Assembly: GCA_016937155.1 (NCBI GenBank)
Contig: JAFGWM010000049.1
Location: 1 to 35,257, forward strand
Origin: Deltaproteobacteria bacterium
Lineage (GTDB): Bacteria; Myxococcota_A; Polyangia; HGW-17
Length of the DNA stretch: 35,257 nt
Direction: 5' to 3'
The translations under genes and the position numbers were made by a program. The stretch's first letter is position 1; each line of letters opens with the position of its first letter. Positions 1 to 35,257 of the stretch are shown one piece after another. The notes beneath the pieces were generated by a model. That model did not search any database. It had not been told where the DNA came from and worked only from the letters and a program-made list of their open reading frames with translations.

Positions 1-349
1 AGTCAGTCAGAAACCACAAATCCCAGTAGGAAACACATAAATTCAACACCAGAAACATAAAAATAGAGGATAAAAAGCATCAGGGGGCAAAAAATACCAG
101 AGGTTGAGCAGGAAAGAAGTAGGAGAAAAAACTAACCCGGGTTTGTTATTTTATGGTACTTAAAATAACAGACCGTTATCAGGCAGTTGAATAGTACTGA
201 AATGACACCGGGGATATACATGTTCAGAAAAATGTTTTATTCTGCTGTATTTTCATTATAGTTATTGAATCTATTTTCCTGACGGTTTGATATTACTTCA
301 ATGGTCAGAAAATACCTTATACACCGTAGCTTTTTAACAGGAGTATAAT
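1..349. other. Gene-free stretch upstream of korA
   Basis: No convincing reading frame was found on either strand. The stretch is AT-rich and contains a long inverted repeat at 144-170 (listed separately). The last bases carry the ribosome binding site AGGAG just before the korA ATG. I could not pick a reliable -35/-10 pair: TTGATA (287-292) and TATACA (318-323) are present but 25 bases apart, which is too far for a normal sigma-70 promoter. Confidence 0.5.
144..170. repeat. Inverted repeat, 10-bp arms, upstream of korA
   Basis: TGTTATTTTA (144-153) and TAAAATAACA (161-170) are perfect inverted copies around the 7-base spacer TGGTACT. No T-run follows on either strand, so an intrinsic terminator is less likely than a protein-binding site. 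It lies about 180 bases before korA. The outer TGTTA/TAACA resembles the ends of redox-sensing Rex operators, but the arms are longer and the spacing is wrong for a standard Rex box. Confidence 0.5.
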
Positions 350-2017
350 ATGGAATTAAATATAAGAATCAGTGGCAGTGCAGGTCAGGGAATGGCCACT
401 GCACAGGACATTCTGGGAATTGTCACCACCAGATCCGGACTTTATGCTTTCAGCGTAAATGATGTCGAAAGCAGGATCAGGGGTGGAAAAAACTTCAGTC
501 AGATGAAAATTTCACATAAACCCATCGAACATGTGGACTCTGGAATTGATATTTTATGTGCCCTAAGTGCTGAAACTCTCAGTGAATATTCAACAAGTCT
601 ACTACCTGGTGGGAAAATAATAACATCATGGGAACATTCTGAGGCATTTGATTTCAATCCTTCTGATATATGTACAAAGCATGGTGCACCCAAGGCAGTC
701 GGGACTGCAGGAGTCTCATTCATATGTGGATTACTCGGTTTTGAAAAAGAAATTCTTTTGCAGGCTGTTAAGGAAAATGTTCCAGCTAAAGTTATGGATT
801 CCAACTTAAATATTGCAGAAGACAGTTTCAATGCAGCAATAGAAACAGGCATCATGGAATACAGGCTTGGTAAATCCATTACAAAAAATAATTTATGGAT
901 AAGTGGAAACAGCATGCTGAGTCTTGGATGTGTCGCCGGTGGTGTTTCGTTCATGGCGGCATACCCCATGAGTCCTGCGACTTCCATTATGACAAATCTC
1001 AGTCAGTGGTCCGACCTTACCGGTGTGGTGGTTGAGCAGAGCGAGGATGAAATTTCTGCTGTGAACATGATTGCGGGTGCTGCCTATACAGGTGCACGAA
1101 GCATGACTGCCACAAGCGGGGGAGGTTTTGCCCTCATGGTGGAGGGTGTTTCCCTTCTGGGAATGATTGAAACCCCTGCTGTGATAGTGATTGCTCAGAG
1201 GCCGGGTCCTGCCACAGGACTTCCTACGAGAACAATGCAGGGTGACTTAAGAATGGCCATACATGCCGGACACGGATTTTTCCCAAAAGTGGTTCTCGCT
1301 CCTGATTCTGTTGAGGATGCATTCCAGATAGGCCGTGATGCCTTTGATATTGCAGAAAAGTATCAACTTCCGGTAATCATACTTACGGATCAACTCCTTC
1401 AGGACTGTTACAAAACAGTTGATGATTTCAGGCCGGAAATGAATAACACAAGACATATCCTGTCAGGAGTTGACCTAGAAAAAATAAAGGATTACAAGCG
1501 TTTTGCATTAACAGAAAGTGGAATCAGTTCAATGGCTGTTCCAGGAGATTCCAGACATCTGGTTGTGGTTGACAGCGATGAACATGATGAGTACGGACAT
1601 CTCACTGAAAAACCTGAAACAGCAACTGAAATGGTGAAAAAAAGAGAACGAAAACTTGCCACAATATTGGATGAAGCATGGGAACCACAGATTGATATGT
1701 TGGATGAAAATCTGCCAATGATCATCAGTTGGGGAAGCACCGTGCCCGTTGTGAAGCAGGCCGTTGAGAAACTGAGAGATGAAGGCATAAAAGTCAACAT
1801 GATGACTTTAAGATGGCTGTGGCCCTTGAGTGAAAAAATGTTTAAACCACTAAAATCAGCTTCGAAAACAATTGTTGTGGAAAACAGTGTCAGCGGCGAA
1901 ATCGAAAGTGTAATCAAAGAAATTGCCAAAACAGGTATCGATCTTTCCATCAGAAAAGTCACCGGAAGACCATTTTTAATGGATGAACTCTATGCTGAAC
2001 TGAAAAAAGGAGTCTAA
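350..2017 (+). CDS. korA: 2-oxoacid:ferredoxin oxidoreductase, fused gamma/alpha subunit
   Basis: With KorB this enzyme oxidatively decarboxylates a 2-oxoacid (2-oxoglutarate, pyruvate or a branched-chain acid) to the acyl-CoA and reduces ferredoxin in the cytoplasm. Residues 1-170 are the gamma domain (GSAGQGM near the start, RGGKNFSQMKIS). Residues 185-555 are the alpha domain with YPMSPAT (205-211, the place of the usual YPITPSS), the EQSEDE loop (229-234), and a TATSGGGFALM/RPGPATGLPTRTMQGDL core. A gamma-alpha fusion of this length is typical of two-subunit Kor/Oor enzymes. The ATG follows AGGAG at a good distance. korB begins one base after the stop. Substrate specificity cannot be read from the sequence. 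The reduced ferredoxin it makes is the likely electron source for the adjacent Mbx-like complex (inference). Confidence 0.93.
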   Translation: MELNIRISGSAGQGMATAQDILGIVTTRSGLYAFSVNDVESRIRGGKNFSQMKISHKPIEHVDSGIDILCALSAETLSEYSTSLLPGGKIITSWEHSEAFDFNPSDICTKHGAPKAVGTAGVSFICGLLGFEKEILLQAVKENVPAKVMDSNLNIAEDSFNAAIETGIMEYRLGKSITKNNLWISGNSMLSLGCVAGGVSFMAAYPMSPATSIMTNLSQWSDLTGVVVEQSEDEISAVNMIAGAAYTGARSMTATSGGGFALMVEGVSLLGMIETPAVIVIAQRPGPATGLPTRTMQGDLRMAIHAGHGFFPKVVLAPDSVEDAFQIGRDAFDIAEKYQLPVIILTDQLLQDCYKTVDDFRPEMNNTRHILSGVDLEKIKDYKRFALTESGISSMAVPGDSRHLVVVDSDEHDEYGHLTEKPETATEMVKKRERKLATILDEAWEPQIDMLDENLPMIISWGSTVPVVKQAVEKLRDEGIKVNMMTLRWLWPLSEKMFKPLKSASKTIVVENSVSGEIESVIKEIAKTGIDLSIRKVTGRPFLMDELYAELKKGV

Positions 2018-2018
2018 A

Positions 2019-2873
2019 ATGAATCAGGTTTCACTTGAAAGTTACAAAAATGATTTTGAAAGAGCCTGGTGTCCTGGTTGTGGTAACTTTGGTATTCTCA
2101 ACGGAATTCAACAGACTCTTGTTAATCTTAATCTCCCACCGGACAATGTGGTTATATGCACAGGTATTGGACAGGCGCCAAAACTACCACATTACATGAA
2201 TGTCAACACATTCAACGGATTACACGGCAGAGAAGTTGCTACAGCTCAGGCCATTAAGCTGGCCAATAACAATCTGACAGTCGTGGTTCACGCTGGTGAT
2301 GGTGGTGCATATGGAGAAGGTGGGAATCATTTCATTCACGCTATACGTAGAAATGTGGATATTACAGTTGTTGTTCATGACAACCATATTTACGGTCTCA
2401 CAAAGGGTCAGGCTTCACCAACTACAGATGAAGGAACAGTTACAAAAGTCAATCCCGAGGGAGTATCCTCAAGACCGATGAATCCACTTGCTCTGGCAGT
2501 AAGTCAGCAGGCATCATTTGTTGCTCAGACTCTTTCATCAAATTCAAAGCATATGATTGAGGTTCTTTCAGCTGCAATTAATCATAAGGGCTTCAGTTAT
2601 GTAAATATACTGCAGCCCTGTGTAACCTGGGATCATGTTCATACCTACAAATTCTATAATGAACACACAGAAGTTCTGAATGAAAACTATGATAATGAAA
2701 ATCTTATGAAGGCTCTTGAACTTACACTGAAAACCGATGGGAAAATACCCTTGGGGATTATCTATAAGAATTCAAGAAAAGCCCATCGATCATATTCTGA
2801 GACAGAACTTCCTCTATACAACCATCAGGTCTCCCGGACTGGAATTGACAGTATTTTGAATAAATTCAGATAG
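2019..2873 (+). CDS. korB: 2-oxoacid:ferredoxin oxidoreductase, beta subunit
   Basis: This is the thiamine-diphosphate and iron-sulfur subunit partnering KorA. The TPP/Mg motif is seen as GDGGAYGEGGNH (93-104) followed by DNHIYGLTKGQ. WCPGCG gives C18 and C21, and C47 and C201 (QPCVTW) complete the usual four-Cys set for one [4Fe-4S] cluster. Length (284 residues) fits the family. No separate ferredoxin-like delta subunit follows, so this is the two-subunit type that hands electrons to a soluble ferredoxin. It is preceded by GGAG that overlaps the end of korA, indicating translational coupling. It converges on the minus-strand operon ending at 3019. Confidence 0.93.
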   Translation: MNQVSLESYKNDFERAWCPGCGNFGILNGIQQTLVNLNLPPDNVVICTGIGQAPKLPHYMNVNTFNGLHGREVATAQAIKLANNNLTVVVHAGDGGAYGEGGNHFIHAIRRNVDITVVVHDNHIYGLTKGQASPTTDEGTVTKVNPEGVSSRPMNPLALAVSQQASFVAQTLSSNSKHMIEVLSAAINHKGFSYVNILQPCVTWDHVHTYKFYNEHTEVLNENYDNENLMKALELTLKTDGKIPLGIIYKNSRKAHRSYSETELPLYNHQVSRTGIDSILNKFR

Positions 2874-3018
2874 AATTATGAGTTAAGTTTGTTTAATAAA
2901 AATAATCCGACCCTCGTACATAAATATCAGACATCTGCATAATGGGTTGCACCCACATCCCCCTCATAAAACACCCCTTTGCATATTTATTGAGGAATAT
3001 TTTTCTAACGCATTATTA
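2874..3018. other. Convergent intergenic gap between korB and the ferritin-like gene
   Basis: No gene was seen. A short hairpin TGGGT-TGC-ACCCA lies near 2943-2955, and an AT-rich hairpin ATATT...AATAT followed by TTTT lies near 2980-3003. Either may help end transcription from one side, but neither is a strong intrinsic terminator. Confidence 0.35.
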
Positions 3019-3489
3019 TCATTTCATTTTTTCAAGAAGTGACTTCACTCTTCTGGCGTGTCCGACTTCCTGATCCACCAGTTCTTCAAAGATACTCGAC
3101 AGAGAACCGAGATCACTGAGAGAAAGCAGAGTCCGGTACAAATCTGCAGTTGCGTTCTCTCTTTTCAGGGCAGTTGTTAATACTGTTACTGGAGTTTGTG
3201 AACCTTCCAAAGCTGGAATAGTGACTATCATATCAACCACATTACGTAATGCATCACTTTCAAGGGATGCTGATGGATTTGAAACGACACTGAAACGATC
3301 ACTAAGACGCTTTTTGTGTTTTATTTCTTCCAGACTCAGTTCTTCTAAAAGTGCAATAAGCTCATCAGTTTTATTATCTTCATCAAGATACTTGTTGATG
3401 GCATTTTCATAAAACCGGGCACTCTCTTCTTCTATATTTATTGCGAATTTAATAATTCCTTCTACGGTGAGTTGTGTATCAGTTGTCAT
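3019..3489 (-). CDS. Ferritin-like di-iron protein (rubrerythrin-type four-helix domain)
   Basis: This is a small all-helical protein of 156 residues. Its pattern fits a ferritin-like di-iron site: Glu21/22 in helix 1 (EEESARFYENA), E55-x-x-H58 in helix 2, E111 in helix 3 (KRENATADLYR) and E141-x-x-H144 in helix 4. There is no C-terminal rubredoxin CxxC pair, so it is the short form rather than a classical rubrerythrin. Family members usually remove peroxide or handle iron in anaerobes. It is the last gene of the minus-strand operon, 15 bases after the flavoprotein gene, with an AAGGAAAGG ribosome site. A role protecting or supplying the iron-sulfur-rich complex is inferred from position only. 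Confidence 0.8.
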   Translation of the reverse strand: MTTDTQLTVEGIIKFAINIEEESARFYENAINKYLDEDNKTDELIALLEELSLEEIKHKKRLSDRFSVVSNPSASLESDALRNVVDMIVTIPALEGSQTPVTVLTTALKRENATADLYRTLLSLSDLGSLSSIFEELVDQEVGHARRVKSLLEKMK

Positions 3490-3504
3490 TAAAAAAACCT
3501 TTCC

Positions 3505-5355
3505 TTATCCCTGATTAAACAGGGTATCAATACTTCTTGCTGCCTTGTGACCATCAGCTACTGCATGTATTACGTCGGGTCCATGAACTATATCACCTGC
3601 AATGAAAACACCTTTCAGACCACTATCCATACCATCAGAAACCTTAAATCGTCCACGTTCATGCCCCATAGCAGCTAGGTCATCTTCTGAAAGGAAGGTG
3701 TAATCACTTGCCTGACCGATGGCTTCCACCACCTGAGTTCCCGGATAGAAAGTCAGGTCATCTTCATCAATTTTAGGATTAAAACGCCTGTTCTCATCAA
3801 AAACTCTGAGGCATCTTGCACATTTAAGACCTTTTATTTTACCATCATCATCCAGTTCAATAGCCTTTGGAGCCCAGCCGGGATTTATAATTATCCCTTC
3901 CTCTATACTTTCCTCAATCTCCTCATTATCTGCAGGCATCTCTCCTTCACCCTCAAGACAGGTAAGGATAATGGAAACTTTGCCGTATTTTACCTTCTGA
4001 AGTCTGGCCATTGACCTGGCGATATCCATTGCAACGTTACCACCACCTATAATCACAATATTTTCATGAACGGGAATCTCTTCACCGAGCCGTATCTGGT
4101 TAAGAAGTAAAATAGCCAGACCTGTATCAGGATGATCATGATTTTCAATCCTTGTGGAACGCCCCATTGGAAAACCAACTGCAACAAGCACCGCATCGTA
4201 ATCTTTTCTCAGTGATTCAAAGGAGACATCCGTGCCCACTCTGGTTTTCATCCTGAAATCAACACCCATCTCAGCCATCGCTCTCACATCGTTATCAATT
4301 GATTCATCAGGAAGTCTATATGCCGGTATTCCATAGCGCATGGTTCCCCCTGCTTTAGGCATTCTTTCAAAGACTGTCACACCATGTCCCATAGTGGATA
4401 GGTAATAGGCAGCGCTTAAACCTGCAGGCCCTGCTCCGATTATTGCAACCTTTTTCCCGGAGGGAGAGAACATCTCTTTGGCACTGCTGGCAATTTCAGC
4501 TACTTTATCAGGCCCCAGAGCATCAATGGCATAACGTTTCAACCAGCGTATGGCAACCGGTTCTCCCTTGTGTGAAATTGCACATACGGACTCACACTTG
4601 TGAGTACAGATCCTGCCACAGATTCCCGGAAGAGGATTTGTCTCATACATTACACGGACACTTTCCTCCAGATCATTGTCATATATACCTCTTATATATT
4701 CCGGGATCCCCATATTTGCAGGACAGGTTTTTGTGCAGATACCGCATTCGATACATCTTGCGGCTTCCCTCAGAGCTTCTTCTTTTGTAAAACCAAGAAC
4801 AAACTCAATAAAACTTCCCACCCGTTTTTCCGGAGTCATATGTTCCATATGGCTTCTTTCCAGATCAAGCCAGGTTTCTTCCCCGTGACACTGCCAGCCG
4901 GGATTCTCCGACCATCTGGAACCAGGTTCCAGTGTAAATTCATCACACTTCCAGATTAATTCCTCCAGCGGGCTTTCCTTCTCACTCGCTCTTGTAAAAA
5001 TATACTCTCTTGTCATAGTCAGAGATCCTGAAGGACAGGCGTCAACACAAAAAGCACAGAAACAGCATCTGCCGTAATCCACAGTGGGTCGCTGGGCATT
5101 TGCCCCGGTTAGTTCAGCATCATTTACCCCCGTGGAAATCATGTTTATTGCAGCAGTGGGACATACTGTTGAACAGTTGCCACAGCCAATGCAGACATCA
5201 TGATCATTAGCATGCATACCCCTGTACTTCAGGGAAGGACCCTTTACCCCATGGACATCCAGATCCTCTTTGGGATAAGCAATTGTTTCCGGCTTCTTAA
5301 AAAGATTTGCCAGTGTTGAAAATGGCACAAAAAATGATCTTTCACCTAGTGACAT
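3505..5355 (-). CDS. NuoI/MbxN-like ferredoxin domain fused to GltD-like NAD(P)H flavoprotein
   Basis: Proposed soluble-arm subunit exchanging electrons between ferredoxin, FeS clusters and NAD(P). Residues 55-66 and 97-108 are two CxxCxxCxxxCP motifs as in NuoI/MbxN. A GltD-type FeS region follows (RCIECGICTKTCP, then a Cys-rich GICGRICTHKCESVC stretch). Next come an FAD Rossmann motif (AIIGAGPAGLSAAYYL) and a second nucleotide motif (IIGGGNVAMDIARS), as in glutamate synthase small subunit and NfnB-type enzymes. At 616 residues it is longer than GltD because of the N-terminal ferredoxin module. There is no glutamate synthase large subunit nearby. Thermotoga mbx-type operons are, as I recall, also linked to a GltD-like gene. 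The start is supported by AGGAGG ten bases after the large-subunit gene. Whether NADH or NADPH is used is not visible. Confidence 0.85.
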   Translation of the reverse strand: MSLGERSFFVPFSTLANLFKKPETIAYPKEDLDVHGVKGPSLKYRGMHANDHDVCIGCGNCSTVCPTAAINMISTGVNDAELTGANAQRPTVDYGRCCFCAFCVDACPSGSLTMTREYIFTRASEKESPLEELIWKCDEFTLEPGSRWSENPGWQCHGEETWLDLERSHMEHMTPEKRVGSFIEFVLGFTKEEALREAARCIECGICTKTCPANMGIPEYIRGIYDNDLEESVRVMYETNPLPGICGRICTHKCESVCAISHKGEPVAIRWLKRYAIDALGPDKVAEIASSAKEMFSPSGKKVAIIGAGPAGLSAAYYLSTMGHGVTVFERMPKAGGTMRYGIPAYRLPDESIDNDVRAMAEMGVDFRMKTRVGTDVSFESLRKDYDAVLVAVGFPMGRSTRIENHDHPDTGLAILLLNQIRLGEEIPVHENIVIIGGGNVAMDIARSMARLQKVKYGKVSIILTCLEGEGEMPADNEEIEESIEEGIIINPGWAPKAIELDDDGKIKGLKCARCLRVFDENRRFNPKIDEDDLTFYPGTQVVEAIGQASDYTFLSEDDLAAMGHERGRFKVSDGMDSGLKGVFIAGDIVHGPDVIHAVADGHKAARSIDTLFNQG

Positions 5356-5364
5356 TTGGGCCTC

Positions 5365-6516
5365 CTACCTGTCGATATCCGGTGGACAAATTGCAAATGA
5401 TGCCATCCAGACAGCCACATCATCAATTTTCATTCCCCTGAGATGTTTATGACAAAGATACATTCCGGCGGGCATGGAAGGTCCGCGAACACTAACACGA
5501 TAAGGTTTTAAACCTCCATCACTAACAACGTAATATCCAAACTCGCCCTTGGATGCTTCCACCTTTGAATAGGCATCACCTTTTGGAACCCTGAGTTTTG
5601 AAATATTTCCCAGATCCAGTTTGTAATCGCCATCAGGAAGCTGCTTTACCAGCCGTCTGATGATGTTTACAGCTTCTTCAAAATCAAGTCGAACCTGAAC
5701 TGCTCTTGCTAATGCATCACCACCCTCGGACAGCTTTGAATTGATTTCTATTTCATCATATGCAGCATAGGGTGTGTCGATACGAACATCAGCTTTTACA
5801 CCACAGGCTCTTAGTGAAGGACCTGTTATTCCTGAGGACATTGCCTCCTCTGCACTTATATAACCCAGACCACCGAGTCTGTCCTGTACTACAGGATTTT
5901 CATACAGCAACCTGTCCCATTCGGGAAGTTTACTTTCCAACCTGTCACAGAGTTCAAGAAGCTTATCTGTCCAGCCATCAGGAATATCTCTCCTGACACC
6001 TCCGGGAATATTGTAGATATGATAAACCCTTCCTCCAGTGAGAGCTTCAAAAAGATCCAGTATGAGATCGCGATCGATCATCATAAGATACATGGTTGAA
6101 TAGTGCCCGAGAGCACCCCCTACCCCACCCATTCCCATCAGGAAGGATCCAAGCCGGGACATTTCAAGAACAATGGATCTGATATATCTTGCCCGCCTGG
6201 GAATTTCGACACCCAAAATAGCCTCAACGGCCTGACAGTATGCCACCTCATTGGGATCCGGGTCCGGAACACAGACTCTGGGAATAAGTGACAGGTTCTG
6301 TGCCCACAACTTATTTTCCATCGCTTTTTCAAATCCCCGGTGCAGCTGTCCTGCATTAGGTCTGACCCTGAGAATTTCAGTTCCCACCATATCCAGAACA
6401 TAACCAAAGTTACCATGCATACCCGGATGGTTAGGGCCAAAAAACAGGTCGTATACAGCATAATCATCATTTTCAGAAATTTTATCCAGTGTAGTATAGC
6501 CATCAGGAAGATACAT
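5365..6516 (-). CDS. mbxL: Mbx/Mbs-type large subunit (NuoD / [NiFe]-hydrogenase large-subunit family)
   Basis: Membrane-attached catalytic-arm subunit homologous to NuoD and to hydrogenase large subunits (383 residues). The N-terminus has the family GPNHPGMHGNF motif. In place of RxCGxC there is R80-V-C82-V-P-D85, and in place of the C-terminal DPCxxC there is C377-P-P-D380 followed by IDR at the end. One Cys of each pair is therefore kept and the other is Asp, so a full four-Cys NiFe site cannot form. The protein also ends where NuoD ends, with no hydrogenase maturation tail. This fits the Mbx/Mbs branch rather than H2 production or true complex I. It starts at a TAATG overlap with the subunit C gene, so the two are translationally coupled. 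Confidence 0.88.
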   Translation of the reverse strand: MYLPDGYTTLDKISENDDYAVYDLFFGPNHPGMHGNFGYVLDMVGTEILRVRPNAGQLHRGFEKAMENKLWAQNLSLIPRVCVPDPDPNEVAYCQAVEAILGVEIPRRARYIRSIVLEMSRLGSFLMGMGGVGGALGHYSTMYLMMIDRDLILDLFEALTGGRVYHIYNIPGGVRRDIPDGWTDKLLELCDRLESKLPEWDRLLYENPVVQDRLGGLGYISAEEAMSSGITGPSLRACGVKADVRIDTPYAAYDEIEINSKLSEGGDALARAVQVRLDFEEAVNIIRRLVKQLPDGDYKLDLGNISKLRVPKGDAYSKVEASKGEFGYYVVSDGGLKPYRVSVRGPSMPAGMYLCHKHLRGMKIDDVAVWMASFAICPPDIDR

Positions 6517-7058
6517 TACTCACCATCCCTGCTTTCTTCTGCTGTTATCTCCACAATATCAATATCATCAAAAGGTGGAGTCAATCCCAGAGCATCGGTA
6601 GTATAAAGGGCCAGGGAATAATCCTTTGCAATAAAATCCTTTCGCAAAGGCGGAAGATCCAGCCAGTTATGCAGAAACAACCCACTCAGATCCGGATTCC
6701 CAGGAAAATATACTCCAAACATTTCATGAATTTCCTGTTCGTATGGTTGTACATGAGGCCAGATATTTATTGCAGTGTGCATCCAGGGTTTTTCACGATT
6801 TAGCCTTGTTTTAACCAATATATGATTCTTTGATTCATATGAAAATACGTGCCATACCAGCTCAAATTCGTTTTCTTCAATCCAGTCGATACAGCTCATG
6901 AAAGATAGATGAACATACCTTTCAGACTTCAACCATGTTAGAAGATTTAAAACATAATCACGGTGAGTTTTTATCTCTAATTGAGCTTTATATTTTTCCC
7001 TGCACTCAATTTTGTCACCATGCATTTTTCCAGCTCTTGCCAGGATATTATCAGACAT
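6516..7058 (-). CDS. mbxK: Mbx-type subunit K (NuoC family, 30-kDa subunit)
   Basis: This is the NuoC-like scaffold of the peripheral arm, binding beside the NuoB- and NuoD-like subunits. The C-terminal half holds the family signature: YEQEIHEMFGVYFPGNPDLS then PPLRKDF. The preferred start is the ATG at 7058, which has AAAGGGGG just upstream and gives MSDNILARAG (180 residues). A longer in-frame version starting at 7076 lacks a good ribosome site. The start overlaps the end of the NuoB-like gene by eight bases. No NuoCD fusion is present. Family assignment is firm; assignment to the Mbx branch rests on the operon. Confidence 0.87.
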   Translation of the reverse strand: MSDNILARAGKMHGDKIECREKYKAQLEIKTHRDYVLNLLTWLKSERYVHLSFMSCIDWIEENEFELVWHVFSYESKNHILVKTRLNREKPWMHTAINIWPHVQPYEQEIHEMFGVYFPGNPDLSGLFLHNWLDLPPLRKDFIAKDYSLALYTTDALGLTPPFDDIDIVEITAEESRDGE

Positions 7059-7689
7059 TGGATTCCCCCTTTTCAAGTGCCATCAGTTCATCAACTGAAG
7101 GATTGGAAGCAAAGGGATCATTCCAAGGTTTCAGCACAGCTTCAGTCCTGCCAAGTACCGCATCCTGATTCTTTTTATACCAGTCGTAGTGTTTTTCATA
7201 ACGCTTGTAACCAATGGCTTTACCTTCCTGAATTTCACCCATCAGTTTTTCAAAGGCGTCAATTATCGCCTGAGGACGTGGCATACATCCGGCAATAGAC
7301 ATATCCACCGGAATAAAAGCTTCAAGATGGTTAATCACCGGGTATGCATCCCAGTAAATCCCACCATTTATCGGACAAGAGCCAAATCCAACCACATACT
7401 TGGGCTCTTGCATCTGTTCGTATGACCAAATAACTCTTTTTAGAGTTTTCACACTCAGATACCCTGTAATCAAAAGGAGGTCAGCCTGTCTTGGAGTTGC
7501 CATCGGCCCCATTCCAAGTCTTTCCATGTCATATCTTGAAGTCATTGTTGGTGGAAGCTCAATTGCCCCGCAACCGGTACAATAATAAAGCATCCACATG
7601 GAGCGCTTTCTGAAATAATTCACAAGGCCTCCCCACATGTTCTGCTTTTCTTCCCTCAGGTTTGCCAGATAGAGGTTATCCATTTCCAT
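7051..7689 (-). CDS. mbxJ: Mbx-type small subunit J (NuoB / hydrogenase small-subunit family)
   Basis: This subunit carries the proximal [4Fe-4S] cluster next to the large subunit. The ligands are visible as C37-x-x-C40 (YCTGCGAIELPP), C105 (GFGSCPINGG) and C135 (IAGCMPRPQ). The CxxC spacing is that of group 4 hydrogenases and Mbh/Mbx complexes; classical complex I NuoB has two adjacent Cys here. So the cluster site is intact although the neighbouring NiFe site is not. The start has GGGGG seven bases upstream. At 212 residues it carries an unusually charged, Tyr-rich tail (roughly 155-185, KRYEKHYDWYKKNQ) beyond the core fold. Confidence 0.9.
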   Translation of the reverse strand: MEMDNLYLANLREEKQNMWGGLVNYFRKRSMWMLYYCTGCGAIELPPTMTSRYDMERLGMGPMATPRQADLLLITGYLSVKTLKRVIWSYEQMQEPKYVVGFGSCPINGGIYWDAYPVINHLEAFIPVDMSIAGCMPRPQAIIDAFEKLMGEIQEGKAIGYKRYEKHYDWYKKNQDAVLGRTEAVLKPWNDPFASNPSVDELMALEKGESNV

Positions 7690-7692
7690 AAT

Positions 7693-8592
7693 TTACCCCC
7701 AGATTCTCGTATAAATCAGTTGTAAGAGGCCGAAACTACCAGCCCAGATCCAAAGATGTCTGATACCCTGTTCTATTCTGTATCGTGCCATTACGGCATT
7801 GATACTCAAAGTAGTGAAGTATACAGCAAACATCTTCACAAGCATTACATACCAACTGGATGCACCACCAAGGAAAAGATTGACTATAAGGCCGGTCTCC
7901 ACGTAAAGTTGAACAGCGTGAAGCAAAAAGCCTATACCCAGATATTTTCCACTTAACTCAACCATCGGACCACTGGCTATTTCAGCTGGTGCAATCATAT
8001 GATCATATGGTGCCTCACCAACCATAGCCTGAAATGCTATTTCCACAGCAATGAAACCAAGTGGATATTTCCATATATGCCATGATCCGATACCATTACT
8101 CTGAGCCACGGCATAAGTCAGAAGGTCACTTGAGTTATATGTGATAAGCATTGCCATGATCACCATAACAAAAGGAATTTCGTAACCCATCATCAATGCC
8201 AGAGCCCTAGATATACCAATAGTGGCGTTTGGATTACCACTGGCACTGACCCCCATTGCCATTCCAAGATATCCGATACTCATGAGATAAAGTACAATAA
8301 CAACACTGCTGCTTCCCAGAATTGAGAAGTTGGCAAATGGAATAAAAAACGCAGTGGCAATAAGACCACCAAGAGCCATTATTATACCAAGATCCATTAC
8401 AAAGTTGTGTGTAATACTGGTTTTTGTAAAACACTTGATTACATCAATAAATGACTGATAAAACGGGGGTCCCATTCTTCTCTGGATTCTTGCTGTAACC
8501 TTGCGTCCCAGCCCCATAAAGAGCAGTCCAACAGCCATGGATCCAAATGAAACACCTATCAGTTTAATTCCAAGCAGTGCATATGCGTTCAT
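7693..8592 (-). CDS. mbxM: Mbx-type membrane anchor subunit M (NuoH family)
   Basis: An integral membrane protein of about eight helices that links the peripheral arm to the ion-pumping arm. It shows the NuoH/EchB/HycD signature GRKVTARIQRRMGPPFYQS (residues 29-47) followed by the DVIKCFTK amphipathic segment, and further on EIPFVMVIMAM and GEAPYDHMIAPAEI with conserved acidic residues on the cytoplasmic loop. Length (299) is normal for the hydrogenase-related branch. The start overlaps the stop of the upstream antiporter-like gene by four bases (ATGA), so expression is coupled. Confidence 0.9.
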   Translation of the reverse strand: MNAYALLGIKLIGVSFGSMAVGLLFMGLGRKVTARIQRRMGPPFYQSFIDVIKCFTKTSITHNFVMDLGIIMALGGLIATAFFIPFANFSILGSSSVVIVLYLMSIGYLGMAMGVSASGNPNATIGISRALALMMGYEIPFVMVIMAMLITYNSSDLLTYAVAQSNGIGSWHIWKYPLGFIAVEIAFQAMVGEAPYDHMIAPAEIASGPMVELSGKYLGIGFLLHAVQLYVETGLIVNLFLGGASSWYVMLVKMFAVYFTTLSINAVMARYRIEQGIRHLWIWAGSFGLLQLIYTRIWG

Positions 8593-10469
8593 TTCACTAC
8601 TCCAATCACAATTATTAGAATTACTCCAAGAACAAAGGACCAGCCGAGCCTTGTTCCATCAGCTGAAATTGATGTGACAAGGTTCCCCAGTCTTTCCATA
8701 AAACGCCCCAGAGCATTGTACCCCTTTTCAACAACGCCCAGTGGCATCCAGGAAAACAGTCCCTTTATGGGCTGGTAAAAGTCATAACCATAATGATATC
8801 TGTCCGGGCCGACATTCCAGTCAAGTGGATCCTCTCCACAGGTATAATTGTCCATCATTTTCACGCGGCGTTTGCGTCCGCCTATAACAAAAAGGAAGAA
8901 TACAACGCCAACCGCAAGAGCAAATACACTTGCCACTAATGTTGAATTGATACTGGTGGTGGAACCTGTCATGGAATACAGAGTTGTTTTAATGGGATTA
9001 AGACCTGCTGCCACCAAAATATCATTGAAACGGCCGGTAACCAGACCAGGGAAAATTCCTGCTGCAAGCATAAGAATCATGAGAACTATCATAGAAAGAC
9101 TCATAAGTGGTGGAGCTTCCTTTACATTCCTAAACCTTGGTGACAATTGACCGAGGAATATTGTATGCAGTCCTCTAAAGAGGTAAAGAAATGCACCTGT
9201 TGAAGCAAAAAACAGTGCGGTTGCAACGAAAACCATCTTCTTTTCAAAAAGTGCCTGGAATATCATCCATTTGGAATTAAAGCCACTCAGTGGAGGAATT
9301 CCAGCTGCTGCAATTATTCCCAGAAGGAAGGTAAAGAAGGTAATGGGCATTACGTAGGCAAGTCCGCCAAGTCGATGCATTTCCCTTTCACCTGTACGAT
9401 ATTTCACCGCAGCAAGAGAGGCAAATATTCCACCTTTGAACATCATGTGATTTACTGTATGGAACATTGCAGCTGCATATCCAAGGGATGTACCGGTAGC
9501 CAGGCCCACACCGATATATCCAACGTTGGCAACAGTCGACCATGCCATAAGTTTCTTCATATCATTAGTGAATATGGCCATAACAGTGCCTATGACACTG
9601 GTAAGTGCACTCATTACAGCAAGAATATACATTGGCCATGGTACCCCGCTTATGGATTTAATCGTTCCCCTCGGAGTGAGAGCAAAAACCGGAACGATAA
9701 AGAGCAGTAATCCATAAACACCATATTTAATCATGATTCCACTAAGATACGCACTGAAATCATCCGGAGCTTCAGCATGAGCCATCTGCGGCCACATATG
9801 GAACGGGAAAAGAGCACTTTTAGCTAAAAAGGCTACGGTAAAAAGAGACAGAACCGTCAGGGCAAATCCCCTGTGGGAAGATAAATCTTGGGCTGTTTTC
9901 AAAACACCGCTGCTTATTTCCCAGGAGCCGGTTCGATGGAAAAGCAGCCATATCCCTGCCATCATTGCCATAGTTCCGAAAAAACTCAGAGCATAGTAGT
10001 AAATACCTGCTTTGAAACTGGAAGTTTTTCCGTGTCCGATAATAAACAGACTTGTCCAGGACATCAGTTCCCATGATATGAAAAACGAAATCCAATCCTG
10101 AGAAAGGAAAATTCCATTTGTTGCCCCAACCAGCATAAGCCAGAGTGGAGCAATCGCAGTGGAATGTTTTTTATCATTGAAATCAAGGGAAAACATGGAA
10201 AACAGCAATGTAGCCGCACTGCTTATTGCCAGAAAAAACCAACCTAGGGGAGTTACCCCAAGTTTCTGCACTACTTTTCCGGTACCAAAAAGTGTCCACT
10301 GAAATGTAAATGACATTGCACCCTTTGATTTCAGTGTAAAAATCACACCTGCCAGGACAATATTCAGAAGAAAGAAAATCCACCAGTTAAGTCTCTTGGG
10401 CATGGAAAGCATCAACAACCCCAGAAGAACCGGCGCAATAACAATAAAAGGAAGCATGTTTGAAGTCAT
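8589..10469 (-). CDS. Second antiporter-like subunit (NuoL/HyfB/MbxH' type)
   Basis: A 626-residue polytopic proton-conducting transporter subunit of the NuoL/MrpD superfamily. Core signatures include ISFFISWELMSWTSLFIIG (Glu in helix 5), KSALFPFHMWPQMAHAEAPDDFSAYLSGIMIKYGVYG (Lys and HAEAP loop), and DMKKLMAWSTVANVGYIGVG (helices 7-8). The C-terminus is extended past the core by a soluble loop (YTCGEDPLDWNVGPDRYHYGY) and a final helix. That extension resembles hydrogenase-4/Ech large membrane subunits. With the MrpD-like neighbour this gives two antiporter-type subunits, the H/H' pair that distinguishes Mbx/Mbs from Mbh. RBS GGAAGG lies before the ATG, and three bases separate it from the upstream gene. 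Confidence 0.88.
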   Translation of the reverse strand: MTSNMLPFIVIAPVLLGLLMLSMPKRLNWWIFFLLNIVLAGVIFTLKSKGAMSFTFQWTLFGTGKVVQKLGVTPLGWFFLAISSAATLLFSMFSLDFNDKKHSTAIAPLWLMLVGATNGIFLSQDWISFFISWELMSWTSLFIIGHGKTSSFKAGIYYYALSFFGTMAMMAGIWLLFHRTGSWEISSGVLKTAQDLSSHRGFALTVLSLFTVAFLAKSALFPFHMWPQMAHAEAPDDFSAYLSGIMIKYGVYGLLLFIVPVFALTPRGTIKSISGVPWPMYILAVMSALTSVIGTVMAIFTNDMKKLMAWSTVANVGYIGVGLATGTSLGYAAAMFHTVNHMMFKGGIFASLAAVKYRTGEREMHRLGGLAYVMPITFFTFLLGIIAAAGIPPLSGFNSKWMIFQALFEKKMVFVATALFFASTGAFLYLFRGLHTIFLGQLSPRFRNVKEAPPLMSLSMIVLMILMLAAGIFPGLVTGRFNDILVAAGLNPIKTTLYSMTGSTTSINSTLVASVFALAVGVVFFLFVIGGRKRRVKMMDNYTCGEDPLDWNVGPDRYHYGYDFYQPIKGLFSWMPLGVVEKGYNALGRFMERLGNLVTSISADGTRLGWSFVLGVILIIVIGVVK

Positions 10470-10472
10470 AAA

Positions 10473-11978
10473 TCACCTTCCCATAGCTTTATAAACGGTT
10501 GAAATATATCCGCTGGTATTATCACCACGCAGCTCACTAGGTATCTTTTTGATTTTTCTGTCCAGTGGGGCAGGGAAAACTCCAATGATGACCACGGCCA
10601 GTGCCAGTAAAGTGGTACATGTCCAGAAAACGATTCCCGTATTGACTTTACCTGGTTTTCTTTCAGGTTCTTCAAAAAGAGCATGAGCCAGTCTCAGAAA
10701 ATACACCGCTTCCATAACAGTTGCTGCAAGTATAATATAAACCCCAAGATAGCTTGAGCCGGTTGATTTAAAAGCGCTGCCGATTATAGTGAATTTTCCC
10801 CAGAATCCTGCAAAAAGTGGAATTCCTGTCACACCAAGAGCTCCAATTATAAAGAATATTCCAAGAATAGAATTTTTTCGTCCAATACCCTTCCATCTGG
10901 TCCAGTCTGAAGTACCTGTGGCAGACACAAGTCGACCAACGATCATGAAAAGAAGCAATTTTGAAATACTGTGAGTAATCAGGGCAAATACTGCACCATA
11001 TATTGATTTCTCACTTGCAATTGCAATAGCCATTAGGATCATTCCCATCTGACCCACACTTGACCATGCCAGCATTCGCTTGGCATCCTTTTGTGTAAAA
11101 GCAGACGCTTCACCTGTAACAACTGTTACAACACCCATCCAGAAAAGGATCGAGGTAATATTAAAGGATCCGAATCGGATGATGTTTCCCATCCCCGCTC
11201 CAAACACTATGTAACTGATTCTCAACATTGCGTATGCTCCTGCAAGAGCAACAGCACTGCTTAATAATCCACTGATACTTGAGGGTGCACCCCTGTAAGC
11301 ACTCCCAACCCATGAGTTAAATGGAAATATCTCCATCTCCGTGAACAGAGAGGCAAGAATCAGCAGTACCGCCAGAGCCGCCATAGCTGAATTCATTTCC
11401 CTTAGCCCACCACTAATCTGCGCCATGTTGAGGGTTCCGGTACTGGAGTAAATGATTGCAATAGCGGCAAGATACGCGACACTTGCAAGAGAAGCTACAA
11501 CCATATACTGAAGAGCACCACGCACACCGGCAGTTTTATTTCCGCTTGCAATTAAAGCCCATGAACTAATTCCCGCTATTTCCATAAAAACAAACAGGTT
11601 AAAAAGATCCCCAGTAAGAATCATTCCGTTAAGGGATGTAAGCAGAAGAAGAATGAGCATGTAGAAATAAGGTTTCTTCACAACAACAGATGATAGTTGA
11701 AATGCAATTCCAAGAGTTACTGCACCATAAACAACTGTTGCAAAAAGAAGACTGAGCATATCAACATGCAGATTAATTCCGAATGGTGGTATCCACCCAC
11801 CCATGATGACAGTAAAAGGTGTCTTGTAGGTGATGAGTAAAAATACACTCAGCACAGTACCCGCCAAAGCTGTTAAAAAAGAAAGCCCTTTTGACAAGGC
11901 CGGCATTACATGGCCTAAAAACGGCACAAGAAAAGCCATTGCCATAGGAGCTACAATCAGGAAAATCGAGTATTTCAT
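10473..11978 (-). CDS. mbxH: MrpD-like antiporter subunit (MbxH)
   Basis: A 501-residue polytopic membrane protein of the MrpD/NuoN family. Diagnostic segments are DLFNLFVFMEIAGISSWALIA (helix-5 Glu), FPFNSWVGSAYRGAPSSISGLLSS (Lys/Arg loop before the discontinuous helix) and DAKRMLAWSSVGQMGMILMAIA. In Mrp antiporters and Mbh/Mbx complexes this subunit forms one of the ion channels and pairs with MrpC. Its start overlaps the stop of the MrpC-like gene by one base (TAATG). Whether Na+ or H+ is moved cannot be decided from these motifs, though an Mrp-type module suggests Na+/H+ exchange. Confidence 0.89.
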   Translation of the reverse strand: MKYSIFLIVAPMAMAFLVPFLGHVMPALSKGLSFLTALAGTVLSVFLLITYKTPFTVIMGGWIPPFGINLHVDMLSLLFATVVYGAVTLGIAFQLSSVVVKKPYFYMLILLLLTSLNGMILTGDLFNLFVFMEIAGISSWALIASGNKTAGVRGALQYMVVASLASVAYLAAIAIIYSSTGTLNMAQISGGLREMNSAMAALAVLLILASLFTEMEIFPFNSWVGSAYRGAPSSISGLLSSAVALAGAYAMLRISYIVFGAGMGNIIRFGSFNITSILFWMGVVTVVTGEASAFTQKDAKRMLAWSSVGQMGMILMAIAIASEKSIYGAVFALITHSISKLLLFMIVGRLVSATGTSDWTRWKGIGRKNSILGIFFIIGALGVTGIPLFAGFWGKFTIIGSAFKSTGSSYLGVYIILAATVMEAVYFLRLAHALFEEPERKPGKVNTGIVFWTCTTLLALAVVIIGVFPAPLDRKIKKIPSELRGDNTSGYISTVYKAMGR

Positions 11979-12346
11979 TATTCCTCAACCTCCTCTTCCC
12001 TTTTATCTTCCATTTCAAGGGTTCCTGTTCCTTCACGATATTTAATCATGAGTGCAAGAGCAAGTGCCGTAACACCCAGACCGATTACAATACTAGTAAG
12101 AACAAGTGCCTGAGGAAGTGGATCCGCGTATGAATCCGCTGTTTTAACGTTAAATATTTTCCCCAGAATCGGAGCCCGAACGCCATCCCAGTAACTGGCG
12201 GCAACAATGAAGAGGTTCACTCCGGTTTCCATCAGTCCAAGGCTGAGGATAAGCCTGAAAATATTTTTATGAGTCAATACACCGTAGAGACCTATCATCA
12301 TCAGTGCAAAAGCACCAATTCCGAAAAGAAAAACAGGATTATTCAT
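11978..12346 (-). CDS. mbxG: MrpC/NuoK-like subunit (MbxG)
   Basis: A small three-helix membrane protein (122 residues) of the MnhC/NuoK family. It shows the family pattern in helix 1 (GIGAFALMMIGLYGVLTHKNIFRLILSLGLMETGVNLFIV), with the conserved Glu in GLMETGVN, and in helix 3 (DPLPQALVLTSIVIGLGVTALALALMIKYRE). The highly charged tail (MEDKREEEVEE) is unusual but cytoplasmic by prediction. It overlaps the upstream gene by eight bases (ATGAATAA) and the downstream MrpD-like gene by one, so it sits in the middle of the coupled antiporter block. Confidence 0.88.
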   Translation of the reverse strand: MNNPVFLFGIGAFALMMIGLYGVLTHKNIFRLILSLGLMETGVNLFIVAASYWDGVRAPILGKIFNVKTADSYADPLPQALVLTSIVIGLGVTALALALMIKYREGTGTLEMEDKREEEVEE

Positions 12347-13082
12347 GCTCTTCCTCCAAGTCTTCCTTTACAAAGGAACCAAAACCACTTGAAAGTTCTG
12401 CAGCCACCTTAATACCTATAATGGCATAAAGCACTGTTATAAAAAGACTTCCAAACAAAGACCCCATTTCTCCGGTTCCCATAAAATTCTGCAGAAAACT
12501 GCCTTTTTTCAGAAAACCCAGTAACCCAACTAAAACAAAGGAAAGTCCGGCGAATGACTCAAGCATCCTGAAAACGCCTGAAGGTTTTGTTCTGAAACCA
12601 AGAACCATAAGAAGAAAGCCAGCTGCTATCATTGCTCCACCGGGAAATCCTCCACCAGGTGTGAGATGGCCATGTAAAAACACATAAGCACTGGTTATCA
12701 GTATAAAAAGTGCAATCCAGGGAGCCAAGGATGAAATAATTGGACCTGCCGGAGTAATAACTCTTTTCTTCTGACCACCAAGAAGCAGACCAATGCCTGC
12801 GATGGCGGCAAAAAGAACTGTAACCTCACCAAGGGTATCAAAACCCCGGTAGTCGAGCACCACTGCAGTGACGATATTGGAACTGCTGTTTTCCAGCCCC
12901 TTCATTCCCCTCATAATAGATGAATGTTTCTTTCCATTTACTGTTTTCGCGAGATATGCTCTGCTGACATCATTCTGAGCTTTGCGTTTGAATGGTTTTG
13001 ACCCGGGCTGTGTACTGGAAAAGGCGGCATAAACACCATAACTGATAATTCCAATCATGAGAATTGCAGCAATTTTATTCAT
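12339..13082 (-). CDS. mbxF: Fused MbhE-like/MrpB-like membrane subunit (MbxF)
   Basis: The protein has two parts. The N-terminal 100 residues match the MrpA C-terminal/MbhE region, with NIVTAVVLDYRGFDTLGEV as signature. The rest is MrpB-like: SSLAPWIALFILITSAYVFLHGHLTPGGGFPGGAMIAAG, then further helices and an acidic tail. The ATG at 13082 is preferred (GGAGGACAGTG upstream; eight-base ATGAATAA overlap with the gene before); the longer frame to 13121 runs far back into that gene. This subunit contributes to the Mrp-type Na+/H+ module. An E-F fusion agrees with the Mbx gene list, which as I recall has no separate E. Confidence 0.85.
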   Translation of the reverse strand: MNKIAAILMIGIISYGVYAAFSSTQPGSKPFKRKAQNDVSRAYLAKTVNGKKHSSIMRGMKGLENSSSNIVTAVVLDYRGFDTLGEVTVLFAAIAGIGLLLGGQKKRVITPAGPIISSLAPWIALFILITSAYVFLHGHLTPGGGFPGGAMIAAGFLLMVLGFRTKPSGVFRMLESFAGLSFVLVGLLGFLKKGSFLQNFMGTGEMGSLFGSLFITVLYAIIGIKVAAELSSGFGSFVKEDLEEEHE

Positions 13083-13335
13083 CACTGTCCTCCTGACCTG
13101 AATTACTCCTCCTGAGAGCAATTACAAAAAGAGAAGTACTCAGACCGGCACCTATGACAGCCTGAGTAATGGCAACATCCGGAGCACTCATCTGAAGAAA
13201 AAGCAGTGCAGCCATCAAAGATACCACACCTTCTAAAATAGCAGCCCCAATGAGACTTCTGATTGACACTACTGCAGCAGCTCCCGCAAGCATCGCAAGG
13301 GTAACGCTCAGTATGAGTATGTTATTCGGACTCAT
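13075..13335 (-). CDS. mbxD: MbhD-like subunit (DUF4040, MrpA C-terminal-like)
   Basis: A small, three-helix hydrophobic protein (86 residues from the preferred start). SAPDVAITQAVIGAGLSTSLFVIAL is the MrpA/MbhD signature near the C-terminus. The start at 13335 (MSPNNILILSV) has GGAGGGGG immediately upstream; the longer frame from 13362 has none. It overlaps the end of the MrpG-like gene by 14 bases. In Mrp antiporters these helices belong to the large MrpA subunit. Here, as in Mbh/Mbx complexes, they are a separate gene followed by the E/B fusion. Confidence 0.83.
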   Translation of the reverse strand: MSPNNILILSVTLAMLAGAAAVVSIRSLIGAAILEGVVSLMAALLFLQMSAPDVAITQAVIGAGLSTSLFVIALRRSNSGQEDSDE

Positions 13336-13654
13336 CTTCCCCCTCCTTTTTTGTTCTGTCACAGGATGCTACTTTTCCCTCCGGTTTAATGCCGGCAATG
13401 TAAGCGGCACGAGCGAGATTGTGACTGCTCACAGGTGCAGTTAAAACAAGGAAAAATACCATAAGGATGAGTTTGGGAAACCACACAGGATTATAAAACC
13501 CTGCCCCCAGCGCCACACCTATAAACCCTAAAGTTGTAGCCTTGGTTCCAGCCTGTAGCCTGTTGTAAATATCAGGCATTCTAACCAGTCCCAGAGCTCC
13601 CAGAAACATGAAAACAACACCTATTGTAATTGTTACAGCACCAATAGTTTCCAT
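13322..13654 (-). CDS. mbxC: MrpG/MnhG-like subunit (MbxC)
   Basis: A 110-residue membrane subunit of the MnhG/PhaG family. The signature is FMFLGALGLVRMPDIYNRLQAGTKATTLGFIGVALGAG, followed by the last helix and TAPVSSHNLARAAY. The acidic C-terminus is extended past the family core. It starts one base after the stop of the MrpF-like gene, and its 3' end encodes the ribosome site of the next gene. It belongs to the Mrp-type ion-translocating part of the complex. Confidence 0.87.
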   Translation of the reverse strand: METIGAVTITIGVVFMFLGALGLVRMPDIYNRLQAGTKATTLGFIGVALGAGFYNPVWFPKLILMVFFLVLTAPVSSHNLARAAYIAGIKPEGKVASCDRTKKEGEDESE

Positions 13655-13655
13655 C

Positions 13656-13910
13656 TCAGACCCCCCTCTCCAGATATCTGGCGACTGCCATAACAGTTAT
13701 GAAGGAAAGTATTGAATAAACCAGGGAAACATCAATAAGGATCGAACTTTTATGCACCATTGCGATAATTATCATGAGTCCACTGACTATTGTGGTCATA
13801 ACATCAACCGCAGCAACACGATCGGGGGATGTAGGTCCCAAAAGTGATCTGACAACACTCAGAACTATTCCAAGTGCAAGAGCGACAAACCAGATATATA
13901 TAAGTGTCAT
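13656..13910 (-). CDS. mbxB: MrpF/MnhF-like subunit (MbxB)
   Basis: A small three-helix membrane subunit (84 residues from MTLIYIWFVALALGIVLSVV). It contains the family segment LLGPTSPDRVAAVDVMTTIVSG, in which the Asp-Arg pair is conserved in MrpF proteins. The ATG at 13910 gives a four-base ATGA overlap with the MrpE-like gene. The longer frame to 14000 would add a charged, non-homologous head and is rejected. Part of the Mrp-type module. Confidence 0.85.
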   Translation of the reverse strand: MTLIYIWFVALALGIVLSVVRSLLGPTSPDRVAAVDVMTTIVSGLMIIIAMVHKSSILIDVSLVYSILSFITVMAVARYLERGV

Positions 13911-14392
13911 TCGGATATCCTCCTGATATGATCTTCGAAAGGAGTAGTCAGTTTTTTTATATCTTCTTCCTTTGAAGGAACATTTACACAGTGGATACAC
14001 AAGTCGTCATTCTCAACCTGAACAGTAAGTGTACCCGGTGTCAGAGTTATAGAATTGGCAAGCATTGCTCTGGATATATCCCGTTTTAGTTTTGTTGGTA
14101 CTCGGACGATACCCGGGTTTATAGGCAGAAATGGATGTAAAACCACATATGCCACCTGAAGATTCGCCTTAATCAACTGGTAAGAGAAAACAGGCAGGTA
14201 TATTAAAAAACCTATTATTCTAACAGGATTGATAATATCAACTTTGCCCTTTACGAAGCCCATTGCAATAAGCGAAGCTACAGCAGCAACCACACTTCCC
14301 ATAATCAGTTCATGGACAGAAAAGGGGAATGTCAGAGCAAGCCATACAATAAGGGACACGACAAAAAGATTAATAAACCGCAGTACCTTCAT
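13907..14392 (-). CDS. mbxA: MrpE/MnhE-like subunit (MbxA)
   Basis: A 161-residue membrane protein of the MnhE/PhaE family. Two N-terminal hydrophobic segments are followed by PVFSYQLIKANLQVAYVVLHP and the soluble signature LKRDISRAMLANSITLTPGTLTVQVENDDLCIHCVNV. The last part is a short cytoplasmic domain. It is the first structural gene of the complex and lies nine bases after the ArsR-type regulator, so the regulator is probably co-transcribed with the operon. Confidence 0.88.
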   Translation of the reverse strand: MKVLRFINLFVVSLIVWLALTFPFSVHELIMGSVVAAVASLIAMGFVKGKVDIINPVRIIGFLIYLPVFSYQLIKANLQVAYVVLHPFLPINPGIVRVPTKLKRDISRAMLANSITLTPGTLTVQVENDDLCIHCVNVPSKEEDIKKLTTPFEDHIRRISE

Positions 14393-14401
14393 TTTTCACC
14401 A

Positions 14402-14728
14402 CTATCCTTCCAGAAATGGTTCAGCTTGCCTCAGCAGCTTTTCACGAATAAATTCACGAACGAGATCGCAAGCATTCAAAAGATCCTTAAACTCCATTAT
14501 AACAACAACTGCACGCCCTTCAGTTTTTGTGGAAATAATACCAGCCTTCTTTAAAATACTAATCTGTTGACTGAGGTTGGCCTTACTCACTCCAAGAATT
14601 TCACGTAAGTCAGAGACATGCATCTCACCGGAATTCTTTAGTAAATACATAATCTTCAACCTAGTTTTATTAGCAATAACTTTAAGTAAATCCACCTGAA
14701 GGTCAATAACTTTTTCAATTGATTGCAT
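14402..14728 (-). CDS. ArsR-family winged-helix regulator at the head of the Mbx-like operon
   Basis: A short DNA-binding protein (108 residues from the chosen start). It shows the ArsR core IANKTRLKIMYLLKNSGEMHVSDLREILGVSKANLSQQISILKKAGIISTKTEGRAVV: a recognition helix around SKANLSQQIS and a beta wing after it. The only Cys is in NACDLV near the C-terminus, so neither the ELCVCD metal site nor a CxxC redox switch is present. The start is uncertain. ATG 14728 leaves room for a leader behind the predicted promoter, while ATG 14761 would be almost leaderless and the 14779 frame overlaps the -10. It probably controls its own operon. Pyrococcus SurR, also ArsR-like, controls mbh/mbx in response to sulfur, but SurR uses a CxxC that is missing here. 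Confidence 0.82.
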   Translation of the reverse strand: MQSIEKVIDLQVDLLKVIANKTRLKIMYLLKNSGEMHVSDLREILGVSKANLSQQISILKKAGIISTKTEGRAVVVIMEFKDLLNACDLVREFIREKLLRQAEPFLEG

Positions 14729-14768
14729 ATCTTCTATCGTTCTTTTGTTCACACGTTCCATGGTTAAA

Positions 14769-14797
14769 GAATTAAGCAACTATCAAACCTTTGTCAA
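14769..14797 (-). promoter_or_regulatory. Predicted sigma-70 promoter of the arsR-mbx operon
   Basis: On the minus strand a perfect -35 TTGACA (14792-14797) is followed after 17 bases by TAATTC (14769-14774), a weak -10. Transcription would start near 14762, just before the regulator gene. A nearby inverted repeat AACAAT (14808-14813)/ATTGTT (14824-14829) lies upstream and could be an operator. Confidence 0.5.
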
Positions 14798-15076
14798 CCA
14801 AAATTAAAACAATTTTATAACCCATTGTTGTTATTAAACTGTTAAGTAGTTCGTTTACTTTCTGCATGAACTTTAGAAAATTCGGAATTTTTTAATCAGA
14901 AATCGAACTGATGTTATCAGTTCTTCTTATTCAGATTCTGAAAATGTCTCTGACTAACCCCACAGTCCATATCAATGTTATTTGACTCATAGCTTTTTTA
15001 AAGTATATTCACTTTATACACAGGCAATCATTGCTTTAATTAGGGTTTTAAAACCTGGAATTGCTCAGAGATAAAA

Positions 15077-16996
15077 ATGAAAACAATTAAATTTACTGCT
15101 GTTATACTTTTACTGACAACCCTGTCATCATGTGATGATTCGGGATCTTCAAAAATGTGTGGTAACGGAAATATTGACGAAAACGAAGAATGTGACACGG
15201 AAAATCTTTTTGGACAGACATGTGAAACTCTTGGATACTATGGGGGAAATCTGAGCTGCAATGATCAATGCACTTTCGATACCACAAGCTGCGAATTAGC
15301 AGGCATCTGTGGAGATGGAACCATCCAGAATCTCCATGAAGAATGTGATGAAACGGATTTAGCAGGTGCTTCGTGTGAATCAAAAGGCTACAGAGGAGGA
15401 ACTCTGGGATGCGATAATTCCTGTCACTTCGATTATTCCGGATGTTTTTTGTGTGGTAACGGCACGATAGAATCCGGTGAAGAATGTGAAGGCTCTAACC
15501 TGGATGACGAAAGTTGTGCAACGTTGGGGTATTACGGTGGAGTTTTAGCATGTAATACTGCCGATTGCACATTTAACACGACCGGCTGTGAATCATTTGG
15601 ATATTGTGGTGATGGCATTATTCAGTCAGGTTATCTAGAAGAATGTGAAGGGGCAAATCTTGGAAGTGCCACAAACTGCAGAAGCATTGATTCCATGTAC
15701 TATGAAGAAGATGTACCACTCGTCTGTACAGATGCCTGCAAATTTGACACGAGTATGTGTCGTTTCTGCGGAGATGGATTAATAGATGCTGATATGGGAG
15801 AACTCTGCGATCTGGAAAATCTCGGAGATACACCTCCCGACTGTTCCACTTACCTTTCCGGTGGAACTTGTAATGAACTTTGTGGTTTTGACGAATGTAC
15901 AGAAAAAATTTACCAGACAATATCCACTGGGAATTCACATACATGTGCTATTGACTCAAATGGAAAGGTCTGGTGCTGGGGAAACAATCTGTCAGGTCAA
16001 CTGGGGAATAACTCTATCCAGAGTTCTGATATACCTGAAGAAGTTATACTGGAAGAACAAACCACCATTAACAGCGCCGATGGTGGTGACAATTCCACCT
16101 GCGCCCTTGATGATTCCGGAGATGCCTGGTGCTGGGGAAGCAATCTGTACGGACAACTGGGAAACAACGAAACAACGGATTCCTTGGTTCCTGTTGAAGT
16201 TGAAATGCCCGCAGGAATAACATTTACTGCAATTTCTACCGGTTCTTATTTTTCCTGTGCAATTGATACCGAAGGTCAAATCTGGTGCTGGGGAAGTAAT
16301 AATTACGGACAGCTGGGAAATAATTTATCAGTCAATTCCCCCGTTCCTGTTGAAATTCATAATCCGGACAATAAATTTTTCACTTCATTGAATGCCGGTT
16401 CCGCTCATGTATGCGCCCTTGATGATTCCGGAAAACCTTGGTGCTGGGGAAGTAATCTGTATGGACAACTGGGGATAAACACTACAAATGATTCCCCGGT
16501 TCCCGTGGCCGTGTTAATTCAGGAAAATCTGATATTAAACTCAATTTCATGCAGTGACGGAAACAGCTGTGCTCTCGACAATTCCGGAAACGCCTGGTGC
16601 TGGGGAAGAAACAACTATGGCCAGATAGGAAATAATTCAACACTCCAGGCTCTGACACCTAAATCAGTAGATATGCCTGAGTCTACTTCTTTTTCCTCAA
16701 TTGGCGCCGGGAAATCACATAACTGTGCCCTGGACACCTCAGGAAATGCATGGTGCTGGGGTGCAAACAATCTGGGACAGCTGGGTATTGACTCAACCAG
16801 CGGGTGGGGATATCCGGTTGAGGTTCATATGCCTGAAAATACAACATTTTCTGCCATTTCCACTGGCGTGGCCCATAACTGTGCCCTAGCTGACAATAAT
16901 CGTGTCTGGTGCTGGGGATTTAATTCCAACGGGCAACTGGGAGTTGGAGATTCTGTGACAAGAACTCTGCCGGCATTGACTATGGATCCTCAATAA
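15077..16996 (+). CDS. Lipoprotein with Cys-rich repeats and a seven-bladed RCC1-type propeller
   Basis: Surface or periplasmic lipoprotein of unknown partner. A signal peptide ends in the lipobox LSSC (Cys19). Cys19 is followed by two Asp, which in E. coli would mean inner-membrane retention, but that rule may not apply here. Residues 27 to about 275 hold five Cys-rich units beginning CG[ND]GxIxxxEEC[DE], of the DUF4215-like type common in Myxococcota. The rest is seven RCC1-type repeats, each with a CA[IL]D strand and a WCWGxNxxGQ[LI]G turn. Seven copies match a complete propeller. Each blade carries a regularly spaced Cys pair, suggesting disulfides and an extracytoplasmic site. The ribosome site is weak (CAGAGAT). 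The gene stands alone. Confidence 0.85.
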   Translation: MKTIKFTAVILLLTTLSSCDDSGSSKMCGNGNIDENEECDTENLFGQTCETLGYYGGNLSCNDQCTFDTTSCELAGICGDGTIQNLHEECDETDLAGASCESKGYRGGTLGCDNSCHFDYSGCFLCGNGTIESGEECEGSNLDDESCATLGYYGGVLACNTADCTFNTTGCESFGYCGDGIIQSGYLEECEGANLGSATNCRSIDSMYYEEDVPLVCTDACKFDTSMCRFCGDGLIDADMGELCDLENLGDTPPDCSTYLSGGTCNELCGFDECTEKIYQTISTGNSHTCAIDSNGKVWCWGNNLSGQLGNNSIQSSDIPEEVILEEQTTINSADGGDNSTCALDDSGDAWCWGSNLYGQLGNNETTDSLVPVEVEMPAGITFTAISTGSYFSCAIDTEGQIWCWGSNNYGQLGNNLSVNSPVPVEIHNPDNKFFTSLNAGSAHVCALDDSGKPWCWGSNLYGQLGINTTNDSPVPVAVLIQENLILNSISCSDGNSCALDNSGNAWCWGRNNYGQIGNNSTLQALTPKSVDMPESTSFSSIGAGKSHNCALDTSGNAWCWGANNLGQLGIDSTSGWGYPVEVHMPENTTFSAISTGVAHNCALADNNRVWCWGFNSNGQLGVGDSVTRTLPALTMDPQ

Positions 16997-17017
16997 TTTT
17001 TATAAGAACATATTCCC

Positions 17018-17225
17018 TTGACAGAATATCCAACTGAGACTATCAGGAAATAAGATACGGAAACACCATCCGTGAAAGGTTTTATGTCTGATATTGTTCT
17101 ACATATATAATCCTTTGTAGCCCCCGGGTAATTATTCCCGGCTATGGACTTTAAAAGTCGGCTCAGGCACTTAATTATTGCTCTTTTGGAGTCGATGGCT
17201 TTTTTTATGTGAAAAAGGAAAAAAA
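17018..17225 (+). promoter_or_regulatory. Predicted promoter and structured leader of rsgA
   Basis: TTGACA (17018-17023), 17 bases, then TATCAG (17041-17046) make a plausible sigma-70 promoter. This would give a leader of about 170 bases, long for one gene. The leader holds three inverted repeats: ACGGA/TCCGT (17057-17061/17069-17073), TAG..CCGGG/CCCGG-CTA with a three-base bulge (17118-17144), and GACTTT/AAAGTC (17147-17159). A run of seven T lies at about 17191-17197, before the start codon. No known riboswitch class was recognised. Confidence 0.4.
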
Positions 17226-18290
17226 ATGTACGAACTGTCAACTCTGGGCTTCAGCCCTTTTTTTAAAAAACAGATAGAAAATGAAAACGTTATTCCCGCC
17301 AGAATTATTTCCGAGCACAAGGGTGGATATCAGGTTCAGTCAACTGAGGCATCAGGACTGGCGCAACTTTCAGGCAGACTTAAACGAGAACTGGATATAG
17401 AATCTTTTCCGGGAGTTGGTGACTGGGTAATCCTGAGGACATTACCCTCTGCAGATAATGCATGCATTATAGACAGGATTCTTGAAAGAAGTACACTGTT
17501 CACCAGAGGTGCTCCCGGTAAGCCCTCTCATGGCCAGGTGATTGCGGCAAATGTGGATACAGTGTTTATTGTCTGCGGACTGGATAATGATTATAATCTC
17601 AGAAGAATTGAAAGATATCTTGCGAGGGTGTGGGCCAGTGGAGCACAGCCTGTAGTTATCCTGAATAAATCTGATATCTGCGATGATGTTGATTCGCGTA
17701 TTGATGAAACTGCATCTGTTAGTATAGGAGCAGAGGTCATCGCCACAAGTGCAACAACAAACCAAGGCATTGACGACCTGAAAAGCTTTATTCTACCTGG
17801 GAAAACAACTGCATTTGTAGGTTCTTCAGGAGCTGGGAAATCATCATTGATAAACACTGTTTCCGGAGAAAAACTACTGGCTACGGGAGAAATCAGGCAT
17901 AGTGACGGTCGTGGTCGTCATACCACAACTTCCCGTCAATTGCTGATTCTTCCCAGGGGGGGTATCCTGATTGATACTCCTGGAATGCGTGAACTTCAAC
18001 TTTTTGATGAAAATGGTATAAATACTGTATTCTCTGAGATAGAAACCCTTTCAAAATTCTGCCGGTTTAATGATTGCTCACACAACGGAGAACCAGGATG
18101 TGCAGTTTCTGAAGCTCTTGAAAATGGGGAACTCAGTCAGGAACGATTTGAAAATTACATAAAGATGCGCAGGGAAAGTCAGGCATATGAGCTTCGTCAT
18201 GATGAGCACAGAAGACGGAAATCTGAACGTATCTGGGGTCAACTGTATGATGAAGGGAAGATGATCCGTAAATTGAAAGGTGATGATTAA
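17226..18290 (+). CDS. rsgA: Ribosome small subunit-dependent GTPase A
   Basis: A circularly permuted GTPase that helps mature the 30S subunit. An OB-fold occupies roughly the first 90 residues (PARIISEHKGGYQVQS, LRTLP). The G motifs come in the permuted order: G4 VVILNKSD, G5 SATTNQGIDDL, G1 GSSGAGKSSLIN, then G3 DTPGMRELQL. A C-terminal zinc motif CRFNDCSHNGEPGC follows. ATG 17226 is chosen: it yields MYELSTLGFSP and has AAGGAAA upstream, whereas the longer frame starts at a TTG (17178) in a hydrophobic non-family head. Length 354 residues is normal. Confidence 0.92.
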   Translation: MYELSTLGFSPFFKKQIENENVIPARIISEHKGGYQVQSTEASGLAQLSGRLKRELDIESFPGVGDWVILRTLPSADNACIIDRILERSTLFTRGAPGKPSHGQVIAANVDTVFIVCGLDNDYNLRRIERYLARVWASGAQPVVILNKSDICDDVDSRIDETASVSIGAEVIATSATTNQGIDDLKSFILPGKTTAFVGSSGAGKSSLINTVSGEKLLATGEIRHSDGRGRHTTTSRQLLILPRGGILIDTPGMRELQLFDENGINTVFSEIETLSKFCRFNDCSHNGEPGCAVSEALENGELSQERFENYIKMRRESQAYELRHDEHRRRKSERIWGQLYDEGKMIRKLKGDD

Positions 18291-18416
18291 ATTTATAATC
18301 CACAAAAAGAATCTAAAATATGGGTATTATAAGTATTCATTTCTACTTTTTGGTTTATGGGACCTGAAAATACTATATACTGCCGAAGTATTCGTTGTCT
18401 TATTATGGAGGTTGAC

Positions 18417-19496
18417 TTGGATTTTACACTTCAGCAGTTACTTCAGACCATGATCGAGCAGAGAGCCAGTGATCTTCACATAACCACCGGCAGTCCTCCA
18501 CAGCTCCGAATTGATGGAAGACTGATTCCACTCAAAACACAGAATTTAAACCCGAATGAAACCAGAGAGCTCTGTTTTGAAGCTCTTACTGATGGTCAGA
18601 AAAAAAGACTGGAAGAATCTCTGGAACTGGATTTTAGTTTCGGCGTTCCAAATCTGGGAAGATTCAGAGCCAATGTCTATTTTCAGAGGGGAGCCATAGC
18701 GGGTGCTTTCAGGTTTATACCTTATGAGATTCCTCCTCTTGAGTCACTTGGACTTCCCGTAGCTGAAATAAGACCTCTACTTTTCAAACCCAAAGGATTG
18801 TTCCTTGTGTGCGGTCCCACAGGAAGTGGGAAATCCACAACTCTTGCAGCTATGCTGGATATCATAAACAGTGAAAGAAGATCACATATAATCACAATTG
18901 AAGATCCTATAGAATATCTTCACAGACACAAGAAAAGTCTGGTAAACCAGAGGGAAGTTGGTCAGGATACAACCAATTTCAATGACGCATTGAGATACCT
19001 GCTCAGACAGGATCCCGACGTTGTGCTGGTTGGAGAGATGAGAGACAAGGAAACCATAGAAGCTGCTCTGAGGATTTCAGAAACAGGTCATATGGTTTTC
19101 TCAACACTTCACACAAACGGAGCAATTCAGACAATCTCCAGAATTCTGGACGTTTTTCCACCTCATCAGGCAAACCAGATCAGAACTCAGTTGAGTTTTG
19201 TTCTCGAGGGTATTGTTTCACAGACACTTATCCCCAGAAGAGATAAACCCGGGCGGGCGCTTGCATATGAAATGCTAATTCCTTCCATGGCCATCAGAAA
19301 TCTCATCAGGGAGGATAAAATTCATCAGGTATACAGTACCATGCAGATCAGTCAAAAACAGGGTATGGTTACCCTCAATCAGTCACTAGCAAGATTGGTG
19401 GCAAGCGGAGCAATCGCAATTGAAGAAGCATATGCCAGAAGCACAAGCATTGAAGAGCTTGTTGGAATTCTTCAAAAAATGAACTATAAAATATAG
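18417..19496 (+). CDS. pilT: PilT-type twitching-motility/retraction ATPase
   Basis: Hexameric ATPase of the secretion superfamily that powers pilus retraction. The N-terminal domain begins LDFTLQQLLQTMIEQRASDLHIT. Walker A GPTGSGKSTT is near residue 133, followed by the Asp box (ITIEDPIEYLH), the Walker B region DPDVVLVGEMRD and the His box (STLHTNGA). AIRNLIREDKIHQ matches the AIRNLIRE motif typical of PilT and needed for retraction in studied homologs. The start is probably TTG 18417 behind GGAGG; ATG 18405 actually contains that GGAGG and has no ribosome site of its own. It lies upstream of Tad-like pilin genes, which normally use TadA instead. Confidence 0.9.
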   Translation: MDFTLQQLLQTMIEQRASDLHITTGSPPQLRIDGRLIPLKTQNLNPNETRELCFEALTDGQKKRLEESLELDFSFGVPNLGRFRANVYFQRGAIAGAFRFIPYEIPPLESLGLPVAEIRPLLFKPKGLFLVCGPTGSGKSTTLAAMLDIINSERRSHIITIEDPIEYLHRHKKSLVNQREVGQDTTNFNDALRYLLRQDPDVVLVGEMRDKETIEAALRISETGHMVFSTLHTNGAIQTISRILDVFPPHQANQIRTQLSFVLEGIVSQTLIPRRDKPGRALAYEMLIPSMAIRNLIREDKIHQVYSTMQISQKQGMVTLNQSLARLVASGAIAIEEAYARSTSIEELVGILQKMNYKI

Positions 19497-19594
19497 TATC
19501 AGAGATCTCTTTTTTATCTGTTTTTTTATCCCCGGGGCCATCTAACCGATACCATAGAAATATCTGTATGACATAACTATAATTGGAGGTTACT

Positions 19595-20542
19595 ATGTCA
19601 TCAACATCCTTCAATGTTTCAACCATAAAAAGAGCTGCTAAAAGCAGAAAAGGGCAGGCTCTTGTAGAGAGCGCAATTGTCATTCCCCTCATGACTTTTA
19701 TTATTCTTGGGGTTCTGCAGCTGGCTATGATTCAGCATGCCCGCATTATGACAGAGTATGCTGCTTTCAATAGTGCCAGATCCGGGATAGTATGGAATGC
19801 CGATAAATTTGTTATGGAAAATGCTGCAATCCTAAGTCTGCTTCCCACTTATGAAGGACTTTTCAGTGAATCCTCCGCCGGGGATCCGATGAAAATGCTC
19901 ATTCAGACCATTCAAAGAGCTCTCATATATCAGGTTCACAGGAGGGTTTCTGATTTTTCAAACCTGATTCGTTCCGGAACGGATATTCTAATATCAGGGC
20001 TACCAACTGATATTCAGGGTAGCGCGAGTACTTTCAGGGACAGCGTTCTGGGAGCCGCCGAAGGGGTGGCGGACACCGGACTCCGTGGAATAATCAACTC
20101 TATTTTTGGTGATGACGGAAAAATAGTAACAGTTGATATAATCACTCCTAAAATCGGAGATTTTGGAGGAGTCCACAGCACTGAAATCGATTTCGACAGT
20201 GTAAGAGAAGACGATTCATGGCGTGACAAAACCAGACTTTCAATAAGAGTCACCTATCTTTATACGCTTCGTATTCCATTCGCTAATAGAATCATTCACA
20301 CTGCTTTTATTGCAGGACAGGTAGGACAGGAACTATACGGTGCAGTATGGAATCCCCAAATGACTGCGGGTGAAACAGGATTCAGAAATGTCAGCCCTGT
20401 AAATCTTTCAGGAAGAGGCACTGCTCTTATTCAGGCTCTCTGGAGCAGCGCGAATGAGGGTGTTTTTATGATTCCTTTAAGATCAACTTATACAATGAGG
20501 ATGCAGTCCAACCCTTACAGAAGGTCTGTTGCTATTTTCTAG
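19595..20542 (+). CDS. TadE-like pseudopilin with large periplasmic domain
   Basis: The N-terminus KGQALVESAIVIPLMTFIIL has a prepilin-peptidase-like site: cleavage after Gly20 with Glu25 at mature position +5, then one transmembrane helix. That is the pattern of TadE/TadF minor pilins. At 315 residues it is longer than usual TadE proteins; the remainder is a predicted extracytoplasmic domain with no recognised motif. The start at 19595 follows TTGGAGG. First of a run of five co-directional genes with short gaps and strong ribosome sites, so probably one operon. Confidence 0.8.
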   Translation: MSSTSFNVSTIKRAAKSRKGQALVESAIVIPLMTFIILGVLQLAMIQHARIMTEYAAFNSARSGIVWNADKFVMENAAILSLLPTYEGLFSESSAGDPMKMLIQTIQRALIYQVHRRVSDFSNLIRSGTDILISGLPTDIQGSASTFRDSVLGAAEGVADTGLRGIINSIFGDDGKIVTVDIITPKIGDFGGVHSTEIDFDSVREDDSWRDKTRLSIRVTYLYTLRIPFANRIIHTAFIAGQVGQELYGAVWNPQMTAGETGFRNVSPVNLSGRGTALIQALWSSANEGVFMIPLRSTYTMRMQSNPYRRSVAIF

Positions 20543-20557
20543 AAGGAGACGTTTATC

Positions 20558-22423
20558 ATGGTTAAAACCGAACTTATGAAGAGACTGGACAGTAAGAAGG
20601 GACAGGCGTTCCCCCTTGCGGCAGTGGGCGTTTTCATCATGGCATTCAGTGTTATAGCCACATTGAATCTCGGTCAGGCAGTTTATGAGAAAATCATGCT
20701 TCAAAATACTGCAGATGCCAGCGCATATTCCCTTGCAGCAATGGAAGCCAGAGCGTTCAATTTTGTCGCACTCACGAACAGGACCCAGATTGTCAACTAC
20801 AACACTGCAATGGCATTACAGAGTTATCTGAACTATGCCGGTTTTTGCGTTTTTATGGTTGGAACAATGCGTGATCTCATAGCTGATGTTACAAGCGCTC
20901 TGGATTTTGGATGCAGTTTCTTCCCATGGCCGGTGTATATTCCCTACTGTATTCTGGCTAAGGTGTTTAAAGCGATCACGATGGTCGCCGGAATTGTCGT
21001 AAAGATCGCCGAGGTGCTGTGGAAGGTAATCCACAACATGGCGCCTATGGCGGTTGAAGCACTCGGACTGTTCAATAAATACATAACATGGCAGGCACAG
21101 TTAATCAGGCTGGTACTCATAAATTCTCATATTTTCAGTGGAATGCAGGAGATTATAACCGAGAATTACCGGGATGACACCACAGGTGTTAATCGAATGG
21201 AGTTCATGGATGGAAATGGTTTGTGGAACATTCTGATCAATGCTGCTCTGAATACTCTTGAGTACAGGGCCACCTTTGACGGAAGTGCCGGTCTGAACCC
21301 GTCTCTGGCAGATTTAATATTGTTTGGTTACAAAAACTACAGTGATTTCGAAGATCGTAAAGGCGACAGCGAAAATGCTGTGAAAATTATGGCCGAAATT
21401 GCCAACGCATCCAGAAGTGAAAAAAGTATCTATAATCGTAAAGGCTGGGATGGTTTTGCAATAATTTCATGGCTTGTTTCAAATGTCTGGGGTGATAAGC
21501 ACGGTAATACAAAACTCGTAGCCAAGGGGACACCTGAGCCCAAATTATCAAAAGTACATGGTGAACCCTACAATTATCCTGTTGGTGATACAGTATCAAG
21601 TGATGATTATCTTGAAAACGGTATGGGGTTTGCCACTGGTATTTTAAGTGTTGCTGTAGCATTCCCTAACACCATCAACGCTATCGGTAGTGGAATTGTT
21701 GCTGCCGATAAGGATGGCGATCGTAAACATTACGGTTACAAAAACAACTCTAATAATCCCGCTCATCCGAAGGGAAGCTATAACGGTCTGTTTACATTCC
21801 CACCGATGAAAAAGATTCCTAAAAAGAGTGTTCAATCAAACATTAAGTGCGGAACTCTTGAAAAACACAAGTGGATTGGTATTTCACCTTATTTCAAATA
21901 CAAACCCGTAGCAGATCATGATTCTGACTATAATCAGCCATCCACGTGGATATTCCTTAATATTCCACCTGAAAAACTGAATAAGGACGAAAACAAAAAG
22001 CCATGGACATACGACTTCAAATTCAATCATGGCGGTACAGACGAATTCAGTTTCGATAACATAGATCCTGATGACCCTATTGTTCACGGTGGCCACAGTG
22101 CAAGCATGGATACAACAATAGGTGGTTCCCGCAATTCATTCTTCTTCGAAGGACTTAATGCGTTTTCCAGAGGAATGGCTTACTATCACAGGCCTGGAAA
22201 CTGGGCTGAGCATCCTAACTTTTTCAACCCCTTCTGGAGAGCTAAACTTGCCCCCATCGGAAATAAACTGACACAGATTTTCGATCGCTTCACAAACGGT
22301 ATGAGCAAGCCTGGTGCAGATGGTACTGAAAATGATGATGTTGCGGGTTATCTGCTTAACTTCGCACGTAACTTTATTAATGATATATTCTTCGGCGTAA
22401 TTACGTCAGTAATAACACACTGA
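20558..22423 (+). CDS. TadG-like pilus-assembly protein
   Basis: The N-terminal segment KKGQAFPLAAVGVFIMAFSVIATLNLGQ, then LQNTADASAYSLAA, is the Tad/TadG-type membrane anchor and adjacent NAADAAALAAA-like helix. Position +5 after Gly15 is Leu, not Glu, so it is probably not processed as a pseudopilin. A second hydrophobic cluster (about residues 85-165) is followed by a long hydrophilic domain rich in Asn, Asp and Gly, without a recognised von Willebrand MIDAS motif. 621 residues; AGAAGGAG before the ATG; 15 bases after the previous gene. Confidence 0.72.
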   Translation: MVKTELMKRLDSKKGQAFPLAAVGVFIMAFSVIATLNLGQAVYEKIMLQNTADASAYSLAAMEARAFNFVALTNRTQIVNYNTAMALQSYLNYAGFCVFMVGTMRDLIADVTSALDFGCSFFPWPVYIPYCILAKVFKAITMVAGIVVKIAEVLWKVIHNMAPMAVEALGLFNKYITWQAQLIRLVLINSHIFSGMQEIITENYRDDTTGVNRMEFMDGNGLWNILINAALNTLEYRATFDGSAGLNPSLADLILFGYKNYSDFEDRKGDSENAVKIMAEIANASRSEKSIYNRKGWDGFAIISWLVSNVWGDKHGNTKLVAKGTPEPKLSKVHGEPYNYPVGDTVSSDDYLENGMGFATGILSVAVAFPNTINAIGSGIVAADKDGDRKHYGYKNNSNNPAHPKGSYNGLFTFPPMKKIPKKSVQSNIKCGTLEKHKWIGISPYFKYKPVADHDSDYNQPSTWIFLNIPPEKLNKDENKKPWTYDFKFNHGGTDEFSFDNIDPDDPIVHGGHSASMDTTIGGSRNSFFFEGLNAFSRGMAYYHRPGNWAEHPNFFNPFWRAKLAPIGNKLTQIFDRFTNGMSKPGADGTENDDVAGYLLNFARNFINDIFFGVITSVITH

Positions 22424-22434
22424 GGAGGCTGGTA

Positions 22435-23595
22435 ATGAGAAGGCTACGATTAAAGGACACCAGAGGACAGGCAATTACTGAATTTGCAATTGCTCTTCCT
22501 ACTATGGTTATTATCTTCATGTTCAGCCAGTATTTCTATGAGGCCATACAGGTAAAGCTTAAAGCCCAGGAAATGGCCCGTTATGGAGCCTGGGAATTCA
22601 CAGGTCACGCACTGCATGACTATGATGATGGTGAAATGAGATATTCCACAGTTTCATCAAGTGTTCAGAGTGATGCAAACCAGCGTTTCTCCAACCTCAA
22701 CAGTACTGATAAAAGAAGTGATGCCAACAGAGCTTTCGCAGGGGAGTGGACTGTAAATAACCTCAGAACAAGAGATCTTTCCGAACCGCGCATTCCCGGT
22801 GGAACAATGGCAAACACCATCCTGACTATTGCAGGATATCTTCTTGACGCATGGAGACTTGCAGCGATTGCTCAGCACCCTAACATAATCTATGCAGCCG
22901 CAGCTGCTTGGTTCACTGCTGAACGAAATACCACTTTCGGAATGGCTGCCGGAAACGTTTTCAATCCTCCATCTGAGTGGAAAATGAACGGTAGAGGTCT
23001 CATAAAAAGTCAGTCTACGGTGGTTTTCAGAAATGTGTTTATTCCCAAAAAAATCTACGGACTCACTGACACTATGGTTTTAAAACCCCTTCGTTTCAGG
23101 GAAAAACATGTCATTCTTGCTGATTCCTGGAAACTTCATTACGGTGATGATGTTCTTGGTAATGGCGAAACTGGTTCCACTGATACGGCGTTTTTTAAAC
23201 AGGTGGACAGAATGGTTCTTGTTAGGAAGAAGCCTCGTGAAATATTCAAAGTTTATACAGATATAGTACGTATTATGACAAATATAGTTGCCACCCTTGC
23301 CTTCCAGCCATGGCTCACCATGAACAATCTTGGTGAAACCACGCTGGTTTCTAAAAACTATAATGGAGGAAGCGGCAATGAAGGAAGCGGCCGTATAGAG
23401 CTGGATACCGATAATGATACAAACGCTCCTCTTCCTTTTGATACCGCGCCAAATATTGATGCATATCAGGATTCTCTTAAGACAAGAGATAATAACTATA
23501 TGGGATGCAGAGAGCCTGAGAGCCTTGGTTGTACAAGTTCACTTTCATCAGATAATCCATTCGGTGACTATATCGTTCCCGAAGAGATAGAATAG
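22435..23595 (+). CDS. Second TadE-like pseudopilin
   Basis: RGQAITEFAIALPTMVIIFMF shows the same pre-pilin pattern as the gene at 19595: cleavage after Gly11 and Glu16 at +5, followed by one helix and KAQEMARYGAWEFTGHAL. The remaining ~340 residues are extracytoplasmic with no motif I recognise; the C-terminus contains a Cys pair (CREPESLGC). At 386 residues it is again unusually large for TadE. GAGGAG precedes the ATG, 11 bases after the TadG-like gene. Confidence 0.78.
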   Translation: MRRLRLKDTRGQAITEFAIALPTMVIIFMFSQYFYEAIQVKLKAQEMARYGAWEFTGHALHDYDDGEMRYSTVSSSVQSDANQRFSNLNSTDKRSDANRAFAGEWTVNNLRTRDLSEPRIPGGTMANTILTIAGYLLDAWRLAAIAQHPNIIYAAAAAWFTAERNTTFGMAAGNVFNPPSEWKMNGRGLIKSQSTVVFRNVFIPKKIYGLTDTMVLKPLRFREKHVILADSWKLHYGDDVLGNGETGSTDTAFFKQVDRMVLVRKKPREIFKVYTDIVRIMTNIVATLAFQPWLTMNNLGETTLVSKNYNGGSGNEGSGRIELDTDNDTNAPLPFDTAPNIDAYQDSLKTRDNNYMGCREPESLGCTSSLSSDNPFGDYIVPEEIE

Positions 23596-23612
23596 AGTCC
23601 GGAGGTTTGAGA

Positions 23613-24398
23613 ATGAAACAATTGATAAAAATTTCCACAGTCATTTTTATTGCGGCTGGTATCATCTTAACTTCCTGGCTAAGAAGCGGTGAGATAAAGA
23701 AGGCTGATGCTAATTACAATCCTGTAATAATGCGGAATTTCTGGCCTGCACCTATGCCCTCATATCCAACAGCCAATGAATATCCGCTGTCCAGCAGAAT
23801 GAAGGCGGGCTCAAGCCCCATGAAAATGTCATGGTTCCGCACAACAGATGAGCCACTTCAGATAACAAACTTTTATTCCAGGTACTGGAAAAATCTCGGC
23901 CATTATGTAACTGAAGATGTTACACCAATCGGTGGAAAAGTAAGTGCTCTTGATTTAAAATCAAACCTTTTAAGACAGGTGGTTGTCTCAAGGAAGGATG
24001 GAGAAAGCACTGTTTTTGTTTCCATGATAATGGGGAAACTTGCGAAACTTTCCAGAGTAACTCAAAAAAGTGTCAGCATTCCTGTTTATCCTGGTGCTGA
24101 AGGACTCATGTCCTTTGATTCCAAGGATGCCATTGGTGATTCCACTGTCATAAATTATGTGGACAGAGGTACAATGGCAGACAACGTGGCTTTCTACAAT
24201 CAGCAGATGGCACAAAAAGGGTACACAGTTTCATCAACCCAGAAACAGTTCAAACACATTCCCGGTAAGATGAAAGGAAATATGAAGATCCTCATTTTCC
24301 AGAAGGACGATGAAGAAATTACAGTAACCCTTAGTCCTGTACCATCTTCCTCAAGGATCAGAGTGCATGTGACCCGCATGATAGGAAAGGGACAGTAG
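23613..24398 (+). CDS. Membrane-anchored protein of unknown function in the Tad-like cluster
   Basis: Not recognised as a named family. One N-terminal hydrophobic segment (KISTVIFIAAGIILTSWL) could be a signal anchor. The rest appears to contain two related units of about 85 residues, each with an ITNFYSRYWKNLGH- or VAFYNQQMAQKGY-type helix followed by strands ending in short hydrophobic runs; the second begins PVYPGAEG, a pattern seen in many small exported domains. The ATG at 23613 has GGAGGTTTGAGA upstream; the frame upstream of it starts at a TTG. It lies between the second pseudopilin and the small pilin, suggesting a pilus accessory role. Confidence 0.6.
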   Translation: MKQLIKISTVIFIAAGIILTSWLRSGEIKKADANYNPVIMRNFWPAPMPSYPTANEYPLSSRMKAGSSPMKMSWFRTTDEPLQITNFYSRYWKNLGHYVTEDVTPIGGKVSALDLKSNLLRQVVVSRKDGESTVFVSMIMGKLAKLSRVTQKSVSIPVYPGAEGLMSFDSKDAIGDSTVINYVDRGTMADNVAFYNQQMAQKGYTVSSTQKQFKHIPGKMKGNMKILIFQKDDEEITVTLSPVPSSSRIRVHVTRMIGKGQ

Positions 24399-24401
24399 GC
24401 C

Positions 24402-24572
24402 ATGAATTTCATAGATAAATCAGGTCAATCCATAGCAGAATATTCCCTGATGCTGGCCATGATAATGGGTAGTCTCATGGTTGCAGGCTTCGATCTTTAT
24501 CCAAGGTTCATTCACGCTTTTCAACTTTATTTCGACTCCTTCTATTTTATGCTGAACCTGCCCATTCCATAA
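24402..24572 (+). CDS. Small Flp-like prepilin (56 residues)
   Basis: The reading frame ATG...TAA encodes MNFIDKSGQSIAEYSLMLAM and then a hydrophobic helix (IMGSLMVAG), ending FYFMLNLPIP. It has the hallmark of Flp/Tad pilins: a short leader, cleavage after Gly8, Glu13 at mature +5 with Tyr14 next (the EY pair of Flp pilins), then a single helix and a very short tail. It begins four bases after the stop of the preceding gene, with AGTAGG just upstream, and a probable terminator follows at 24590. It is easily overlooked because of its length. It could be the major pilin or another minor pilin; no prepilin peptidase is in the window. Confidence 0.75.
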   Translation: MNFIDKSGQSIAEYSLMLAMIMGSLMVAGFDLYPRFIHAFQLYFDSFYFMLNLPIP

Positions 24573-24589
24573 TCTGATCAACCCCTATT

Positions 24590-24616
24590 CGATTTAATCA
24601 ATTCAATCGTTTTTTT
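24590..24616 (+). terminator. Probable intrinsic terminator after the pilus cluster
   Basis: CGATT (24590-24594) and AATCG (24605-24609) form a five-base stem with a ten-base loop, directly followed by seven T. The stem is short and AT-rich, so efficiency may be modest. Its place between the small pilin gene and the rpsB leader fits the end of the pilus transcript. Confidence 0.45.
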
Positions 24617-24723
24617 ATCCGGAATACCTAGTTTTTTTTAGTTATTTCACGTTTCAGCTTGATTTAGGTATATCTATGTGGTAACAAAACTCAGCTTTTT
24701 GTTGTTTTTATTAACCCACGTTC

Positions 24724-24774
24724 AGCCGACGCCTGGCGTGCCTTAAAAGGTTCAAGGCTTTTATTCTCTCGGCT
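24724..24774 (+). promoter_or_regulatory. Candidate structured leader RNA of rpsB-tsf (three-way junction)
   Basis: Closing stem AGCCGA (24724-24729)/TCGGCT (24769-24774). Inside it lie two hairpins, ACGC/GCGT (24729-24732/24736-24739) and GCCTT/AAGGC (24740-24744/24754-24758). It ends 34 bases before the rpsB start. Ribosomal protein S2 represses its own operon through a leader in Gammaproteobacteria; a similar role here is inference. No good promoter upstream was identified; TATATC (24669-24674) is a weak -10 candidate. Confidence 0.4.
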
Positions 24775-24808
24775 TTACGGTAGTTTAACGCCAAACATAG
24801 GAGAAATC

Positions 24809-25675
24809 ATGGCAAAAAAAGAACACACATCATTAAGGGAATTACTTGAAGCCGGAGTACACTTCGGACACCAGACAAGACGCTGGAATCCGAAAATGAA
24901 GCCCTATATTTTCGGTGCAAGAAACGGAATTCACATAATTAATCTCGAGAAAACACTTCCTCTTTTCAACACTGCATGTGATTTTGTTGAGGAGACAGTT
25001 GCTCAGGGCGGTACTGTACTATTTGTTGGTACAAAAAAACAGGCTCAGCAGGTTATTCGGGAAGAGGCTGCAAGAAGTGGTATGTATTATGTGGTTAACA
25101 GGTGGCTTGGTGGAACTCTCACGAACTTTTCCACCGTAAAGGCATCCATTGATAAATTGAAAAGATACGAATCAATGATCACTGATGGCACCTTTGATAA
25201 ACTCACCAAAAAGGAAAAACTCCGTTATGACAGAATCAGAAAAAAACTGGAGAAAAACCTTGGCGGTATCAAAGATATGCCCGACCATCCAAGTGTACTT
25301 TTCATTGTTGATCCGGTAAAAGAACACATTGCCATCAGCGAAGCAAAAATACTTAATATTCCAATAGTTGCAATCAGTGATACAAATAGTGATCCCGACG
25401 CAATAGATTATATTATTCCCGGTAATGATGATGCTATCCGAGCTATCAGACTTTTTGCATCAAAAATGGCTGATGCCATTATTTCAGGAAAATCACAGGC
25501 AAAAGAAAAACATATCAGCCGTGAAGACAAGCCTGAAGTTGTAGTTGAAGGTGTTGAAGAAGAAGCTCAGACCGCAGTTGAAGAGGGAACTCATGTGGAA
25601 GTTGTTTATAACAGCGCCCCAGGCAAAAAAGTTCCTCTGGCTCCGGAAGCAAAAGGTAACCCTGATAATAAATAA
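24809..25675 (+). CDS. rpsB: 30S ribosomal protein S2
   Basis: Structural protein of the small ribosomal subunit. The signature [33 protein letters not shown] appears at residues 16-50, and [29 protein letters not shown] later, as in all bacterial S2 proteins. The last 50 residues are an acidic extension ([20 protein letters not shown]) ending in a Lys/Pro-rich tail, bringing it to 288 residues versus about 240 in E. coli. Good GGAG ribosome site. First gene of the rpsB-tsf-pyrH-frr order found in most bacteria. Confidence 0.97.
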
Positions 25676-25712
25676 CAGATAAATTTTAGTATTAAACATA
25701 CAGGAGATTAAA

Positions 25713-26366
25713 ATGGCGAACATTACATCAGCTATGGTTAAGGAACTTAGACAGGCTACAGGTGCAGGAATGATGGACTGTAAAAAAGCACTGGCCGAAT
25801 GCGATGCTGACATGGAAAAAGCAAAAGAGTTTCTCCGTAAAAAAGGCCTTGCCGCTGTAGCTAAAAAAAGTGGAAGAATAGCTGCTGAGGGCAGACTGCA
25901 TACATATATTCACGGTGAAGGAAAAATCGGTGTTATTCTTGAAGTAAACTGTGAAACCGATTTTGCTGCCAAAACAGAGGATTTTAAGGATCTGGTTCAT
26001 CAGATTTCTCTTCAGATTGCAGCCAATAATCCGTCATACATTACACCTGATGAAATACCGGCAGCTATAATTGACAAAGAAAAAGAAATCCATGTTGCCC
26101 AGTTGAAGAATGAAGGAAAACCCGACAAAATTATTGATAAAATCGTCGAGGGTAAAATTTCAAAATGGTATCAGGATGTATGTCTTCTTCACCAGCCCTA
26201 TATTTTTGAGGAAAAACAGACTGTTGAAGACCTCATGAAATCAGTAAGCGCCAAAATCGGCGAAAAAATTACTGTACGCCGTTTCGAAAGATGGGAACTT
26301 GGCGAAGGTCTTGAAAAACGTGTTTACGATCTCGCCAAAGAAATTGAATCTGAACTGCAGAAATAA
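25713..26366 (+). CDS. tsf: Elongation factor Ts
   Basis: Guanine nucleotide exchange factor for EF-Tu. It has the N-terminal UBA-like segment VKELRQATGAGMMDCKKAL, KGLAAVAKKSGRIAAEG, and the core signature VNCETDFAAKTEDF (the TDF residues that displace Mg from EF-Tu). At 217 residues it is the short form with a single core subdomain, as in several non-proteobacterial groups, compared with 283 in E. coli. CAGGAG precedes the ATG. The stop overlaps the pyrH start (TAATG). Confidence 0.96.
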   Translation: MANITSAMVKELRQATGAGMMDCKKALAECDADMEKAKEFLRKKGLAAVAKKSGRIAAEGRLHTYIHGEGKIGVILEVNCETDFAAKTEDFKDLVHQISLQIAANNPSYITPDEIPAAIIDKEKEIHVAQLKNEGKPDKIIDKIVEGKISKWYQDVCLLHQPYIFEEKQTVEDLMKSVSAKIGEKITVRRFERWELGEGLEKRVYDLAKEIESELQK

Positions 26367-27085
26367 TGCCTGGTGATCATCTACTCCCCTCTAGAGTACT
26401 TCTGAAAATCTCTGGTGAAGCTCTCGCCGGAAATATTGGACATGGATTTGATAACTCAATTTTGGAATATGTTTCCGGAGAGATCCGGTCCGTCAGGGAT
26501 GCAGGAATTCAGGTTGCTGTTGTAGTTGGTGGTGGAAACTTTTTCCGTGGTATTACCGGTGGTTCCATTGCAAGACATGATGCAGATTTTATGGGGATGC
26601 TCGCAACATGTATGAACGCCGTAGCATTATCTTCTTTTATCCGAAAAAATGATATGCCCAGTGTTCCTATGATATCTTTTGATAATGGAAACCATGTGGA
26701 AGTATTCAATGCAAATCGTGCTGATGAACTATTGAATGCCGGAAACGTTCTTGTTTTCGGGGGCGGCACATCAAATCCCTACTTTACAACTGATACAGCT
26801 GCTGTTTTAAGAGCACTTGAGATTCGTGCGGATCTTATTATCAAGGCGACAAAGGTTGACGGTGTTTTTGACAAAGATCCTGAAAAATTCAGTGATGCCC
26901 AAAGGATTCCATTGATCTCATACAGTGAAGTACTCAAAAGAAACCTGAAGGTAATGGATGGCAGTGCAATAGCAATGGCCAGAGATAACTGTCTTCCCCT
27001 GAAAATCGTAAATCTGAATCTTCCGGGTTCCATGAAGACAGCCCTTTTAAGTGGTGATTCAGGGAGCAGTGTTGTTCCCGACTAA
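26366..27085 (+). CDS. pyrH: Uridylate kinase
   Basis: Hexameric UMP kinase of the amino-acid kinase fold, making UDP for nucleotide synthesis. Seen motifs: VLLKISGEALAG, VAVVVGGGNFFRG, the substrate loop with ADFMGMLATCMNAVALSSF, and TKVDGVFDKDPEKF for ATP binding. Length 239 is normal. The start codon overlaps the tsf stop by one base and lacks a strong ribosome site of its own, so translation is probably coupled to tsf. Confidence 0.96.
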   Translation: MPGDHLLPSRVLLKISGEALAGNIGHGFDNSILEYVSGEIRSVRDAGIQVAVVVGGGNFFRGITGGSIARHDADFMGMLATCMNAVALSSFIRKNDMPSVPMISFDNGNHVEVFNANRADELLNAGNVLVFGGGTSNPYFTTDTAAVLRALEIRADLIIKATKVDGVFDKDPEKFSDAQRIPLISYSEVLKRNLKVMDGSAIAMARDNCLPLKIVNLNLPGSMKTALLSGDSGSSVVPD

Positions 27086-27106
27086 TTTCCGAAAGGAGAG
27101 CATTAA

Positions 27107-27664
27107 ATGGTAGACGATGTATTAAATGGAATGAAAGATGGGATGAATCTTGTGATTAATTCCCTTCAGAAAGAACTTTCAAAAGTCAGAACCGGTCGTG
27201 CAAATCTAAGTATTCTTGATGGTATCATGGTGGACTACTACGGTACTCCCACACCACTGAATCAGGTTGCCAATCTTCAGATTGCAGATGCAAGGTTAAT
27301 TACAATAAAACCCTGGGAAAAAACAATGCTCGCACCGATTGAAAAAGTGCTGGTAAGTGCAAATCTTGGTATTACTCCATCAAATGATGGAGAAATCATC
27401 AGGCTTCCTGTTCCTCCGCTGACAGAGGAACGACGCAGAGAAATAGTTAAAAAAGTCAAGAGCGATGGCGAAGATTTTAAAATCAGACTTCGAAATGAAA
27501 GACGAGATGCTAATGATCTGCTGAAAAGTCTAGAAAAAGATAAGGATATCAGCGAAGACGAAATGCATAAAGGACTGACCAGAGTAAACGAGATGACCAA
27601 TGACTTTGTAAAAAAGGTTGATGAGGTTATTCAGGATAAAGAGAAGGAAATACTATCCTTCTAA
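27107..27664 (+). CDS. frr: Ribosome recycling factor
   Basis: Splits post-termination ribosomes together with EF-G. Standard 185-residue protein: KELSKVRTGRANLSILDGIMVDYYGTPTPLNQVANLQIADARLITIKPWEK at the head, IRLPVPPLTEERRREIVKKVK in the middle and a long three-helix bundle. GAAAGGAG precedes the ATG. It sits in the conserved place after pyrH. Confidence 0.97.
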   Translation: MVDDVLNGMKDGMNLVINSLQKELSKVRTGRANLSILDGIMVDYYGTPTPLNQVANLQIADARLITIKPWEKTMLAPIEKVLVSANLGITPSNDGEIIRLPVPPLTEERRREIVKKVKSDGEDFKIRLRNERRDANDLLKSLEKDKDISEDEMHKGLTRVNEMTNDFVKKVDEVIQDKEKEILSF

Positions 27665-27678
27665 GTGGAGAATTAATC

Positions 27679-28476
27679 GTGATACAGAATGTAGTTGTTA
27701 CTGGTAAAAGTGGTGCTGGAAAACAGCCCAGGATAGATGTTCTCATTTCTGAACTTGGTCTTACTCAGGTCAGTACCGGAAATATTTTCAGGCATTTTTT
27801 ATCCCTCTACAAAAAACTCAATACAGGGCTTGACCTTGAATCCATATGGGATAGTGCAAAATCTGAATTCATAAGTGATGAAGCTATATCCAATTTGTTG
27901 AAACCATTTTGTGATGAAAAAAATGTTGATGTATCGGAATCTGTTCTTGGGGCAAAGGCAACAAGATTTGTTGATGCCGGCCTGTTTGTTCCGGATTCCA
28001 TCACCAATGCTCTTTTCAAAGCTGAATTTATCAAAAACAATTCAAGAAATATGATTCTTGATGGATATCCCCGCACAGTTGATCAGAGTGCTTTTTTACT
28101 GAATCTCTGTAAAGAGAATGGTGTAAAAATCGATTTCATTATGCTTGTGGATAATGAGGATGAGGCCATTATAAAAAGAACAACCGGAAGACGAATCTGC
28201 AGACAATGCGGAAAGGTTTTTCACATTGAATTCAAACCCCCAAGAGATGGGAAATTCTGCACTTCCTGTGGCGACGAAGTAATACAGCGGAGTGATGATA
28301 CTGTTGAAAAAATCAGAACCCGCCTCAATGAGTTCCAGAATAAAACTCTTGGAGCAATTGATGTACTCCTTTCAAGTGGTGTCAGGCAGGTTGTTGTTCC
28401 TGGAAATCTCCCGGTATTCACTGATGAAGCCGTAAAAGAATCTGTCATGACTAAAATCACTGAGTTTTTAGGATAA
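27679..28476 (+). CDS. adk: Adenylate kinase with variant P-loop and enlarged AMP-binding domain
   Basis: Catalyses ATP + AMP = 2 ADP. Recognised by STGNIFR (usual STGDxxR), DAGLFVPD, LDGYPRTVDQS, the zinc LID with CRQC...CTSC (family Cx2C-x16-Cx2C), and DDTVEKIRTRLNEF. Two things are odd. The P-loop is GKSGAGKQPR (residues 9-18), where the family has GxPGAGKGTQ, so the phosphate-binding Thr is Pro. About 40 extra residues lie between the STGN and DAGLFVPD motifs. 265 residues against the usual 215. Start is GTG with GTGGAG eight bases upstream. In line with frr, probably the end of the translation operon. Confidence 0.9.
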   Translation: MIQNVVVTGKSGAGKQPRIDVLISELGLTQVSTGNIFRHFLSLYKKLNTGLDLESIWDSAKSEFISDEAISNLLKPFCDEKNVDVSESVLGAKATRFVDAGLFVPDSITNALFKAEFIKNNSRNMILDGYPRTVDQSAFLLNLCKENGVKIDFIMLVDNEDEAIIKRTTGRRICRQCGKVFHIEFKPPRDGKFCTSCGDEVIQRSDDTVEKIRTRLNEFQNKTLGAIDVLLSSGVRQVVVPGNLPVFTDEAVKESVMTKITEFLG

Positions 28477-28536
28477 TTTTTCGTTCTCCATTTACTTCCC
28501 CCAATCTTCAGATAATATTTTAGACTAAATTCTTAC

Positions 28537-28564
28537 TTTCAGTTTTTTTCTTATACAATATAAT
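28537..28564 (+). promoter_or_regulatory. Predicted promoter of the PilZ gene
   Basis: A perfect TATAAT (28559-28564) lies 25 bases before the PilZ start codon, with TTTCAG/CTTTCA at about 28536-28542 as a weak -35 at 16-17 bases. The preceding 60 bases are AT-rich. The start of transcription would be near 28571, leaving a short leader that includes the AGAGGA ribosome site. Confidence 0.45.
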
Positions 28565-28588
28565 AAAAATTCACTCAGAGGACTTTTT

Positions 28589-28933
28589 ATGGATAACAGA
28601 CGTAAATTTAAAAGAAAAGAAATCCATCTCGCAGTGGAAATAGTCACAGATAAATCAATTTTTACGGGAATTACCCTGGACATCTCAAAAGGGGGGATGG
28701 CAGTTGAAATAGATGGCCCCTGCTATAACTCCGAAAAAGTCCAAATAGGTGTTTTCCGTATTGTTGATGGCATTGAAGAGGACCAGGAGGTAGTCGGAAT
28801 AATTGGAGAAGTGGCATGGGCACGGATAATTGACCCGGGCAGGTTTTCAGTAGGGCTGAAATTTGAGGATCTTGGAGAAGATGAAGAGGAATATATAGCT
28901 GAACTGCTTAACATGCAGCCCGCTCATATTTAA
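28589..28933 (+). CDS. PilZ-domain protein (probable c-di-GMP receptor)
   Basis: A single-domain PilZ protein of 114 residues. Both c-di-GMP contact motifs are present: R5-x-x-x-R9 in RRKFKRKE and D31-x-S33-x-G35-G36 in LDISKGGM. Strands continue through GEVAWARIIDPGRFSVGLKFEDL. It has its own predicted promoter. PilZ proteins often control pilus motors or motility, and a pilT/Tad-like cluster lies 4 kb upstream, but a direct link is inference. It converges on the next gene with only four bases between the stops and no obvious terminator. Confidence 0.9.
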   Translation: MDNRRKFKRKEIHLAVEIVTDKSIFTGITLDISKGGMAVEIDGPCYNSEKVQIGVFRIVDGIEEDQEVVGIIGEVAWARIIDPGRFSVGLKFEDLGEDEEEYIAELLNMQPAHI

Positions 28934-28937
28934 ATTT

Positions 28938-29897
28938 CTACTCAGGCAATGGTCTGATATTTCCCTTGTATGTTTTCCTGTGCCACATATATACATCAGA
29001 TACTTTTCCGTCACTGCTGACCATATGCCTTGACAGTTGACCTGTAACCTTGAAATTTGAGTCAGTATAAATCTGACCGATGCTGGGTTCCTCAACAAGG
29101 CTGAACCCGAATACACTTGATACATCATAGGTCTCAACAAGCTCTTCCAGCAACATGATAAGCATCCATGAAAGATATCTTCTGTCCTTTGAGTTTTTTG
29201 GAGCCACAAGAACGTCAATTTTTGCATGCCCAAAAGCTTCATTAACCTCTGCACCCACCCAAAGATTACGCCTTCCCTGCCTGGCTTCAATAACCATTTG
29301 AGGAGCAATTATTCCTATACCAAAAGGATTATAGCAGCTATGAGCTTCTTTAGAATTAACGATCTCACGAAGCTTATCAGGATCATCAATTACTTCGGTT
29401 TTCAGTCCATTGGGTTTTTTCATTGGAGGTGCAGGAATTTCAAACTCAACACCTTTTTCATGAACAAGTTTAGCAAGACCACCTGTGACAGGTTTTCCAT
29501 CTGTGTCATAAACCCTGCTCATAACATAGGCATCCGCATTTCTGAAATATCCCGGAATAACAGCTTCTTTTGAAAAACCAACAGTTCTCCATGAATTGGA
29601 ATCCTGTTTTTCAACCAGAGTGAAAACCTTTTTAAGACTTTTAGTAACAGCCAATTGGTCAAATATTGAGCACTTCAATTTGTACTGTCCGAGACGATAG
29701 TCAACAATCCTCATGTGATTGTGACTCTCGGTGATGAGAAGACTCAGATTGAGTTTTTTATCACTTCTTCGACAGATATACTCATCCGTAGACCTTGGAA
29801 AAAATTCACGATCGAATTTCGCCGCGGGTCTTATATATTGAAGAGCTTGAATTGTTGCTGCAGGGTCAACAGCCTGGCTGCTTTTTTCAGAATCCAT
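28938..29897 (-). CDS. GNAT-like protein, possibly a tandem acetyltransferase
   Basis: No confident named family. Two GNAT-like ends are visible. Residues 38-140 end in WRTVGFSKEAVIPGYFRNADAYVMSRVYD, similar to beta-lysine N-acetyltransferase AblB-type proteins. Residues 210-310 run HAKIDVLVAPKNSKDRRYLSWMLIMLLEELVETYDVSSVFGFSLVEEP to FKVTGQLSRHMVSSDGKVSDVYMWHR. The usual R/QxxGxG/A acetyl-CoA loop is not clear in either half, so substrate and activity are open. The long linker has a Pro-rich stretch (EIPAPPMKKPNG). 319 residues; no lysine 2,3-aminomutase is nearby. It has its own promoter, divergent from the metalloprotease gene. Confidence 0.55.
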   Translation of the reverse strand: MDSEKSSQAVDPAATIQALQYIRPAAKFDREFFPRSTDEYICRRSDKKLNLSLLITESHNHMRIVDYRLGQYKLKCSIFDQLAVTKSLKKVFTLVEKQDSNSWRTVGFSKEAVIPGYFRNADAYVMSRVYDTDGKPVTGGLAKLVHEKGVEFEIPAPPMKKPNGLKTEVIDDPDKLREIVNSKEAHSCYNPFGIGIIAPQMVIEARQGRRNLWVGAEVNEAFGHAKIDVLVAPKNSKDRRYLSWMLIMLLEELVETYDVSSVFGFSLVEEPSIGQIYTDSNFKVTGQLSRHMVSSDGKVSDVYMWHRKTYKGNIRPLPE

Positions 29898-29981
29898 TTG
29901 TACCTCTCAATATGCGTTTAATAAACATGTAATAAATAAGGAAATGATTTTCATAATAAAACCTGAAAACACAGTGGAATT

Positions 29982-30009
29982 GTTATAGGTACATCAGAGT
30001 TCTTGTCAA
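29982..30009 (-). promoter_or_regulatory. Predicted promoter of the GNAT-like gene
   Basis: On the minus strand TTGACA (30004-30009) is followed after 16 bases by TATAAC (29982-29987), matching the sigma-70 consensus at 11 of 12 positions. It would give a leader of about 75 bases before the ATG at 29897. Confidence 0.6.
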
Positions 30010-30010
30010 G

Positions 30011-30076
30011 TCTCAAAATTATTGGTTCATTGCAATTTTACACTACAGGTATATACTCTGTAGTTCAGTTTTGAGA
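30011..30076 (+). promoter_or_regulatory. Predicted promoter with overlapping operator-like palindrome
   Basis: TTGCAA (30030-30035), 16 bases, TATACT (30052-30057) is a good sigma-70 promoter for the protease-propeller gene. A perfect inverted repeat ACTACAG (30042-30048)/CTGTAGT (30058-30064) brackets the -10, as an operator would. A wider pair TCTCAAAA (30011-30018)/TTTTGAGA (30069-30076) encloses both. Confidence 0.5.
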
Positions 30077-30130
30077 TAATTGTTAATGACTGATAATATG
30101 TCCAGTGTTTTAGGGACAGGTCCTTTAAGT

Positions 30131-33025
30131 ATGAAATACAGGCTTTTTCTGATTACATTTTTTTTGATAATGTCATTTCCTTGCATCTCAAGGGGTGATG
30201 ATCCGTCCATCAAGTGGAAGGAAATCAGAACTGATCATTTCAACATTATTTTTCCCCTTAAATATGTAAAAACCGCCCAAAAGATGGCTGTCATCACAGA
30301 GCAGACCCACCAACTGGTCGCTTCTCACATGGGGTGGGCACCGTCAACCAAAACCACCGTCATTCTAACTCCTTATACTGACAGCGCGAATGGATGGGCT
30401 ACAACCTATTTCAGAAACACAGTCAATGTATATCTCACTGATCCAGGTGATTTCTCTGAACTGAATCAGTTTGACGACTGGCTCTGGCTGCTGTTCCTCC
30501 ATGAATACACTCATATCATACACATGGACACATCCGGTCTTCTGCCATCAATTATTAATTCAATAATCGGTAAGGTATGGGTTCCCAATAGTATTCAGCC
30601 TTCATTTGTTCTGGAAGGAATGGCGATTTTCAGTGAAAGCCGCTTCAGTGGTGCCGGTAGAAATCAAAGTTCAATCTATGATATGTATATGCGTTCATCA
30701 GTATATGACAACAGAATTTATACCCTAGCTGAGATTTCAAACAGCATAAGCAAATATCCTCGTGGTTTGCTTCCCTACCTTTATGGAAGCCGGTTTATTA
30801 AATTCATAAGCAACCGCTATTCACCTCTTAAAATAAAGCATTTGAGTGCAGCATACGGAAGTCAGAATATTCCCTTCGGTCTTAATAAAAGTGCAGTAAA
30901 AAGCTATGGAAAATCATTTGAGGTGCTGTATAGCGAATTTGTGAAATATATTGACAGTAAATATAAGCGTCAGATATCTGCAATCAAATCCAGAGGATTA
31001 ATCAGAGGTAAAAGGCTCACATACACCGGAGAATATAAATATTATCCATCATGGAATCCTTCCAATTCGGCAGAAATTGCACTTATTGACAATGATGGAA
31101 TAACCCCATCTTCCCTTAAAATTTTAACTCTTAACAAATCCCGCAATAAAGTTATCAGTAAAAAGATTATTGATGCCCCGGTTTATGAAGGTGGATGGCC
31201 CAGATGGCATCACGGTAAAATATTTTTTCACAAGTTAGCTTACTTTAATACAGTCTATAATTATCTGGATCTATATCGCGTTAAACCTGGAAAGAAACCC
31301 ACCAGACTTACTGAAGGGAAAAGACTTGCTTCAGTGACCGTTTCACCTGATGGCAAATCCGTTGCAGCAGTAAGACATAACGGAACAAACCATGATCTGG
31401 TGTTACTTGGAACTGATTACTCAGTTAAAAAGGTTCTGAAAAAATCTGGTCTTTACTACACAGTGATTTTTTCACCTGACAGCAACTATCTTGCATACAG
31501 TTCACATAAAAACGCCTCAAGAATTATTCAGTTATACAATCTGAAAACTGCAAAAACCATTGATCTTCCATCTTTGGGAAGAATGAATATTCATCCGGCT
31601 TTTTCTCCTGATGGTAAATTTATTTTTTTCAGTGCTGATGGTGCTGACATCTACAACATCTATCGGTATGAAATTGGTTCCGGGAAAATTAAGCAAATTA
31701 CTAATGTTATTGCAGGTGCATTTATGCCGTCAGTCAGTCCGGACGGAAAGAAACTGCTTTATATGGGCTATTCAGTTAAAGGATACGATCTTTTTGTGAT
31801 GGATCTGAAAGAGGAGAATTTCCTGAGTTCATGGAGTTCACTTTATGAAAAACCGCTCTCAATGCTGCCGGAATTGAAAATAAATCCTTTGAAGTATAAC
31901 AGTTACAATTTTTTGAAATATATGTTTCCGGTTTTATGGACGGCGGACTATGGATACAGTATGGCTGATACATTTTCTGTCAGTGCAATGGGATATGACC
32001 CGCTGGAGCACCACATATGGAGTCTGGATGCCTCCTGGTCTGATATTTTAAATACAGCAGAAATCTATGGCAGCTGGTCATACAACAGGCTGAAATTCCC
32101 GATAAGTTTTGAATTCTATTATGGTCATTACAACAGGGGTGATTTTTTCGTCAATGATCACTGGAATACATACAGATGGCATTATACTCAGGCAACGTTG
32201 TCCAGTGTTTTTCCTCTTCAAAGAGATTTTGGGAGCAATTTCAGTGCATTTACAAACCTGAATCTCTACCGGGGAATTTTCAATGAAGAAATGCCTGTAA
32301 TTCTGCCGGATACTATGCTTCCAAGACATCCGGACAGCTATTACAGTTCCACCATAAAAGCCGGAGCCTATTATTTTAATGCCACATCATCTTCAGGGGG
32401 ACTGGACTGGGAGAATGGATATTATCTTTACACAAGCATTGAGGGTAGATACAGAGGAAGCTATGATACCTACGATGCTTTAATTAGAGCTGAAGCGATG
32501 CTGAGGCGAAAAATTCCCATAGGGGATCACACTGTTGTCACGGTCAAGTTTCAAATTGGAAGAGGAATCAATACTGATTATCCCGTTTTCAGTATCGGAA
32601 ATTCAGCTAAAAATTCCGGATTATCATGGAAACCATGGAGCCTGAGCAACTACCTGTCCGGCTTCAGTGACTACCAAAAAACAGGTGAATCATATTATAC
32701 ATCACAGGCATATGTAACATTCCCCCTTGATGTATCAAAAGGCGGTTTTTCAACAGTGCCTGTTTTTCTCAGACGATTAAGTTTTAAATTTTTTGCATCA
32801 ATGGGAAATGCCTTTAATTCACTTGATGTCACTGATGAACAACTTATCAGTGCAGGTGGAGAGCTCAGATTTCAACTGGTTCAAGGATACGGGGCATTCA
32901 CGGATTTCATTTTAGGTATTTCCAAAGGCTTTGGGGAACATGGTGAAACAATGTATTATTTTTCACTTGGTTCGCCCTTACCTGAAGATTATTTCTACAA
33001 ATTCTTTTTAAAAGGCAGAAACTGA
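30131..33025 (+). CDS. Exported metalloprotease / TolB-like propeller / beta-barrel protein
   Basis: Three regions in one chain. A signal peptide (MKYRLFLITFFLIMSFPCISRG) supports the ATG at 30131; in-frame starts at 30080, 30086 and 30098 would put extra residues before it. Residues 20-270 resemble the peptidase MA-type gluzincins, with HEYTH at 124-128 and a downstream Glu in LEGMA (Glu162) as likely third zinc ligand. Residues ~300-580 carry PD40/TolB-type repeats (VSPDGKSVAAV, FSPDSNYLAYS, FSPDGKFIFFS, VSPDGKKLLYM). The last ~370 residues are rich in alternating aromatic strands and end in a barrel-like strand, suggesting outer-membrane insertion. 964 residues. Substrate unknown. The stop overlaps the next gene. 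Confidence 0.75.
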   Translation: MKYRLFLITFFLIMSFPCISRGDDPSIKWKEIRTDHFNIIFPLKYVKTAQKMAVITEQTHQLVASHMGWAPSTKTTVILTPYTDSANGWATTYFRNTVNVYLTDPGDFSELNQFDDWLWLLFLHEYTHIIHMDTSGLLPSIINSIIGKVWVPNSIQPSFVLEGMAIFSESRFSGAGRNQSSIYDMYMRSSVYDNRIYTLAEISNSISKYPRGLLPYLYGSRFIKFISNRYSPLKIKHLSAAYGSQNIPFGLNKSAVKSYGKSFEVLYSEFVKYIDSKYKRQISAIKSRGLIRGKRLTYTGEYKYYPSWNPSNSAEIALIDNDGITPSSLKILTLNKSRNKVISKKIIDAPVYEGGWPRWHHGKIFFHKLAYFNTVYNYLDLYRVKPGKKPTRLTEGKRLASVTVSPDGKSVAAVRHNGTNHDLVLLGTDYSVKKVLKKSGLYYTVIFSPDSNYLAYSSHKNASRIIQLYNLKTAKTIDLPSLGRMNIHPAFSPDGKFIFFSADGADIYNIYRYEIGSGKIKQITNVIAGAFMPSVSPDGKKLLYMGYSVKGYDLFVMDLKEENFLSSWSSLYEKPLSMLPELKINPLKYNSYNFLKYMFPVLWTADYGYSMADTFSVSAMGYDPLEHHIWSLDASWSDILNTAEIYGSWSYNRLKFPISFEFYYGHYNRGDFFVNDHWNTYRWHYTQATLSSVFPLQRDFGSNFSAFTNLNLYRGIFNEEMPVILPDTMLPRHPDSYYSSTIKAGAYYFNATSSSGGLDWENGYYLYTSIEGRYRGSYDTYDALIRAEAMLRRKIPIGDHTVVTVKFQIGRGINTDYPVFSIGNSAKNSGLSWKPWSLSNYLSGFSDYQKTGESYYTSQAYVTFPLDVSKGGFSTVPVFLRRLSFKFFASMGNAFNSLDVTDEQLISAGGELRFQLVQGYGAFTDFILGISKGFGEHGETMYYFSLGSPLPEDYFYKFFLKGRN

Positions 33026-34482
33026 TGAAGCACATTATTTTACCTGTCATCTTCATAATTACCGGATGCTCTTCTTCAAAAACAGTCACTGGAAAAGCAC
33101 CACCTGAAAAAGATGTTACATTCATTTTCACATACTCATTTCCTGTGGAGGCTGGGGCTGAATACAGAAGAAATGCCATGAAACTGTTCGGAAATCAGTT
33201 TGGAATGGTTGCAACCGTTTTTGCAAGTGTAGAGGAAATCAGGCTCAAAGCATGGACACCAGTCAAAAGTAATGCCGGGTTGGCGCTCCAGAATAGAATT
33301 GCAGGCTGTATGAGAGGTTCAGCACTTCAACCATTACTGATGCTTTTTGAAAATGAACGTGGCGGTCAGACTTTTAAGTACAAAGAAAACAAAATTACCC
33401 AGCTTTATTTCAAAGATGCCCCGGGAGAAAAGCCCTGGTATTTTATTAAGGCAGGCCCGATTTTTTGTCTTGGATCCACTAAAAACCTGGCGGCGCTGAC
33501 ACGTTCCTGGAACATTAAACCAACAACAGGTAAGAAAGTTCTTATTAATTTTACAGCAAATTCCAAAGTTCTTCTTGAGTCCATGGATTATAAAAAAATT
33601 GTTGATGAAATGAACAAAGAACAAAAAATTCAGGAAAATCAGATGGAAGTGATAAAAAAGATCATCACATCTTTCAAACAGATGGATAGGGTGAAATTCT
33701 TGGGGAATATGGATTCCAGCTATAATTTAACTCTGGAAAATATAGCAACCTGGAAAAAAGTTCCTGACTTCCTGATTGAATCTTCAACACCGGATGAACA
33801 GGCATGGACAATTCCATCGGCCCAGTTCAAACTTCAGTTTAAGTTAAGTTCAATATTTACCGGAATTAATAAACTTAAAAATTACTACCCACTAAGCAGT
33901 AAAAGCCAGAAAAATGTTTCACCAATACAGAAGAAACTATTTCAGAGTCTTAAAAATATTACGGTTGTTTTAGGTGATGACAGGAGTAATCCATTTTATA
34001 CAGCTATTAGATTCAAAGGAAATTTTGAGGATTTCATAAAAAACGCAAAAAAACTTCCTGAATCCAGAAATATCTACAAAATTACAATTGGAGAATTTTG
34101 TGAATTATTTGGAAGCTCAATTAAAAACTCTGTATCTCTTCTACACAAGGATGATGAAGAAATTTTCCTCCATGTCAGGCCAAAAGAAAAATCAGTATTT
34201 ATCTCTTTTTCTGCAAATCCTCCGGAGTTTGTACCGGAAAAACTGGAATCCATTATATCAGCTGAAGGAACCGCATTTAAACTGTTAAACATGATTTCAG
34301 ATTTTACTGGAATCAAACTCGATGAAAAATCGAAATTACCTGGAGGAAATTTCAGATTCAAAATTAATCAGAAAAATAACGAGACTGTATTTTCCAGCAC
34401 CTTCCCCCTTCCTTTCTTTTATCATGTGTACAGAACTGAAAAGCAAAAACTGCTTACAAAACCAGAGCCCTCTGATTTATAA
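33025..34482 (+). CDS. Lipoprotein of unknown function coupled to the protease-propeller gene
   Basis: Not recognised. A short signal peptide ends in the lipobox IITGC (Cys15) followed by Ser, compatible with outer-membrane sorting. The mature part (about 470 residues) is Lys-rich, with predicted mixed alpha/beta composition, few Cys, and no clear catalytic motif. Its ATG shares one base with the stop of the upstream gene (TGATG), so the two proteins are almost certainly made together and may work together at the cell envelope. Confidence 0.65.
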   Translation: MKHIILPVIFIITGCSSSKTVTGKAPPEKDVTFIFTYSFPVEAGAEYRRNAMKLFGNQFGMVATVFASVEEIRLKAWTPVKSNAGLALQNRIAGCMRGSALQPLLMLFENERGGQTFKYKENKITQLYFKDAPGEKPWYFIKAGPIFCLGSTKNLAALTRSWNIKPTTGKKVLINFTANSKVLLESMDYKKIVDEMNKEQKIQENQMEVIKKIITSFKQMDRVKFLGNMDSSYNLTLENIATWKKVPDFLIESSTPDEQAWTIPSAQFKLQFKLSSIFTGINKLKNYYPLSSKSQKNVSPIQKKLFQSLKNITVVLGDDRSNPFYTAIRFKGNFEDFIKNAKKLPESRNIYKITIGEFCELFGSSIKNSVSLLHKDDEEIFLHVRPKEKSVFISFSANPPEFVPEKLESIISAEGTAFKLLNMISDFTGIKLDEKSKLPGGNFRFKINQKNNETVFSSTFPLPFFYHVYRTEKQKLLTKPEPSDL

Positions 34483-34623
34483 TTTTTGTCCTCAGACTTC
34501 AGATACTTTTGTATCCCCTGCTCTGGCGGCTTTAATCGTGGTATTTAAAACCAGAATAAAGAAAATCATGTTAATAGTTATGCTCTGAGGTTTGGATGTA
34601 ATGTGGCAGCAAGAACTTATGCC
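34483..34623. other. Convergent intergenic gap
   Basis: No gene was found. A weak TGGT/ACCA hairpin lies around 34539-34553. No strong intrinsic terminator is visible for either of the two converging genes. Confidence 0.35.
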
Positions 34624-35257
34624 CTACTGTTCGAAACAGTAAAGTGGCAATGAGATCGAGCAGTCTGTAGACAAAACAGATGTATTATAGGTCCAAGTAT
34701 AATTATGATAAGCTTGCCGGCCAGGTTTAAGGGAGTAACTGCTACTGCTACTGGACCAATTGTTGCAACTTCTTCCAACATATGTCCCATCCGTATTGGT
34801 ACTCGACCACACATTGAAATAACCTCCTATGCTCACACCATACTCAGTGACGTTCAGGTCAGCTGCCAGGCAACCTACTCCACTGCAATCAATAATGTCA
34901 TTATAATTATTTGCAATCCTCACTCCGTCTGTTCGATAATATGGTACAGTGCTCCGGTTAAACCTGGAACTTGGAGATCCCGTTTCATCTGACAACCATG
35001 CTCTGAAAACCCCGGGCAGGCCGGCGGCTGCAGCCGCTGCATTACACTTTGCATCAGCCCCTGCAAGACCACCAACTTCACCACCTGTATATGTTGTGCT
35101 GGTAAGGAATGCGGTCTTTCTAGTTGCAGCACAGTCTGCACTGCAACTATAAAAGTCTTCTGTATGGGTGCAATAGCCATCTCCGCACACCGCCTCACAA
35201 TCCCCCGGACAACTGGAAGCGTCTTCTGTATGGGTACAGTATGTATCTCCACAAACT
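34624..35257 (-). CDS. Surface protein with Cys-rich repeats and DUF1554-like domain (5' end beyond window)
   Basis: Partial: the frame stays open to the right edge, so the start, signal and further repeats lie outside. The visible N-terminal part has two copies of a 22-residue unit, VCGDxYCTHTED....C..DC, a repeat common in secreted proteins of Deltaproteobacteria-like groups. It is followed by a domain of about 165 residues beginning KTAFLTSTTYTGGEVGGLAGADAKCNAAAAAAG and holding FRAWLSDETGSPSSRF, then SCNNWSSSSSSYS and a final CSISLPLYCFEQ. This is the pattern of DUF1554, known from Leptospira and related surface proteins. Paired Cys suggest disulfides outside the cytoplasm. A GTG at 35190 is an internal codon, not the start. 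Confidence 0.8.
   Translation of the reverse strand, partial: VCGDTYCTHTEDASSCPGDCEAVCGDGYCTHTEDFYSCSADCAATRKTAFLTSTTYTGGEVGGLAGADAKCNAAAAAAGLPGVFRAWLSDETGSPSSRFNRSTVPYYRTDGVRIANNYNDIIDCSGVGCLAADLNVTEYGVSIGGYFNVWSSTNTDGTYVGRSCNNWSSSSSSYSLKPGRQAYHNYTWTYNTSVLSTDCSISLPLYCFEQ

Follow-up and report, generated by a model that had tools for sequence, protein, structure and literature searches.

Judging from residues, homology, gene order, and phylogeny, the product of the large-subunit gene examined here is probably the L subunit of a bacterial complex of the MBS/MBX type that would pump ions. Its pair of C-x-x-D motifs is in itself ordinary, i.e., the already-known MBS state, and C82, D85, C377, and D380 are probably non-catalytic remnants within such a complex. 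Compared to these pairs, the NAD(P)H module fused to the N subunit and a conserved histidine of the L subunit (H34) represent a more open question.

Within the window (the entire stretch of DNA analyzed, 35,257 nucleotides), the minus strand from 6516 to 5365 translates as a 383-amino-acid open frame, while the plus strand carries many stops across the same interval. Residues 80–85 read RVCVPD and residues 377–380 read CPPD, which, along with seven relatives, confirmed the original observation of one Cys per former CxxC. Cysteines are found at positions 82, 94, 190, 238, 355, and 377, and only two C-x-x-[DE] strings occur, at 82 and 377. A search for CxxC pairs through the whole 383-residue subunit found none, which rules out another CxxC as the occupant of the former [NiFe] site. 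Since both motifs are retained in the seven relatives (69–90% identity), with C82, D85, C377, and D380 each present in 8/8 sequences including the window L subunit, chance or assembly error can also be ruled out as their source. Pfam and NCBIfam both assign the subunit as a NuoD-like protein.

The best PDB sequence match of the L subunit was MbsL from MBS, the membrane-bound sulfane sulfur reductase of Pyrococcus furiosus (6u8y_L, E-value 7.4e-97, residues 19–383), with weaker matches to Nqo4 (3.9e-66) and MbhL (2.4e-38). The alignment to 6u8y_L, whose numbering agrees with the published C85 and C385 (PMC7684303), places C82 on C85, D85 on E88, C377 on C385, and D380 on D388, and thus puts all four residues at former [NiFe] ligand positions, as had been anticipated. 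MbsL itself reads C85-V-P-E88 and C385-P-P-D388, with one Cys left and one acid gained at each site. An AlphaFold2 model of the L subunit alone (pLDDT 86, pTM 0.87, with residues 377–383 below 50) had 6u8y_L as its top fold match (TM 0.88/0.90, 44% identity), and also resembled Nqo4 of complex I (4hea_4, TM 0.85). The geometry of the four residues is taken from the homologous MBS structure, and any arrangement proposed for them here would follow that template. The hydrogenase subunits MbhL (6cfw_L) and HycE (7z0s_E) share the ancestral fold and the position of the site; however, their first site is a CxxC (C-G-I-C in the alignment) where the window has CxxD. MBH has four Cys ligands according to the MBS report (PMC7684303), and the two CxxC motifs that bind NiFe in group 4 [NiFe] hydrogenases are absent from the window subunit. 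Separately, a hydrogenase-4-like large subunit in a relative (G001, contig 114; L066, 604–1650) reads AAGDTT where MbhL has CGICSF, and appears from its sequence to be another hydrogenase-derived protein with metal ligands lost, in this case without a Cys at the first site.

We evaluated conservation across an alignment of 62 rows, 12 from the MBS clade and 50 of complex I type. C82 was found in 12/12 MBS-clade rows and C377 in 11/12, position 85 was always acidic (Asp in 8, Glu in 4), and position 380 was either Asp (9) or Glu (3). An acid at 380 was, however, found in 62/62 rows, with 48 Glu and 2 Asp among the 50 rows of complex I type, and is thus general to the aligned non-hydrogenase members; the only acid specific to the MBS clade is the one at position 85. 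Because this acid is common to every complex I-type row, D380 is not a lone leftover of a lost Cys in this lineage. The description of the site as symmetrically half-degraded and intermediate between hydrogenase and complex I therefore stands as far as the intermediate state is concerned, but this state is neither new nor specific to this protein, since C82 is combined with an acid at 85 throughout the 12 MBS-clade rows and the authors of the MBS report have argued for such an intermediate before (PMC7684303). A tree of 53 rows, with MbhL and HycE as the root and a single archaeal MBS sequence, grouped the window clade with MbsL (support 95/81); these together with a paralogue group formed an MBS clade separate from complex I (100/99). 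A single-sequence search of genome contigs returned only two close relatives, and sampling is thin outside Myxococcota.

The gene content and order of the surrounding operon (A-B-C-D-EF-G-H-H'-M-J-K-L-N, Table 1) match MBS/MBX, with an Mrp-like arm (H and H') joined to M, J, K, L, and N. The full set and order were also found in the relatives L067, L068, and L073 and in three paralogue loci, while the L003, L004, and L069 stretches stop before the whole gene set is covered. Given its position and conservation, the ArsR-family protein at the operon head is likely the operon regulator. None of the genes found next to the operon is sulfur-specific. Adjoining the operon on the plus strand are the fused alpha/gamma and the beta subunits of a 2-oxoacid:ferredoxin oxidoreductase (350–2873), a possible source of reduced ferredoxin, and a rubrerythrin/ferritin-like protein (3019–3489) also adjoins the operon and is kept in L003, L004, L067, and L073.

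Table 1 Features of the MBS/MBX-type operon in the window
Feature	Coordinates	Strand	Basis or remark
N subunit: NuoI-like ferredoxin domain (residues 6–127) and NfnL/GltD-like FAD/NAD(P)H oxidoreductase (residues 168–611)	3505..5355	-	
L subunit (MbsL/NuoD-like, 383 aa)	5365..6516	-	PF00346-type, MbsL alignment, residue counts
C377-P-P-D380	about 5377-5388	-	within L subunit
C82-V-P-D85	about 6262-6273	-	within L subunit
K subunit (MbsK/NuoC-like)	6516..7076	-	Pfam Complex1_30kDa 4.5e-27
J subunit (MbsJ/NuoB-like); CTGC motif C37/C40, C105, C135	7051..7689	-	ungapped MbsJ alignment
M subunit (MbsM/NuoH-like membrane anchor)	7693..8592	-	Pfam NADHdh 3e-55
H' antiporter-like subunit	8589..10469	-	best NCBIfam PRK08668, below its cut-off
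H antiporter-like subunit (MrpD/NuoN-like)	10473..11978	-	best NCBIfam PRK08377, below its cut-off
G subunit (MrpC/NuoK-like)	11978..12346	-	
E/F subunits fused (MbhE + MnhB domains)	12339..13121	-	
D subunit (MbhD domain)	13075..13362	-	
C subunit (MrpG-like)	13322..13654	-	
B subunit (MrpF-like)	13656..14000	-	
A subunit (MrpE-like)	13907..14392	-	
ArsR-family regulator, operon head	14402..14779	-	kept in L067, L068, L073

The J subunit likewise follows the MBS pattern. It matched MbsJ (4.6e-68) without gaps over 162 residues, CTGC motif included, with C37, C40, C105, and C135 aligned to MbsJ C25, C28, C93, and C123, while the match to MbhJ covered 3 residues more than the J query stretch, i.e., the MBS-type stretch is three residues shorter than its MBH counterpart. 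The claim that the proximal cluster cysteines are all intact was thus borne out for the four residues, but not for four ligands: according to the MBS report (PMC7684303), MbsJ C25 is not a cluster ligand, which leaves one iron open for catalysis, and a C25A mutant had wild-type activity. The paralogue group (L002, L034, and L035) carries Gly where MbsJ has C25, a natural variant that agrees with a non-ligand role of this residue. By homology, the window J cluster is most likely of the MBS type.

The genome, which is 95% complete, contains only two PF00346 loci, both MBS-type, and a search for a canonical complex I found none. The second MBS-type operon (G000 contig 67; L072, 1521–12198) has H and H' in one 1055-amino-acid frame, L motifs CVPE and YPPE, and GTGC as its J motif; here, too, N is fused to the flavoprotein.

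Compared to the MBS of P. furiosus (PDB 6u8y, PMC7684303), the window complex is alike in retaining exactly two of the four [NiFe] cysteines with one acid per former CxxC, in its J motif, and in gene content, but differs in having Asp85 instead of Glu, a complex I-like HPGMHG loop containing H34, an N subunit that continues into an NAD(P)H flavoprotein of the NfnL/GltD type where the MBS N stands alone, and an apparently anaerobic Myxococcota host. Bacterial MBS homologues have been described from Thermotoga maritima, where mbx is raised by sulfur (PMC9431562), and from strain 3DAC (PMC10356935); these are described as 13-gene MBS homologues induced by sulfur in their hosts, which belong to another phylum. 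With NuoD/Nqo4 of complex I, the window subunit shares the fold, H34, and the acid at 380, yet it keeps C82 and C377, has Val83 instead of the quinone Tyr (Nqo4 Y87), and belongs to an operon with another membrane arm and without a NuoF-type input module.

Whether the Cys and Asp pairs still form a working site can mostly be judged from MBS, which has kept only two of its four [NiFe] cysteines, ~12 Å from the proximal cluster (PMC7684303). This proximity, along with an invariant C82, a nearly invariant C377, and an acid always present at 85 and 380 across the MBS clade, would fit a persulfide on C82/C377 or a two-Cys/two-carboxylate metal, and such conservation exceeds what pure remnants need. 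However, with dimethyltrisulfide as substrate the MbsL C85A/C385A double mutant was about as active as the wild type, which indicates that C85 and C385 are not catalytic in MBS, although this involved one model substrate and one archaeal enzyme; the available part of the same source mentions no metal there. The paralogue L002 in the same genome carries Tyr at position 377, so that the paralogues, with Gly for MbsJ C25 and Tyr for C377, are a partial natural repeat of the mutant test, and complex I has an acid at 380 as well. The original suggestion that the pairs bind a metal or sulfane sulfur is thus countered by both the active mutant and Tyr377, and a working site appears very improbable. 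Because MBS already shows the Cys/Asp pattern and its mutant is active, this pattern adds little by itself.

More weight falls on H34 and the fused N subunit when considering what the complex reduces. H34 lies near the N-terminus of L, aligns with Nqo4 H38, and is found in 8/8 window-clade members, while MbsL lacks a His at this position; its conservation counts against a plain MBS-like acceptor, and would be expected if the complex were an NAD(P)H- or ferredoxin:quinone reductase functionally nearer complex I. A weak MenA-like prenyltransferase gene also adjoins a polyprenyl diphosphate synthase in the same genome (L076, 1420–3218). We nevertheless consider such a reductase improbable, as the position of Nqo4 Y87 is Val in 12/12 MBS-clade rows and Tyr in 50/50 complex I-type rows, and no match to MenD, MqnA/D, bd oxidase, or haem-copper oxidase was found in the 95% complete genome, where a quinone is unlikely. 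The absence of the Nqo4 H38 and Y87 ligands was noted for MbsL by the MBS authors (PMC7684303), and is not treated here as a strict family criterion. The fused N subunit, the last gene of the operon (best NCBIfam PRK13984, below its cut-off), recurs in the relatives and the paralogous operon, and its flavoprotein domain points to a role for NAD(P)H as the donor or the acceptor of electrons; a literature search for NuoI-Nfn fusions in Mrp-linked complexes found nothing relevant. Were this domain to take up the electrons and the L chamber to serve conformational coupling only, the complex would be an ion-pumping ferredoxin:NAD(P)+ oxidoreductase, which the neighboring 2-oxoacid:ferredoxin oxidoreductase would suit and which follows an older Mbx proposal cited in PMC6349859. 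This is possible but rather unlikely: the genome's Rnf operon (RnfC, RnfB-like neighbor) would already fill this role, the MBS of P. furiosus was described in this way before being shown to reduce sulfane sulfur (PMC7684303), and both the proximal cluster motif and the subunits that form the chamber are of the MBS kind. A functional intermediate, in which oxidation of NAD(P)H, alone or with ferredoxin, is coupled to reduction of sulfane sulfur or a quinone-like acceptor while C82 and C377 tune the chamber, has a similarly small chance of being correct.

For the preferred MBS/MBX-type complex, we propose a membrane arm of the Mrp antiporter type, joined to a peripheral arm that derives from hydrogenase but no longer has the [NiFe] site. 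Either ferredoxin or NAD(P)H would donate electrons to the fused N subunit, whose [4Fe-4S] clusters would relay them to the proximal cluster of J; this cluster would have three Cys ligands if its chemistry is as described for MBS (PMC7684303). It may then reduce a small acceptor in a chamber bounded by L, J, and M, while the Mrp-like arm would pump ions, with C82/D85 and C377/D380 presumably lining the chamber as [NiFe] ligand remnants and not as a metal site. The acceptor is most likely polysulfide or sulfane sulfur, and polysulfide specifically is slightly favored.

Taken together, these observations would extend MBS-type respiration to a Myxococcota lineage seemingly without canonical complex I. 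They also provide sequences standing between MBS and complex I, with two Cys and the quinone His kept and the quinone Tyr absent, and such intermediates may be useful for tracing the loss of the [NiFe] site.
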